From Saprospiraceae bacterium (GTDB lineage Bacteria > Bacteroidota > Bacteroidia > Chitinophagales > Saprospiraceae): a DNA stretch of 64,000 bases. The position numbers were made by a program, and so were the translations under genes. Below are positions 1 to 64,000 of this stretch, piece by piece (the first letter of the stretch is position 1; each line of letters begins with the position of its first letter). Where the stretch lies: contig JAHDEC010000009.1 of NCBI GenBank assembly GCA_020629035.1, positions 1 through 64,000 of the forward strand. The letters run 5' to 3'. The notes beneath the pieces were generated by a model. The model saw only the letters and a list, made by a program, of their open reading frames with translations, was not told the DNA's origin and did no database searches.

Positions 1-983
1 CGGAGAACAGACATTATGCGCACGTGGATTGTCCAGGTCACGCAGATTATGTAAAAAATATGGTAACGGGTGCGGCTCAAATGGATGGTGCAATTTTAGT
101 AGTTGCAGCAACAGATGGACCAATGCCACAGACAAGAGAACACATACTTCTTTGTCGTCAGGTAGGTGTACCAAAAATCGTTGTATTCATGAACAAGGTT
201 GATCTTGTTGATGATGAGGAAATGTTAGAATTGGTTGAGATGGAAGTAAGAGAATTACTTGATCAATACGAATTTAATGGTGATGATGCTTCAGTTATTG
301 GAGGGTCTGCATTGAAAGCATTAGAAGGCGATGCAGGTGCAAAAGCACAGATTATGGCTTTAATGGCTGCAGTTGATGCTGATATTCCTGAGCCAAAAAG
401 AGAAGTAGATAAGCCTTTCTTGATGCCAGTTGAGGATGTATTTTCTATCACAGGTAGAGGTACAGTTGCAACAGGAAGAATTGAAAGAGGTGTAATTAAT
501 ACTGGAGATCCAGTTGAAATAGTAGGTATGCAAGCTCCAGATGAGAAGCCAATTACTTCTACTATTACAGGTGTGGAGATGTTTAGAAAAATCTTGGAAA
601 GAGGTGAAGCTGGTGATAATGCTGGTTTACTTTTAAGAGGTATTGATAAAGCTGATATTAAGAGAGGTATGGTAATCGTAGCTCCAGGTTCAGTAACTCC
701 TCACTCACATTTTAAATGTGAAGTGTATGTACTAGGTAAAGATGAAGGTGGACGTCATACTCCATTCTTCAACGGATATAGACCTCAATTTTACTTCAGA
801 ACGACAGATGTAACTGGTGATGTTACTTTGCCTGGAGGAGTAGAAATGGTTATGCCTGGTGATAATGTATCTCTAGAAGTGAAATTAATTAATCCTATTG
901 CAATGGAAAAAGGATTAAGATTTGCGATTAGAGAAGGTGGAAGAACTGTTGGTGCAGGTCAGGTGACTGAAATCATCAACTAG
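1..983 (+). CDS. tuf: Elongation factor Tu, 3' part (5' end outside window)
   Basis: EF-Tu is the GTPase that carries aminoacyl-tRNA to the ribosomal A site. The frame is open from base 3 and enters the window at the switch II/G3 motif DCPGH, followed by the G4 motif NKVD and a G5-like GSALKAL; domains II and III follow, with the family ending [12 protein letters not shown]. About 327 residues are visible; roughly 70 N-terminal residues with the P-loop lie upstream. The order tuf, tRNA-Trp, secE, nusG is the usual one in Bacteroidota. Identification is certain; only the start is missing. Confidence 0.98.
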
Positions 984-1011
984 TAATAAAAATTAGACAT
1001 TAGTTTTAGAT

Positions 1012-1043
1012 AAAATTAAGCATCGTTTTCGGTGCTTAATTTT
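1012..1043 (+). terminator. Hairpin after tuf, probable terminator or processing site
   Basis: A 13-bp stem (left arm 1012-1024, right arm 1031-1043, one G-T pair) encloses a 6-nt loop, 28 bases after the tuf stop. The right arm itself ends in TTTT, but no clean T-tract follows, so it may act as a weak terminator or as a processing hairpin ahead of the tRNA. Confidence 0.5.
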
Positions 1044-1068
1044 GTCGTCTAAAATAAAAAAAAAAACT

Positions 1069-1141
1069 AGGGGAGTAGCTCAATTGGTAGAGTGGCGGTC
1101 TCCAAAACCGTAGGCTGCGGGTTCGATTCCTGTCTCCCCTG
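1069..1141 (+). tRNA. trnW: tRNA-Trp (anticodon CCA)
   Basis: A full cloverleaf of 73 nt. The acceptor stem AGGGGAG pairs with CTCCCCT (7 bp); the anticodon stem is 1095-1099 with 1107-1111; the anticodon CCA lies at 1102-1104 in the loop CTCCAAA; the T-loop is TTCGATT; the discriminator base is G. The 3' CCA is not encoded (G is followed by CA then A), so it must be added after transcription. The gene sits between tuf and secE and is probably co-transcribed with secE-nusG. Confidence 0.97.
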
Positions 1142-1158
1142 CAATTTTTAGAAAGCGT

Positions 1159-1359
1159 ATGAATGACATGGTTTTATATGTAAAGGAGAGTTATAATGAG
1201 TTGGTGCACAAGGTAACTTGGCCAACTTGGCCTCAACTTTTACAGAATACTCGAATTGTGATTATAGGGACAATCATTATCTCTTTAATCATTTTTGTAT
1301 TAGACTTGATATGTAGTAATCTGCTGACTTTTTTATATGATTTAATAGGTAGCAATTAA
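1159..1359 (+). CDS. secE: Preprotein translocase subunit SecE
   Basis: Small membrane subunit that clamps SecY in the SecYEG protein-export channel. The 66 residues show the short bacterial form: a cytoplasmic amphipathic helix with the family signature around KVTWPTWPQL (residues 18-27), then one transmembrane helix at about residues 33-55. It lies 5 bases before nusG, the pairing found in nearly all bacteria. The upstream sequence is A-rich without a clear Shine-Dalgarno motif. Confidence 0.96.
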   Translation: MNDMVLYVKESYNELVHKVTWPTWPQLLQNTRIVIIGTIIISLIIFVLDLICSNLLTFLYDLIGSN

Positions 1360-1364
1360 TTATC

Positions 1365-1913
1365 ATGTCAGAAGAATCAAGATGGTATTCCTTAAGGGTA
1401 ATCAGTGGCAAAGAAAAGAAGATTAAAGAACGAATCGAATTGGAATTGCAACGGAATAAATGGACTGACATAGTCACCCAAATATTAGTTCCGACTGAAA
1501 AAGTATATAAAATCAGAAAAGGAAAGAAAGTAATTTTAGAAAGAAACATTCTTCCGGGATATATTTTAGTAGAAGTTGCTAAAGGAAAGTTTACCGGAGA
1601 AATGATTCAAAGTATTTCTGGAATGCCAAATGTCATACATTTTCTAGGTGGAACAAATCCTATTCCAATGAGGCCTTCTGAAGCGAACAGAATGCTTGGA
1701 AAAGTAGATGAGTCACAAGAGTTGTCAGAAGCGCTGATTGAGCCATACATAGTTGGAGAAACCATCAAAATTGTAGATGGGCCATTCAATGATTTTGTGG
1801 GTGATATCAAGGAAGTTAACGACGAAAAGAAAAAATTAAAAGTAATTGTAAAAATATTTGGGAGAGGGACAGAAGTGGAGTTGAATTTTATGCAAGTTGA
1901 AAAACAGTCTTAA
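1365..1913 (+). CDS. nusG: Transcription termination/antitermination factor NusG
   Basis: NusG binds RNA polymerase and links it to Rho or to the leading ribosome. The 182-aa protein has the NGN domain (residues 5-115, starting SRWYSLRVISGKEKKIKERI, with LPGYILVE) and a C-terminal KOW domain (about 128-180, VGETIKIVDGPFNDFVGDI). Length is normal for the family. It sits between secE and rplK and ends 10 bases before rplK, so one transcript is likely. Confidence 0.97.
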   Translation: MSEESRWYSLRVISGKEKKIKERIELELQRNKWTDIVTQILVPTEKVYKIRKGKKVILERNILPGYILVEVAKGKFTGEMIQSISGMPNVIHFLGGTNPIPMRPSEANRMLGKVDESQELSEALIEPYIVGETIKIVDGPFNDFVGDIKEVNDEKKKLKVIVKIFGRGTEVELNFMQVEKQS

Positions 1914-1923
1914 ATAAATAGAA

Positions 1924-2367
1924 ATGGCTAAAGAAGTAGATGGCTTTATCAAATTACAGGTAAGAGGAGGAAGTGCAAATCCAGCGCCTCCAGTTGGACC
2001 TGCTTTAGGTGCTAAAGGTGTTAACATCATGGAATTCTGTAAGCGTTTTAACGCAAAGACACAGGAAATGCAAGGTAAACTTGTACCAGTTGTTATTACT
2101 GTGTTTAAAGATAAATCATTTGAGTTTATCATTAAAACGACGCCAGCATCTTACCAATTAATGGAAGCAGCGAAACTAAAGAAAGGTTCTTCTGTTCCAA
2201 ATAGAGATAAAGTTGGATCTGTAACTTGGGATCAAATTAAATTGATCGCAGAAGATAAAATGGAAGATTTAAACGCAATGAAAGTTGAATCTGCCATGAG
2301 AATGGTTGCAGGTACTGCAAGAAGTATGGGCCTTACTGTTAGTGGTCCAGCGCCTTGGGACGCGTAA
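1924..2367 (+). CDS. rplK: 50S ribosomal protein L11
   Basis: L11 binds the GTPase-associated centre of 23S rRNA at the base of the stalk. The 147 residues begin with the N-terminal domain carrying the hallmark [21 protein letters not shown] (residues about 19-39, the thiostrepton-site region), followed by the rRNA-binding C-terminal domain ending [12 protein letters not shown]. It is followed by a 64-nt spacer and rplA. Confidence 0.98.
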
Positions 2368-2431
2368 AGAAAAATTTGAATAATTAACAAGGGAGCTTGA
2401 TAAGAGCGCTATTACCTTAAAACTTTTTATA
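2368..2431 (+). promoter_or_regulatory. rplK-rplA spacer, possible L1 autoregulatory site
   Basis: This 64-nt gap is longer than the neighbouring spacers and contains a purine-rich GGGAGC block, then GATAAGAGCGC and ATTACC. In other bacteria L1 represses its operon by binding an mRNA element that mimics its 23S rRNA site. Position and GGGAGC-type sequence make that plausible here, but I could not verify a fold, so this is inference. Confidence 0.3.
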
Positions 2432-3121
2432 ATGGCAAAATTAAGTAAGAAGCGAAAGGCCGCAAATGAAAAGGTTGACTTCGATAAGCTGTATACTTTA
2501 AATGAGGCAATGAGCCTTATCAAAGAAGTGAACACAGCTAAGTTCGATGCATCAGTTGACCTGCATTTACGTTTAGGAGTGGATCCTAAGAAAGCGGACC
2601 AGGCAATTCGAGGAACTGTTTCTTTACCTCACGGAACAGGTAAGACAAAACGAGTATTGGTTTTATGTCCAGCTGACAAAGAACAAGAAGCTAAAGATGC
2701 AGGTGCAGATCACGTAGGTTTGGATGAATACGTTCAAAAGATTCAACAAGGTTGGACAGAAATTGATGTAATTATCGCTACACCAGATGTGATGGCTACT
2801 GTAGGTAAAATAGGTAGAATATTGGGACCTAGAGGTCTAATGCCTAACCCTAAAACGGGTACAGTGACACCTAATGTAAAGGCAGCTGTTGAAGACGTAA
2901 AGAAAGGAAAGATTTCATTTAGAGTCGACAAATACGGTATTATACATTCTTCTATCGGAAGAGTATCTTTTACGGCTGATAAGTTAGCGGACAACGCTAA
3001 CGAATTACTAGGTGTTTTACAGAAAATGAAACCTTCAACGGTTAAAGGTGCTTATATGAAAGCGCTTTCTGTAGCTAGTACAATGAGCCCTGGCATAAAA
3101 GTTGAAATTAAAGACGTTTAA
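2432..3121 (+). CDS. rplA: 50S ribosomal protein L1
   Basis: L1 forms the mobile L1 stalk that moves deacylated tRNA out of the E site and commonly represses its own operon. The 229-aa protein has the two-domain L1 layout: [21 protein letters not shown] (about residues 42-62) and the signature [18 protein letters not shown] (about 128-145), then the return to domain I ending [11 protein letters not shown]. Length is normal. It ends 18 bases before rplJ. Confidence 0.98.
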
Positions 3122-3139
3122 TCCTAAAATTGAAAAGAC

Positions 3140-3667
3140 ATGACAAGAGACGACAAACATAAAGTAGTCGAACAATTAAAAGAAAAATTCGAAAATGCGA
3201 ATTTCTTTTATGTGGCTGATTCATCAGGATTAACTGTTGAAGAAATAAATAAATTTAGAGCGCTTTGCTTCAAGCAAGATATTGAACTAAAAGTGGTGAA
3301 AAACACCCTTGTTAAGAAGGCGCTAGAATCATATCCAGAAGAAAAAGGTTTTGCACCTATTTTTGATGTGTTAGCTGGACCAACATCTATTATGTTTACT
3401 TCACAAGCAAGTGAACCAGCTAAATTGATTAAAGAATTTAGAAAGTCAAAAGACAAACCAGTTTTAAAAGCAGCATACATCGATACAGATGTCTATGTAG
3501 GTGATGATCAGATTGACGCATTAGTTGCGATAAAGTCAAAAGAAGAATTGATTGGCGATATCGTAATGTTATTACAATCACCAGCGAAGAATGTGGTTTC
3601 TGCTTTGAAAGCAAGTGGATCTACTATTGCTGGATTGATTAAAGCTCTTGAAGAAAGAGCTAACTAG
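3140..3667 (+). CDS. rplJ: 50S ribosomal protein L10
   Basis: L10 anchors the L7/L12 dimers to the ribosome as the base of the stalk. The 175 residues show the N-terminal rRNA-binding globular domain (FYVADSSGLTVEEINKFR, KVVKNTLVKKALE) and a C-terminal helix (about residues 140-175) that binds L7/L12. The spacer to rplA is only 18 nt, too short for the long L10 leader known in other phyla. Confidence 0.97.
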   Translation: MTRDDKHKVVEQLKEKFENANFFYVADSSGLTVEEINKFRALCFKQDIELKVVKNTLVKKALESYPEEKGFAPIFDVLAGPTSIMFTSQASEPAKLIKEFRKSKDKPVLKAAYIDTDVYVGDDQIDALVAIKSKEELIGDIVMLLQSPAKNVVSALKASGSTIAGLIKALEERAN

Positions 3668-3733
3668 TTAAGGCTTCCAAGCTTAAACGCAGGTTTATAT
3701 AATTTATTAAATTTTAAAAAAAAGTAATTAATC

Positions 3734-4114
3734 ATGGCGGATTTAAAAGCAATCGCTGATTCATTAGTGAATCTTACAGTCAAAGAAGTAAATGAATTAG
3801 CTGACATACTTAAAGATGAGTATGGAATCGAGCCTGCTGCTGCAGCCGTAGCCGTTGCTGCTGGCCCTGCTGGCGGAGGAGGTGATGGAGGAGCTGCTGA
3901 GAAAACAGAGTTTGACATTAGTCTAAATTCTGCAGGAGCTGCTAAATTATCAGTAGTAAAAGAGGTTAAAAATCTATTAGGCGTAGGTCTAAAAGATGCA
4001 AAAGAATTAGTGGACAGTGCACCTGCTGTAATTAAAGAAGGTGTTCCTAAAGCTGAAGCTGAAAGTATTAAAGCTGCCTTAGAAGAGGCTGGAGCAGAAG
4101 TAGAATTAAAATAA
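3734..4114 (+). CDS. rplL: 50S ribosomal protein L7/L12
   Basis: Multicopy stalk protein that recruits the translation factors. The 126 residues show an N-terminal dimerisation domain (1-33), an Ala/Gly hinge rich in [16 protein letters not shown] (about 36-54), and a C-terminal factor-binding domain with [27 protein letters not shown]. Length and composition are typical. A 151-nt spacer with a strong hairpin separates it from rpoB. Confidence 0.98.
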
Positions 4115-4172
4115 TTAATTCTACAGCGTTTCAATGCTAGAAATACCCAGCAACAAAATATCATAAAGAATA

Positions 4173-4205
4173 AGGCTTAACTCGATATATTATCGGGTTA
4201 GGCCT
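4173..4205 (+). promoter_or_regulatory. rplL-rpoB intergenic hairpin (candidate attenuator or processing site)
   Basis: A 15-bp stem (arms 4173-4187 and 4191-4205, two G-T pairs, otherwise complementary) closes a 3-nt loop. The sequence after it is not a T-tract, so it should be leaky. In Escherichia coli the same junction carries an attenuator and an RNase III site that set the ratio of stalk protein to RNA polymerase; a similar role here is inferred from position and structure. Confidence 0.55.
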
Positions 4206-4265
4206 GTCTTTGCTTAAAACTTATTCCTTGAAATAGATAGCTCAGCTATCATAAAATATTGATGA

Positions 4266-7200
4266 ATGGCATCTGCAGGTACCAAGCTTCAGCCAAATGA
4301 AAGAGTTAATTTTGGCAAAATTAAACTTCCCGAAAGTACTCCGGACCTTCTGGAAATACAGTTAAAGTCTTTTAAGGAATTTTTCCAATTGGAAACCACT
4401 CCGGAAAACCGGGGAATGGAAGGACTTTTTAGAGTATTCCAAGAAAATTTTCCAATTACCGATGCAAGAAATATTTTCGTTCTTGAATTTTTAGATTACT
4501 TCATAGATCCACCTAGATACACTATTGATGAGTGTATGCAACGTGGTTTAACTCATGCTGTACCTTTAAAGGCTAAGCTGAGACTATCTTGTAATGACGA
4601 AGAACATGTCGATTTCCAAACGATAGTGCAGGATGTATTCTTAGGAAATATCCCGTACATGACACCCAAAGGTACGTTTGTGATTAATGGTGCTGATAGA
4701 GTTATTGTCTCACAACTTCACAGATCGCCAGGTGTATTTTTTAGCCAAAGTTTTCACCCTAACGGAACAAAAATTTACTCGGCTAGAATAATTCCTTTTA
4801 AGGGAGCATGGATGGAGTTCGCTTCAGACATCAATATGGTCATGTATGCTTACATTGATCGAAAGAAAAAGTTTCCTGTAACCACACTTCTAAGAGCTAT
4901 TGGATTTGATTCTGATAAAGACATATTGGAAATATTTGGCCTTTCAGAAGAAATATCAAACGATAAAAAATCACTCAAGAAAGCCGTAGGAAGAAAACTA
5001 GCAGCTAGGGTGTTAAAGACATGGGCGGAGGATTTCGTGGATGAAGATACAGGAGAGGTAGTAACTATAGAAAGGAATGAAATCTTATTAGAAAGAAACG
5101 AGGTTTTAGATGAGTCCAACATTGAACTAATCAAAGACTCAGGAGTAGATTCCATCATCCTTCAAAAAGAAGATACTGAGGATAATGTAGATTATACTAT
5201 TATATACAATACCCTTGCAAAGGATCCTTCAAGTTCAGAGCTTGAAGCAGTTGCTCAGATCTATAGACAATTAAGAGGTACTGATCCACCAGATGAAGAA
5301 ACTGCTAGAGGTATTATCGATAAATTATTCTTTTCAGATAAGCGATATAACTTAGGAGAAGTTGGTCGATATAAAATCAACAGAAAACTAAATCTTGATA
5401 TTGAAGGTGATGTATTGGTCCTTACCAAGGAAGATATCATCGAAATCGTTAAGTATTTAGTTCGTCTAATTAACCAAAAGGCAGAGCTGGATGATATTGA
5501 TCACTTATCTAACAGAAGAGTTAGAACAGTAGGTGAGCAACTATATGGTCAGTTTGGTGTAGGTCTTGCGAGAATGGCAAGAACCATTAGAGAAAGAATG
5601 AATGTTAGAGACAATGAAGTATTTACGCCAGTAGATCTTATTAATGCTCGAACGCTTTCATCTGTAATTAACTCATTCTTCGGAACGAGTCAATTGTCGC
5701 AGTTCTTGGATCAGACAAACCCCTTATCTGAAATCACGCATAAGCGGAGAATTTCAGCGCTAGGACCAGGAGGTTTATCAAGAGAAAGAGCCGGTTTTGA
5801 GGTAAGAGATGTTCACTATTCTCACTATGGTCGTCTTTGTACGATTGAAACACCGGAGGGACCGAATATTGGATTAATTTCTACCCTTTGTGTACACGCC
5901 AAAGTGAATGCAATGGGATTCTTAGAAACTCCATATAGATCAGTTAAATCTGGTAAAGTAGATGTTGTTTCTGAACCTGTATACTTAAGTGCAGAAGGAG
6001 AAGATTTTAGTAAAATTGCCCAAGCAAGTGCAGTTATAAATGAGAAAGGTGCCTTTACAAATGATCGAATCAAGTGTAGAGAACATGGAGATTTTCCAGT
6101 ACTTGAACCTTCAGAAGTTGAGTACATGGATGTTGCACCTAATCAAATTGTAGGTGTTTCAGCTTCATTGATTCCATTTTTAGAAAATGATGATGCTAAC
6201 AGAGCCCTGATGGGATCAAACATGCAGCGTCAAGCGGTACCATGTATCAGACCTAGGTCTCCAATTGTTGGAACAGGTTTAGAGAAAAAAGTAGCGCAAG
6301 ATTCTAGAATGTTAATCAATGCAGAAGGGGAAGGAGTAGTAGAATACGTTGATGCTTCCAAGATTGTTATCCAGTACGATAGATCTGAACAAGATCAATT
6401 AGTTTCGTTTGAGGATAACATGAAGTCTTATGAGTTAATGAAATTTATAAGAACTAACCAAGGAACTTGTATCAACCTAAAACCTATTGTGAGAAAAGGG
6501 GATAGAGTACATAAGGGTTCATTGCTTTGTGATGGATACGCAACCGAGAAAGGTGAATTGGCGCTTGGACAAAACTTACTAGTTTCGTTTATGCCTTGGA
6601 AAGGTTACAACTTTGAGGATGCCATCGTACTTTCTGAGAAAGTAGTAAAGGATGATATTTTTACTTCAGTTCATATCGAAAGCTTTGAGCTTGAAGTGAG
6701 AGATACAAAATTAGGAGAAGAAGAACTTACTAACGATATACCGAATGTAAGTGAAGACGCAACTAAAGATTTAGATGAAAACGGAGTAATCCGTGTTGGT
6801 GCTTGGATTAAAGAAGGTGATATTATCATAGGAAAGATTACTCCAAAAGGAGAATCTGACCCTACACCTGAAGAAAAACTTCTACGAGCAATCTTTGGTG
6901 ATAAAGCAGGAGATGTAAAGGATGCATCTTTAAAAGCGCCACCTTCTAAGAAAGGGGTAGTTATTAACAAGCAATTGTTTGCTAGAGCTAAAAAGGATAA
7001 ATTCCAAAAAGTTCAGGAGAAAGACTTGCTTGCTAAATTAGATGACAGCCATGCGGTAACCATAAACGAACTCAAAACTATCTTAATTGATAAGTTGATG
7101 GTTTTATTAAAAGGTTTAACCTCAGCTGGTGTAAAATCTATTTACAACGAACAATGGATACCAAAAGGAACGAAGTTTTCTGTAAAAGTGCTTAAAGGTA

Positions 7201-8090
7201 TCGACTACACTCAAGTTGATTATTCTAAGTGGACTAATGATGATGATAAGAATAAGTTGATCGCAAGATTACTCCACAATTACACTATCAAAGTAAACGA
7301 AGAAGTAGGACGATATAAGCGTGAGAAATTTAATATTAGTATTGGAGATGAACTTCCAGCAGGTGTATTAAAACTTGCTAAGGTTTACATGGCTAAGAAG
7401 CGTAAAGTTAAGGTGGGTGATAAGTTAGCAGGACGTCATGGAAACAAAGGAATCGTTTCAAGAATTGTAAGAGCAGAGGATATGCCATTCCTTGAGGATG
7501 GTACTCCAGTAGATATTATCTTGAATCCATTAGGTGTACCTTCAAGGATGAATTTAGGTCAGATTTTCGAAACAGTTCTTGGTTGGGCTGGTCAAAAATT
7601 GGGCGTTAAATTCGCTACACCTATTTTCGATGGAGCTAGCATGGATGAAATTGAAACATACATCCAGAAAGCGGAATTACCTTCTTTGGGTCAAACATAT
7701 CTATACGATGGTGAGACTGGAGATCGTTTCCACCAAGAAGCAACCGTAGGAATTATCTACATGCTGAAATTATCTCACATGGTTGATGATAAGATGCATG
7801 CAAGGTCTATCGGACCATACTCATTGATTACACAACAACCATTGGGTGGTAAAGCCCAGTTTGGTGGTCAGCGTTTTGGTGAGATGGAAGTATGGGCATT
7901 GGAGGCATTCGGTGCTTCTAATATTCTTAGAGAGTTATTAACGATTAAGTCGGATGATGTAATGGGAAGAGCAAAAGCTTACGAGGCAATCGTGAAAGGT
8001 GATGCTTTACCCGAACCAGGTATTCCAGAGTCGTTTAATGTATTGGTGCACGAACTTAGAGGTTTAGCACTAGATGTAAAATTTGATTAG
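4266..8090 (+). CDS. rpoB: DNA-directed RNA polymerase subunit beta
   Basis: The beta subunit forms one side of the polymerase active cleft. The 1274-aa length is usual for Bacteroidota. The rifampicin pocket is clear: [20 protein letters not shown] begins at Q476, and D482, H492 and S497 match the wild-type residues D516, H526 and S531 of the E. coli enzyme, so no classical resistance change is seen. Downstream, [22 protein letters not shown] marks the C-terminal clamp region. The ATG at 4266 starts [19 protein letters not shown]. rpoC follows after 24 bases. Confidence 0.99.
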
Positions 8091-8114
8091 ATCATTCTTG
8101 TAAACACAATATAG

Positions 8115-11100
8115 ATGTCATTTAAAAAGCAGAACATCAAACAACAAAAACCATTTGATTCCATTACAATCAGCTTGTGTTCACCTGATGATATTTTGGA
8201 AAGATCGTTTGGTGAGGTGTTAAAACCTGAAACGATCAACTACAGAACTTATAAGCCAGAAAGAGACGGACTATTCTGTGAAAGAATATTTGGACCTGTT
8301 AAGGATTATGAGTGTTACTGTGGGAAATACAAGCGTATTAGATACAAAGGAATTGTATGTGATAGATGTGGGGTAGAAGTCACTGAGAAAAAAGTGAGAA
8401 GAGAGCGAATGGGCCACATTAAATTAGTTGTGCCTGTAGTACACATTTGGTTCTTTAAATCTTTACCTAATAAGATTGGTTACATCCTAGGTATACCATC
8501 TAAGAAATTAGAAACGATCATATATTATGAGCGTTATGTGGTTATTAACCCAGGAGTAAAGGAAGGCGAGATAGAGTTTAAAACCCTATATACAGAGGAA
8601 GAATACTTCCAAGTACTAGATACTTTGCCAGCCGATAATCAATTGTTAGATGATTCAGACCCGAACAAGTTTGTAGCTAAAATGGGTGCTGAAGCTATTA
8701 AAGACCTTTTAGCAAAATTAGATCTTGATCAATTATCATATGATTTAAGACATCAGGCAGCTACTGAAACAAGTAGACAGAGAAAATCTGAGGCTTTAAA
8801 GCGATTGAGAGTTGTAGAAGGATTTAGAGATGGTCTAACAAGAATAGAAAACCGACCAGAATGGACGGTTATAGAATATTTACCGGTAATACCACCAGAA
8901 TTAAGACCTTTAGTTCCTTTAGATGGTGGTCGATTTGCAAGTTCGGATTTAAATGATTTATACAGAAGAGTAATCATTAGAAACAATAGACTTAAACGTC
9001 TAATAGAAATTAAAGCACCAGAAGTAATCCTCAGAAATGAGAAGCGAATGCTTCAGGAGGCAGTAGATTCTTTGTTTGATAACTCTAGAAAATCAAATGC
9101 TGTAAAAGCAGAAGGTGGTCGATCTTTGAAATCATTGAGTGATGTACTTAAAGGAAAGCAAGGTCGTTTCCGTCAGAACTTATTAGGAAAAAGGGTAGAT
9201 TATTCTGGTAGATCCGTAATCGTAGTAGGACCAACATTGAAACTACACGAATGTGGACTTCCTAAAGGAATGGCGTCAGAGTTATTTAAGCCATTTATCA
9301 TTAGAAAATTAATTGAGAGAGGAATTGTGAAAACGGTAAAATCAGCTAAGAAATTAGTTGATCGTAAAGATCCAGTTATCTGGGAAATCCTCGAGAATAT
9401 ATTGAAAGGGCATCCGATTTTATTAAACAGAGCCCCTACGCTTCACAGACTTTCGATTCAAGCCTTCCAGCCTAAATTGATAGAAGGTAAAGCGATTCAA
9501 CTTCATCCATTAGTTTGTGGTGCATTTAACGCCGATTTTGATGGTGATCAGATGGCCGTGCACGTACCATTAGGACACGCAGCTATATTGGAAGCTCAAC
9601 TATTAATGTTGTCAGCTCATAATATGTTGAATCCACAAAATGGTATGCCTATTACGCTTCCTTCACAGGATATGGTTCTTGGTCTTTATTACTTATCGAA
9701 AGAAAGACCATCAACTAAAGAAAATGTGGTTAAAGGGGAAGGCATGACTTTTTATTCATTAGAAGAGGTGGAAATAGCTTACTCTGAAGGAGTAGTTGAT
9801 CTTCACGCAATGATAAAAGTTAGAGCTGATGTAGATAATGAGAATGGTGAACTTGTAAAAGGTATAGTAGAAACAACAGTTGGTCGAGTACTATTTAATG
9901 GTGCTAAACCTGATAGTGTCCCATTTATCAATGTACTGCTTACTAAGAAAAACCTTAAGCTAGTAATTAACGACCTAATTAACAGAACAAACTTTACCGA
10001 GGCAGCTGAATTCCTAGATAAGATTAAAACGATGGGATTTGGGTGGGCCTTTAAAGCTGGACTTTCGTTTAACTTGGGAGATTTAATTACCCCTTCAGTT
10101 AAGGAAAGTGCACTACTTAACGCTCGTACTGAAGTGGATGAAGTTTGGGATAATTATAACATGGGTCTAATTACCTTCAACGAGAGGTATAATCAAGTAA
10201 TTGATAAGTGGACTTATGCGGATAATAAGATTACAGAAAATCTAATGACTGAATTAGCTGCACATAAGCAGGGATTCAATTCAGTATATATGATGCTAGA
10301 TTCTGGAGCAAGGGGATCAAAGCAACAGATTAAGCAGTTAGCCGGATTAAGAGGGCTAATGGCAAAACCTAAAAAGTCAAGTGACACTGGAGGGGCCGTA
10401 ATTGAAAACCCTGTACTTTCTAATTTCTTGGAAGGTTTATCGGTTCAAGATTACTTTATCTCTACTCACGGTGCAAGAAAAGGTTTGGCCGATACAGCCT
10501 TAAAGACGGCCGATGCAGGTTATCTTACTAGAAGATTAGTGGATGTTTCTCAAGATGTTATCATCATGGAAACAGATTGTGATACTTTAAGAGGATTACC
10601 TACAACTGCATTTATTGAAAATGATAAAATAATTCAGTCTCTTGGAGATCGAATTGTCGGAAGATACAGTCTTCAAGATATTTATATCCCTGATACTGAC
10701 GAATTAATCGTCGAATCAGGTGGGTATTTATCTAAAGATATTGTTGCTAAAATCGAAGAAGCAGGTATTGAATCTGTATTAATCAGATCAGTACTTACTT
10801 GTGAGACTAAACGTGGAGTTTGCGAAAAATGTTACGGTAAAAACCTAGCAACCGGTAGAATTTGTGAAACGGGCGATGCAGTAGGAATTATAGCAGCACA
10901 AAGTATTGGTGAACCAGGAACACAGTTGACACTACGTACATTCCACGTGGGTGGTATTGCCTCAGTATCGAAAGCAGAATCAGAGATTACATCTAAATTC
11001 GACGGGGTATTAGAATTTGATAATGTAAAAACTGTTTCTTACTCTGAAAAAGGTGTCAAGGCACATATTGTGCTTTCAAGATCAGGTGAAATTAGAATTG

Positions 11101-12407
11101 TAGATCCTGAGACTAAGAAAGTATTAACTACAGCATTTATTCCTTACGGTTCTGAATTGTTAGTTACTGATAAGCAAAAAATTGCTAAAGGAGATGTGCT
11201 TTGTAAGTGGGATCCATTTAACAACACCATTGTAACTGAATTCGCAGGTATTATCGAGTATGATGGTATCGAGGAAGGAGTTACCTACCGAACAGAGAGA
11301 GATGATCAAACAGGTTATACTGAGAAAATCATCATTGAAACAAAGAATAAGAAAATGATTCCTACACTGAAGATTGTTAGTCCAGGTGGAGAAGTCAAAA
11401 GATCGTATAACTTACCAGTAGGAGCCTACATCTCTATCGAAAATGGAGATGAAGTACAGACGGGACAAAGAATATCGAAAATACCTAGAAAACTAGGTTC
11501 TATTCAGGATATTACCGGTGGTCTTCCAAGAGTAACTGAATTATTTGAAGCAAGAAATCCTTCAAATCCAGCAGTGGTTTCTGAAATTGATGGAATCGTA
11601 ACTTTTGGTAAGCTTAAGAGAGGTAATAGAGAGTGTTTTGTAGAAGATGAGAAAACTTCGCAAAAGAGAAAGTACATGATTGGTAAAGGAAAATTACTTC
11701 TTGTTCAAGATGGTGATTTTGTAAGAGCCGGTACTAAACTTTCTGATGGAGCAACTTCTCCTTTTGATATCTTAAACATTAAAGGGCCATACGCAGTACA
11801 GCAGTACTTAGTTAATGGTGTTCAAGAAGTATATCGTTCTCAAGGTATCCAAATTAATGATAAGCATATCGAGGTAATTGTGCGCCAGATGCTAAGAAGG
11901 GTAGAAATTGAAGATGCAGGTGATACAACCTTCTTAGAAGGAGAAGCAGCAGAACGATACGATTTCTTCGAACAAAATGATTGGATATACGATAAGAAAG
12001 TAATTTTAGACGCAGGAGAATCTACTAAACTTAAGGTAGGTATGATTGTATCTGTTAGAAAATTACGAGAAGAAAACTCTTACTTAAAGCGTAATGATAA
12101 GAAAGTAGTACAATTTAGAGATGCTGTAGCAGCAACCTCTAAACCAATGCTTCAAGGTATTACAAGATCATCATTAGGTACAGTAAGTTGGATATCTGCA
12201 GCATCATTCCAGGAAACGACTAAAGTACTAAGTACCGCAGCCATTTCTGCGAAGAAAGATAATCTAATGGGACTTAAAGAAAATGTAATTGCTGGTAAAA
12301 ATATTCCAGCTGGTACAGGATTAAGAAAGTACCGAGGATTATATGTCGATAGAATTGAAGCAGAAGAAGTGGAAGAAGAATTAGAAGAAGTAGAAGCAGC
12401 TGAATAA
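8115..12407 (+). CDS. rpoC: DNA-directed RNA polymerase subunit beta'
   Basis: The beta' subunit carries the catalytic magnesium site. The 1430-aa protein has the N-terminal zinc site C67, C69, C82, C85, the absolutely conserved NADFDGD at 472-478 (three Asp bind Mg2+), and the second zinc cluster including C896, C903 and C906. The trigger-loop/bridge region contains [18 protein letters not shown]. The tail is acidic ([14 protein letters not shown]). It is the last gene of the cluster and is followed by a strong terminator. Confidence 0.99.
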
Positions 12408-12430
12408 GATATCAGCTAGCAGCATAAATA

Positions 12431-12465
12431 AAAAAGAGCTCAAACATTGTTTGAGCTCTTTTTTT
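12431..12465. terminator. Bidirectional intrinsic terminator after rpoC
   Basis: A perfect 15-bp stem (12431-12445 with 12449-12463) around a 3-nt loop, with A-tract before and T-tract after, so it works on both strands. It lies between rpoC (plus) and the riboflavin synthase gene (minus), which converge here. Confidence 0.93.
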
Positions 12466-12505
12466 ATAAACTATTTTTAATGCCTGAACAAGAAGCTACA
12501 TAAAG

Positions 12506-13090
12506 TTAGAACTTCAGATTCCGCTGTATATATTTTCCAAGAATATCAAATTCTAAGTTTACAGGACTACCAATCTCAAGGTCTTTGAAGTTAGTATGTT
12601 CATGTGTATAAGGAATAATACCTACCTTAAAATGATTCTTGCCTGGATCGATAACTGTTAAGCTAATACCATTTACCGTGATAGAACCTTTACTAACAAT
12701 CAATTTTGCAAAACTAGGATCAAAAGAAAATTGATAATACCAACTGCCATCTAATTGCTCAATATTGATACATTTACCTACGGTGTCAACATGTCCCTGA
12801 ACAAAATGACCATCCATTCGCTGATTAGCCACTACACAACGCTCTATATTTACTAGACTGCCTTCTTTCCAAGCCCCAAGGTTTGTTAAATCTATTGTTT
12901 CTTTAATAGCCGTCACAACATGTTTGCCCGATTCCTTTTTTACCACCGTCAAACAGGCACCATCATGGGCTATTGATTGGTCAATGTAGCTTTCATCTGA
13001 GACAGGAGAAGAAACGGTAAAATGTACATTACTTCCTTCGTGCTCTATGAGCTCCACTTTTCCAAGCGCTTCTATTATTCCTGAAAACAT
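12506..13090 (-). CDS. ribE: Riboflavin synthase, alpha subunit
   Basis: Converts two 6,7-dimethyl-8-ribityllumazines into riboflavin and a pyrimidine, the last step of vitamin B2 synthesis. The 194-aa protein starts with the invariant MFSGIIE and shows two homologous lumazine-binding halves: the first with DGACLTV (about residues 43-49) and the second with GHVD (about 100) and VNGISLTV (about 143-150). Length is normal. It begins 2 bases after the upstream beta-barrel gene stops, so the two are probably co-transcribed. Other riboflavin genes are not nearby. Confidence 0.96.
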   Translation of the reverse strand: MFSGIIEALGKVELIEHEGSNVHFTVSSPVSDESYIDQSIAHDGACLTVVKKESGKHVVTAIKETIDLTNLGAWKEGSLVNIERCVVANQRMDGHFVQGHVDTVGKCINIEQLDGSWYYQFSFDPSFAKLIVSKGSITVNGISLTVIDPGKNHFKVGIIPYTHEHTNFKDLEIGSPVNLEFDILGKYIQRNLKF

Positions 13091-13092
13091 AA

Positions 13093-13725
13093 TTAAAAGT
13101 TATAAGTAGCTGCTAACCAATATTCAATTACATTACCTTGAACGCTACCAGCAGATGGTAAAAAGACGGTATTGTCTCTAACTACGTTACTACCTACAAA
13201 TAGGATTTCAGCTCCAAATACCCAGTCACCAAAGCCACTGGCATAACCTCCGCCTATCATTGGACTCCAAGCATTGTTTCTTTTCGCATCTGGAATTTCA
13301 GCAACGGTGTCTGTGGTTGCCAAACTATGAAAATCATACTCAAACTGTAAATAGAATTGTTGTAAAAACTTGACACGTACAAGAGGTCCAAATCCAAAGT
13401 GCGACCAACTTTCACTTGGAGCGAAAGCACCAGGGTCGTAGAAGTTGTACTCATATTTTAAAGCCAATCCAGTACTTAAGAAGTTATTAATTTTATAACT
13501 AGCCGCAGATTTTAAACCAAACCTTAAAAATCTTCCTAACTGGATGTTACCTAATCTGATGTCGTAGCTCAAATTATCCATAAATGCAGGACGAATTTCC
13601 TGTTTTTCGACGATTTCGGTTTTCGATTCTCTTTTCTTCTTTTTCTTACTCCTTTGTCCGTATAAATCAGTGTTTACACCTAGTATAATACCGACAAATA
13701 CTAAGATTAATATAGGGTTTTTCAT
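13093..13725 (-). CDS. Predicted outer-membrane beta-barrel protein, function unknown
   Basis: The 210-aa protein has an N-terminal signal peptide (hydrophobic ILILVFVGIILGV, cleavage likely near LYGQ), then a short basic stretch SKKKKKRESK, and then alternating aromatic and polar strands ending in a C-terminal Phe (WLAATYNF), typical of outer-membrane barrels inserted by BamA. I do not recognise a specific family. It precedes ribE in a likely two-gene unit and diverges from the PKD protease gene across 115 bases. A transport or structural role would be a guess. Confidence 0.7.
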   Translation of the reverse strand: MKNPILILVFVGIILGVNTDLYGQRSKKKKKRESKTEIVEKQEIRPAFMDNLSYDIRLGNIQLGRFLRFGLKSAASYKINNFLSTGLALKYEYNFYDPGAFAPSESWSHFGFGPLVRVKFLQQFYLQFEYDFHSLATTDTVAEIPDAKRNNAWSPMIGGGYASGFGDWVFGAEILFVGSNVVRDNTVFLPSAGSVQGNVIEYWLAATYNF

Positions 13726-13840
13726 GATTTTTTAATTTTCTGAGTTATTTTAGTGCTTATGTTAGACGCTATTTTTAGCTTAGAGTAACATATCCTTAGA
13801 ATTCCTAATTTGACTTTAAAAAATAAATTACAGACAGAGT

Positions 13841-16800
13841 ATGAAGCATCACTTTTCTATCCTTTTTACACTTATTTTTCTTTTTACTAACAGCATTGCG
13901 GAGGCAAATATTGCAAATAATTCCTTAAGCATATTTAAAAGTTCTGCTAAAGTTCGGTCAGCCGACCTAGGTTTCGACTATGTTAGTTTAAAAATCGACA
14001 AAGACGTCTACAAAGAACTGATGAATAAACGATCAGAATCTTTAGTAATTGAAATTCCGTACTTAGATGGCGAAACTATCACACTCTTCTTAGAGCGATA
14101 TGAGATGGTAACAGCGGATTTCACAGTAAAAGATTCTGAATTGGGAATCATTGATTACACACCTGGTTTGTTTTATCGGGGAGTTGACGAGTACGGAGGT
14201 CTTGCTGCAATGTCGTTTTTTAAAGATGATATAATGGGTATAGTTTCTCTGGTAAATAAGGGAGGTGTATTAAATATTGGTCGAATGGAGAATGCGAAAT
14301 CAAGCGACGAATTCGTAATGTTCAATGATCAGAATTTACCGCCACAAGACTTTGAGTGTGGAGCAGAAAAACTTCCAAACTACTATGAAAGAGCACAAAA
14401 ATCTATCGATAGTCAGATAGACAATCCACAAAGAATGATGGATTGCATTAATATGTACTTGGAAGGAAGTTATAGTTTATTTCTTAATAAAGGTTCAGTT
14501 ACTGCGGCAACAGATTATCTGCTTGGAATGTGGAATCCAGTTGCAACAATTTTTAGTAATGAAGGAGTAATTACTAATGTGAGTGATATTATGATTCACT
14601 CTTCCCCTGATGGTTATAGTGGGAGTGATGGAGATTACTTAGATGATTTTGGAACTAACGTACAATCCACTATGACGGCAGATTTAGGTCACCTTTGTTA
14701 CCTAAACGGACCAGGTGGTGGGTTGGCTTGGGTTGATGTTTTATGCAGTTCGCCTTTCTATAGAACTGCCTACAGTAATATTGGTTCAAACTACAATAAC
14801 TTTCCGAGTTACTCTTGGACTGTAAATGTAGTTGCGCATGAAACAGGACACAATATTGGTTCACCTCACACACAAAGTTGTAATTGGCCAGGTGGAGCCA
14901 TTGATGGGTGTGTTTCCTCTGAGGGCAGTTGTTCAGATGGTCCAGTGGTATCTTGTGGGACAATTATGAGTTATTGCCACGCAGCATCACCGTTTTGCAT
15001 TGATTTTAACCAGGGTTTTGGACCTCTACCAGGAAATCTGATTTTAAATAGAACAAATAGTGCAAGCTGTCTTGGAGGATGCGATCCATTTAGTCCGAAT
15101 GCTGCGCCTCAGGCAGAATTTAGCGCTTTTCTTGCTTACGAATGCGCAACAGATCCAGGTGAAGTATGGTTTACTGACGAATCATCTAACAATCCGACTA
15201 GTTGGTATTGGGAATTTGAAGGAGGTACACCAGCAACCAGTACGGATCAAAACCCAATAGTTACTTATTTTGATCCAGGGGAGTTTACAGTAAGCCTTAC
15301 CGTAACTAATGCCGGAGGAAATGATACAGAAACTAAATTCGGAGAAATAGAAATTTTGCCTGGACCAATTTCAGACTTTGAAGTACAATTGCTAGAGGCT
15401 ACTATATTTACAACAAACTTCTCGCAAAATGCGGATGATTACTTTTGGGATTTTGGAAATGGAGATGATGAAGACATTTTCCAGCCTGTTTACACCTATG
15501 AAGATGATGGAACGTATACTATTACTCTATATGCGGAGAGCGATGACTGTGGAACGGACACTCACGAAGTGGAAATTACAGTAGCTACTCCTCCAGTTGC
15601 AGGATTTTCAATCGATACCATGTATGGATGTGCACCTTTGGCAGTTGAATTTAATGATGGTTCTTCTTCGAACGTTGCTGATTATTTATGGATAACGCCT
15701 GGCGCTGACCCTGATACTAGCTATGTTCCTAATCCGGTGGTTGTTTATAACTCATCGGGAGTATATCCTGTTACTTTAATTGTTGGAAATCCACAAGGAA
15801 TGGATACACTAACATATCTTGATACTATTACTGTGTTGGATTTACCTACGGGTGATTTTACATTCAGCACAGTATTGGATACTGCTTACTTCGCTGACAA
15901 CACAGAAAGTGCAGATTCGTTGTATTGGGATTTTGGTGATGGGTCCAATGCTATTAATGTTGCAAACCCAGCACATGGTTATTTAGCCAGTGGAGATTAT
16001 GAAGTAATCCTTCATACAACTAATGAATGTGGAACTCAGTACGATACGAGTATAGTGAGTATTTCGCTCTTGCCAGTTGCAGGCTTCAATAATGATTTGG
16101 CTGGTGGTTGTGCTGATTTAGATGTAAGCTTTACAAATACTAGTATAAACGCAGATTCCATATCATGGTATTTTGCTGGAGGTACTCCAGAAGTCAGTGA
16201 TCAACAAAGCGTTACAGTTAATTATGATGCAGCGGGCACTTATGATGTTATACTTTATGCATTTAATGAATTAGGTGTAGATACAGTAGAAATGCTAACC
16301 TTAATTGATGTAATTGATGTGCCATCTGCAGATTTTGACGCCAATCAGAATACTTCTACGAACTTTGATTTTGTAGCCCTTGATGGAGCTGCTGATAGCT
16401 ATACATGGGATTTTGGTGATGGTAACACTAGTGCGATTGCAAATCCAAATCATGAGTACACATTACCTGATGTCTATACAGTTACCTTAGTTACTGAAAA
16501 TGAATGTGGTAGTTCTAGCACAACACAATCAGTGACTGTATCATTTGATCCAGTAGTATCTTTCGAAGCTAGCGGACAAACGGGCTGTGTACCTTATACG
16601 GTTCAATATCAGAATACTTCGTTTGCAGGTACAAGTTTTGAATGGACGTTCCCAGGAGGAACACCAGCAAGTTCAACTGATGAAAACCCTACGGTAATTT
16701 ATGAAACAGCTGGAGTTTATGATGTGACCTTAGAAGCAACTAATCAGTTTGGAACAAGCACGGAAACATATACTGAGTTTATTGCAGCTGAAGATGTACC

Positions 16801-18697
16801 TATGGTGGATTTCAGTTACAATGTAAATGGTGCAATGGTTGAATTTATGGCCATTGGAAACGCGGATACTTGGTCTTGGGATTTCGGTGATGGAATGACT
16901 GGAATGGGAGCAAATGTTAATTATACTTTTGATGCAGAAGACATCTACAATGTTACCTTAATTGGATCGAATGGTTGTGGAGAAGTGGAGCAAAGCTATG
17001 AGGTCGTGGCTTATTCAGCACCAACAGCCGGTTTTAGTCTTGCCAATAGCGTGTATTGTGTAGGTGAGGAAATTGCGTTTGAAAATAACTCATCAGATAA
17101 CAGTACATCATATAGCTGGAATTTTGAAGGAGCAGATACAGCATCAAGTTCAGAAGAGAATCCAATTATAACCTACAGCCAAGTTGGAACTTATGATGTA
17201 AGCTTAACCGTTTCAAATCCAGTAGGAGAGGATGTGGATATGCAGTCATCTGTTATCACGATCATGGATGTACCGACCGTAGCTTTTAGTTCGAGTTCTA
17301 TCCAACTAAGTTTTGATTTCGAAAATTTAAGTGAAGGATCAGAAAACTGTGTTTGGGATTTTGGAGATGGTAATACATCAACAGACTCAGACCCAAGTCA
17401 TACCTATACTTCGGAAGGAGAATTTACAGTAACGCTAACTTGTGAAAACATGTGCGGTCAAACAGTAGAAACTCAGACAGTAACAGCAAGCTTAGCGCCA
17501 TCTGCTTCATTTACTTACGAAATATTAGAGCCATGTGCTCCAGCGACTATACAGTTTACAAGCAACTCAAATGGAAATGTACAATCTACTATGTGGACAT
17601 TTGAAGGTGGTAATCCAGCTACTTCAGACGAAGCAAATCCAACAGTTACCTTTAATAATGCTGGGGACTTCAACGTAAGCTTAACAGTAAGCGATGGTAT
17701 AACATCAGATGTTGCAACTGATCAAGTGGTAGTGCTTGGTTTACCTGAGTCAGGGATGTCATTATCAGCAGCAGGACCAGTCGTTACTGGCCAGGCAGCG
17801 GGTGATTTTGATTTTGAGTGGCAATATGATGGGAACATCATTGGAATAAATAATATGCTAGAGTATACCTTCTCAGAAAATGGGACATACGAGATTATAT
17901 TAGAAGCGACTAATGAATGTGGCACCAGCGTTTATGCTGAAACGGTAGAAATCACAGCATTCCCGAATGCTAATTTCACAACAGAATATGCAGAAGCTTG
18001 TGCACCGGCAAAAGTGGATTTAATAGGTTCAGAGGTTGACGGTGGAACGTACTTATGGACTATGAATGGAGGAGCAGTAATTGACGATCCAACGGCTGCA
18101 TCGACTACTGCAACTATCGAAAACTCTGGAAACTATACCGTATCATTATCAGTATCTAATGAATATGGATCTGATAGCTACACAGAAACTAATAACTATA
18201 CTATTATACCACTGCCTTATGCACAAATAAACTTCCAGTTTATAGATGGAGTGTTTACTGGTGAAAGTGACGATGATAATGCGACTGAACACGAATGGGA
18301 TTTTGGCAATGGAGATACAGCTTCTGGGAAAAACATTGAGTATACTTATGAAACACCAGGTGTTTATCTAGTAACGCTGAGCGTAAGCAACGCTTGTGGT
18401 ACAGACATGACGAGTTTCTCTGTAGAAGTTCAGACAAGTGATGTTGAAGATTTTGAAAGTTATGGATTAAATGCATATCCTAATCCAATAAAGGATGTTT
18501 TAAATCTTTCAATCCCTAGCGACCTGGTTGGTGTTCAAGCAAGCCTTGTAAACGTTAATGGAAAAGTGGTTTATAACGCAGCATTGACCCAAGAAATGAC
18601 AGAGATAGACACAGAATATCTATCAGCAGGAGTATATGTTTTATATATTCTAAGCGAAGATTGGCAAGCAGCTAAAAAAGTAATTAAGATAGACTAA
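13841..18697 (+). CDS. Secreted metzincin-type metalloprotease with 14 PKD domains and a type A T9SS signal
   Basis: The 1618-aa protein is predicted to be a secreted or surface protease. It has a signal peptide (1-22), a pro-like region, then a zinc site H333ETGHNIGSPH343 (the HExxHxxGxxH metzincin motif) with the Met-turn TIMSY shortly after, as in reprolysin/M12-like peptidases. From about residue 420 to 1535 there are 14 PKD beta-sandwich domains (WDFGDG or WxFxGG cores). Residues 1543-1618 form a type A type IX secretion sorting domain (YPNPIKDVLNLSI ... GVYVLYI ... KVIKID). Odd and even PKD domains differ systematically, giving seven two-domain units. The substrate is unknown. A terminator follows at 18725. 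Confidence 0.9.
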   Translation: MKHHFSILFTLIFLFTNSIAEANIANNSLSIFKSSAKVRSADLGFDYVSLKIDKDVYKELMNKRSESLVIEIPYLDGETITLFLERYEMVTADFTVKDSELGIIDYTPGLFYRGVDEYGGLAAMSFFKDDIMGIVSLVNKGGVLNIGRMENAKSSDEFVMFNDQNLPPQDFECGAEKLPNYYERAQKSIDSQIDNPQRMMDCINMYLEGSYSLFLNKGSVTAATDYLLGMWNPVATIFSNEGVITNVSDIMIHSSPDGYSGSDGDYLDDFGTNVQSTMTADLGHLCYLNGPGGGLAWVDVLCSSPFYRTAYSNIGSNYNNFPSYSWTVNVVAHETGHNIGSPHTQSCNWPGGAIDGCVSSEGSCSDGPVVSCGTIMSYCHAASPFCIDFNQGFGPLPGNLILNRTNSASCLGGCDPFSPNAAPQAEFSAFLAYECATDPGEVWFTDESSNNPTSWYWEFEGGTPATSTDQNPIVTYFDPGEFTVSLTVTNAGGNDTETKFGEIEILPGPISDFEVQLLEATIFTTNFSQNADDYFWDFGNGDDEDIFQPVYTYEDDGTYTITLYAESDDCGTDTHEVEITVATPPVAGFSIDTMYGCAPLAVEFNDGSSSNVADYLWITPGADPDTSYVPNPVVVYNSSGVYPVTLIVGNPQGMDTLTYLDTITVLDLPTGDFTFSTVLDTAYFADNTESADSLYWDFGDGSNAINVANPAHGYLASGDYEVILHTTNECGTQYDTSIVSISLLPVAGFNNDLAGGCADLDVSFTNTSINADSISWYFAGGTPEVSDQQSVTVNYDAAGTYDVILYAFNELGVDTVEMLTLIDVIDVPSADFDANQNTSTNFDFVALDGAADSYTWDFGDGNTSAIANPNHEYTLPDVYTVTLVTENECGSSSTTQSVTVSFDPVVSFEASGQTGCVPYTVQYQNTSFAGTSFEWTFPGGTPASSTDENPTVIYETAGVYDVTLEATNQFGTSTETYTEFIAAEDVPMVDFSYNVNGAMVEFMAIGNADTWSWDFGDGMTGMGANVNYTFDAEDIYNVTLIGSNGCGEVEQSYEVVAYSAPTAGFSLANSVYCVGEEIAFENNSSDNSTSYSWNFEGADTASSSEENPIITYSQVGTYDVSLTVSNPVGEDVDMQSSVITIMDVPTVAFSSSSIQLSFDFENLSEGSENCVWDFGDGNTSTDSDPSHTYTSEGEFTVTLTCENMCGQTVETQTVTASLAPSASFTYEILEPCAPATIQFTSNSNGNVQSTMWTFEGGNPATSDEANPTVTFNNAGDFNVSLTVSDGITSDVATDQVVVLGLPESGMSLSAAGPVVTGQAAGDFDFEWQYDGNIIGINNMLEYTFSENGTYEIILEATNECGTSVYAETVEITAFPNANFTTEYAEACAPAKVDLIGSEVDGGTYLWTMNGGAVIDDPTAASTTATIENSGNYTVSLSVSNEYGSDSYTETNNYTIIPLPYAQINFQFIDGVFTGESDDDNATEHEWDFGNGDTASGKNIEYTYETPGVYLVTLSVSNACGTDMTSFSVEVQTSDVEDFESYGLNAYPNPIKDVLNLSIPSDLVGVQASLVNVNGKVVYNAALTQEMTEIDTEYLSAGVYVLYILSEDWQAAKKVIKID

Positions 18698-19117
18698 GTA
18701 TAGTTAAAGCTTAATAAAAAGAAGTGGTCGTATACTAAGATAGAGTGTACGACCATTTTTATTGAAATGGACACTGGACACAAAAAAAAACTTTTACCCC
18801 TATTATTGGCACAATTTTTTATCTATTTAGAGTAATTAGGTAATTTTTACTACTTTAGCAACCAATCAATGAACGCCTCTGTTGGGCTCCCCGAGAAAAC
18901 ATTACCCTTGATACAGGTAATAGACATGCGACTCCACGTTTACGACTACTTATACACAAGTTGTTTGTATTAGACTTTTATGCAACATTTAAAATTTTGA
19001 AATAAGAAATATTATTTATTTCTATATTTCAAGGCATCAGAAATCATGAAGATGGTATCTGTATACATAGGGTCTAATTAAACCTGATAATGAAATTTTA
19101 ACACAAAAGATATTCGT
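18698..19117 (+). other. 420-nt gap: terminator, then long leader of the 3900-aa gene
   Basis: After the terminator at 18725-18760 the sequence is very AT-rich except for a patch at about 18872-18945 that is clearly richer in G+C. A TACTTTAG box at 18851-18858 resembles a Bacteroidota -7 element. A 34-codon reading frame (ATG 18869, stop 18971-18973) fits directly behind it, but its codons (CTC, CCC, GAG, GCC) are unlike the neighbours. Short complementary pieces such as ATTACC/GGTAAT (18901-18906 with 18915-18920) suggest an RNA fold. I cannot assign it to a known riboswitch or small RNA. Confidence 0.4.
18725..18760 (+). terminator. Intrinsic terminator after the PKD protease gene
   Basis: A 12-bp stem (18725-18736 with 18744-18755, one G-T pair) and 7-nt loop are followed at once by TTTTT, 28 bases after the stop codon. 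This separates the protease transcript from the next giant gene. Confidence 0.88.
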
Positions 19118-22100
19118 ATGAAAAAAGTTTTACTTTTTACATTTTTATTTATTGGATTGTTGGGTACTGACGTAATAAGTCAGTCCATTGATTGTATTTC
19201 CGAAAGCGGATCGCCAGCAACCACTTTACCTGCGCCTGGTGATATTATTATTGATAACACAGGTTCTGGAGATGAAGGAGATTATACCTCAGTAGCATTG
19301 GGTACTACATCAACTATGTTTTTCAACTTTACAGTAGGAACCAACGGTTCATATAATTTTGCTGTAAGTAGTTCGACAGGTGGCGCTAGTGGAATCAGCT
19401 ACGCCATTTTTGATCTTGCTGGAGGATGCCCAGGTAGTATTGCAGAATTGGGGACAGTAACTGCAGGAGGTGGACCATCCACTGAACTTAACTGTTTAGA
19501 AAGTGGAACTGAATATATGCTAGTCATTGCTACTGAAGACACAGAGGAGGGAATGATCGAATTCAATGTAACGATGTCCATGGCTGCTCCTACCAATGAC
19601 CTATGTTCATCTGCTATTGCAGCTACAGATGGGATGTTAGTAGATAATACCTGCGATCTAGATGGGATTATTTGGTACTCTTATACTTATTCTGGGGCTG
19701 GAGACTTGGAAGATTTGAATATTGGACTAACAGGAGGAACCTTAGGTTCTCCATTTATCTATGATGTATTTGCAGTTGCCTGCTCAGGTACTACCTTGTT
19801 TTCTGGAGAATCTCCATCTGAACTCATTGAATGTTTGCAACCAGGTGATGTAATACTTTTTGGTGTTGGAAATGATATGCCTGATTATGGAAATTTCACC
19901 ATAAACCTGACGGAAGCAGATAATTCGGTTGTTAATGAAATATGTGATGATGCCACGCTTATAAGTGAGGTAGGGAATAGTAATGGAGTCTTAGAATGTT
20001 TAGAATTAGAAGTGTTAAATAATAATACTGATGCTTGTGCTGATCCTGAAGCAACTGGTGGAGCTTGCGGAATAGATCCACCGACTGCTGGTGAAGCTTC
20101 ATCTGGAGATCCAGGAGTGTGGTATACCTTTACCACAGGTACTGATATTGAAGAATTTGAATTTGTTGGTGCGGGTAACTTTGAAGTGTTTACCGGAGCA
20201 TGTGGCGCCTTGACTTCCCTTGGTTGTGCAGGTCCATTTGTAAATACTACGGCTGGGACTCAATATTGGGTATTAGTCTCTGGCGGTCCAGTTACCGTTC
20301 AATCTTTACCAACAACAGCCCCTACCAATGATCTTTGTCCAGGTACGGGAGTTGCTATAGGTGTAGGAACCACAAATGGAGATAACAGATGTGCCACTAT
20401 GGATGCACTGGTAACTTGTGAATCAGACCACGTAGTATACTACGAATACACAGTAGGTGCAACCAATGAAGATCTTACGATTACTTTAACTGCCGATGCT
20501 GGAGGAGCATACCCAATGGGTGCTGGTTCAGTATCCGTTTGGGAAGATTGCGTAGGAACAGATACGGATGTTGCTGTTTGGGATGAAGTAAATGGCGATG
20601 GTATTTCTTGTACTTTGGGTATGCCGGTTGATTTAACTTGTGTGCCTGCAGGAACGACGATAGTAATCGCCGTGGGTTCTTCAACAACCAATGCTGGAGC
20701 ATTTGAATTGGATATAACGGCTGCGACCTCCACATCAATTCCAGCAAATGATGATTGTGGTAACGCCGTAACATTAACAAATGGAACTGTAATAGCTGGA
20801 GATAACAGTTGCTCTTCTTTAGTGGGCGGTGAAGTTTTAGGTAGTTGTTCTACTGGAGATGAAAATGGATCAGTATGGTATACCTATACAGCTACAAGTG
20901 ATTTACAAAATGTTACTTTTACTTTAACTCCGGGAGGCGTAACTGGTCAATATGTAGCTGCATATGATGGGTGTACTGGTGCTGAATTAGCGCTAGCAGG
21001 TAACCCATCATGTGATGTGACTGAGATAATGATTGAATGTGTGAAAAATGGTGATGTAATTGCTATCCAAGTTGCTTCTGATTTGAGTACAGCTGGTGCT
21101 TTTACAATTGTGGCGAATGAAACAGCCTCTGTAGCGGGAGACTCTTGTGAAGATCCAATCTTCGATGTGAGTTCACATATACTAGAATGTGGAGAAACAA
21201 TGATGTTTGATGCTGACCCGAATGCATGTCCTGATCCAGATCAAGCGACTTGTACTTCGACTACGGATCCAGGAGTTTGGTATTATTTTGAGGTAGACCC
21301 TGATATTCCTGAAATATTAATCACGGGTGCTTCATTTGAGTTATTTTCTCAGCCGACTATGAATCCAGCTTTTGATTGTACAGCATTGACTTCTTTGGGT
21401 TGTGCCAGTCCAATGTTGATTCCAGATCCTGCTTTAGGATATTTAATCTTGGTGACAGGTACTACAGGTTCAGTTACTATTACACCATCACCTAATCCAG
21501 TTTCTGTGAACGAAGACTGTGCAACGCCAACTATGGCAAATGCAGGCACTACACCTGGAAATAATGTTTGTGCGTCTGCTGGAGCTGCCTGTGGCGGTTC
21601 GAATGATGGACACGTAGTTTACTTCTCTTATATGACAGGCGCATTGCCAGAAGATATAACGATAGATTTAAATGCGAGTGGAATGGCTCCAGCAATGACT
21701 GATGGGTCGATTATAGTTACTGAAGACTGTAGTGGAGCTAATACAAATGTAGTAATCTGGGATCAAGTAAATATGACAGGAGAAGCTTGTGACGGTCTAA
21801 ATGAAAATGTAGAATTAAGCTGTGTACCAGCTAATACAACTATAATTATTGCTATTGGTAGTGATGATCAAGGAGATTCGGGAGCGGGTCCAGCTGAAGT
21901 AGGAAATTTTGACTTAGTTATAACTACTGCAGATCCTACACCTGCCAATGATGAGTGTACGGCCTCGACTAATATACCATCAAGTGGTGTTGCATTAACC
22001 ATGGAATCTAATGCTTGTGCAACTTACGACATTGATGTAGGATCATGTGGGGGCGAACCTGGACAAGGTGAGTCAAGTGTATGGTATGATTATGTATTGT

Positions 22101-25100
22101 CTAATGATGTTCAAGATATTACCATTACTGTATCTGGTGGAGATATTACTAGCCCAGTATTAGCGGTTTATCAAGACTGTGTAGGTACACTATATGATGT
22201 AGGTTCTGAAGATTGTGCTGGTTCAGAAGTAATTATTGATTGTCCAGCTCAGGGAACATTATTTATTCATGTAAGTAGTGAATCATTGGATGAAGGAACA
22301 TTTGATATTACAGTTACGGAAGGTGGGCCAGTAGTCGCTCACGATGTGTGTACTGATCCAATGCCGACTGTTTTAGTGGATTGTATTCCATTAGATATAA
22401 CCATAAGTAACTTAAACGCATGTCCTGAAGGTGGACCACTAGGCGTGGCGGCACCTTGTGATTTTGATATGAATCCTACAGTATGGGTAGAAGTAGAAAT
22501 TCCAGCAGATGGAGTAGGTTTTGATTTTACAAACTTTGGACCAAATACTAGTATTACTCTATATGATAATGCTTGTCCTCCAACTATGTTTGATCCAGCT
22601 GGTTGTATGAATGCCGATACAGAAATACTTGGCTTAGCACCTGGAATCTATTTAATAGGAGTTTCCAGTCCAACAGCTAATGAAGGAGATCAAACCTTTT
22701 CGGTTACAGTAATTGTACCACCAGATAATGATTTATGTGCAGATGCAGAACTGCTAAACCTTGGGGTACCTTTGACCGGTGAAACTACAGTATGTGCAAC
22801 AGTTGATATTACCAATACTTGTAATCCAGCTGCTACTAGTCAGGTATGGTATACCTATACAGTGCCAGCCGGAGGACATAATGAGTTAACAGTAGATGTA
22901 ACTAACTTTAGTGGGGTGACAGATGATATCAATGTTTTTGGTTTGGATTGTGGATCTAACGCATTTTTAAACCAGGCAGATGGTTCTATGGCAGATTATT
23001 GTGGGGGAGAAGGAACAGAATTATTAACCTTTACTTGTTTAGAAGAAGGCGATGTAATATCTATTGCTGTGGGATCTGACCCTACTAATGAAGGAACATT
23101 CGATATTACATTAAATGATGAAACAGATAACCCAGATTATGATGCCACCTGCTTAGCTAATGATTATTGTGCTGATTTAGTAGAAGATATTGGAGTTATT
23201 GATACTGATAACCCTGCTGGAGAAACCTGTTTGCCTGGATGTAACACACTAGCATGCCCCGATGATGAAATAAATACCATCTGTGGAGGAAATGTTACCA
23301 ATGCAGTGTTCTATCAATTTACAACTGATGCTGATCCTCTTCTAAATGATGGTGTAACGGATGTCTTCTTGCAAATTAGTTTACAGAACTCTTGTTTAAC
23401 GATGCCAGTGATAGCCGTTTTCGAAGGTACCTGTGGCGCATACACAAGCTATGCACCCATAGGATGTTTTGTTGGAGGAAATACAACAGGGCCAGTAAAT
23501 GTTTTCAATGCTATACTACCTAATACAACATATACGATTGTAATAGGCTCAAACGATTTGGAAGAGGGATGTGATGGTTTTGATGTCTGTGTAGAGATTA
23601 GCACTGGATGTGCTAATGATGAATGTGAAGATGCTGTAGATTTAGATGCAACAGGTGGAATGGCTATGAGTCAAAATACTGGATGTACTGAAGATGCAAC
23701 CTTATATGATTGTGGAGGTGATGAAGTTACTTCAGCATGGTATTCTTTTACGATGCCTACGGGTACATCCACCATGAATATAAGCATTACCCCGGCTCCA
23801 GCAAGTGGATATTCGATTAATGTTATTGAAGCATGCGGAGATGCAGCAACAGTGGACGATGGAAGCTTTTGTGGTTCAGCTGGCGACGAGCAGATTTTCT
23901 GCTTGGCAGAGGAAACCACCTATTGGATTCAGGTCTCCACACTAGTTGGTGAAGAATTAATGTTTGATATAACTCTAACAGGAGATCCGCCAACGGTGAT
24001 GGGTGATTTATGCTCAGATCCAATACCAATGCCTGCCTTAGAGTGTGAATGGGACAATTTTTGTTTTGAAACAACTGACGCTTGTCCAGAGAACTTTACA
24101 TTACCTGGTGGTTGTGCGATAGACGTGGATCCGACAGTATGGGGATCTCTTGTATTGCCTGCAACAGCTTACGGTATTGAGTTTAGAAATTTTGACGATC
24201 CAGGATCATATTTGACAGTTATGGCAGATGACTTGTGCGAAGCGATGCCTACAGCTAGTCTTCCAGATTGTGTATCTGGAACAGCAAATACCATTGTTCC
24301 TGTGACAGGAGGATCAACCGTTAATATAGCTATGAGTAATCCACTTAAGGACAATTTTTGCTTTGAGTTCAGAATATTAGTAGCTCCTATCGGAGATGAT
24401 CCTAACGGACTCACAACAACTACTGACGATGACTTTGTAATAATTGGAGCTGGAGCCGGTGGTGCTAATGGTACGACTTGTTGTGCTACTGGCGTAAATA
24501 GTATGCCACCAGATCAGGGCTTTGATGCCCCTTGTGCGGCAACTAATGGAGAACATGTAGTTTGGTACGTATTTACAACATTAGATGCAGATCAAGGATA
24601 TGAGATTACGGTTTCGTTTGGTAGTGGTTTGGGTGGTTTCCAAGTTCATGAAGGTGCCTTTGATGGAGATATATTGGGTTCAGATTGTACCGCATCTGAA
24701 GATGTTTCTATATCCAATTGTTTTGATGAGGGAACTGAAATTTGGGTTAAGATTGGAAGTCCATTAGATGGTTGTGGAGGTTTCACTATAAATATAGTGC
24801 CTATTACCTGTGCGACAGCTGATGAATGTCCAGATGCGGAAGTAATAACAACTGAACCCGCCGGAGCTTGTGCAGTAGGTCAAGATACCTATGAAGGATG
24901 TATTTTTCCAGCTTGTCCTGATGGAGCTGCTTGTGCTACTGATCCAGATTTACCAACTGTTTGGATTCAAGTTGATCCAATTGCTGATGGGTCAGAAGAT
25001 CCTCTAGGTTTTACCACCATTATTGAGGCCGATGGATTTGATTTAACTTGGGAATTATACTCTGGAACAGATTGCACAGATATGGTGCTCACAGGACAGC

Positions 25101-28100
25101 AAAATGGTGCTATGGGTATTACAACTTGTGGACAGGAAGGAGAGCCATTTACAGTACCAGTAAATTATGTAGGCGGAGTACCTAACTCTTTATGGATTGC
25201 TGTAACCGCTACTTCTGAAGTAGAAGATCCAAGTTTTACTATAACTTATTATTCATTAGAAGGGTGTATTTCTTGTATTGAAGATAGTCCAACTGCATGT
25301 AACGCAGCAGAATGGACAGCAAATGGCTTAGAAGGTGATCAAACATTCTGTCCAGGCGAAGAAGTTGAGATTTGCTTTATGCTAAATTATAATACAACCG
25401 CTACGGGTGATGATTGGTTGCATGCAATGTTTCCTTCATTTGGACCAGGATGGGATGTTATTAATTCTGATTTTACAAATATTACTGGTGCGAATGCGTG
25501 GGAATGGTTTGATGAAGATGATTCTTCATGTCCACCAACATTAAATACTTTTGGAGCCGAACTTCCAAACTGGTGTACATTTGTTAATTCTGCTGGTTTT
25601 TTAGAATTATGTAATACACAATGTTCAGATTGTCCATGTTCAGGACCTATGGTTGATGGTGATGCTTTACCAGGTGGATGGTTTTCTACCACTCCGGCAT
25701 GCGGTAATGATGGGTCGTGTCCATTCGGTAATTTTGGTATACAAAGTGGTCAAGATGTAGATATCAATGCATGTTTTACTTTAATGGTAAAAACTTTTGA
25801 ATCTATGGACGAGTGTTTAGAAGACCCAGATTTAAGAATATATATCCAAACGGCTTCTGATGGTATTGTAGGATGTTGGGATGACCAAAACCCATGTGTA
25901 TTAGATCCCTCTCAGCAGAGCCCAATGTACACTATAGATTGTGATATTCCACCTGCTGTATTAGCAGAAAATACAGAATGGTGTAACAAGTATGATGATG
26001 GACCAATTCTAATCCTAACTAACGAGTTTGGTGATCTAACAAATATGGATGTTGTTGCTTGTGATAACCCGAATGTAACGGGCGAAAACTTGACGATAAC
26101 TTCATATCCTGGATATGCTGAAATTACAGATGTTCTCTGTAACGAGACTAGTGTTCCACAAGTGGTTATGTATAAGGCAATTTCGATAGACCCTGCCTTT
26201 ATGTGTCCTGGCGTTATGGATACCTTTGAAGTGACTGTGTACCCTGATTTGGTGGTTGAGTTTGACCCACCATACACCGTTTGTTATGATGGACAAGGAG
26301 ATTCCACTATTGAACTTGAACCTAATGTACAAGGTGGATTTGGATCTGGATATACTTATGTATGGGATGATGATAATTCATCGATTACTTCATCAATTGT
26401 GGTGCCAGAGAGTTTACCTGCTGAACCGGGTGTTTATGAGTATTGTGTTGTTGTGACAGATGCTTTAGGATGTGTAGGATCATCTTGTACAGAGATTACG
26501 GTTTTACCTCCATTAGATTATTGTTTAGGAGGCGATACAGAATTATGTAAAGATGGGATCGATCCAGTATTAAACGAAGAATTTAAAGTAGTTACTTCTT
26601 CAGTCAAAGATTTAGCTAATACAACTCCTATTGCAAGTTTCGATTGGTGTTCTGAGCCTCCAGGATTGGAATGGATGCCTTTTTCGAATATCGGAGAACT
26701 GGTTATAGATGAAGCTAACTCGGCACCAGGAACATATATGATTACTATGAAATTGGAAGATGTTAATGGATGTGAATTTGTAACTGAGCCTTGGGAGTTT
26801 ACCATTTCAGAGCCGCCGACAGCAGATTTGGAAATTACCAATTGTGACCAGTCGGGTACGGAAGTTTGTTTTACAGGTATTCCTGCACAAGTTACTGCCA
26901 TGCAAATATGTGATGCTGACGGCAATCCGTTGTCTGGAGCAAATACCATCTTTGATGCTGGTTGTTTTACATTTACGGATTTAGGTGACTATTCATTAAA
27001 AGTGATCAATACCGTAGTTTGTCCAGATTTTGAAAATTGTGATTGTATAGGCATTATTGACTTCAGCTTAGATCCACCACTGACTCCAGTCATTACCGTG
27101 CCTCCAGTTTGTCTAGGTGGCGATGCTATTGGAACAGTAACTAATCCTACAGATTTTAATGACATTACTTGGTTAGATACGAATACATCGAGTACGTCTG
27201 GTTATACAATTATAGGCTTGACTCAAGATTCTATAGTATTTATAGAGTATACAGATGTAAATGGTTGTACTAGTTTTGGACAGGTTGAATTTACAGTGTT
27301 AGCAAATCCTGAAGTTGAAATTACTGGAGCATCATCATTATGTCCTGGATCAACAACAGACTATGCGGTTAATATTTTGAATGAAGACCCTGATGTAAAT
27401 TACAATTACAATTGGTCACCAAATGGTCAAATGACTTCAAGTATTACAGAAACGGTAAATGGAGACATTATTTTCTGCGTAACTGTAACAACTGATGAAG
27501 GATGTGAAGGTTCAGATTGCATTGATGTAACTGTGGAAAGTGAAATTACTTTAGAGCCTTTTACAGCCAACATTTGTGAGACTGATGAGATTACTATCGG
27601 GATTGATGGTTCAATCTATACAGTGACAAGCTGGGATGATAGTGGAAGTTCGACTACAGACTCAATTACCGTATCTGGAACAGCGGCTATGTCGCCACTT
27701 ACCTTTGAGGTTGAATTTGAAGATGTAGTTAATAATTGTAATGGTTCAGGAATGTTTACGATAATTATTGATCCATTACCTCAAGCATCTGTCACCGATA
27801 CAGTCACTATTTGTAATAACTCATTGTTTGGCTCTATATTAGATTTAACAGGCGAACAGGGTTCAAGTGGTCCTGGGGTATGGAGTGATGTAAACTTTAT
27901 TACTGGACTACCTTTTGATCCAACGAATGTAGATTTTGACGGCATAGCCGCACAAGATGTTATTTTTGCATATACAACAAACATAGCAGGCGACTCCCCA
28001 TGTCCTGAAGCTTCGGATACTTTAGTTGTAAAAGTAGAAAACTGTGAATGTGATGAAGTGATTGTTGGTTCTTTAGCAGATGTTTGTGCTGGTGAAGCAG

Positions 28101-30820
28101 ATGAAATCTTTATTGGAGGAATTGGAATAGGAACAACTACCAATAATGCCGATGCAGATTGGGCATTTGTGGGTAATAGCTCTAATATGACTATTCAAGG
28201 AGATACCATCATTTTATATGATGAAAACACCGCGGAAGGTACATATACCATAGAATATATGCTTACTGATATCGACCCAAGTTGTGCAGGTTTAGCTGGC
28301 AATTCAGGAACAATAAGCTTTATGGTTTGGGAACAACCTATATTAGAAATTCTTCAGGATACCACGGTATGTAATGCAGATGTTGGTCAGGGAGAGATTT
28401 GCTTAGACTTCAACAACTTTGTGTTGACTACTAATGGAACGGTTAATTGGACTTCAGATCCTGCTTTTGACACAGCAGGTGGAGATTTCTCTGACCTAAG
28501 CAACGTATGTTTCGACTTTGTAGGTTCACCAGCAAATACCACTTATTCATTTACAGCAGATGTTGCTGGCAATGGTGAGTGTGAAGGAGTAACACAAACC
28601 ATCGATGTAACTACCTTAGACTGTGATTGTGGAAATCCAAATACGAATGGATTCCCGCTATTGTGTAATTCAGGTGGGTGCTTTAATATAAATGATCCAG
28701 CAATTATTGGTTCAGCTGATGACGGTTTCTGGGCATTAATCCCAGGTGGGACTGGAGATGATTCAACTATTTCCTTTTTACTGGGTACGGGGGAAGTTTG
28801 TGCTGATGAAAATACAGTGGCAGGTACGTATATATTCCAGTATACCTTGAATCCTCCATTTGGTGGATCTTGTATTGATATATCTACTCAAACGCTAACC
28901 GTGCTTCAAGCACCAACAGCATCATTTCTGCCTACAGATACAACAGCCTGTAATATTGTACCAGTTCAAGGTGGAGGAAACATTCTAGATATAGCATCCT
29001 TATTAACATCTTCTGATAATGGTGCTGGAGACTGGACTTCGAATCCTGTTGGTTTGGATTTATCTGATCCAAGCGCAGTAGATTTTGCTAGTCTTAACGG
29101 TAATGTAGGAGATGTATTTACTATTACCTACACAACCTCAAGTGCTACCGATCCATGTGAAGATGTAAGTACAAGCATTACTATTACATTAATCGATTGT
29201 GATTGTCTACCTATTGCTGTTTCAGATCCAGCAGATGTTTGTGCAGTAGATGGTACTACTGTTGATCTTTGTGCTTTAGTTGGTGCTTCTGATCCGGGAG
29301 ACTGGAGTATTGGAACCGCTTCTAATGGTGGGGATGCTGCAACGATCAGCTTAGCAGGTTGTGAAGTGACGGTTAGTGCAACCACTGCCCCAGGAACTTA
29401 CGAATTCGAATATACCTTAAACCCACCTCCAGCGGATGGATGTACATTGTCAGACATAGCAACCTTAGTGGTGCTGGGTCCTGTCGATGCGGGTGTGCCA
29501 AACGAAACACCACTTTTCTGTGAATATGAGACGGGTACAGTAACGCTAGCTGATCTATTAGATGATGAAGACACGGGCGGTATTTGGTCAGAGTCTTCAA
29601 TTATTCCATCTACAGGTTCAGCCTTTGATGATGTGAATGGAACATTTACTATTGATGGTCAAGTACCAGGTAGTTACACATTTGTGTATTCTTTTGATGC
29701 TAATGGCCCATGTCCTGGAGATATGGAAACAGTGGAAGTAATTATTGAAGCTGAGCCAATGGCTGATGCTGGTGCTGATGGTTTTACTGATTGTACTAAT
29801 TTAACTGCAACAATTGGTAACCCTGCAGGGTCTTCTTCAGGGCCAGAATTTACCTACTCATGGGTAGATGCTAATGGCACTGAAGTCAGTACAGATATAC
29901 CATTTGAAACGGGAATTCCTGGTGTATATACATTAATAGTAACTAATACCACTACAGGTTGTTTTGCTGAAGATGTCACTGAGATTGTTGCGGATCCAGA
30001 TGTTCCTGGATTTGAAGCAACGGCTGAAGATTCAGATTGTTTCGGAGATAATTCAGGGTCTATTAATATTACAGGAGCTAGTGGAGGTACAGGTACCTAT
30101 ACTGTTATTGTAACTGGAGATCTAGATACAACATTTATTTATACAGATCCTAGTAATCTTGATGGATTACCTCCAGGAAGTTACAGCATTATGCTTGAGG
30201 ACTCAAATGGATGCCAGTCAGGAACATTACCATTGGCAATAGCTGAAAATGAAGAGTTTGTCATTATTGATAATCCTGATGTTGATTCATTGAGCTTTGG
30301 AACAGAATATTCACTTACCATAAGTGAATGGATAGATCAAAGCTTAATTGAGCAGGTAATTTGGACGGTAGATGGAGATATTGTTTGTGCAGCTCCGCCT
30401 AGCAGTATTGAAGAATGTAATGAAATACTGGTACTTGTGGAAAGAGCTCGAGAAGTATGTATTACGCTAATTGATTCCACAGGTTGTGAAGATACTGACT
30501 GTTTATGGTTGAGAATTCAACTTGAAAATGATGTTTATCCGCCAAACGTTTTTGATCCAAAACTCGGAGACGACAATGGATGGTTATTTCCACAAACATC
30601 AGCTAATGGAGAAGAAGTAATTTACTTCAGAGTTTTCGATAGATGGGGTGAATTAATCTTTGAAAATAGTAACTTCCCACCAAATGTACCATCAGAAGGA
30701 TGGGATGGAACTTACAATGGTCGAGAAGCGAATCAAGGTGTTTATGTGTATCAATATGAAGTAAGATTTGAGAACGGTGAGTTACGTCAAGTGGCTACAG
30801 ACGCGACACTCATACGTTAA
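19118..30820 (+). CDS. Giant (3900 aa) secreted repeat protein with type B T9SS signal, adhesin-like
   Basis: The largest gene in the window. A signal peptide (1-22) is followed by about 15 repeats of a 115-140-residue beta domain (roughly residues 25-2047), each opening with a NDxC-type motif, a central VWYxYT strand and a GxFDIT ending; they resemble pre-peptidase C-terminal (PPC)-like domains. A Cys-rich unique segment (about 2050-2260) comes next, then Ig-like/HYR-like modules (about 2270-3780) including a regular 192-193-residue repeat with CxC junctions and a SprB-like unit near 3640-3710. The C-terminus is a type B sorting domain with D3841RWG3844, GWDGTYNG and the ending DATLIR. No enzymatic motif was seen. 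Surface adhesion or a matrix role is inferred from architecture only. Confidence 0.88.
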   Translation: MKKVLLFTFLFIGLLGTDVISQSIDCISESGSPATTLPAPGDIIIDNTGSGDEGDYTSVALGTTSTMFFNFTVGTNGSYNFAVSSSTGGASGISYAIFDLAGGCPGSIAELGTVTAGGGPSTELNCLESGTEYMLVIATEDTEEGMIEFNVTMSMAAPTNDLCSSAIAATDGMLVDNTCDLDGIIWYSYTYSGAGDLEDLNIGLTGGTLGSPFIYDVFAVACSGTTLFSGESPSELIECLQPGDVILFGVGNDMPDYGNFTINLTEADNSVVNEICDDATLISEVGNSNGVLECLELEVLNNNTDACADPEATGGACGIDPPTAGEASSGDPGVWYTFTTGTDIEEFEFVGAGNFEVFTGACGALTSLGCAGPFVNTTAGTQYWVLVSGGPVTVQSLPTTAPTNDLCPGTGVAIGVGTTNGDNRCATMDALVTCESDHVVYYEYTVGATNEDLTITLTADAGGAYPMGAGSVSVWEDCVGTDTDVAVWDEVNGDGISCTLGMPVDLTCVPAGTTIVIAVGSSTTNAGAFELDITAATSTSIPANDDCGNAVTLTNGTVIAGDNSCSSLVGGEVLGSCSTGDENGSVWYTYTATSDLQNVTFTLTPGGVTGQYVAAYDGCTGAELALAGNPSCDVTEIMIECVKNGDVIAIQVASDLSTAGAFTIVANETASVAGDSCEDPIFDVSSHILECGETMMFDADPNACPDPDQATCTSTTDPGVWYYFEVDPDIPEILITGASFELFSQPTMNPAFDCTALTSLGCASPMLIPDPALGYLILVTGTTGSVTITPSPNPVSVNEDCATPTMANAGTTPGNNVCASAGAACGGSNDGHVVYFSYMTGALPEDITIDLNASGMAPAMTDGSIIVTEDCSGANTNVVIWDQVNMTGEACDGLNENVELSCVPANTTIIIAIGSDDQGDSGAGPAEVGNFDLVITTADPTPANDECTASTNIPSSGVALTMESNACATYDIDVGSCGGEPGQGESSVWYDYVLSNDVQDITITVSGGDITSPVLAVYQDCVGTLYDVGSEDCAGSEVIIDCPAQGTLFIHVSSESLDEGTFDITVTEGGPVVAHDVCTDPMPTVLVDCIPLDITISNLNACPEGGPLGVAAPCDFDMNPTVWVEVEIPADGVGFDFTNFGPNTSITLYDNACPPTMFDPAGCMNADTEILGLAPGIYLIGVSSPTANEGDQTFSVTVIVPPDNDLCADAELLNLGVPLTGETTVCATVDITNTCNPAATSQVWYTYTVPAGGHNELTVDVTNFSGVTDDINVFGLDCGSNAFLNQADGSMADYCGGEGTELLTFTCLEEGDVISIAVGSDPTNEGTFDITLNDETDNPDYDATCLANDYCADLVEDIGVIDTDNPAGETCLPGCNTLACPDDEINTICGGNVTNAVFYQFTTDADPLLNDGVTDVFLQISLQNSCLTMPVIAVFEGTCGAYTSYAPIGCFVGGNTTGPVNVFNAILPNTTYTIVIGSNDLEEGCDGFDVCVEISTGCANDECEDAVDLDATGGMAMSQNTGCTEDATLYDCGGDEVTSAWYSFTMPTGTSTMNISITPAPASGYSINVIEACGDAATVDDGSFCGSAGDEQIFCLAEETTYWIQVSTLVGEELMFDITLTGDPPTVMGDLCSDPIPMPALECEWDNFCFETTDACPENFTLPGGCAIDVDPTVWGSLVLPATAYGIEFRNFDDPGSYLTVMADDLCEAMPTASLPDCVSGTANTIVPVTGGSTVNIAMSNPLKDNFCFEFRILVAPIGDDPNGLTTTTDDDFVIIGAGAGGANGTTCCATGVNSMPPDQGFDAPCAATNGEHVVWYVFTTLDADQGYEITVSFGSGLGGFQVHEGAFDGDILGSDCTASEDVSISNCFDEGTEIWVKIGSPLDGCGGFTINIVPITCATADECPDAEVITTEPAGACAVGQDTYEGCIFPACPDGAACATDPDLPTVWIQVDPIADGSEDPLGFTTIIEADGFDLTWELYSGTDCTDMVLTGQQNGAMGITTCGQEGEPFTVPVNYVGGVPNSLWIAVTATSEVEDPSFTITYYSLEGCISCIEDSPTACNAAEWTANGLEGDQTFCPGEEVEICFMLNYNTTATGDDWLHAMFPSFGPGWDVINSDFTNITGANAWEWFDEDDSSCPPTLNTFGAELPNWCTFVNSAGFLELCNTQCSDCPCSGPMVDGDALPGGWFSTTPACGNDGSCPFGNFGIQSGQDVDINACFTLMVKTFESMDECLEDPDLRIYIQTASDGIVGCWDDQNPCVLDPSQQSPMYTIDCDIPPAVLAENTEWCNKYDDGPILILTNEFGDLTNMDVVACDNPNVTGENLTITSYPGYAEITDVLCNETSVPQVVMYKAISIDPAFMCPGVMDTFEVTVYPDLVVEFDPPYTVCYDGQGDSTIELEPNVQGGFGSGYTYVWDDDNSSITSSIVVPESLPAEPGVYEYCVVVTDALGCVGSSCTEITVLPPLDYCLGGDTELCKDGIDPVLNEEFKVVTSSVKDLANTTPIASFDWCSEPPGLEWMPFSNIGELVIDEANSAPGTYMITMKLEDVNGCEFVTEPWEFTISEPPTADLEITNCDQSGTEVCFTGIPAQVTAMQICDADGNPLSGANTIFDAGCFTFTDLGDYSLKVINTVVCPDFENCDCIGIIDFSLDPPLTPVITVPPVCLGGDAIGTVTNPTDFNDITWLDTNTSSTSGYTIIGLTQDSIVFIEYTDVNGCTSFGQVEFTVLANPEVEITGASSLCPGSTTDYAVNILNEDPDVNYNYNWSPNGQMTSSITETVNGDIIFCVTVTTDEGCEGSDCIDVTVESEITLEPFTANICETDEITIGIDGSIYTVTSWDDSGSSTTDSITVSGTAAMSPLTFEVEFEDVVNNCNGSGMFTIIIDPLPQASVTDTVTICNNSLFGSILDLTGEQGSSGPGVWSDVNFITGLPFDPTNVDFDGIAAQDVIFAYTTNIAGDSPCPEASDTLVVKVENCECDEVIVGSLADVCAGEADEIFIGGIGIGTTTNNADADWAFVGNSSNMTIQGDTIILYDENTAEGTYTIEYMLTDIDPSCAGLAGNSGTISFMVWEQPILEILQDTTVCNADVGQGEICLDFNNFVLTTNGTVNWTSDPAFDTAGGDFSDLSNVCFDFVGSPANTTYSFTADVAGNGECEGVTQTIDVTTLDCDCGNPNTNGFPLLCNSGGCFNINDPAIIGSADDGFWALIPGGTGDDSTISFLLGTGEVCADENTVAGTYIFQYTLNPPFGGSCIDISTQTLTVLQAPTASFLPTDTTACNIVPVQGGGNILDIASLLTSSDNGAGDWTSNPVGLDLSDPSAVDFASLNGNVGDVFTITYTTSSATDPCEDVSTSITITLIDCDCLPIAVSDPADVCAVDGTTVDLCALVGASDPGDWSIGTASNGGDAATISLAGCEVTVSATTAPGTYEFEYTLNPPPADGCTLSDIATLVVLGPVDAGVPNETPLFCEYETGTVTLADLLDDEDTGGIWSESSIIPSTGSAFDDVNGTFTIDGQVPGSYTFVYSFDANGPCPGDMETVEVIIEAEPMADAGADGFTDCTNLTATIGNPAGSSSGPEFTYSWVDANGTEVSTDIPFETGIPGVYTLIVTNTTTGCFAEDVTEIVADPDVPGFEATAEDSDCFGDNSGSINITGASGGTGTYTVIVTGDLDTTFIYTDPSNLDGLPPGSYSIMLEDSNGCQSGTLPLAIAENEEFVIIDNPDVDSLSFGTEYSLTISEWIDQSLIEQVIWTVDGDIVCAAPPSSIEECNEILVLVERAREVCITLIDSTGCEDTDCLWLRIQLENDVYPPNVFDPKLGDDNGWLFPQTSANGEEVIYFRVFDRWGELIFENSNFPPNVPSEGWDGTYNGREANQGVYVYQYEVRFENGELRQVATDATLIR

Positions 30821-30846
30821 TACATAGAAAAATATTAGCATATTTG

Positions 30847-30878
30847 AAAAAAACACTGCGCTTGCGTAGTGTTTTTTT
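30847..30878 (+). terminator. Intrinsic terminator after the 3900-aa gene
   Basis: A 13-bp stem with 4-nt loop (AAAAAACACT arm at 30847-30856, GTGTTTTTTT arm ending at 30878) 26 bases after the stop codon. The next gene therefore needs its own promoter in the 84 bases before 30963; I saw no clear one. Confidence 0.9.
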
Positions 30879-30962
30879 CGTTTTTATGTGTCTATAGGGT
30901 GTAAGAGAATAATGTATTAGTAATTAGTAACACTTTTTTACTTAATTTTAAGGATAAGCCCT

Positions 30963-33900
30963 ATGTATTTCAAAGCAATTATATTAACAATTGTCGCCTT
31001 TGTGTTCTGCCCTAACTTTGCCAACACTCAAAGTTGTGAGCAAACACTCAATTCAACTATCATTTCAGATACTGAAAAGAGACTGATCGTCCATGTTTCA
31101 GATTTGTTATCGAATGATTTATCGAGCAGCACCCAAGGAATTTGTGGTGTAAATATTAAGTTTAACCACAGCGCTGTTAAAGTGATGAGGATCGATTTAG
31201 TTTCACCTGCCGGTACATCAGTAAATCTAATTGGTCCAGCAACAGTAAATGGAGCAAACACTCAATTTATTAATTGGGATGTTTCTTTTCAACCTTGTGG
31301 ATTTCCAGTTTCCCCTGATGGAAGTTTTGATGACCAATGGAGTAATAATAACAATTGGGCTGGGTTCTCGAATTATGATGGATCTTACTACCCATCTAAT
31401 GGTTGCTTAGAATCTTTTAATACAGGAACGGCTAATGGAAATTGGGCCCTTGTAATTGAAGATTTAGGTAGTCCTAATGACGGATTAATCGAATCATTTG
31501 AACTAGTCTTTTGTGATCCTGCAGGACTATCTTGCAATACTTGTGAATATACCATTAGTGATTATAATAACGATGGCAAAATAATTTGTGAAGGTGATGC
31601 TTCACAAACCTTTGATTTTAGTAACGAAGTAGCCTATGAAAGCTCAAATACAGACAATGAGGAAGTGCTGTTACTAATTCAAAATGATTTAATCCTAGAT
31701 CAGGGCAGCGAAATTAACACGAGCTCTCTACCTGCTGGTGAATATCAAATTTGTGCTCTAATCAGTGATGAATTTGATTATAACGAAATTGAAAATCTAA
31801 ATTATTTAACTGATTTAAGAGAAACAATTATTCAGAGTAATCTTTGTGCTTTAGTAAGTCAGCAATGTAAGAATATCACTATTGATGATGTGGAGGAATC
31901 GAATGTGATAACTGATGCACTATGCCAAAACGAATTATTTGATTTTAATGGTACTGCTTATCAAGTACCATTAGATACGGTAATCTACAACTATTCAAAC
32001 GGAAGTAACGGAGATGTATGTGAAAGTGTAAATACTATAACTGTAGGAGAAATTGTTGTTCTCGCTGAAATAGCAGATGTATTCGAACAAATAAGTGAAA
32101 CAAATGAAATTGTGGCACTAAGTGCTTCTTCACTTTCGACTTCAGGATCTGATGTAAGTTACGAGTGGACTACTGAAAATGGTAATTATGCAGGTAATAC
32201 TAATGGACCTACAACTATTGTTGACCAGGAAGGAATTTATTATCTAACTATAACAAAACAAGGTTGCTCTGATACGGACACCATGGAGATATTTGCAGCA
32301 CCAGTTCTTGGTGATGAGGTAATATTAACAACAAGTGATGGATTTTGTGTAGCAGATACAGTTCAGATATTTGTAGAAACAACTTTAAGTATAGACACTT
32401 ATAACTGGAGTGGTCCATCATTAGTAGATGCAACTGCATGGTCACCATTCGTTACAGAGCCAGGAACATATACACTTACCATTAACAGCCCAGATGAAGA
32501 AGAAGCTGTAGTTGAAACAATAGAAGTGCTGGCTGAAGAAGTACCAAATTTCACGCTAAGTACAAGTAACGATCTAATTACTTGTGTAGATCCTGTAGGT
32601 ACATTGTCGACAAGTTTAAACAATCCTAATCAATACTCCTACGAATGGTTAGATGATAATGGTAATATATTAGGTCAGGTTGCTACATTGGACATAATCA
32701 ATGGAGGAGACTATTCGGTAGTCGTGACAAATAATTCTGGATGTACTAAACAAGTTAACATTCAAGTTGCTGAAGATATAACTCCTCATTCAGTGGATAT
32801 TGATGTGGATGCATTAGATTGCCTTGAAAACGGACAATTTACCTTGACAGGTGATGCACCAATCAAATCAGTGAAGTGGACAGGACCTCCATATGCTGTT
32901 TTTGATGAAACAGTTTTAAATCCTATCATTCGAGATGAAGGTAAATACACAGTAAAAGTAACTTTTGAAGATGAGTGTATAGTGGTTAAAAGTGTAACCA
33001 TGGATTATGAGCCTCAAGTACCAGATTTTGTTTTTGGTGCTCCAACCATAACATGTGATGACCGTGAAATTAATCTTAACTCTGAACCAAATCCAAGTTA
33101 TGATTATAGATGGAAAAGAACAAATGGTGGATGGCCAGTATCAGATGAGATGACACCGACCACAGATAGAGGTGGTGACTATTCAGTTACAGTGACCGAT
33201 GAAGATGGTTGTGATGGAGTTTATTACTTTAAAGTAAGAGTAGATACAATCGGTTCTTTATTTACTCTAGACGCAAATAACATTGACTGTGTAAATGAAG
33301 ACGCAACATTAAATTATGATTTAGATGAAAATGCATTTAGAGATTATACTTGGGTAGGGCCAGGAATTGATGCTTCAAATGAAAATAACGCACACCCAAC
33401 GGTGACAGAAGATGGAGTATATACCATTTCAGGTATTACTGATATTAATGGATGTCCATTTGAGCAAAGTATTCAAATTGATAAAGATTTAGAAGAAATT
33501 GCCTTAACTAATGATAGCACTACATTTACTATTACTTGTAAGCGTGAAAAAGCAAAATTAATTGCAAAGACAGATCGTGAGGGAGAAGAGTACAAATGGA
33601 CTTTAAATGGTATTATTAAAGGAACTAACGATACTATTAGAAGTACTCAAAAAGGTACATTCAAGCTTTTAGTTACCAGTTCTAATGGATGTACAGATGA
33701 AGGAACTTACTATGTAGAAGAAGATAAAGCACCGCCAATTGTGTCGGATTTATCAGTGCCAACTATCGATTGTAATCAAGATATGGCATCGATTGCTATG
33801 GAGGTTACCGATAATTTAGGGGAAGATGGATATACCTTCCTATGGACAAATTTGGCTAATGATACTCTTTCTTTCTCAGACTTAAACTTTACAACAGATC

Positions 33901-35249
33901 AAGGAGGATCATATATTCTACATGCAACTAATGATCTTAATGGATGTGTAAAACTAGATACTGTAAATGTATTTGAAGATTACAGTTTACCAGATTTTGA
34001 AATAGTGGCAGATACACTGACTTGTGCAAACTTAAATCCTTCAGTTTTCCTTGCTGGAAATACAGATGATTTAACTTTAGCCTGGGATACTTATGAGGGT
34101 ATTATTAATGATGAATTAATGATTACTACTTCTGCTGAGGATACGGTATTTTTAGTTTCTTCTGGCCTGAATGGCTGTGAGCGATTAGATACTATAGCCA
34201 TAGTGGCTGACACACTTTATACTTCATTAAGCTTTGATTTTACCGAAACTGAAGCATGTGAAATAATAAATATGCCACTTCAAGTTGATGCCAGCATTGG
34301 CAATGAAAACACAAGCTTTAGCTGGTGGTCAAATACTGGAGAAGTATCAAGTGATAACACGGCTGCTGAAGTGGTGGTAAATGGTCAAGGTTATTACTTT
34401 GTAGTGGCTGAAAATTTAGCTAATTCATGTGTAACTTATGATTCAATTTTGATTGATGCTGTAGGAAGTATTGATGGAGCCATTATTGATCAATCTAACC
34501 CATTCTGTAACAACGATCCTACAGGTACGATTAATGTACAGGATGTAGATGGTGGGTCAGGTAATTACCAGTATGCATTAGATGGTAATAATGATTTCCA
34601 GGCATCTCCTAACTTTGATGAGTTAGCTAGTGGAGCTTACACGGTAAATATCATAGACGATACAGGATGTGTTTTAGATACTATTATCACATTAGATGCG
34701 GGTAATACTATCGAAGTAGAAACTATAGAAACTATAGAAATAAACGAGGGCGAAACGATAACAATATTCGCGGATGCTGAATATACCGGTAATAATATTA
34801 CCTATGAGTGGATTAGCGAGTATATCACTTCATGTGGTGATTGTGATGAAGTAGAATTAACTCCTTTTGCTAATGAAACAGTGATTGTCCAAGTAACCGA
34901 TGAAAATGGATGTACTGATTTTTCTGAAATAAGAATATTTGTAAACGAAAAATCTGATGTCTTTTTACCAAATGCTTTTTCACCTTTAGCAAGTGAAGCA
35001 GTTAATCAAGTTGTGCAGCCTTGGTTCGCACCTTTTGTAGAAAACGTAAATGGATTTTCAGTTTACGATCGATGGGGAAATCAAGTATTTAATGCCACAA
35101 ACGTTGATCCGTCCGCAGAGACCATTCTTTGGGATGGAACCTTTAACGGTACTAACTTACCGAGTGGTGTTTATGTGATTTTAGTGGACTATACAAAAGG
35201 TTCTGGACAACGAGTGACAATTGCCCAAGATATTACTTTGATTCGTTAA
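30963..35249 (+). CDS. Secreted protein with P-domain-like N-terminus, Ig-like repeats and type B T9SS signal
   Basis: The 1428-aa protein has a signal peptide (1-22), then at about residues 25-185 a domain resembling the proprotein convertase P-domain (VKVMRIDLVSPAGT ... NGNWALVIEDLGSPNDGLIESFELVF). It is followed by about nine Ig-like modules of 85-95 residues, each with one Cys near its start (TCVDP, DCLEN, TCDDR, DCVNE, TCKRE, DCNQD, TCANL) and YxVTVTxxxGC near its end. A SprB-type repeat (NPFCNNDPTGTINVQDVDGG) precedes the type B sorting domain with D1369RWG1372 and the end DITLIR. There is no protease domain next to the P-domain, so processing or binding is guesswork. It probably shares a transcript with the next gene, 59 bases on. 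Confidence 0.87.
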   Translation: MYFKAIILTIVAFVFCPNFANTQSCEQTLNSTIISDTEKRLIVHVSDLLSNDLSSSTQGICGVNIKFNHSAVKVMRIDLVSPAGTSVNLIGPATVNGANTQFINWDVSFQPCGFPVSPDGSFDDQWSNNNNWAGFSNYDGSYYPSNGCLESFNTGTANGNWALVIEDLGSPNDGLIESFELVFCDPAGLSCNTCEYTISDYNNDGKIICEGDASQTFDFSNEVAYESSNTDNEEVLLLIQNDLILDQGSEINTSSLPAGEYQICALISDEFDYNEIENLNYLTDLRETIIQSNLCALVSQQCKNITIDDVEESNVITDALCQNELFDFNGTAYQVPLDTVIYNYSNGSNGDVCESVNTITVGEIVVLAEIADVFEQISETNEIVALSASSLSTSGSDVSYEWTTENGNYAGNTNGPTTIVDQEGIYYLTITKQGCSDTDTMEIFAAPVLGDEVILTTSDGFCVADTVQIFVETTLSIDTYNWSGPSLVDATAWSPFVTEPGTYTLTINSPDEEEAVVETIEVLAEEVPNFTLSTSNDLITCVDPVGTLSTSLNNPNQYSYEWLDDNGNILGQVATLDIINGGDYSVVVTNNSGCTKQVNIQVAEDITPHSVDIDVDALDCLENGQFTLTGDAPIKSVKWTGPPYAVFDETVLNPIIRDEGKYTVKVTFEDECIVVKSVTMDYEPQVPDFVFGAPTITCDDREINLNSEPNPSYDYRWKRTNGGWPVSDEMTPTTDRGGDYSVTVTDEDGCDGVYYFKVRVDTIGSLFTLDANNIDCVNEDATLNYDLDENAFRDYTWVGPGIDASNENNAHPTVTEDGVYTISGITDINGCPFEQSIQIDKDLEEIALTNDSTTFTITCKREKAKLIAKTDREGEEYKWTLNGIIKGTNDTIRSTQKGTFKLLVTSSNGCTDEGTYYVEEDKAPPIVSDLSVPTIDCNQDMASIAMEVTDNLGEDGYTFLWTNLANDTLSFSDLNFTTDQGGSYILHATNDLNGCVKLDTVNVFEDYSLPDFEIVADTLTCANLNPSVFLAGNTDDLTLAWDTYEGIINDELMITTSAEDTVFLVSSGLNGCERLDTIAIVADTLYTSLSFDFTETEACEIINMPLQVDASIGNENTSFSWWSNTGEVSSDNTAAEVVVNGQGYYFVVAENLANSCVTYDSILIDAVGSIDGAIIDQSNPFCNNDPTGTINVQDVDGGSGNYQYALDGNNDFQASPNFDELASGAYTVNIIDDTGCVLDTIITLDAGNTIEVETIETIEINEGETITIFADAEYTGNNITYEWISEYITSCGDCDEVELTPFANETVIVQVTDENGCTDFSEIRIFVNEKSDVFLPNAFSPLASEAVNQVVQPWFAPFVENVNGFSVYDRWGNQVFNATNVDPSAETILWDGTFNGTNLPSGVYVILVDYTKGSGQRVTIAQDITLIR

Positions 35250-35308
35250 AATTGGTCAGATTTATGCCTTATATTGCATGTTGTTTTAATATGCTTTATA
35301 ACTAGTGC

Positions 35309-38300
35309 ATGAAGGGATTTGTTTTAGTAGGAATTATGATGCTGTGTGTGGTCGCTGGAAGCTTTGCTCAGGTGACATTTCATGATAATTGTGAAGATGC
35401 ATACAATAGTGCAGATTGCGCTAACCTCGATGAAAATAATGAGGTCAGCATCATAATTCCTAAAAACGATAACTACATAGCAGATTTCGAAAGAATCGAT
35501 GTTATTCCTAACTGTTCAGGCGCAGGACTCGATTTTTTGTCAGTGGAAAGTCCCAGATATTTCACATTTATTGCCTACTCAGAAAATATTTTCTTTGATT
35601 TAGAAATTAACAATATCGTTCCAGCAGGTTCTAATGATCTGTCAGAATCTGGAGGACAGATGGCCATCTTAAAAGACTGCAGTGCACTTTCTGGTATTTT
35701 TCAATTTAATTTTTGCAACGGAGCAGGTTTTCCATCAAGAGTACATGGAGATATTGACATCCATAGGGAGTTGTATGGCATATTTGAAATAGGTTGTAGA
35801 TACATTGTTTTATTGGATGGAATTAGCGGAAGTGGAGCGGATTATAAAATAACTTTTACAAACTACGAAAGCGACTTATCCTTGCCAACTTTAGATTGTG
35901 TCAATCTACAAAACGAAGATTGTATTTCTACCACTGAAGTTGATTGTAATACAGTTCCAAATTTGTGTGAAAATTCCAGCTTTTCTTTTAGTTCAGATGC
36001 ATTAGCTCAGTGGGGTTGTGTGGATTATGTTTGGACACTACAAGATTCCTCCAAAGTAATAGATAGTGCTATCATCGATACAGTCGATTTTAGTTATGAT
36101 TCTTTGGCTACTGGATGGTATTATTATGATTTGGAAGCTCAACATGCCTGTGATACAATATCAATTATTGACTCTTTCTACATTGCTCCGGCTGCGGAAT
36201 TAACACTTCCTCATGTATTTATTTGTGCGGAGGATATTCAAGATTTTTCTTGGCCATCGAATTGGACAAATTTTAATGGTCAACTAACAGCAGGCATGGA
36301 TTCGACCTTTATGTTTTCTTTTGAAGATGATTGCAAGTGTGTATTTAATGAGTATTTGCATGTGGAAGTTTCGGAAGCTTTAGTGCAGGGAAACTATGAC
36401 ACTTTAATTTGTAATGAGTTTATTCCCTTTGTATTTAATGGAGAAGTAATAAATGGTCCGGTGCAGAATTATGTGCAAGACCTAGATGGATTTAGTGGGG
36501 CAGGCTGTGATTCCTCTATACTGTTAAATGTTGTTTATGCAGAATTAAGCCTAGATATACAGGTTGTAGATTGTGAGGATGACTCCATCACTATCATGGT
36601 AGATGTGTTGGGAATACCTGCAGAAATTAATGATTATACACTTTCTTGGACTAGCTCTCAAGGTTATTTGGGTTCTGCAACTACCATTACCATTGGAGTC
36701 TCAGATTTAGTTAGTTTATCGGTCGAATTAAATTATTTGGGGCAGGAGTGTGTTCATTCACTATTAACTGACGAACAGTTTGTTACTAATGATGCTGGAG
36801 ACTTTAGCATACCAGCATATGAATGCTACTCATCGAATGATACCATTATTATCACATACGTAGGAGATGCTTTTAACAATCCAGCACTGGTAATAAACCA
36901 ATTAAGTAGTTACACATATGATGTAGTTAATAATCAATGGATTTTTACGGGAATGACTGAAGACGATGAAGTCCTCATAGAGTATTATGCCTTAATTAAT
37001 GGGATTTGTTCTTCAGAAATTGTTTCGATAAGCTGCTCCCTGGATTGTGTACCCTATGATATCACTTTAGTAGAAATGGCTAACCCTATATGTTGGCAAG
37101 CCGGAGATACGGGTATTAATTTGGAATATATTTCCATGCCACTTGTGGGCGTAGATGGAAACGTAACATGGTCAGATGGAAATACCCAGCTAAGTAGCCC
37201 TTGGCAACCGGTAGACAATGTTGATTCTACTTACACGATTTATTTTGATTTGGAAGAATTGGGTTGCTTTTACAAAGATACCATGGAGATTGTGGTAATA
37301 GCTGTTCCTGAATTAAGTGCATCGGAAAATGAATTTACTATTTGTCAAACTGAATCAATAGAACTGATGCAGTTTTTGAGTTTTCAAATGGATGTTTCTA
37401 CCATTGAGTATACAGGAGATATTGAAAACATAATTTTAGATAATGGTGATGAGCTAGCATTGTCTTGGGATACACCTGGTACAAAGCAGATTAGTTTTAG
37501 TGGTTTTAACGATGTTTCATGTCCGTCTAACATGCTTGATTTAACCATTGTGGTAGAAGAGCAATTTGCTGAAGATATTTACTGCGAACCCATGGGTAAT
37601 GATATTCACTTTGATTGGCTTGGAGTGCCTTGTATCGATTCATATGAGGTATTTATCAATGGAGTTTCACAAGGTCTACAAGCAGATACTTTTTACGTAG
37701 CCAGTGGTTTTCCATCTGAGACAATGATTGATATTGAAATCATACCGATGGGCGATTGTGCTTGTCAATATCAAAGTTTAACCACGGAATGTTCAACACC
37801 TGATTGTCCAGATGTAAATTTGGTAACAGACTTTATTGATACCCTTTATTGTTCAAATGATTTACCGATTAGCCTACAACTTGTGGCCTATGACGGTGGC
37901 GCCTCTATGAATAATTTAGGTACTTGGTCTGGTCCATTAATTGATAACATGGGTTTTATTGAGATTAATCAATTATCGGTCGGCCAACATGATTATACTT
38001 TCGAATATGTGTATGATAGCAATTGTTTGTTTTCTGCCAATGTTGCTATAACTATTGTGGAACCTGCAGTTGTTAATTACGAGCTTCTCCAACCGACTTG
38101 TTATTTGATGGATGTAGGACAAATTTATATGGACTCACTACCTTCTACCATTGAATCTACCATCATGATAGACAATGAGGAATTTGAGTGGAACTCATTA
38201 ATGGATTTGGATATTGGACTTCATAACGTAGTCTTTACAGATATTAATGGATGTGTTATTAATTATGAGATGGATATTACATCTGCTCCCGAGCCTAACT

Positions 38301-38836
38301 TTGAAATTGATGGCGAAACCTTATTGATTGCTGATGAATCTTACATGTATAGCATAAGTTCGTCAAGCGCTATAGACTCTATTACTTGGTCCTTAAATGA
38401 CGTGGTACTTTGTAGCGGTAGTTTATGCAACCAGCTTTTACTTAACAATTTTGATAGTGAATTGATGGAGTTGTGTGCAGTCTGTTACTTTAGTGAAGGT
38501 TGCTTCAAGGAAATTTGCATTGAGTTAAGAGTTCAATCAGAAACTAATATTTTCATACCGAATATTTTCAGTCCTAGTGCTGATGAAACGAATGGAAAGT
38601 GGATCATTGGAACTAATGGGGAAGATTTTATCCTAGATGAAGTATCTGTATACGATCGGTGGGGAAACAGGGTGTTTTATCGATACGATGAAGTCGTGAA
38701 TGGTGAAGTAATCTTATGGGATGGGCTATTTAATGGTCAGCCAGTGGTTTCAGGTGTTTATGTATATAAAATCCATTACACAGACGAAACAGGATTGGCC
38801 AAAAGAATCGTAGGAGATTTAACGCTACTGCGCTAG
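35309..38836 (+). CDS. Secreted Cys-rich protein with type B T9SS signal
   Basis: The 1175-aa protein has a signal peptide (1-20, ending GSFAQ), an N-terminal PPC-like beta domain (about 22-190, with DNCEDA and a GADYKITF ending), then loosely repeated Ig-like modules with many cysteines. The C-terminal type B sorting domain is clear: IFIPNIFSPSADE, D1116RWG1119, LWDGLFNGQPVVSGVYVYKI and the final GDLTLLR. I recognise no catalytic residues. It is the third type B protein in a row. Its last 12 bases overlap the 3' end of cmk on the other strand. Confidence 0.85.
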   Translation: MKGFVLVGIMMLCVVAGSFAQVTFHDNCEDAYNSADCANLDENNEVSIIIPKNDNYIADFERIDVIPNCSGAGLDFLSVESPRYFTFIAYSENIFFDLEINNIVPAGSNDLSESGGQMAILKDCSALSGIFQFNFCNGAGFPSRVHGDIDIHRELYGIFEIGCRYIVLLDGISGSGADYKITFTNYESDLSLPTLDCVNLQNEDCISTTEVDCNTVPNLCENSSFSFSSDALAQWGCVDYVWTLQDSSKVIDSAIIDTVDFSYDSLATGWYYYDLEAQHACDTISIIDSFYIAPAAELTLPHVFICAEDIQDFSWPSNWTNFNGQLTAGMDSTFMFSFEDDCKCVFNEYLHVEVSEALVQGNYDTLICNEFIPFVFNGEVINGPVQNYVQDLDGFSGAGCDSSILLNVVYAELSLDIQVVDCEDDSITIMVDVLGIPAEINDYTLSWTSSQGYLGSATTITIGVSDLVSLSVELNYLGQECVHSLLTDEQFVTNDAGDFSIPAYECYSSNDTIIITYVGDAFNNPALVINQLSSYTYDVVNNQWIFTGMTEDDEVLIEYYALINGICSSEIVSISCSLDCVPYDITLVEMANPICWQAGDTGINLEYISMPLVGVDGNVTWSDGNTQLSSPWQPVDNVDSTYTIYFDLEELGCFYKDTMEIVVIAVPELSASENEFTICQTESIELMQFLSFQMDVSTIEYTGDIENIILDNGDELALSWDTPGTKQISFSGFNDVSCPSNMLDLTIVVEEQFAEDIYCEPMGNDIHFDWLGVPCIDSYEVFINGVSQGLQADTFYVASGFPSETMIDIEIIPMGDCACQYQSLTTECSTPDCPDVNLVTDFIDTLYCSNDLPISLQLVAYDGGASMNNLGTWSGPLIDNMGFIEINQLSVGQHDYTFEYVYDSNCLFSANVAITIVEPAVVNYELLQPTCYLMDVGQIYMDSLPSTIESTIMIDNEEFEWNSLMDLDIGLHNVVFTDINGCVINYEMDITSAPEPNFEIDGETLLIADESYMYSISSSSAIDSITWSLNDVVLCSGSLCNQLLLNNFDSELMELCAVCYFSEGCFKEICIELRVQSETNIFIPNIFSPSADETNGKWIIGTNGEDFILDEVSVYDRWGNRVFYRYDEVVNGEVILWDGLFNGQPVVSGVYVYKIHYTDETGLAKRIVGDLTLLR

Positions 38837-39511
38837 ACTAATTTTCTTTAGAGCTATGGAATAGGCTTCCTCTAACAAGTCTTCAAAATCAATAGACGAA
38901 TTATCTAATACGATGGCATCACTCGTTTGTACCAAAGGGCTATCAGCTCTTGTAGAATCAATTTTATCCCGATGCTCCAAGTTTTGTAGAACCTCCTCTT
39001 CGCTTACTTCCTGATCTCCTTTTGCCTGCATTTCTAAGAGTCTTCTTTTGGATCTTGTCACTAAATCTGCATTCATAAAAAACTTTAGTTCAGCATCAGG
39101 AAAGACCACTGAACCAATATCTCGACCATCCATGACCACCCCTTTGTTGATACCATAAGATTGCTGTAGCTGAACTAAATATTTTCGAACTGCACTTACC
39201 GCGGCAACTTCAGAAACCATGTTTGATATCTCCATAGTTCTAATTTCATCTGAAATATCGATTTGGTTTAAACGTACTTTAGTTTTTCCATTTTCGTTTG
39301 ACAATTCTATGTCAGCACCCTCTAAAAGCTTGCTTAGATTGCTATGGTTGAGTTCAATGTTGTTTTTTGAAATGTACCAAGTGATAGCTCTGTACATGGC
39401 GCCACTATCGATATATAAGTAATTGAGTTTTTTAGCCAGCGCTTTAGCTAGTGTCGATTTTCCTGAGGAGGAATATCCATCAATGGCAATATTTATTTTG
39501 GGATTTTTCAA
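38825..39511 (-). CDS. cmk: Cytidylate kinase
   Basis: Phosphorylates CMP and dCMP to the diphosphates, feeding ribonucleotide reductase and RNA synthesis. The 228-aa protein begins with the P-loop GYSSSGKST (residues 12-20), has the CMP-binding DSGAMYRAITWY (about 36-47), the DGRDIG motif (about 129-134) and the lid REDR-like segment LEHRDKIDSTR. Length is normal. It converges with the adhesin gene and overlaps it by 12 bases. Only 18 bases separate its start from a strong terminator on the same strand, so its promoter must be squeezed in there or it relies on read-through. Confidence 0.96.
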   Translation of the reverse strand: MKNPKINIAIDGYSSSGKSTLAKALAKKLNYLYIDSGAMYRAITWYISKNNIELNHSNLSKLLEGADIELSNENGKTKVRLNQIDISDEIRTMEISNMVSEVAAVSAVRKYLVQLQQSYGINKGVVMDGRDIGSVVFPDAELKFFMNADLVTRSKRRLLEMQAKGDQEVSEEEVLQNLEHRDKIDSTRADSPLVQTSDAIVLDNSSIDFEDLLEEAYSIALKKISLAQ

Positions 39512-39529
39512 ATGAAGTGGGAAGATAAA

Positions 39530-39564
39530 AAAAAGCCTTGTAATGTCAAATTACAAGGCTTTTT
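39530..39564 (-). terminator. Intrinsic terminator of the DUF2795 gene
   Basis: A 15-bp stem with 5-nt loop (arms 39530-39544 and 39550-39564). Read on the minus strand it ends in a run of eight T, so it is strong in that direction. It lies 20 bases after the DUF2795 stop codon and just before cmk. Confidence 0.9.
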
Positions 39565-39584
39565 GATCGTTGTATGTTTATGTC

Positions 39585-39809
39585 TTAATACTCGTCTTCG
39601 TTAAAGAGGAAATCATCCTTTCGCGGATAATCCGGCCAAATATCTTCCATGTTTTCATAAACTTCTCCTTCATCCTCTTCCATGGCTTGAAGATTTTCTA
39701 TAACCTCCATAGGAGATCCTGACCTTATGGCATAGTCGATTAATTCGTCTCTCGTGGCAGGCCACGGAGCGTCTTCAAGATGATGTGCTAATTCTAGTGT
39801 CCAATACAT
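39585..39809 (-). CDS. DUF2795 family small acidic protein
   Basis: This 74-aa protein is strongly conserved across Bacteroidota. It reads PATRDELIDYAIRSGSPMEVIENLQ in the middle (the DUF2795 core) and ends IWPDYPRKDDFLFNEDEY. No signal peptide or membrane segment is seen; it is acidic and probably cytoplasmic. Its function is unknown. It stands alone, with its own promoter (39869-39898) and its own terminator (39530-39564). Confidence 0.85.
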   Translation of the reverse strand: MYWTLELAHHLEDAPWPATRDELIDYAIRSGSPMEVIENLQAMEEDEGEVYENMEDIWPDYPRKDDFLFNEDEY

Positions 39810-40004
39810 TAATAAAATGATCTAAATAAACAAATAATGAAAAATTATATATGACTATAATTTCTCGCAAAAGTATTAAAAACTGACAAAAAACAAAGAT
39901 TTAAGTGATTAATCTTAAGTTAGTATATCCGTTTAAATACGAAATATCAATGACAATAAGTAAAATGTCCAGAACTTAGTTCATTAATAAGTCCTAAAAT
40001 CTTC
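39810..40004 (-). other. Intergenic region between queA and the DUF2795 gene
   Basis: This 195-base AT-rich gap holds the DUF2795 promoter at its left end (39869-39898). The part next to queA (about 39905-40004) shows no ORF and no clear terminator hairpin. Confidence 0.5.
39869..39898 (-). promoter_or_regulatory. Bacteroidota-type promoter of the DUF2795 gene
   Basis: On the minus strand TTTG (39895-39898) is followed after 18 bases by TACTTTTG (39869-39876), a full match to the TTTG / TAnnTTTG promoter known from Bacteroides and Flavobacterium. Transcription should start near 39862, giving a leader of about 50 bases. Confidence 0.65.
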
Positions 40005-41069
40005 TTAAAGAATCAACATCGCATCTCCGTAGCTATAGAAGTTGTATTTTTCTTTGATAGCTTCTGAATATGCATCTTGCATAAGTTCTAATCCACCGAA
40101 TGCCGAAACCATAATCATAAGACTTGATTTAGGAGTGTGGAAATTCGTAATCATACAATTAGCAATACTAAACTCGTAAGGTGGATAGATAAATAAGTTA
40201 GTCCATCCTTCAGAGGTTTTTAAGTGTCTAGTTGCAGAAATAGATGATTCGATAGCTCGCATCGAAGTGGTGCCGATTGCACAAACTTTCTTCTTGGCCG
40301 TCTTAGACTGATTCACGATATCTGCAGCATGCTGCGGTACGTGGAAGTACTCGGCATCCATTTTGTGCTTTGACAAATCTTCTACATCTATGCTTCTGAA
40401 AGTTCCTAAACCAACATGAAGGGTTACTTCTGCAAAGTTTAAACCTTTGATTTCAAGCTTTTTCATCAGGTTTTTACTAAAGTGTAAACCCGCTGTTGGA
40501 GCTGCAACAGCTCCAATTTCTTTAGCATATACCGTTTGGTATCGTTCTATATCTAGCGCTTCTGGCTCTCTGTTTATATACTTAGGTAGGGGAGTATTTC
40601 CTAATTTTTTAAGCAAGCCTCTAAATTCTTCTTCACCACCATCATAAATAAATCGAATAGTTCTTCCTCTCGAAGTAGTATTATCAATAACTTCTGCTGT
40701 TAGCTCAACGTTGCCATTGCTATCAGAGAAAAATAACTTATTACCCACTCGAATTTTTCTTGCCGGATCAACTAAAACATCCCAAAGTTTAGCTTCCTTA
40801 TTTAATTCTCTCAATAAGAAAACTTCAATCTTGGCGCCTGTTTTTTCTTTTTCTCCAAATAGTCGTGCTGGAAAGACCTTGGTATTATTAAATATCATCG
40901 AGTCCCCATCTTCAAAATAATCCAAGACATCTTTAAAAACTTTGTGCTCGATTTTTCCTGTCTCTCTATGAACAACCATTAATCTTGCTTCATCTCTTTC
41001 TTTAGATGGATATTCAGCAATTAGCTTTTCTGGCAGGGTAAAATCGAAACTGGATAATTTTGTCCGCAT
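40005..41069 (-). CDS. queA: S-adenosylmethionine:tRNA ribosyltransferase-isomerase
   Basis: Transfers and isomerises the ribosyl part of SAM onto 7-aminomethyl-7-deazaguanine in tRNA, making epoxyqueuosine. The 354-aa protein starts [28 protein letters not shown], then has [15 protein letters not shown], the signature [10 protein letters not shown] (about residues 189-198), [14 protein letters not shown] and the C-terminal [10 protein letters not shown] plus [17 protein letters not shown]. All are family hallmarks and the length is normal. Other queuosine genes are not in the window. A -7 box TAAATTTG lies 22 bases upstream of the start. Confidence 0.97.
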
Positions 41070-41090
41070 ATGTGTCTTATTTTAAGAGTG

Positions 41091-41098
41091 CAAATTTA
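41091..41098 (-). promoter_or_regulatory. Candidate -7 box for queA
   Basis: Minus-strand TAAATTTG matches TAnnTTTG and would start transcription about 15 bases before the queA ATG. No TTG element sits at the expected 17-23 bases upstream, so support is partial. Confidence 0.4.
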
Positions 41099-41204
41099 GA
41101 ATTTATTTCAATATTTCCACACTTACAGCGTATTGAAAGAAAATCCTCAAGGATTAATCTAAACATTAGCTTAATTAGTTAATAGAATCTTAGCTTTATG
41201 GCTA

Positions 41205-42455
41205 GTGGTAGCATTCACAAAGATATTAATAGAAAGCCTTATTCAAGCCTTTAGTTCACTCAGAGCTAATAAATTGAGGACTTTTTTATCCCTATTAGGC
41301 ATTATGATTGGGATTTACTGCATAATTGTGGTGATGTCAGCCGTTAATAGCCTAGAAGATAATGTCCTAACAGGCTTTTCAGAACTTGGCACTGATGTAG
41401 TTTATATCGAACGAATGCCTTGGGTCGATCAGGATGACACACCGTGGTGGAAGTACTTAAAATGGCCTAAATCCAGTATCGAAGATTATGAGGCCATAAA
41501 GCGAAAGTCTAAATTGGCGGAGATGACAGCCTATTGTTCTTTTACTGGAGGACGGACATTAAAGTACAGATCTTCGAGTTTAGAAAATGTATCAGTCATC
41601 GGAAGTACTTATGAATACTATGAGTTTACATCTAATGACATCGAGTTTGGCAGATATTTTAGTAAGCTAGAAAGTGATAAAGGCAGTAACAAAGTAATTC
41701 TAGGGCACAATGCTGCAAAAGAATTATTTGGCTCTGAGAATGGCTTAAATAAAGAAGTTAAACTCCTTGGGCAAAAATTTCAAGTCATTGGCATCTTGGA
41801 ATCAGAGGGAGATAACATGTTTAACTTTTTAAATATGGATGATATGGCTTGGATTAGTCATGCTACCTTATCAAAGTTTGTGAACCCTAAAAGCCCTGAG
41901 CTTGGTCAACTGCTACCAGTCAAGAAAAAAAGGGAAGCAAGCATGGAAGATATTTCTGCTGAGATTACGGGCATCCTGCGTGCTCATCGTAAAATTAAAC
42001 CAAGAGGTGAATCAAACTTTTTCGTCAATGAGATTTCGATGTTGACCCAAATTTTAGGCGAGATATTTTCAGTCATTAACCTTGCTGGTTTTACGATAGG
42101 GATTTTTGCTTTGATTGTTGGCATGTTTTCCGTAGCAAATATCATGTTTGTGAGTGTCAAGGAGCGCACAAATATCATAGGTGTTAAAAAAGCCTTAGGT
42201 GCAAAAAAAATCTACATCTTACTCGAGTTTCTTATTGAAGCGATTATTCTATGCTTAATAGGAGGCGGCTTAGGAATTTTGCTAGTTCATTTTTCATTAA
42301 TGGCTATAACTGCCATAACGGATTTTCCTATGAGTTTAACTATGCAAAATCTAGTTATTGGCATTCTGGCTTCCATTTCGGTCGGTATTATTGCAGGTCT
42401 ATTACCAGCCTTTAGTGCAAGTAATTTAGATCCAGTAGAGGCCATTAGACAATAA
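41205..42455 (+). CDS. MacB/FtsX-family ABC transporter permease
   Basis: A 416-aa inner-membrane permease. It has the typical start (LRANKLRTFLSLLGIMIGIYCIIVVMSAVNSLE, first transmembrane helix about residues 21-45), a large periplasmic MacB_PCD-like domain (about 46-280) and a C-terminal FtsX domain with three helices (about 283-305, 335-360, 378-400), ending NLDPVEAIRQ as this family does. The start is a GTG; no in-frame ATG exists upstream, and an ATG at 41198 is out of frame. No ATP-binding gene is adjacent. The cargo (peptide, lipoprotein or drug) cannot be told from sequence. Confidence 0.88.
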   Translation: MVAFTKILIESLIQAFSSLRANKLRTFLSLLGIMIGIYCIIVVMSAVNSLEDNVLTGFSELGTDVVYIERMPWVDQDDTPWWKYLKWPKSSIEDYEAIKRKSKLAEMTAYCSFTGGRTLKYRSSSLENVSVIGSTYEYYEFTSNDIEFGRYFSKLESDKGSNKVILGHNAAKELFGSENGLNKEVKLLGQKFQVIGILESEGDNMFNFLNMDDMAWISHATLSKFVNPKSPELGQLLPVKKKREASMEDISAEITGILRAHRKIKPRGESNFFVNEISMLTQILGEIFSVINLAGFTIGIFALIVGMFSVANIMFVSVKERTNIIGVKKALGAKKIYILLEFLIEAIILCLIGGGLGILLVHFSLMAITAITDFPMSLTMQNLVIGILASISVGIIAGLLPAFSASNLDPVEAIRQ

Positions 42456-42559
42456 GTACCTACTGCTTTTAATTCCTAGTTGAGCTCAGCTAATTCTATA
42501 AATAAACTTGAAGTATAAGCACAGAGAAAAACATGCTTAAACTAACTCACCTAATTTGT

Positions 42560-44122
42560 TTACTGTCCATAAGAGGTAACTTCCACCCGTCGATTTAACT
42601 GTCGACCTTCTTCGGTGTTATTATCACCTAATGGCTGCGATTCGCCTTTGGCAATAATATGCAATCTATTGGCATCAATTCCTTTTTTCAATAAGTCATT
42701 ATAGACTCTCTCCGCTCGCTTATAAGAAAGGTTGATATTATAATCATTATTATTTCTGCTGTCTGCAAAACCTGTAATGTTAAAGTGCGCATTTGGATAT
42801 TTGCTTGCATAATCAGCAATATCATTTAATCGCTGACGACTTGTAATTATAATTTCTGCCGAATTGGTCTCAAAGTATAAATCACGGATTGCTAATGGCT
42901 TAATAGTGATGCCAGTATTATTTTGTTTTACTATCGGGCATCCTTGCTTTTCAGGCACCCCAAACAGGTATGGACATTGATCAATGTGATCTGCAATTCC
43001 GTCTTTATCTGAATCAGGACAGCCCTTCATTTCACCAAAAACAAGTGGACATGGATCTTCCATATCAATGACCCCATCACTATCTGAATCCGGACAGCCG
43101 TTGATAGTACCTATAATTTGCGGGCATGGATCTAGTTCATCATTTATTCCATCACCATCTGAGTCTGGAATAGGGCATCCTTCATACTTTTCTAATCCTG
43201 GAACATCAGGACATGCGTCGTCGGAGTCCCTAAGTCCATCACCATCTGTATCTGGACAACCTTTATGTATAGAGTCTCCTGGGATTAAAGGACACTCATC
43301 TAGCGAATCTTTTATTCCGTCTTCATCGCTATCTGGACATCCATTCAATGAAGCAAGGCCAAAAATGTCTGGGCATTCATCCTTTTCATCATTTACTCCA
43401 TCTTTATCGGTATCTGGTTTGGCCCCTATATTTATACCTAATCCTAAGGCTAAAGCTTGGTAGGAATCATTTTTATCAGGATTAGCGGATTCACTAATAC
43501 CATCTAAATAATCGTGCAGAGGGAGTACACCTTCAGCTTCAGCCGTCATGTAAATAACCTCCGAAATCTGGTATTTAATACCCAGCCCTATAGGGATTTG
43601 TAAATGCCAGTTAGTAACGTTGTCTTTATCTAATTGTATTTTTCCTTTCCGTTGATAATTAGCAAAGTTTACAGAAGGTCTTGTATAACTTAAAGCCCCA
43701 CCCACCAAAACATAAGGTGACCAATTTGATTTTCTTTTAGACTGATCTACGTTCATTGGATCTCTGAGGAAGTGATATTCCAGTGAAATACCGATCTCGT
43801 GTAAAGGTGATGTAAAGGAAAATGAACGCAAATCATGCCCTAAAGCAAATTCATTCTCCACATCTTTATCATTCCCCTCTAGTTTAGATTTCCAATAATT
43901 TAGTCGCAAATTACAATGCTCGTTTAAGGAATAACCTAAAATAAGACCACCTCCAAATTTCGCCTTATCAGTAACCATTTGACCATGTCTTCCCCAGCTA
44001 TGAACATCACTTCCGTGCTCCATAATTCCTGCCTGAAATTGAAAATCCCAAGGGTTTTGAGCAAGCAAATCTATTTGGAGTGAAAAACAAACAAGAACAA
44101 CAACAGCTAATAAATTTCTCAT
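42560..44122 (-). CDS. OmpA-family outer-membrane protein with thrombospondin type 3 repeats
   Basis: The 520-aa protein has a signal peptide (1-21), an N-terminal beta-barrel-like domain (to about 230), six calcium-binding thrombospondin type 3 repeats with DxDxDGxxDxxDxCP cores (about 234-392), and a C-terminal OmpA peptidoglycan-binding domain (about 405-520, with FETNSAEI, NITGFADSRNNNDYN, LSYKRAERV and GRQLNRRVEV). The likely role is tethering the outer membrane to the cell wall. It is transcribed toward the MacB-like gene, with 120 bases upstream to the SDR gene and no obvious promoter box. Confidence 0.92.
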   Translation of the reverse strand: MRNLLAVVVLVCFSLQIDLLAQNPWDFQFQAGIMEHGSDVHSWGRHGQMVTDKAKFGGGLILGYSLNEHCNLRLNYWKSKLEGNDKDVENEFALGHDLRSFSFTSPLHEIGISLEYHFLRDPMNVDQSKRKSNWSPYVLVGGALSYTRPSVNFANYQRKGKIQLDKDNVTNWHLQIPIGLGIKYQISEVIYMTAEAEGVLPLHDYLDGISESANPDKNDSYQALALGLGINIGAKPDTDKDGVNDEKDECPDIFGLASLNGCPDSDEDGIKDSLDECPLIPGDSIHKGCPDTDGDGLRDSDDACPDVPGLEKYEGCPIPDSDGDGINDELDPCPQIIGTINGCPDSDSDGVIDMEDPCPLVFGEMKGCPDSDKDGIADHIDQCPYLFGVPEKQGCPIVKQNNTGITIKPLAIRDLYFETNSAEIIITSRQRLNDIADYASKYPNAHFNITGFADSRNNNDYNINLSYKRAERVYNDLLKKGIDANRLHIIAKGESQPLGDNNTEEGRQLNRRVEVTSYGQ

Positions 44123-44242
44123 GAAGGTTACTTTAGTTAGAATAAATACACTTCTAAATATCTTCTGCTTACAGAACGAATAGCTCGATGCATATCGCTG
44201 CGTTAAGAAAACATTAAAGTCTATTTTTTACTAAGGGTAAAG

Positions 44243-45004
44243 CTATTTTCGGCCACTTCGATCTATGATTAAACTACTAGCTTGCTGGGTCCCTAATACT
44301 AATATATCTTGAATGTTTACATTAAAAGGCCTGCTAGCCATGAAATATATTATTTCAGCCACATCCCTTGATTTAAGCGGATTAAAATCTTCATAAATCT
44401 TTGCTCTCTCCTTATCTCCATGAAACCTAACCTCTGCAAATTCAGTTTCTTCGACATGGGCAGGCGAAACTTGACTCACCTTGATGTTATATTTATGTAA
44501 ATCTATGCGCATGCCCTTAGTGAGTGCGTCTACTGCGTGCTTGGAGGCGCAATACACATTACCATTTGGATAAACTTCATGTCCTGCCGTCGAACAAACA
44601 TTAATGATATGCCCTGATTTTTTAGCAACCATCCATGGGCTCACAATTCTTGTTGTATGTAAAAGTCCTTTCACATTGGTGTCAATCATTCGGTTCCAGT
44701 CCGCTAGATCACCTTCATGGATGGGATCATAACCGCTAGCTAAACCAGCATTATTAACCAAAATGTCCACCTTTTTCCAATCATCAGTTAGGCCATTTAA
44801 TGCAGACTCGCAAGCACTATAATCTCTTACATCAAAACATAGGGTAGTGGTCTTAATGCTGTATTTCTTGGCTAAATCTGAAGACAAGATACTGAGTCGA
44901 TCTTTTCTTCTGCCAGTCAGTATTAAATCATGCCCTTGTTTAGCAAATTCTTGGGCAGTTGCTTTTCCAATACCGGAAGTAGAGCCTGTGATACAAACTA
45001 TCAT
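44243..45004 (-). CDS. Short-chain dehydrogenase/reductase, YdfG-like
   Basis: An NAD(P)-dependent oxidoreductase of 253 aa. The Rossmann motif TGSTSGIG is at residues 6-13, NNAG at 84-87, and the catalytic set is S138 (NVCSTAG), Y151 and K155 (YCASK). The closest recognisable relatives are YdfG-type 3-hydroxy acid dehydrogenases, but the substrate cannot be fixed. It starts 5 bases after the stop of the TlpA-like lipoprotein gene, so the two are probably one transcript. Confidence 0.9.
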   Translation of the reverse strand: MIVCITGSTSGIGKATAQEFAKQGHDLILTGRRKDRLSILSSDLAKKYSIKTTTLCFDVRDYSACESALNGLTDDWKKVDILVNNAGLASGYDPIHEGDLADWNRMIDTNVKGLLHTTRIVSPWMVAKKSGHIINVCSTAGHEVYPNGNVYCASKHAVDALTKGMRIDLHKYNIKVSQVSPAHVEETEFAEVRFHGDKERAKIYEDFNPLKSRDVAEIIYFMASRPFNVNIQDILVLGTQQASSLIIDRSGRK

Positions 45005-45009
45005 TTTAT

Positions 45010-46308
45010 TTATTTTATCTCATTAATAATACCCTCAAATTTTTTGACGAAGCCGTCAAAATGTGGAGTGGCTGGCCCATTAAAACCTGTGTGAATGTAT
45101 CTTATTTTATCTTCTTTATCAATAATCATCATCGTAGGATATGAAATGATCTTGTTTAAAAAGGGGAATTGCTCAGAAGCTAATTTTTTACTGGCGTATC
45201 CTCCGTATAACATTCGCCAAGGAATGTCTAATTTTGATTTGTAGCTGTTGATTTGTTTTAAATTTCTATCTAAATCATCTTTATATCTCTCGAAACAAAC
45301 AGAGGTCATATAGATGTCTTTATCTTGATTGTCTGCTAGATACTGCTTTAAGAATCGAGTTTCGTCTTTACAGTTTGGACACCAAGAGCCGATGATATTG
45401 ACGATTTTTATATCTGCTTTTTTCCATGCTTCAGAAGCTAGTGATTCTTCTTCACCAGCTAAATTTGTAAAGGATTTTTGCCAGTTATATTGTGGGTCAA
45501 TGACTTTGGTCAATTCAAACGGATTACCTAATTCTATATCATCATTTCTTGTAGCAATCCAATTAGATGTATAGTGCTTACCACTCTTAAAAACTCCAGT
45601 TATAGATTTATCACCAGTGTTTTTTGCCTCAAAATAAAAGGCGTGTGCACCGTCAAAAACACTTAGCTTCATTTTATTAGCCTGAACTTCCCCTTCAAGA
45701 AATCTGTAATCACCAGTCTCAGTCATGACCGTTCCATCCAAGTAGTTTCCATCTTGATTAAATAGACCTATAGCTTTATATGGATCTTCTGTATCATAAT
45801 CAAAGGTAATGTCCCATCTACCCGAGAAATCATCGGCTTCCGTTTTAACGGTTGTAAACCTATGGTTCTGACCGTGATAAGCAATGAATGGGATGCTATA
45901 ATTTTCTTTATAGTTGACGAACCAATGTCCTTCAATAATTCCTTCATCTAGTATTCCTTTAAAATAAGTGTCATAGGTAGGAAATTCGATAGTGATTGTG
46001 TCAAAGGCAGTTTTTCTATCTAAGCCAAAGTGGATGTCATCCACAATGATGGTCTCTTCCGCATTTCTAAACTCTAGGTGAAACGAATCGGGCGTGTCAT
46101 AAACTACCTTGAAATTAAAGGGTAGGTCTAAGTATTCTTTGCTGCTCTCTGATTGTTCTTCTGCAGCAATAATTTCGGCTTCAGCATCATAAATTTTAAG
46201 GGATGCTCTCCACTCGCCAGGTGGCAATGCAGTATACTTTTCCGGTATCGATATACAAGCCACTAACAAGGTGGAAGCAAATAAAATGACTACTAAAATT
46301 CTAGACAT
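45010..46308 (-). CDS. TlpA/thioredoxin-fold lipoprotein with WCPNC active site
   Basis: The 432-aa protein starts MSRILVVILFASTLLVAC, a lipoprotein signal with the acylated Cys at 18. I chose the ATG at 46308 over a TTG at 46338, which would add ten residues before the signal. A large N-terminal beta region of unknown type (about 40-290) is followed by a thioredoxin-like domain with W309-C310-P-N-C313, a redox-active CxxC, and SYPTMMIIDKEDKIRYIHTGF for the cis-Pro loop. It is probably a periplasmic or surface disulphide reductase related to TlpA/ResA. Its partner is unknown. Confidence 0.87.
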   Translation of the reverse strand: MSRILVVILFASTLLVACISIPEKYTALPPGEWRASLKIYDAEAEIIAAEEQSESSKEYLDLPFNFKVVYDTPDSFHLEFRNAEETIIVDDIHFGLDRKTAFDTITIEFPTYDTYFKGILDEGIIEGHWFVNYKENYSIPFIAYHGQNHRFTTVKTEADDFSGRWDITFDYDTEDPYKAIGLFNQDGNYLDGTVMTETGDYRFLEGEVQANKMKLSVFDGAHAFYFEAKNTGDKSITGVFKSGKHYTSNWIATRNDDIELGNPFELTKVIDPQYNWQKSFTNLAGEEESLASEAWKKADIKIVNIIGSWCPNCKDETRFLKQYLADNQDKDIYMTSVCFERYKDDLDRNLKQINSYKSKLDIPWRMLYGGYASKKLASEQFPFLNKIISYPTMMIIDKEDKIRYIHTGFNGPATPHFDGFVKKFEGIINEIK

Positions 46309-46353
46309 ACGACTTGATTTAATTGAGTAAACACTCAAATGTAAATCAAGTTT

Positions 46354-46887
46354 TTAAGCTTTCGATCTTTCGCCTACAAAATGATCATCTTTATATTTAA
46401 AAAGCACATTGAATGTAGTTAAGCTACCGTAAATTCTTGTAATGTACTGTTGTAAGTTTACTTTTTCTTCGTCAGTTAATTTAGAAGAGTTTATTCGCTG
46501 CTCCATTACTCTTAACCGATCACGGACCATGACAATCTTATGGAAAAATGTATCAATGGGAATAACCTTGTCTGCCATCGAGCTGTCAGCTGGTTTTAAA
46601 ATCATTTGACCATTATCCCATTTATCACCGAGTCGTACTTCTTCGGTAGCATCAGACCATGTACGAAGAATCTTAATTAATGATCGTTCTGCTTCACTAA
46701 AGCTAACAGCTGCACCCGCTTCGATAGCCTCGATAACTTCCCATGCTTCATAGTTTTTACCCACATTCTTAATCCCGTAGGTAATAAAACATACTTTATA
46801 GGCTGCAACATCAGCACCAATAATGACACCATCTCCGTAGGCTGGATGTTTTACTCTAGAACCTATTCCTAATATTTGATTTGACAT
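46354..46887 (-). CDS. Conserved hypothetical protein with Tudor/CarD-like N-terminus
   Basis: A 177-aa cytoplasmic protein with no signal or membrane segment. Residues 6-50 (GIGSRVKHPAYGDGVIIGAD ... CFITYGIKN) look like the small beta-barrel seen in Tudor-like tails of UvrD/PcrA helicases and CarD proteins, which bind polymerase or nucleic acid. The remainder (about 60-175) is helical with IDTFFHKIVMVRDRLRVMEQRIN. Function is unknown; the resemblance is by eye and weak. Confidence 0.6.
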   Translation of the reverse strand: MSNQILGIGSRVKHPAYGDGVIIGADVAAYKVCFITYGIKNVGKNYEAWEVIEAIEAGAAVSFSEAERSLIKILRTWSDATEEVRLGDKWDNGQMILKPADSSMADKVIPIDTFFHKIVMVRDRLRVMEQRINSSKLTDEEKVNLQQYITRIYGSLTTFNVLFKYKDDHFVGERSKA

Positions 46888-46940
46888 AAGTTATTCATTT
46901 TACATTGTTAACATATGTAAAAATAATTAATTTGTCTTAA

Positions 46941-48251
46941 TTATCCAGCTTTTTGGTAATGATCATCCCAGTCTTTTTGATTAGGCTCACCTAACTTGCC
47001 TTCCCAGTTAGCAACCACCATACTTACTGCGGCATCTCCCGTAACATTTACCATAGTCCTGCACATATCTAATGGACGATCAACGGCAAAAATCAGCGCT
47101 AAACCAGCTTCAGGAACACCGATGGAACCTAAAACAATCACCAACATCACCATACCCGCACCAGGTACAGCAGCCGAACCAATGGATGCGAGGGTAGCAG
47201 TCATTACGATAATTAATTGGTCTGAAAAGCTTAAGTCTATTCCTAATGCCCCAGCGATAAATACCGCAGCGACAGCCTGGTACAAGCTCGTCCCATCCAT
47301 GTTAATAGTAGCACCGATCGGTAGGACAAAACTAGTTACTTCCTTGTCTACCCCTAGATGTTCTTCTACACGTTCCATGGTAACCGGAAGGGTGGCAGCA
47401 CTTGAGCTCGTCGAAAAGGCTAGAAGCTGAGCAGGTGAGATACCTTTAAAGAAAAAGCTAGGGCTTCGCTTAGTAAATATTTTAACCATCATTGGATAAA
47501 AAACAAGAATCATAAATCCTAAACCAAGTACCACACAAAGTGCATACCAGAGCAAAGCGAAGAAAACCTCACTACTGGGGGACTCTACAACCAGCGCGGC
47601 TAAAAGGGCCAAGACTCCATAAGGAGAAGCCAACATGATAAGATCTATCATTTTTAAGACTACTTCATTCACCGAATCGAAAAAGTCTTTGATAGGTTTC
47701 GATTTTTCCTCTGGTATTAGAATGATACCTATTCCGAAAAAGATGGCAAAAAAGATGACTTGTAACATGTTTCTATTAGATGTCGTGGCTCCAAATATAT
47801 TCTCTGGAACCATATCGACTAAGGCTTGTAAGGGCCCAGCATCTTTGGTTTTAATCGCCACCTCTATCTTTTTATCGGCGTCTCCTGCAAATTGGGCCAT
47901 AAGCTCTTTACGATCGGGTTCTGAAATTGTATCTCCTGGATTAATGAGATTAACCACTGATAAGCCAATAGTTACAGCTACTAAAGTGGTCACTAAGTAA
48001 AGGCCGATGGTCTTTAAACCCATCGAAGAGAGTTTCGAAATGTCTTTTAAATCTGCTATTCCTTTGATTAGTGAAGCCAAAATTAATGGTATAGCGATCA
48101 GTTTAAGTAGTCGAATAAATATGGTTCCGAGTGGTTTTATGTAATCTTTGACAAACTCAGTTCCGCCATTAATTTGCAACATAAGCCAACCTAACAACAC
48201 ACCTACTAACATCCCTATAAGTATTTGCCAATGCAAAGCCAATTTCTTCAT
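46941..48251 (-). CDS. Dicarboxylate/amino acid:cation symporter (DAACS family)
   Basis: An inner-membrane Na+ or H+ coupled carrier for glutamate, aspartate or C4-dicarboxylates. The 436-aa protein has the family's eight helices, the serine-rich re-entrant loop (LLAFSTSSSAATLPVTMERVEEHLGV, about 270-295), the NMDGT cation-site motif (about 315-320) and DMCRTMVNVTGD (about 395-406), which holds substrate-binding Asp, Arg, Thr and Asn. The ion and exact substrate cannot be decided. It follows mnmD by 31 bases on the same strand. Confidence 0.94.
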   Translation of the reverse strand: MKKLALHWQILIGMLVGVLLGWLMLQINGGTEFVKDYIKPLGTIFIRLLKLIAIPLILASLIKGIADLKDISKLSSMGLKTIGLYLVTTLVAVTIGLSVVNLINPGDTISEPDRKELMAQFAGDADKKIEVAIKTKDAGPLQALVDMVPENIFGATTSNRNMLQVIFFAIFFGIGIILIPEEKSKPIKDFFDSVNEVVLKMIDLIMLASPYGVLALLAALVVESPSSEVFFALLWYALCVVLGLGFMILVFYPMMVKIFTKRSPSFFFKGISPAQLLAFSTSSSAATLPVTMERVEEHLGVDKEVTSFVLPIGATINMDGTSLYQAVAAVFIAGALGIDLSFSDQLIIVMTATLASIGSAAVPGAGMVMLVIVLGSIGVPEAGLALIFAVDRPLDMCRTMVNVTGDAAVSMVVANWEGKLGEPNQKDWDDHYQKAG

Positions 48252-48282
48252 ACCGTTTATTGTTTGCCTAAATATATAAAAA

Positions 48283-48957
48283 TCAAAGGAGCTTTATAGC
48301 TCTTGTCATTTCATGTTTACGATGTGGACCTGAAAGCGGGTCTAAGGTATATCCAACTTCTTTTAGCATTCGCTTAAAAGCGCCTTTTGCGCAATAGGTA
48401 ACCAAAATGCCACCTGGATTAAGTGCGTCAAATAACTTCTGGTGTAGCTGAATTTCCCATAGTTGGGCTTGTGTGTTGGGAGCAAAGGCGTCAAAAAAGA
48501 TGATATCGTACGAATCACTAAAGTCAAATTGGTTAATATCTTGATGACATTTTTTAAAGCTAAAGTTTGGGCTTATATGATGCGGCTCATTCCATAAAAC
48601 ACTGTGCAACTGATGAAACATCTTTGTTTCTAACTCACTCAGATTTAGTTGACTAGTATAGTTTAGGCCTTGGATGGTGCTAATGTCCACAGGATACAAT
48701 TCCACACCTGTGTATTGGACAATACGCTGAGTTCGTCCTGCATGAATGCCAGCCAACCAAGCATTTAAGCCTGTTCCAAAGCCCATTTCGAATACTTTGA
48801 TTTCCGGCATTGAACCAAAAAAATCTAAACCTGCAGATATAAACACATGGATTGCCTCTTCTATTGCGCCATGGATAGAATGATAATGAACATTAAATTG
48901 ATTAGAAAGAAGTGTGTGACTACCGTCTGAAGAAACAACTAATTTATTTTCCTTCAC
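48283..48957 (-). CDS. mnmD: tRNA 5-methylaminomethyl-2-thiouridine methyltransferase MnmD-like
   Basis: Methylates the wobble uridine in the last step of mnm5s2U synthesis, as does the MnmC(m) half of E. coli MnmC. The 224-aa protein has a SAM-binding EMGFGTGLNAWLA (about 72-84), the conserved IIFFDAFAPNTQAQLW (about 152-167) and the family end LDPLSGPHRKHEMTRAIKL. It lacks the MnmC oxidase half, as is usual in Bacteroidota. The start is a GTG, forced by an in-frame TAA two codons upstream, which is the ytxJ stop; only three bases separate the two genes. Confidence 0.9.
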   Translation of the reverse strand: MKENKLVVSSDGSHTLLSNQFNVHYHSIHGAIEEAIHVFISAGLDFFGSMPEIKVFEMGFGTGLNAWLAGIHAGRTQRIVQYTGVELYPVDISTIQGLNYTSQLNLSELETKMFHQLHSVLWNEPHHISPNFSFKKCHQDINQFDFSDSYDIIFFDAFAPNTQAQLWEIQLHQKLFDALNPGGILVTYCAKGAFKRMLKEVGYTLDPLSGPHRKHEMTRAIKLL

Positions 48958-48960
48958 TGA

Positions 48961-49296
48961 TTAAACTTCAGTGAGAATGTCTGCCACTTGAATATCTAAA
49001 TGGGAAACATCGTAACTGGTTTCTCCATTTTTTACAATAATGACTTGGGGAGATTCATGATGTACTTGTAGCTTTTCTGCGATATAGTTTGAAACATCAC
49101 GGTAGGCTAATAAATCTAAATAGTAAAAACTGGTATCATCAAGTCGTTTATCCCAATCATCAGATAAACGATAATGAGCCATTCCAGAAATAGAACAGCT
49201 TGTACTGTGTTTAAAGATTATGCAAGTACGCGATTCAGATTCAACATCTATGATCTGATCGACAACTTCTTTTGAGTTTAAGTTTATCCAATTCAA
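48961..49296 (-). CDS. ytxJ: Bacillithiol-system redox protein YtxJ
   Basis: A 111-aa thioredoxin-fold monothiol protein thought to reduce bacillithiol mixed disulphides. The signature FKHSTSCSIS places the reactive Cys at 34; QVIIVKNGE supplies the later beta strands. This suggests the organism uses bacillithiol as its low-molecular-weight thiol. The start is a TTG giving MNWINLNS, which matches the family's usual opening. It lies 12 bases after the stop of a small lipoprotein gene in the same frame, and 3 bases before mnmD. Confidence 0.88.
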   Translation of the reverse strand: MNWINLNSKEVVDQIIDVESESRTCIIFKHSTSCSISGMAHYRLSDDWDKRLDDTSFYYLDLLAYRDVSNYIAEKLQVHHESPQVIIVKNGETSYDVSHLDIQVADILTEV

Positions 49297-49308
49297 AACA
49301 AGAATGGA

Positions 49309-49434
49309 TTACTTGCTGATAGAAATGCTAAAATTGTTTGGACATCCAGTTCCTTTCTTTGTGCAAGAAGTCATCACAGATGCTACCATTAAAAAAGCAA
49401 ATACAATAGCTAGGGTTTTCTTTAAATTTCGCAT
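49309..49434 (-). CDS. Small lipoprotein (41 aa) upstream of ytxJ
   Basis: The 41-residue product starts MRNLKKTLAIVFAFLMVAS, continues to a lipobox MTSC (acylated Cys about residue 24) and ends TKKGTGCPNNFSISISK. A charged start, hydrophobic core, lipobox and short polar tail with a GCPNN motif make a credible lipoprotein. An AGGAG lies at 49450-49454 and a TAACTTTG -7 box at 49467-49474, so the gene is likely real although it is very short. It leads the ytxJ-mnmD group. Function is unknown. Confidence 0.75.
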   Translation of the reverse strand: MRNLKKTLAIVFAFLMVASVMTSCTKKGTGCPNNFSISISK

Positions 49435-49466
49435 AGTTAAGTTAATTTTCTCCTGTAAAACGAGTG

Positions 49467-49474
49467 CAAAGTTA
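49467..49474 (-). promoter_or_regulatory. Candidate -7 box of the small lipoprotein-ytxJ-mnmD unit
   Basis: Minus-strand TAACTTTG matches TAnnTTTG and would give a leader of about 25 bases containing AGGAG (49450-49454). The upstream -33 element is TTTA rather than TTTG at the proper distance. Confidence 0.5.
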
Positions 49475-49582
49475 ATATTATTATATACACATTAAATATA
49501 TTTCAACTAAAAAAGTTCAACTGGATCGCTATTATCATATTATTTCTTTATTTAATATGTTTTTTGCGCTTATATTTAGCTA

Positions 49583-50914
49583 ATGAAAATTCATTTAATA
49601 GCAATAGGAGGTAGCATAATGCACAACCTTGCCTTAGCCCTTTTAGCCAATGGACACGAAGTAACTGGCTCAGATGATATAATTTATGGTATATCCAAAG
49701 ACAAGCTAGACAAAGCAGGTATCCTTCCTACTTTCGGTTGGTTTCCTGAAAAAATTAATAGCGATATTGATCTAATCATCCTCGGCATGCATGCTAAGTC
49801 TGATAACCCAGAATTATTAAAAGCTCAGGCTTTAGGACTACGGATAGAATCTTTCCCATCATTTATCGGTTCGCAAATACAAGATAAACAACGGGTAGTT
49901 GTAGCGGGTAGTCATGGTAAGACAACCACGACCTCCATGATCATGCATGTGCTAAGTAAGCTAGGCCAAGAAATGGATTATTTAGTAGGTGCCCAGCTGG
50001 AAAATTTTGACCTTATGGTTAAATTGTCCGATGCTCCCATCACCATTATAGAAGGGGATGAATACCTAAGTTCGGCTATAGATAGCCGTCCAAAATTTGT
50101 ACACTATAACCCGAATTATACTATCATCACCGGCGTCGCCTGGGATCATATGAATGTTTTTCCTACGAAAGAACTATACATCAATGTCTTCAAGGCATAT
50201 ATAGAAAGTCTGGATGAACATTGTCACCTTTTCTATGATGTGGAAGACGAATTGTTATCAAAATTAGTGCTTGATGCTAAGCATCCTTTAAGCCATCCAT
50301 ATTCGGCTTTTGAAGAAAACGAAAATGGTTTATTGTGGAAGGGAAGTAGCTATTCCATGAAAATATTTGGCGAACACAATTACAAGAATTTGAAAGCTGC
50401 TATGCTTGTTTGCCAGGAATTAGGCATAACTAATCACGATTTTCTAATCGCCTCTCAAGATTTTTCAGGAGCCAAATATCGCCTAGAAACTATAAAAGAG
50501 TCGGCTGAGCAAGTGGTATTTAGGGATTTTGCTCACGCACCTTCTAAAGTTAGAGCAACATTGAAAGCCATAAGAAATAAATATAAAGGGAAGAAGGTAG
50601 CTGCAATTGTGGAACTTCATACCTACAGTAGTTTAAATAAAGACTTTTTGCCAGAATATGGAGGCAGCATGGATGGTCTTGACTTTGCTGCCGTTTGCTA
50701 TAATCCAGAAGCTGTGGCGATAAAAAAACTAACTAGTCTTAAAGAAGATGATATTAAAAATGGCTTTGCAAATCAGCACTTGAATATTATTACCAGTAAA
50801 AATGAATTTGATGAAATGATGGGTCAAGTTACTGATAGCGATTATGAAGTAATAATATTTCTGAGTTCTGGTAATCTATTTAATCTAGACTTTCAGGCTG
50901 TTTTCCAAGCCTAA
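49583..50914 (+). CDS. mpl: UDP-N-acetylmuramate:tripeptide ligase (Mpl), murein recycling
   Basis: Attaches recycled L-Ala-D-Glu-diaminopimelate peptide to UDP-MurNAc, a shortcut into peptidoglycan precursors. The 443-aa Mur ligase has the Mpl-type start MKIHLIAIGGSIMHNLALAL, the ATP-binding loop GSHGKTTTTS (109-118), the EGDEYLSSAIDSRPKFVHY segment (about 157-175) and a C-terminal ligase domain with FRDFAHAPSKVRATL. The SIMHNLA and EYLSS parts favour Mpl over MurC. It faces the lipoprotein-ytxJ unit across 148 bases. Confidence 0.9.
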   Translation: MKIHLIAIGGSIMHNLALALLANGHEVTGSDDIIYGISKDKLDKAGILPTFGWFPEKINSDIDLIILGMHAKSDNPELLKAQALGLRIESFPSFIGSQIQDKQRVVVAGSHGKTTTTSMIMHVLSKLGQEMDYLVGAQLENFDLMVKLSDAPITIIEGDEYLSSAIDSRPKFVHYNPNYTIITGVAWDHMNVFPTKELYINVFKAYIESLDEHCHLFYDVEDELLSKLVLDAKHPLSHPYSAFEENENGLLWKGSSYSMKIFGEHNYKNLKAAMLVCQELGITNHDFLIASQDFSGAKYRLETIKESAEQVVFRDFAHAPSKVRATLKAIRNKYKGKKVAAIVELHTYSSLNKDFLPEYGGSMDGLDFAAVCYNPEAVAIKKLTSLKEDDIKNGFANQHLNIITSKNEFDEMMGQVTDSDYEVIIFLSSGNLFNLDFQAVFQA

Positions 50915-50997
50915 AAAGTCAATTCATTTAAAGAAAGCAGGCATAGATTATAACTAATGAGAATCTTGCTTATTTTTGTGGCAAATACTTCAAGATT

Positions 50998-51987
50998 ATG
51001 GCAAGAATTATTACCCTTAGAGATGCATTAAGAGAAGCGATGAGTGAAGAAATGCGTAGAGATGAGCGCGTTTTCTTAATGGGAGAAGAGGTAGCAGAAT
51101 ATAATGGAGCTTACAAGGTAAGTAAAGGAATGTTGGATGAGTTTGGAGCACAGCGTGTCATTGATACGCCCATTGCAGAACTTGGTTTTGCTGGGATAGG
51201 TGTGGGTGCCGCGATGAATGGTTTACGTCCGATTGTGGAGTTTATGACATGGAATTTTGCAGTCCTTGCCTTTGATCAAATTGTTAATAATGCCGCAAAG
51301 ACCTTAACCCAGAGTGCTGGAGAGTTTATGTGTCCCATCGTTTTTAGAGGGCCTTCAGGAGCTGCAGGTCAGTTAGCGCAGCAACATTCACAAACTTTTG
51401 AAAGTTGGATGGCAAATGTGCCTGGTTTAAAGGTTATTTCTAGTATAGATCCAGCAGATGCTAAAGGTTTATTAAAATCAGCCATTAGAGATAATGATCC
51501 TGTTTGTATTATGGAGTCTGAAATCATGTATGGTCACAAAGGAGATGTACCTGAGGGAGATGATATCTTAGTTCCAATAGGAAAGGCGAAAGTAACCAGA
51601 GAAGGAAGCGACGTGACTATTGTATCATTTAATAAAATGGTTTTAGAAGCAGAAAAGGCAGCAGATGAATTAGCCAAAGAGGGTGTCTCAGCTGAAGTGA
51701 TAGATTTAAGAACCATAAGGCCTTTGGATCATCATACACTAGTCGAAAGTGTGAAGAAAACAAACCGTATGGTTGTTGTAGACGAATCATGGCCTTTTGC
51801 AGGTGTTTCAGCTGAAATTGCTTATGAAATACAGAAATATGCTTTTGATTATCTAGATGCTCCAGTAACTAGAGTAAACTCTGCTGACACATCTTTAGGA
51901 TATGCACCTACATTTGTTGAGGAGTATTTGCCCAATGCCACGAAAGTTATCAAAGCGGTAAAAGAAGTATTGTACACCAATGCTTAA
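50998..51987 (+). CDS. pdhB: Pyruvate dehydrogenase E1 component, beta subunit
   Basis: With E1 alpha and thiamine diphosphate it decarboxylates pyruvate for the PDH complex. The 329-aa protein begins RIITLRDALREAMSEEMRRDERVFLMGEEVAEYNGAYKV and has RPIVEFMTWNFAVLAFDQIVNNAAK and the C-terminal transketolase domain (about 200-320, VIDLRTIRPLD). No E1 alpha gene is beside it, so the subunits are encoded apart here. Its last 8 bases overlap tmk. Confidence 0.94.
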   Translation: MARIITLRDALREAMSEEMRRDERVFLMGEEVAEYNGAYKVSKGMLDEFGAQRVIDTPIAELGFAGIGVGAAMNGLRPIVEFMTWNFAVLAFDQIVNNAAKTLTQSAGEFMCPIVFRGPSGAAGQLAQQHSQTFESWMANVPGLKVISSIDPADAKGLLKSAIRDNDPVCIMESEIMYGHKGDVPEGDDILVPIGKAKVTREGSDVTIVSFNKMVLEAEKAADELAKEGVSAEVIDLRTIRPLDHHTLVESVKKTNRMVVVDESWPFAGVSAEIAYEIQKYAFDYLDAPVTRVNSADTSLGYAPTFVEEYLPNATKVIKAVKEVLYTNA

Positions 51988-52606
51988 ACCCGCAGATTCA
52001 AGAGGGAAATTTATTGTTTTTGAAGGTATAGATGGATCGGGTAAATCCACCCAAGCTCGTCTTGCAGCTGAATACTTATCGTTTATCGGAAAGAAAGTGC
52101 ACCTAACAAGAGAACCTACTACTCGTCCTATTGGTAAACTTATTAGGGAGGCTTTGTCAGGTACTTTTGAAGTGAGCGAAGCCACGATGGCTGCGATGTT
52201 TCTTGCCGATCGGATCGATCATATACAAAATGAAGAAGACGGAATTATTAAGCTTTTGAACGAAGGATATACGGTCATTTCTGATAGATATTTTTGGTCC
52301 TCTTTTGCCTACCATAGTTTGACTTTAGATATGGATTGGGTAATCAGTATTCACGAAAAGGTTATTAAGATTTGCCCGCCGGATTTGACCATTTATCTAG
52401 ATTTAAATGTAGCATCCTCATTAAATCGTATAGATGCTAGAAATGAAACTCAGGAAATCTTTGAGAATAGAGAGGTGCTCACAAAGGTTTATAATAATTA
52501 TGAGCAGGCTTTCGCTAGATACCATGATGTATTAAAGATTACTAAGGTCAATGCTGATCAAGGTATTGAAGAGATAGCAGCTGTGATAAAAGATGTCCTG
52601 GCTTAA
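51980..52606 (+). CDS. tmk: Thymidylate kinase
   Basis: Phosphorylates dTMP to dTDP. The 208-aa protein has the P-loop FEGIDGSGKST (14-24), the DR(Y/F) motif SDRYFWSSFAYH (about 99-110), TREPTTRPIG and DLTIYLDLNVASSLNRI. The ATG overlaps the end of pdhB by 8 bases, implying translational coupling. It is probably co-transcribed with pdhB. Confidence 0.95.
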   Translation: MLKPADSRGKFIVFEGIDGSGKSTQARLAAEYLSFIGKKVHLTREPTTRPIGKLIREALSGTFEVSEATMAAMFLADRIDHIQNEEDGIIKLLNEGYTVISDRYFWSSFAYHSLTLDMDWVISIHEKVIKICPPDLTIYLDLNVASSLNRIDARNETQEIFENREVLTKVYNNYEQAFARYHDVLKITKVNADQGIEEIAAVIKDVLA

Positions 52607-52698
52607 GTATTGTTTTGCCTCTATACTCTAAAAGCTAAGCAAACGAAAGTAAAGACCTTTTTTATGAAATGTTCATCTCAAAATAAATAGCCCAATAT

Positions 52699-53694
52699 TT
52701 ATTCATAATAAACCGCAATTAGTTTCTCAATTCTTCCTTTAAACTGTTCGAAATCTTTCTCGAGTTGGTGAAAAAACAACTCTCTATATTGATAACCCTC
52801 GCTCGAAATTAACACTGATCTCCGTTTAATTTTGTCGATCCAATCCATTGAAAAATCATAAAAACGATCACTGGATGATAAGGCAAAATGAGGATAATCA
52901 TATCCTATAAAGGTCACCTTATTGCGGCTTGATTTGTAGAGTACAATATTTAGATAATTACCAAACTCATTAATGTAGATTTTAGCCCTCTCTGGCCCTT
53001 TATTAGTATTGTCCTCTTCGGTAGATTTTGTAATGAGCTTAAGATGCACGATCAGAGAGGCAATGTCTTTTACTAGCGCGTCGATAAATTCTCGCTTCTC
53101 GAAGGCTCTAATTGAAATACAGAAAATAATTTGTTGATAGAGATTATGAAGCATGTTAGAATTCCAAATTTCAGTGACTGGACATGCGTAATATTGGTTT
53201 TTTATTTGATTTCTATATTCCTTGATTTTATTGTCGATCATTTCGTTTCGAGCAATGGTAATTCTTCCTTCTTTCCAATGTAGGTGATTCCAAAGTGAGA
53301 AAGCAAAATTAAATATATGGTCAAAGTAGAAATAATAGAAAATCGGAAGTTCATTAGCCAAGTAAACAAAGGACTCCGAATGCTCTTTAGAAAGCGGTTT
53401 TAGCATGGAGGAGAAATGATCAAAGTACTCTAAAGTATTCGCATTGCCTTCCTTTAAAAATCGATGATACATGGAAATAAACCGGTCTGGCTGCATAACT
53501 TCATCCAAGGATATTTTGTAATGCTTTGCTAATAAACCAATCTCGTAAAAGTCTAAGGGAGTGGTTCCATTGATCCGTTTATAAACAGCTCCTTTTTGCA
53601 AACATAATACTTCGGATAATTCGTCGATATCGAGTTTGTGGTTTACACTTGACTTTTTAATGGCATCGAAAAAAGCTGTTTGTTGTATTTCCAT
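52699..53694 (-). CDS. Helix-turn-helix transcriptional regulator, BetR-like N-terminus
   Basis: A 331-aa cytoplasmic protein. Residues 15-68 (DIDELSEVLCLQKGAVYKRINGTTPLDFYEIGLLAKHYKISLDEV) form an XRE-like helix-turn-helix. The remaining 260 residues are helical and aromatic-rich with no known sensor domain; this layout is common in Bacteroidota. It diverges from the msrB lipoprotein gene across 212 bases containing two inverted repeats, which could be its operators. The ligand is unknown. Confidence 0.75.
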   Translation of the reverse strand: MEIQQTAFFDAIKKSSVNHKLDIDELSEVLCLQKGAVYKRINGTTPLDFYEIGLLAKHYKISLDEVMQPDRFISMYHRFLKEGNANTLEYFDHFSSMLKPLSKEHSESFVYLANELPIFYYFYFDHIFNFAFSLWNHLHWKEGRITIARNEMIDNKIKEYRNQIKNQYYACPVTEIWNSNMLHNLYQQIIFCISIRAFEKREFIDALVKDIASLIVHLKLITKSTEEDNTNKGPERAKIYINEFGNYLNIVLYKSSRNKVTFIGYDYPHFALSSSDRFYDFSMDWIDKIKRRSVLISSEGYQYRELFFHQLEKDFEQFKGRIEKLIAVYYE

Positions 53695-53762
53695 AATAAG
53701 TTGATTTTCGCCAAGACTAATTTTCTACGCACTTGGATATTTATTCTTTTAAGGTAAGTACA

Positions 53763-53781
53763 ATTTTACGAGATGTAAAAT
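53763..53781. promoter_or_regulatory. Inverted repeat between the HTH gene and msrB
   Basis: ATTTTAC and GTAAAAT (7-bp perfect arms, 53763-53769 and 53775-53781) around 5 bases, in the 212-bp gap between divergent genes. Possible binding site of the HTH protein; no experimental basis. Confidence 0.35.
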
Positions 53782-53825
53782 ATTATCCAAGTCATTTCGA
53801 GCTAAACATTTATTAGTCTATTAAT

Positions 53826-53840
53826 TTGGTCAATGGCCAA
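53826..53840. promoter_or_regulatory. Second inverted repeat upstream of msrB
   Basis: TTGGTCA-A-TGGCCAA (53826-53840), 7-bp arms with one mismatch, 66 bases before the msrB ATG. Near-palindromic sites of this size are usual for dimeric HTH proteins. Confidence 0.35.
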
Positions 53841-53906
53841 CAATTTTCTTCCCTTAAACTACCAAGCTAATTTTTGTGTTATACCTTTAATCCAAATAAA
53901 TATAGC

Positions 53907-54491
53907 ATGAAACATTTATTCCTTTTACTTAGTTTTTTAAGCATTGCCTGCACGGCACAAAAATCTAAGGCCGTCAGTGATGCACCAACAAATACTTCCG
54001 AAAAAAGTCAAACGGTTGATAATCAAGAAAAAGAGATTTTATTGACTTTACCTAATGGAACAAAAATAAGTGGATTAGAAAAATCTGAAGAATTGTGGGC
54101 TTCGGAGTTAAGTGACAATGCTTTTTATGTGTTGCGAGAAAAAGGAACTGAGCGGGCTTTTACAGGAAGGTATTGGGATTATAAAGAAAAAGGGATATAT
54201 GCTTGCAGTGCTTGTGGTATGCCATTATTTGATTCAGAAACAAAATACAAATCAGGTACAGGTTGGCCTAGTTATTACCAACCTATTGAAGATGAATATA
54301 TCCGAGAAGATACAGACTATGATTTAGGTTATGGACGTACAGAAGTCATGTGCAACCGTTGTGGTGGTCATTTAGGTCATGTATTTAAAGATGGACCTAA
54401 ACCTACCGGTTTAAGATATTGCATTAATTCTATTTCACTTCAGTTTATAGAAGAAGCAAAACAAGAGGAATACATTATAAACTATAAATAA
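53907..54491 (+). CDS. msrB: Peptide-methionine (R)-S-oxide reductase, lipoprotein form
   Basis: Repairs methionine-R-sulfoxide in oxidised proteins. I start it at ATG 53907 (194 aa), since MKHLFLLLSFLSIAC is a lipoprotein signal; a TTG at 53874 would bury it. The MsrB domain covers about 55-190 with zinc-binding C100xxC103 and C149xxC152, SGTGWPSYYQP, GGHLGHVFKDGP and the catalytic C172 in RYCINS. The lipid anchor suggests it acts in the periplasm or at the outer membrane. Confidence 0.94.
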   Translation: MKHLFLLLSFLSIACTAQKSKAVSDAPTNTSEKSQTVDNQEKEILLTLPNGTKISGLEKSEELWASELSDNAFYVLREKGTERAFTGRYWDYKEKGIYACSACGMPLFDSETKYKSGTGWPSYYQPIEDEYIREDTDYDLGYGRTEVMCNRCGGHLGHVFKDGPKPTGLRYCINSISLQFIEEAKQEEYIINYK

Positions 54492-54499
54492 TAGACTTA

Positions 54500-55510
54500 T
54501 TATTTAGTCATATCGGACTGTATTTCAATACCATTCAAATCGAAAGCTGATTGGTCGATTTGTGCCCCTGTTTGTATATTCTTAATGATCGACACCGTTC
54601 TGGTTTTATTGCCATCGTCCGTTAAATTACTTTCTAACCAAAAGTACTCAGCAAAATACTGATTTGTTTCTCGAGTGTTATTCATTTTAAAGCCGATCCC
54701 ACCAAGTAAACTCTCGCTCAGTTTGCCCAAGTTAATGTTTACTTCTTTTGTTGCCCAAATAGTGCCATGAAGATCTCCGTCGTTAATTTCGAATTCCTCG
54801 CATAAATAACCTTGTATTGTTTTGGTATTGCCTGTGGGACTAATCGACTCTTCATCACTGAGCCCTTGTTTCCCTAGAACTATGGAATAATCTGACATCC
54901 ACATTTTAATGCCTGTCCATTCTCCTTTTTCTGACTGAGTACACATGGTTTTTGTTTTCTCTTGAAGGTCAAGCACAAATTTTGTTTGAGTGGTTTTATC
55001 ATCGTCGGTTCCTTCATAATACTCCATTTGCATACCTGTCATCCATTGGTCAAAAGCATATAATGCGGTATAACCAGAACCTTGTGGGATTTTTCGATTT
55101 TCTGATTCTACGATAGTTGACTCCATCTTAAAAGAAATGATTTCTGTGTTAGGGCTGATATTCTCAGATGGACCATTGGCCCCTAGGATTCCATTTAATG
55201 CGTTATTAAAGGATTTGGCAATTGATTCCTCGTCTTTCTCGTCTTCTTCGTTATCCGAGCTTTCAGTTTCTTCAAGTTGATTGGATGATTCTCTTGATTC
55301 TTCGCCAGAGGATTCATCAAAACCTTCTTCAATTTCTTCTGAAATTTGTTCAACGGCTTCTTCAAGTTTTTCACCAATTTCACCTGATTCCAATTCATTG
55401 ACGGCTTCAGTTACCTTTTCATCTACCTTCTTTAAAAAATCCTTTATTTGAGCCTGCCCTTGATTTACACATAAGCCAAACAATAAGAATACGATTAATG
55501 CATTTTTCAT
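54500..55510 (-). CDS. Secreted acidic protein with DUF4412-like C-terminus
   Basis: The 336-aa protein has a signal peptide (1-20, ending GQAQ), a very acidic, probably coiled segment (about 25-110, runs of E, S and D), then a beta-rich domain (about 120-335) with ALYAFDQWMTGMQMEYYEG and IQGYLCEEFEI that resembles DUF4412. Such proteins are exported, and the function is unknown. It converges with msrB with 8 bases between. Confidence 0.7.
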   Translation of the reverse strand: MKNALIVFLLFGLCVNQGQAQIKDFLKKVDEKVTEAVNELESGEIGEKLEEAVEQISEEIEEGFDESSGEESRESSNQLEETESSDNEEDEKDEESIAKSFNNALNGILGANGPSENISPNTEIISFKMESTIVESENRKIPQGSGYTALYAFDQWMTGMQMEYYEGTDDDKTTQTKFVLDLQEKTKTMCTQSEKGEWTGIKMWMSDYSIVLGKQGLSDEESISPTGNTKTIQGYLCEEFEINDGDLHGTIWATKEVNINLGKLSESLLGGIGFKMNNTRETNQYFAEYFWLESNLTDDGNKTRTVSIIKNIQTGAQIDQSAFDLNGIEIQSDMTK

Positions 55511-55601
55511 AGGATATGATTTGTTACTTTTATATATACAAAGTTAATGATATCTGGAAATTTTTCACTCATCTAAAGCGGAGCTTAGTCAAAATATAAT
55601 T

Positions 55602-56567
55602 ATGAGAGGATTTATTGTTATTAGTTTTTTGCTCTTTGGGACAAGCCCAATGTACAGCCAATGGTTCTCTATAAAGGGGCAAATGGCTGGAGGGAGTGAT
55701 GTTTTTCATGAGCAACGTATAGATGAAGATTTTGATCTGATACGTTTAGAGCATAATGGTTTAGATAGCTTTTATGTTAATGGATTATTAAGCCAAACAA
55801 GAGAAAGTGATTACCGTGTGGAATCTTTGAATTCGGGAAATGTAGATTTGATCATTAATTTGCCGCTCAACGAAAGTTTACTCCTGGAAACAGGAATAGG
55901 TGGTGGGTTTACATCATTTAGCTATTTTAAAAGAGACATTATACTTTCGTCTAATTGGATGCATGGAGATACGCTAGAAAATTACATTCCAGCAAATAAT
56001 GGATTGCCTGAAGGCTGCGATAGTTTGTTTATAGCCGAAAGTGGAATTTCAAGTGGTCTAGGTCTACAAAGAACTCCATCCACAAATAATCAGATTATTA
56101 CATTTCGAATCCCGATTGATCTAAAATATCGCCTAGTGCCTAATTTCTTTAATCTAAATGTTGGGATGACATTGCATTTGCCTATTTATAATCGACAAGC
56201 ATATAGATTTCTGGAGATACTGCCTGATATCCGTCATTCTAATGACTCCCTTTCAGTTTGCTCACACCAAGTCACAAGAGAAGTCCAGACAAATACACCG
56301 AACATAAGTAAAGTTTATCTTACTGCTAGAGTTGGAGCAGAACTTCAAATAATTCCTGAGTTTTCCATTTTTCTAAATGCTGGAAAATATTTAACGCCCA
56401 TAAATGCTAATATAATGACTGACGAAGCATCTTCTGATGTAAATATACCTGCGAAAATTAGACCCAACACTTTTTCATTTGGTGCAAAATACAATGTAGG
56501 AAGAACTGAGAAACTCAAAGAAAAACAATCCAGCTACATGTTCCCCAGATCTGTAATTCAAGAATAA
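55602..56567 (+). CDS. Predicted outer-membrane or secreted protein, unknown
   Basis: A 321-aa protein with a signal peptide (1-19, PMYSQW). The rest alternates hydrophobic and polar residues in beta-strand fashion (SLLLETGIGGGFTSFSYF, IPIDLKYRLVPNFFNLNVGMTLHLPIYN, FSFGAKYNVG), consistent with an outer-membrane barrel. I recognise no family. It is followed 28 bases later by a cytoplasmic helical protein. Confidence 0.6.
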   Translation: MRGFIVISFLLFGTSPMYSQWFSIKGQMAGGSDVFHEQRIDEDFDLIRLEHNGLDSFYVNGLLSQTRESDYRVESLNSGNVDLIINLPLNESLLLETGIGGGFTSFSYFKRDIILSSNWMHGDTLENYIPANNGLPEGCDSLFIAESGISSGLGLQRTPSTNNQIITFRIPIDLKYRLVPNFFNLNVGMTLHLPIYNRQAYRFLEILPDIRHSNDSLSVCSHQVTREVQTNTPNISKVYLTARVGAELQIIPEFSIFLNAGKYLTPINANIMTDEASSDVNIPAKIRPNTFSFGAKYNVGRTEKLKEKQSSYMFPRSVIQE

Positions 56568-56595
56568 ATCACCAAGGAGTTTAGGCAAAAAACTT

Positions 56596-57117
56596 ATGCG
56601 CAAATCCCAATTTTTAAAACACATAGAATCACTAGAAATAGAAGATCTTAAAGAAGAAATCACCCTGTTGTTTGATAAGGTGAAAGGTGTAAAGGAGTAC
56701 TACAAGATGGAACTTGGATCGGATGAAGATCGACTTAAAATGTACACGACATTGAAAAAAGAAATCACTAAATGTTTTGTAACCAGAAGCTATCGAAAAC
56801 CTAGGAGACCACGTATTAAAAAGCTTAAAGCCTTACTCAAGGAAGCCCATAAAAACTCCATCTTCGATCATGAAATGGCGGATGTATATTTACATGCCAG
56901 CGAAGCCGGATTGTACTTTAATATGGAGTATGATTTTTACTCCGAGACCCTGAGAAATAATATTATACAATGCTTCGAAAAATCACTGATGCTGATCAGT
57001 TCCTCGATGACTAAAGATCTATTCGAAGAACGTGTCCAGAAGCATGTCTCGCACAAGCGTACAAGCTTTGATCTTCGATTAGATCTAATCAAATTAAAAG
57101 AAGAATACTTTAACTAA
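56596..57117 (+). CDS. Conserved helical protein, DUF6155-like (tentative)
   Basis: A 173-aa soluble, mainly helical, basic protein starting RKSQFLKHIESLEIEDLKEEITLLFDKVKGVKEYYKMELG. It resembles DUF6155 proteins of Bacteroidota by eye, with a basic patch YRKPRRPRIKKLKALL around residues 61-76. Function is unknown. It is on the plus strand, converging with the gene at 57121 with only 3 bases between stops. Confidence 0.6.
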   Translation: MRKSQFLKHIESLEIEDLKEEITLLFDKVKGVKEYYKMELGSDEDRLKMYTTLKKEITKCFVTRSYRKPRRPRIKKLKALLKEAHKNSIFDHEMADVYLHASEAGLYFNMEYDFYSETLRNNIIQCFEKSLMLISSSMTKDLFEERVQKHVSHKRTSFDLRLDLIKLKEEYFN

Positions 57118-57120
57118 TAC

Positions 57121-57552
57121 TTATGGGTTTGTACGCTTGTATTTTTTCCAAAGCGACTTAAACGCTTTCGCCATATCTTTAGAAGTTTGCTTATTAAAAC
57201 GAATGACATCATTACTGTCTTCTAAAGCAGGAGCGGCACATGCTATGCAATCTGAGCTAGCATTATAGACAGCGCATTCCATAATAAATGGGTTAAATTC
57301 AGTAGGTGATAAAAGCAAGAAGTTTTCACTTAACTCAGCATTAGAAAGCTTATACATTTTCTTGTACAACTTCATATTCTTTTGAACCATTGATGTTGCA
57401 GGTACAATGTATTTATACTTCGTTTTTTGACCTAAGTTTACAGATACAAGCTCTGCAAAATCCTTATTCTCGACATCATAGTGAAGGGTAGGGCTTATTA
57501 CCCAAACTTCCTTAGCCTTATCTTCTAGTTTGATTAGTTGCTTAAGCGTCAT
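57121..57552 (-). CDS. Conserved hypothetical protein downstream of tyrS
   Basis: A 143-aa cytoplasmic protein beginning MTLKQLIKLEDKAKEVWVISPTLHYDVENKDF. I use ATG 57552; a TTG at 57573 would overlap tyrS. It holds C-A-V-Y-N-A-S-S-D-C-I-A-C-A-A-P near residues 105-120, a Cys cluster of unknown role. It lies 13 bases after the tyrS stop and probably shares its transcript. Confidence 0.65.
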   Translation of the reverse strand: MTLKQLIKLEDKAKEVWVISPTLHYDVENKDFAELVSVNLGQKTKYKYIVPATSMVQKNMKLYKKMYKLSNAELSENFLLLSPTEFNPFIMECAVYNASSDCIACAAPALEDSNDVIRFNKQTSKDMAKAFKSLWKKYKRTNP

Positions 57553-57565
57553 CTTATCTTCTATT

Positions 57566-58840
57566 TTAAACAAATTGAATTAAGTATTTATTTTTCTTTC
57601 CATTTTCAAGCATTAGATACTTTCCATGGATTAAATGTGTCTCGTTTATAATGGTATCTTCTGATTGAACTTTAATCTTATTTAAAGATACAGCATTATT
57701 CTTTATGGCTTTTCTCGCTTCACTTTTAGATGGACTTACAGAAGTCGATTCTGCCATTAAATCTAAGAGGCCTAGGTTTTGGTTCAATGTTGCTGCCGGA
57801 ACATCAAAGGATGTAATCGCATCATTAATCAGGCTAAAGCTACTCTCGGATAGGCTAAAAAGCTGTTCCTGTGATGCTTTCTTATTAAACAGAATTTCGG
57901 TTACCGCTTGTACCTGTTCTAATGCTTCTTTACCATGCACTCGCTCAGTAATTTCTGCAGCAAACAATCGCTTCAACAATTGCGGATTATCTCCGTGCTC
58001 ATCAAATAATGCCATTTGTTCTGCCTGATTTTTATAAGAAAAATATTTGAAGTATTTATCAATATCCGCATCATCTGCATTCAACCAAAATTGGTAAAAA
58101 GCATAAGGAGAGGTCAACTTTGCATCCATCCAGATATTGCCTTCAGCAGATTTTCCGAATTTGCTACCATCACTCTTAGTAAGGAGCGGGGTAGTGATCG
58201 CATAAGCTTTGCCCTGAGTGTTTCTCCTTATAAATTCACTTCCAGAGGTAATATTACCCCATTGGTCAGAACCACCCATCTGAAAGAGGCAATTTTCCTT
58301 TTCGTATAAACATTGGAAATCATAGGCCTGCAATAGCTGGTAACTAAATTCAGTAAAAGATAAACCAGTGTCCAATCGGTTCTTTACCGAATCTTTAGAC
58401 ATCATATAATTTACAGTCAAGGTTTTACCTACATCACGTAAAAAATCTAGCACATTCATCGATTTATAGAAATCGAGATTATTCACAAATTCTGCTTTGT
58501 TTGGTCCATCTTCAAAATTCAAAAATTGCTTAATTTGCTCTTTTTGAAACTGTAAATTAGTATCCAGCTCATCGAAAGATTTTAATTCGCGCTCTTTGTC
58601 TTTGCCGGAAGGGTCACCTATACGGCCTGTGGCTCCACCCATTAAAACATAGGGTTTATTGCCAGATTTTTGCCAAAAACTAAGTAGCATAATCTGGACA
58701 TAATTGCCGATAGTTAAGGAAGGAGCCGTCGGATCAAAACCAATATATCCTGAAGCCATACCTTCTGCTAATTTTTCTTCGGCACCTGGTGTCATATCAT
58801 GTAACATGCCTCTCCATCTCAACTCTTCTACGAAATTCAT
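57566..58840 (-). CDS. tyrS: Tyrosyl-tRNA synthetase
   Basis: Class I synthetase charging tRNA-Tyr. I start it at ATG 58840 (424 aa, MNFVEELRWRGMLHDMTPG), because a GTG at 58858 would put the -7 box TACCTTTG inside the gene. The HIGH motif appears as TIGN (near residue 45), the KMSKS motif as KFGKS (about 224-228), and an S4-like RNA-binding domain is at the C-terminus. The start is 49 bases from the divergent permease gene. Confidence 0.95.
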   Translation of the reverse strand: MNFVEELRWRGMLHDMTPGAEEKLAEGMASGYIGFDPTAPSLTIGNYVQIMLLSFWQKSGNKPYVLMGGATGRIGDPSGKDKERELKSFDELDTNLQFQKEQIKQFLNFEDGPNKAEFVNNLDFYKSMNVLDFLRDVGKTLTVNYMMSKDSVKNRLDTGLSFTEFSYQLLQAYDFQCLYEKENCLFQMGGSDQWGNITSGSEFIRRNTQGKAYAITTPLLTKSDGSKFGKSAEGNIWMDAKLTSPYAFYQFWLNADDADIDKYFKYFSYKNQAEQMALFDEHGDNPQLLKRLFAAEITERVHGKEALEQVQAVTEILFNKKASQEQLFSLSESSFSLINDAITSFDVPAATLNQNLGLLDLMAESTSVSPSKSEARKAIKNNAVSLNKIKVQSEDTIINETHLIHGKYLMLENGKKNKYLIQFV

Positions 58841-58857
58841 CCTTGAGTATTTTTTCA

Positions 58858-58890
58858 CAAAGGTAATATTAGTACTTTAGCTAATATCAA
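58858..58890 (-). promoter_or_regulatory. Promoter of tyrS, overlapping the divergent permease promoter
   Basis: Minus-strand TTG (58888-58890) and TACCTTTG (58858-58865) are 22 bases apart, matching the Bacteroidota pattern. Transcription would begin near 58851, giving a leader of about 11 bases before the ATG at 58840. Confidence 0.5.
58873..58880 (+). promoter_or_regulatory. Candidate -7 box of the LolC/E-type permease gene
   Basis: TACTTTAG, one mismatch to TAnnTTTG, 9 bases before the ATG, so the message would be nearly leaderless. The same octamer occurs at 18851-18858 before the 3900-aa gene. Confidence 0.35.
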
Positions 58891-60182
58891 TGAATACAGA
58901 ATTTTTTATTGCCCGTAGAATTGCCTTTCAAGGCCAAAAGTCTTTTTCAAAGATTATTGTACGGATTGCAATCCTAGCGATTGCCCTTGGCCTTGCCGTG
59001 ATGATTGTGAGTATGTCGATCATTACAGGCTTTAATCAGAAAATCTCTGAGAAGATATTTGGTTTTTGGGGCCATATCCATGTAACTGATATTCACATTA
59101 CTAGATCTTATGATTACCAAGCGATTGAATATTCATCTAGTTTGGTAGATAGCATAATGGGCATTGAAGGGATCGAACCAGTTGACAATGATGGTTTGCG
59201 CAGCCAATACCAGAATAGAGATTTAATATCCAATGGCGGTATTCGACAAGTACATTCATTCGCTTTTTTACCAGGCATCATTCAGTCAAAATCGGAGTTG
59301 GAAGGCATCATGCTCAAAGGGATTAATCGAGATTTTGATTGGAAGCAACTCGAAGAATTTATAATTAAAGGGGACTCGATAGTTTGGAATGATAGCATTG
59401 CTAGTCGATCGATCATAGTATCTCAGCGAACTTCCCAGCGATTAAAGGTGGATGTGGGAGATAAGCTAATTGTGCAGTTTGTCCAAGGTCGTGATACGAA
59501 GAAAAGAGCTTTTACTATAGCTGGTATTTATAAAACAGGCTTAGAGGAATATGATGTCAAATTTGCCATGTGTGATATTAGGGTCTTGCAAGATTTATTA
59601 GATTGGGAACCCAACGAAGTGGCAGGTTATGAAATCTTTCTTGACAATGTAGATGATATGGATCTCTATGCAGATTATATATATGCAGAGATGTTACCAA
59701 GGAATCAGTTTGCCGAAACCATAAAAGATAAATTTCCCAATATTTTTGATTGGTTAGACTTACAAAAAATCAATGAGTATATTATTTTATTCTTAATGAT
59801 TCTTGTTTCCGTGATTAATATGACTACGGTGATTTTAATTATTATTTTGGAGCGATCCAGAATGATTGGTGTACTCAAGGCTTTAGGTTATAATCATTGG
59901 TCCATTCGTAAGATATTTGTCTATTTGGCTTTTTGGATCACGGGTTTTGGGGTGTTTTTGGGAAATGTGCTAGGGCTAGGATTTTGTTTTCTTCAGGATA
60001 AATTCGAGTTTATTAAATTGGACGAAGTAAACTATTATGTGGCCACAGCTCCGATTCAGATAGAGTTTTGGCCCATTTTGTTGCTCAATATTGGGACCAT
60101 TCTTATCATCGTTTTCTTTATGTTGTTGCCGAGTTATTTGGTAAGTCACATTAAGCCGGTGAAAGTGCTAAGATTTGACTAG
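58890..60182 (+). CDS. LolC/LolE-type lipoprotein-release ABC permease
   Basis: A 430-aa inner-membrane permease with the LolCE layout: an N-terminal helix (about 22-46, ILAIALGLAVMIVSMSIITGF), a periplasmic domain (about 47-275), then three C-terminal helices (about 290-315, 335-365, 390-420) with RSRMIGVLKALGYNHWSIRKIF. In LolCDE it would pass lipoproteins to LolA. Here it begins ARRIAFQGQKSFSKIIVRIAI, matching that family. No LolD ATPase is adjacent. Confidence 0.86.
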   Translation: MNTEFFIARRIAFQGQKSFSKIIVRIAILAIALGLAVMIVSMSIITGFNQKISEKIFGFWGHIHVTDIHITRSYDYQAIEYSSSLVDSIMGIEGIEPVDNDGLRSQYQNRDLISNGGIRQVHSFAFLPGIIQSKSELEGIMLKGINRDFDWKQLEEFIIKGDSIVWNDSIASRSIIVSQRTSQRLKVDVGDKLIVQFVQGRDTKKRAFTIAGIYKTGLEEYDVKFAMCDIRVLQDLLDWEPNEVAGYEIFLDNVDDMDLYADYIYAEMLPRNQFAETIKDKFPNIFDWLDLQKINEYIILFLMILVSVINMTTVILIIILERSRMIGVLKALGYNHWSIRKIFVYLAFWITGFGVFLGNVLGLGFCFLQDKFEFIKLDEVNYYVATAPIQIEFWPILLLNIGTILIIVFFMLLPSYLVSHIKPVKVLRFD

Positions 60183-60250
60183 CTTTATGGTTCGATTGTT
60201 GTACTTGAAAGATTAGAATTTTTATTAAATGATTTTGCAAACTATAGATT

Positions 60251-61198
60251 ATGATCCACTACCTCCTTACGGAGCAAAGAGAGCTGCGCGAGGTAGATCA
60301 CAATCAATCTTGCAATTGGATTAATGTTTTTCCTCCATTTGAGCCTAACGAACTTGAAGGCCTAGCTCATCGGCTTAATATACCTGCAGATTTTCTTACT
60401 GATTCCCTAGATATCGACGAACGGTCTCGATATGAAAAAGAAGAGACTGCCAAGCTTATACTCGTTAATACACCGATGTTAAATGTAAATGCGCTTGAAA
60501 ACGAGGCCATTTTTATTACGGTACCTATAGGTATAATTATCACGGACGATGTTATAGTGACCATATCACAAGCGGACAATCCTATTCTTAAGCGTTTTAT
60601 AGAAGGTAAGGTTAGAAACTTTAATGCCAGCGATCAACGAAAGTTTATTCTTCAAATTTTCGAGCAAAATACTTTTTGGTTTTTGGAGTGTTTGAAGAAG
60701 TTAAACCTAAAACGTAATCTTATAGAACAAGAATTATATAATAGCAGTCGAAATAAAGAATTAAAGCAACTGCTCAGAATAGAAAAGAGTTTAGTCTTCT
60801 TTGTTAATTCATTAAGTGCAAATGATCTGCTAATGATGAAAATGAAGCGAACTGATTTTCTAAAGATTAGGGGTGATGAGTTATACGAAGATATTTTTGA
60901 AGATGTAATTATCGATAATGGACAGGCTTTAGAAATGTCTAATGTATATACTAATATATTAAGTGGGACGATGGAAGCCTATGCTTCGATTATCTCGAAT
61001 AACATGAATAATTTTATTCAGCGACTTACGGTTGTGACGATTATTTTAATGGTACCAACTTTGGTGGCCAGTTTTTATGGGATGAATTTGACCCATTTGC
61101 CTTTCCAAGAAAGCAGCTACGCATTCTACTTTATCATCGCTTTCTCAATCATTTTGGGGCTTGGGCTCATTTGGTTCTTTAGGAGACACCAAAAATGA
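60251..61198 (+). CDS. corA: CorA-family magnesium/cobalt channel
   Basis: A 315-aa CorA-type divalent cation channel. The cytoplasmic N-terminal domain (about 1-250) precedes two C-terminal transmembrane helices; the pore signature G277-M278-N279 (YGMNLTHLPF) is intact and the second helix is followed by FRRHQK. It is 68 bases after the permease gene, possibly co-transcribed. Selectivity (Mg, Co or Zn) cannot be told. Confidence 0.92.
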   Translation: MIHYLLTEQRELREVDHNQSCNWINVFPPFEPNELEGLAHRLNIPADFLTDSLDIDERSRYEKEETAKLILVNTPMLNVNALENEAIFITVPIGIIITDDVIVTISQADNPILKRFIEGKVRNFNASDQRKFILQIFEQNTFWFLECLKKLNLKRNLIEQELYNSSRNKELKQLLRIEKSLVFFVNSLSANDLLMMKMKRTDFLKIRGDELYEDIFEDVIIDNGQALEMSNVYTNILSGTMEAYASIISNNMNNFIQRLTVVTIILMVPTLVASFYGMNLTHLPFQESSYAFYFIIAFSIILGLGLIWFFRRHQK

Positions 61199-61250
61199 TT
61201 TTTTCTTCTAGTAAATTTCTCCTTTTTTCAAAATAGTATTGATAGAATAG

Positions 61251-61270
61251 TTATCCACATATGTGGATAA
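61251..61270. promoter_or_regulatory. Palindrome of two opposed perfect DnaA boxes
   Basis: TTATCCACATATGTGGATAA is a perfect 20-bp palindrome: TTATCCACA on the plus strand and the same box on the minus strand, separated by TA at the centre. TTATNCACA is the classical DnaA recognition sequence. It lies 244 bases before nrdB. In E. coli DnaA binds ahead of nrdAB and affects its transcription; the same role here is inference. Confidence 0.7.
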
Positions 61271-61407
61271 AACAATGAACATATTATAAAATATTTGTAT
61301 TTATTTTGTAGAACGGTTTTGATGCAAACTAAACAAACCAACTGATTAACCTTTAGCATCGTGTTGAAAACCTAAACAATTACATAACAAAGCTGTATAC
61401 ATACAAA

Positions 61408-61430
61408 AGAAAAATATATGATATTTTTCT
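61408..61430. repeat. Perfect inverted repeat upstream of nrdB
   Basis: AGAAAAATAT (61408-61417) and ATATTTTTCT (61421-61430), 10-bp arms around ATG. It lies 84 bases before nrdB and could be a repressor site or a weak terminator of corA. Confidence 0.5.
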
Positions 61431-61514
61431 AAGGGAAGTAGACTCTTTATTATTTGATTGTTGTACATTAGATATTACAAAAGATTTTAATATAATTTAA
61501 GCCTTCAAAAGACC

Positions 61515-62483
61515 ATGATTGAACCTATTCTGAAAGAAAATCCAAACCGATTCGTAATCTTCCCCGTGGAGCACCATGATATATGGGATTTTTATAAAAA
61601 ATCTGTAGCATCCATATGGACTGTAGAAGAAATAGATTTACATCAAGATCTTTCAGACTGGGTTAATAAATTAAACGATAACGAACGTCATTTTATAAAA
61701 CATGTACTAGCATTCTTTGCTGCCAGTGATGGTATAGTCAATGAGAATTTAGCCGAGAACATGGTGACGGAAGTACAATATACTGAAGCAAAGTTTTTCT
61801 ATGGTTTCCAAATTGCCATGGAAAACATACATTCAGAAACTTATTCTTTATTAATTGATACTTACATAAAGGATAACAAAGAAAAAGATTATCTATTCAA
61901 CGCACTCGAGAATATGGAGTGTGTAAAGAAAAAGGCCGACTGGGCTTTACGATGGATTGACGAAGGAAATTTTGCAGAGCGATTAATCGCATTTGCAGCC
62001 GTAGAAGGTATTTTCTTTTCAGGTTCATTTTGTTCTATTTTCTGGCTGAAGAAAAGAGGACTTATGCCAGGCCTGACTTTTTCAAATGAATTGATTTCGA
62101 GAGATGAAGGAATGCATTGCGATTTTGCATGCTTACTTTATAACCAACATATTGTAAACAAATTAGACAAAGACCTAATTGCTCAAGTCATCACAGATGC
62201 AGTGGAAATTGAGAAAGAATTTGTTACAGATGCTCTACCTGTTAACTTAATTGGTATGAACGCTGAAATGATGTGCGAATACATCGAATTTGTTGCAGAC
62301 CGACTATTAGTATCATTAGGTAACCCTAAAGTCTACAATGCAGATAATCCATTCCCTTGGATGGAAATGATCTCATTACAGGGTAAAACCAACTTTTTCG
62401 AGAAGCGAGTAGGAGATTACCAGAAATCTGGAGTTATGGCTGATAAAGACAAACAAGTCTTTACGCTGGACGAAGATTTTTAG
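61515..62483 (+). CDS. nrdB: Ribonucleotide reductase class Ia, beta (radical) subunit
   Basis: Holds the diiron-tyrosyl radical used to reduce ribonucleotides. The 322-aa protein has iron ligands D72, E103 and H106, the radical Tyr at Y110 (ENIHSETY), and later E/H ligands in AVEGIFFSG and [10 protein letters not shown]. Long identical runs with mammalian R2 ([48 protein letters not shown]) and the ending FTLDEDF show the eukaryote-like subtype. The ending is the docking tail for NrdA. nrdA follows 87 bases later. Confidence 0.97.
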
Positions 62484-62570
62484 GAAACTACAACTACTGA
62501 CTAAGAGACTATCAACCAGAGTATGAAAACTAGAATTGTTTAGTTTTTAACCGAAAAAACATGTATTTCG

Positions 62571-64000
62571 ATGATGCAAGTAATTAAACGTAATGGAAAA
62601 GCTCAAGACGTGAGCTTTGATAAAATAACAGCTAGAATAGCTAAACTATGTTATGGTCTGAACACAAACTATATTGACCATATAGAAATTTCTAAAAAAG
62701 TCATACAAGGTTTATACGATGGTGTAACCACTGTACAATTGGATAATCTAGCCGCTGAAACGGCGGCATCACTAACGACTAAACATCCACAGTTTACGCA
62801 ATTAGCTGCAAGAATTGCCATATCCAATCTACACAAACAAACAAAGAAATCCTTCGCCACTACCATGGAAGGATTGTATAACTACATAGATCCTAAAACC
62901 GGTGAAAAAGCCGGGTTGATTTCTGACACAACCATGGAAATCATTAAGAAAAATGCTGATAGAATAGATGCAGCAATCATCTATGATCGAGATTATAACT
63001 TCGATTACTTCGGGTTTAAAACACTAGAACGATCATACTTATTAAGAATGAACGGTGAGGTAGTAGAAAGACCACAGCACATGCTCATGAGAGCTGCAGT
63101 CGGTATACATGGTGAGGACATTGATGCAGCCATCGAGACTTACAACTACATGTCCGAAAAATGGTTTATTCACGCAACACCTACTTTATTTAATGCGGGA
63201 ACACCTAAACCTCAACTTTCTTCATGTTTCCTTTTAACAGCAACGGAAGATAGTATAAGTGGGATTTTTGAAACATTAACAAGATGTGCAAAAATTTCGC
63301 AGTCAGCTGGAGGAATTGGTTTAAGTATCCACAATGTAAGAGCTAAAGGAAGTTACATAAAAGGCACTGGAGGAACTTCTAATGGAATTATCCCGATGCT
63401 TAAAGTATTTAATGATACAGCTAGATATGTTGATCAAGGTGGTGGGAAACGTAAAGGAGCGTTTGCTATCTACTTAGAGCCATGGCATGCAGATATTAAA
63501 GAGTTTTTAGACTTAAAAAAGAATACCGGTGCTGAGGAGATGCGAGCAAGAGATCTTTTCTACGCAATGTGGATTTCAGATCTGTTTATGGAGCGTGTAG
63601 AGAAAGATACAACTTGGACTTTATTCTGTCCAAACGAAGCACCAGGCTTATGTGATGTTTATGGAGATGAATTTAAAGCACTCTACGAAAAATACGAAGC
63701 AGAAGGGAAGGGGAGAACAACTATCAAGGCTAGAGATCTTTGGTTCTCAATCTTAGAATCACAAATAGAAACAGGTACTCCTTATATATTATATAAAGAC
63801 GCAGCTAACGAAAAATCAAACCAGAAAAATCTTGGTACGATTCGTTCAAGTAACCTGTGTACAGAAATCATGGAATATACTTCCAAAGATGAAGTAGCAG
63901 TTTGTAACCTCGCATCTATATCACTGGTTAAGTTTGTCAACGAAGAAACTAAAACTTTTGATTTCGACAAATTAGTTGAAGTAACAAGAGTTATAACTAG
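62571..64000 (+). CDS. nrdA: Ribonucleotide reductase class Ia, alpha (catalytic) subunit, 5' part
   Basis: Catalytic and allosteric subunit, running off the window. The frame starts at ATG 62571 or 62574. An ATP-cone (about 1-90, [30 protein letters not shown]) gives the overall activity site. Counting from 62574, the active-site cysteines are C218 (LSSCFLL), C429 (SNLCTEI) and C444 (AVCNLAS), the same numbers as in mouse R1, with the N-x-C-x-E motif intact. Roughly 476 residues are visible; the C-terminal half is outside. Confidence 0.97.

Follow-up and report, generated by a model that had tools for sequence, protein, structure and literature searches.

The locus raises the question of which protein reads a palindrome upstream of the class I ribonucleotide reductase (RNR) genes of a Saprospiraceae bacterium, and what is gained by its doing so. 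The window, i.e., the whole 64,000-nucleotide stretch that was analyzed (positions 1 to 64,000 of contig JAHDEC010000009.1), contained between corA and nrdB the sequence TTATCCACATATGTGGATAA, a 20-bp perfect palindrome formed by two perfect TTATCCACA boxes opposed in convergent orientation around a TA center (Table 1). In total, 244 bases lay between the palindrome and the nrdB ATG (61515). The two boxes of the palindrome were the only exact TTATCCACA boxes in the window, where 0.86 were expected and two or more occurred in 22 of 100 shuffles. Convergent exact pairs with a spacer of 0–5 bp were estimated to arise by chance about 1.7e-5 times per 64 kb and 0.002 times per genome. The number of boxes in the window is ordinary; their opposed arrangement is unusual. 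The earlier note on this DNA had described the palindrome and its distance from nrdB just as they were found here, and its view that a single box is plausible by chance but an opposed pair is not agrees with these expectations. The reading favored by the comparisons below, all made at the level of sequence, is that the palindrome serves DnaA as an operator at the nrdBA promoter (probability about 0.77).

TABLE 1. Features of the corA-nrdBA region, in window coordinates.
Feature	Position	Strand	Remark
corA, CorA-type Mg2+ transporter	60251..61198	+	Upstream neighbor; PF01544, E 3.1e-55
Element P: inverted (convergent) DnaA-box pair, 2-bp spacer	61251..61270		Counterpart of the conserved P of relatives
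DnaA box TTATCCACA	61251..61259	+	In relatives, 9-mer enriched both upstream of nrd genes and at the ctaA/oriC locus
DnaA box TTATCCACA	61262..61270	-	Exact 9-mer match
Predicted -7 promoter element TTATTTTG	61301..61308	+	TAnnTTTG-like; starts 40.5 nt from the palindrome center
Single variant box TTTTCAACA	61362..61370	-	In the presumed 5' leader; 9-mer among the top eight nrd/ctaA variants
nrdB, class I RNR small subunit, 322 aa	61515..62483	+	PF00268, E 8.7e-115
nrdA, large subunit	62571..64000	+	Cut by the window end; start judged by eye

By NrdB, the closest named relatives were Saprospiraceae MAGs (Bacteroidota), and the source genome is itself a draft. The nrdA assignment was supported by a match, below the cut-off, to the RNR large-subunit superfamily model TIGR02504 at contig positions 63024–64784. 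Across the 4.08-Mb draft, TTATCCACA was not enriched (72 sites vs. 67 for the reversed pattern), and no second copy of the palindrome was found at up to two mismatches. At three mismatches, three further places matched with a 2-bp spacer (nine in the reversed control) and three with a 3-bp spacer (two in the reversed control).

Conservation before nrdB in relatives had been named in the earlier note as a check. A non-redundant set of 100 family nrdB upstreams was gathered via NrdB alone, blind to the motif, leaving out a locus that started inside nrdB. An exact inverted TTWYYMACA pair (spacer 0–7 bp) was found in 92 of the 100 upstreams, and the reversed control gave none; at 17 of 18 matches the counts were 97 and 3. 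The remaining eight upstreams contained no exact inverted pair. In a smaller first motif-blind survey, the pair was present in 83 of 89 family upstreams; 12 of its 110 loci were on the minus strand and were left out, of which three are part of the 113-upstream set described below and nine were duplicates or too short. Family upstreams share descent, and the counts are therefore not independent events. Half-site sequences varied among the conserved pairs of related loci, and background pairs with at least 17 of 18 matches were scarce: one in 398.8 kb of unrelated stretches from the single-contig relative G087, two in 127 kb around dnaA, and none in 88 kb of the source genome. Boxes before the RNR operon are kept beyond chance in this family, as expected of a DnaA-regulated RNR promoter. 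One relative (G082) had no box within 5.5 kb around nrdB, and at another locus (L083) six box-like 9-mers lay within about 145 bp in this intergenic region.

Exact pairs in the family nrdB upstreams had three spacer lengths: 3 bp (74), 1 bp (33), and 2 bp (14). In the proximal pair, P, the spacer was mostly 3 bp; in some relatives, as in the window, it was 2 bp. In 39 loci with P a second, distal pair, D, whose boxes are 1 bp apart, lay about 65 bp farther upstream. The spacing between the centers of P and D was 64–67 bp in 39 of the 42 loci with both pairs in a set of 113 family upstreams; this set includes 12 loci recruited by motif matches, which were left out of the counts for the 100 upstreams above and for the -7 boxes below. 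At the window locus D was absent and P alone was present.

The -7 promoter element of Bacteroidota follows a TAnnTTTG-like consensus. With a -7 box pattern fixed after inspection of the sequences, a -7-like box started 38–41 or 49–52 nt from the center of P in 78 of the 96 family loci with P, the second class lying one helical turn beyond the first. Such boxes were rare at other positions of the 75 bp scanned. Given this fixed spacing, the predicted operator would be placed just upstream of the expected polymerase site. The same geometry bears on a rival reading, that corA has its transcription terminator or an RNA hairpin in the palindrome, which is improbable in the extreme. A scan did call a terminator-like site here (0.1 expected in shuffles), but on the minus strand, while the plus strand, on which corA lies, had no terminator call. 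A corA terminator also fits poorly with pairs that hold a fixed distance to the promoter element and with the presence of the same element before the class II RNR gene nrdJ at L225, where the upstream neighbor is not CorA by sequence. No Rfam match was found at 60200–62700, on which ground a known RNA was rejected.

If the palindrome is read by DnaA, its boxes should resemble those of the replication origin of the group. In G087, 435 kb were scanned, and the densest box clusters fell at the GC-skew minimum (2.34–2.35 Mb). These clusters were located around ctaA, adjoining scpA, and the position of ctaA at the skew minimum makes it the likely oriC. Several of the boxes lie inside the ctaA coding sequence (L251; G087:C1:2346575-2349400), at similar positions in relatives. 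The ctaA loci of 30 relatives, from 122 genomes with ctaA, contained 303 boxes compared with 35 for the reversed pattern; three of the 30 had none or one. Within 1.5 kb of dnaA no box cluster was found in 30 loci (L148–L177), and DnaA autoregulation was rejected on this basis. In the source genome no cluster was found near the 30 TTATCCACA sites examined, out of 72, or in two further stretches, and neither it nor its two congeners had a ctaA match. The oriC comparison therefore rests on relatives.

The earlier note had offered as an alternative that the palindrome marks the chromosomal replication origin. The box TTATCCACA is a DnaA box, and some relatives, such as L083, are box-rich at this place. 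However, neither the window nor 140 kb of its contig showed a GC-skew extremum at 61 kb. In G087, nrdB was located at 0.30 Mb, about 2 Mb from the skew minimum with its own ctaA box clusters. In the near-complete genome G151, nrdB (4.01 Mb) was at the turn from positive to negative skew, near the terminus (20 sampled stretches), and in G082 about 1.09 Mb separated nrdB from the ctaA box cluster. An origin at the palindrome was rejected as highly improbable, given the skew in two near-complete relatives and the box cluster that lies apart at ctaA.

All 2620 variants within three mismatches of TTATCCACA were compared between nrd upstreams (the 113-upstream set) and 27 ctaA loci; the three ctaA loci with no or one box were left out, a choice that favors the result. 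The leading eight 9-mers were alike at nrd and ctaA: TTTTCCACA, TTATCCACA, TTATCAACA, TTATTAACA, TTTTCAACA, TTACCAACA, TTACTAACA, and TTATTCACA. Seven of the eight were far above the reversed control at both places, and TTACTAACA was weakly enriched at ctaA (13 vs. 7 reversed). An AGTT flank was common to the top 9-mers at nrd and ctaA. Over all variants, the excess at nrd and at ctaA gave a Pearson correlation of 0.70 and a low rank correlation (Spearman 0.09). The DnaA-box consensus of Escherichia coli is TTWTNCACA, and variants such as TTACTAACA and TTATTAACA fall outside it. In the relatives, the boxes before nrdB thus match those of the group's probable oriC in the top 9-mers shared. Since these 9-mers are largely those found around ctaA, DnaA appears to be the best-supported binder; the most economical explanation would be a single protein that reads both places, and the protein expected to do so at an origin is DnaA.

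Of 60 genomes, 58 contained DnaA, including the source genome. Its C-terminal domain carried GGRDHSTV in 28 of 31 loci and a one-letter variant in two more, aligned with GGRDHTTV in the solved DnaA chain 8btg (L148–L177, L366). A DnaA with a recognizable DNA-binding domain is present in the group. The NrdR model TIGR00244 had no match in the 60 genomes, including the source genome (the control was positive in 9 of 14), and NrdR was rejected as the regulator on this result. The NrdR box differs in sequence from the boxes of the palindrome.

A different dimeric transcription factor for RNR and replication genes, with a half-site that resembles the DnaA box, could also bind the palindrome, though this is unlikely. 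Inverted symmetry and near-fixed spacers (3 or 2 bp in P, 1 bp in D) are typical of homodimeric regulators, and the close pairs at the ctaA/oriC loci were tandem, not inverted. In total, 42 close pairs at ctaA loci were tandem (36 with a 3-bp and six with a 2-bp spacer), while one inverted pair had a 2-bp spacer and none had 1 or 3 bp. Before a ctaA-like gene of G120 (L206), judged by eye, there was one inverted pair with a 3-bp spacer. Such a factor would have to share with the ctaA/oriC loci both the top half-site variants and the AGTT flank. Three spacers combined with one half-site would be unusual for a rigid dimer, and the pair also occurs before dnaN. The inverted orientation is the main difference of the predicted DnaA operator from known systems and the main opening for a rival regulator.

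The same element was found before other genes. A relaxed pattern with a 3-bp spacer matched in 132 of 248 relatives; the source genome, where the spacer is 2 bp, was not among them. Among the matches listed, class II nrdJ was downstream of the pattern at L208, L217, L191, and L225. The L225 NrdJ scored above the curated cut-off, the L208 NrdJ was a fragment below the cut-off, and a NrdJ match also covered L191. Upstream of another class I NrdB type, divergent and below the family cut-off (L224 and L226), the pattern was likewise among the matches listed, and the remaining matches listed lay within ORFs or near unrelated genes. A separate nrdJ survey covered 30 of 46 genomes above cut-off; seven of the 30 had no start by the rule used, leaving 23 upstreams. 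An inverted pair with at least 17 of 18 matches was present in 15 of these 23 (reversed, none), and seven had both D and P.

The signal before dnaN was weaker than that before nrdJ. Inverted pairs were found in seven of 30 dnaN upstreams (reversed, none), taken from 59 genomes with a match and including one upstream of only 203 bases. The dnaN upstream of the source genome (L427) had no box. At L402:2619-2639 and in the dnaN upstreams of L408–L411, L413, L417, and L421, mostly weaker inverted pairs were located about 70–200 bp before dnaN. Two one-off pairs were seen elsewhere, 266 bp before a dnaE carrying an intein-splicing domain (L209:3010-3030) and 135 bp before a ParA-like gene (L223:3003-3023).

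Complete D and P pairs were also seen in genomes with only distant NrdB matches, at L404 (3568–3652), L405 (9458–9542), and L406 (9321–9406). In two of these genomes, G080 (L406) and G028 (L404), P and D were beside corA; the element can therefore exist without nrdBA. This would suit a DnaA-titrating or DnaA-reactivating locus, similar to datA or DARS, that merely travels with nrd, and datA and DARS of E. coli are described as containing double DnaA boxes (PMC11317965). Against this, the fixed promoter spacing and the presence of the element before nrdJ and dnaN point to transcription. At L404 the element was followed by a SpoIIE-domain gene (Pfam) and then by a pyrE/pyrF-like gene, and in G155 (L405) it preceded a look-alike, by sequence, of the SpoIIE gene. 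The element may thus serve that operon, and a titrating or reactivating locus is very unlikely.

Outside the family, exact inverted pairs were found in one of 20 upstreams from other families of the order, a hand-picked set, and in one of 26 upstreams from further out, with none in the reversed control of either set. The wider set, made up of the best-matching loci from 296 genomes of which 99 matched, included 25 upstreams from the same class and one from a different class. At 17 of 18 matches, pairs were found in seven of the 20 order upstreams (reversed, none) and in eight of the 26 wider upstreams (reversed, two). Single boxes, counted with a strict pattern picked after seeing the data, numbered 16 in the order set and 17 in the wider set (reversed, 6 and 2), and with a relaxed pattern 27 and 38 (reversed, 10 and 23). 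In another family of the class (L352–L354, L356, L357, L360, and L363), two box-like 9-mers in direct orientation and 20 bp apart were located about 104 and 124 bp upstream of the nrdB start. On these counts, the palindrome looks like a feature of the family, and DnaA boxes before nrdB seem to be a more widespread tendency. The earlier note had placed the link between DnaA and RNR at the level of the phylum; this holds as far as single or differently arranged boxes are enriched outside the family and does not extend to the palindrome, which is rare there.

In E. coli, DnaA is an established regulator of RNR, one input among several (PMC8203912), and the nrdAB operon, which DnaA regulates, is preceded by a pair of DnaA boxes (PMC8203912; PMC11317965). 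The family shares with E. coli nrdAB a DnaA-box pair upstream of class I RNR genes. In E. coli the two boxes are in tandem, 3 bp apart, and one of them is imperfect, whereas the family pairs are inverted with spacers of 2–3 bp, and 39 family loci add the second inverted pair with a 1-bp spacer. The family operator is, in addition, reused across RNR classes, and no NrdR was found (0 of 60 relatives). PMC11317965 describes a preference of E. coli DnaA for box pairs 2–3 bp apart, bound by a dimer, and the pairs tabled there are tandem; it also places DnaA before nrdD, a second RNR gene, and within dnaN. The family pairs share with these double boxes two 9-mers 2–3 bp apart (2 bp in the window, 3 bp in most relatives, and 1 bp in D) and differ in being head-to-head where those of E. 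coli are head-to-tail.

NrdR also controls RNR in E. coli (PMC12176259) and is described as using two operators before RNR genes with a spacing that follows the helix (PMC12051234). The family arrangement is similar in its two helix-phased operators before RNR genes. It differs in its sequence, in that no NrdR was found, and in that its boxes correspond to those of the probable oriC. DnaA has also been proposed to regulate RNR genes in Bacillus subtilis and Caulobacter crescentus (PMC8203912). No report of DnaA boxes at Bacteroidota RNR promoters was found in titles and abstracts, with most subscription literature outside reach, and no word beginning with "bacteroid" was found in PMC8203912.

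Under the DnaA reading, two DnaA molecules would bind the two inverted 9-mers as a dimer. With its center about 40 nt upstream of the -7 element, or a helical turn farther, the DnaA pair could touch RNA polymerase, and in a substantial minority of relatives the distal pair, lying roughly six turns (about 65 bp) farther upstream, may add cooperative binding. Several observations weigh against this reading: the inverted orientation, the 9-mers outside the E. coli consensus, the low rank correlation, the eight family upstreams with no exact pair, the boxless nrdB region of G082 and dnaN upstream of the source genome, the lack of a box cluster at dnaA, and the element beside corA in G080 and G028. 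Activation is the more likely sign of regulation, because the pair is located upstream of the promoter and not over it. RNR transcription would then track how much DnaA is present and in which nucleotide state, and hence replication initiation, a presumed role in the cell cycle.

With the operator conserved and NrdR not found, the family probably uses DnaA to couple nucleotide supply to replication. The link between DnaA and dNTP supply suggested in the earlier note thus gains support from the conserved family upstreams and from 9-mers that are largely those of the probable origin in relatives. A broader proposal is decidedly tentative: that DnaA is a general regulator of RNR classes and of the sliding clamp in NrdR-less Saprospiraceae, perhaps in the wider Bacteroidota, with the head-to-head mode reserved for transcription and tandem boxes for the origin, and with the operator gained independently before non-homologous RNR operons. 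If so, the choice of DnaA between an initiation complex and a promoter complex would depend on the orientation of the boxes.

Overall, in a family where no NrdR was found, the distance between a predicted DnaA-box operator and the promoter is rigidly kept. This operator is seen again before RNR genes of two unrelated classes and, with a weaker signal, before dnaN. The coupling of dNTP supply to initiation is therefore testable in this group. A simple orientation code, inverted at promoters and tandem at the origin, suggests how DnaA might separate its two jobs.
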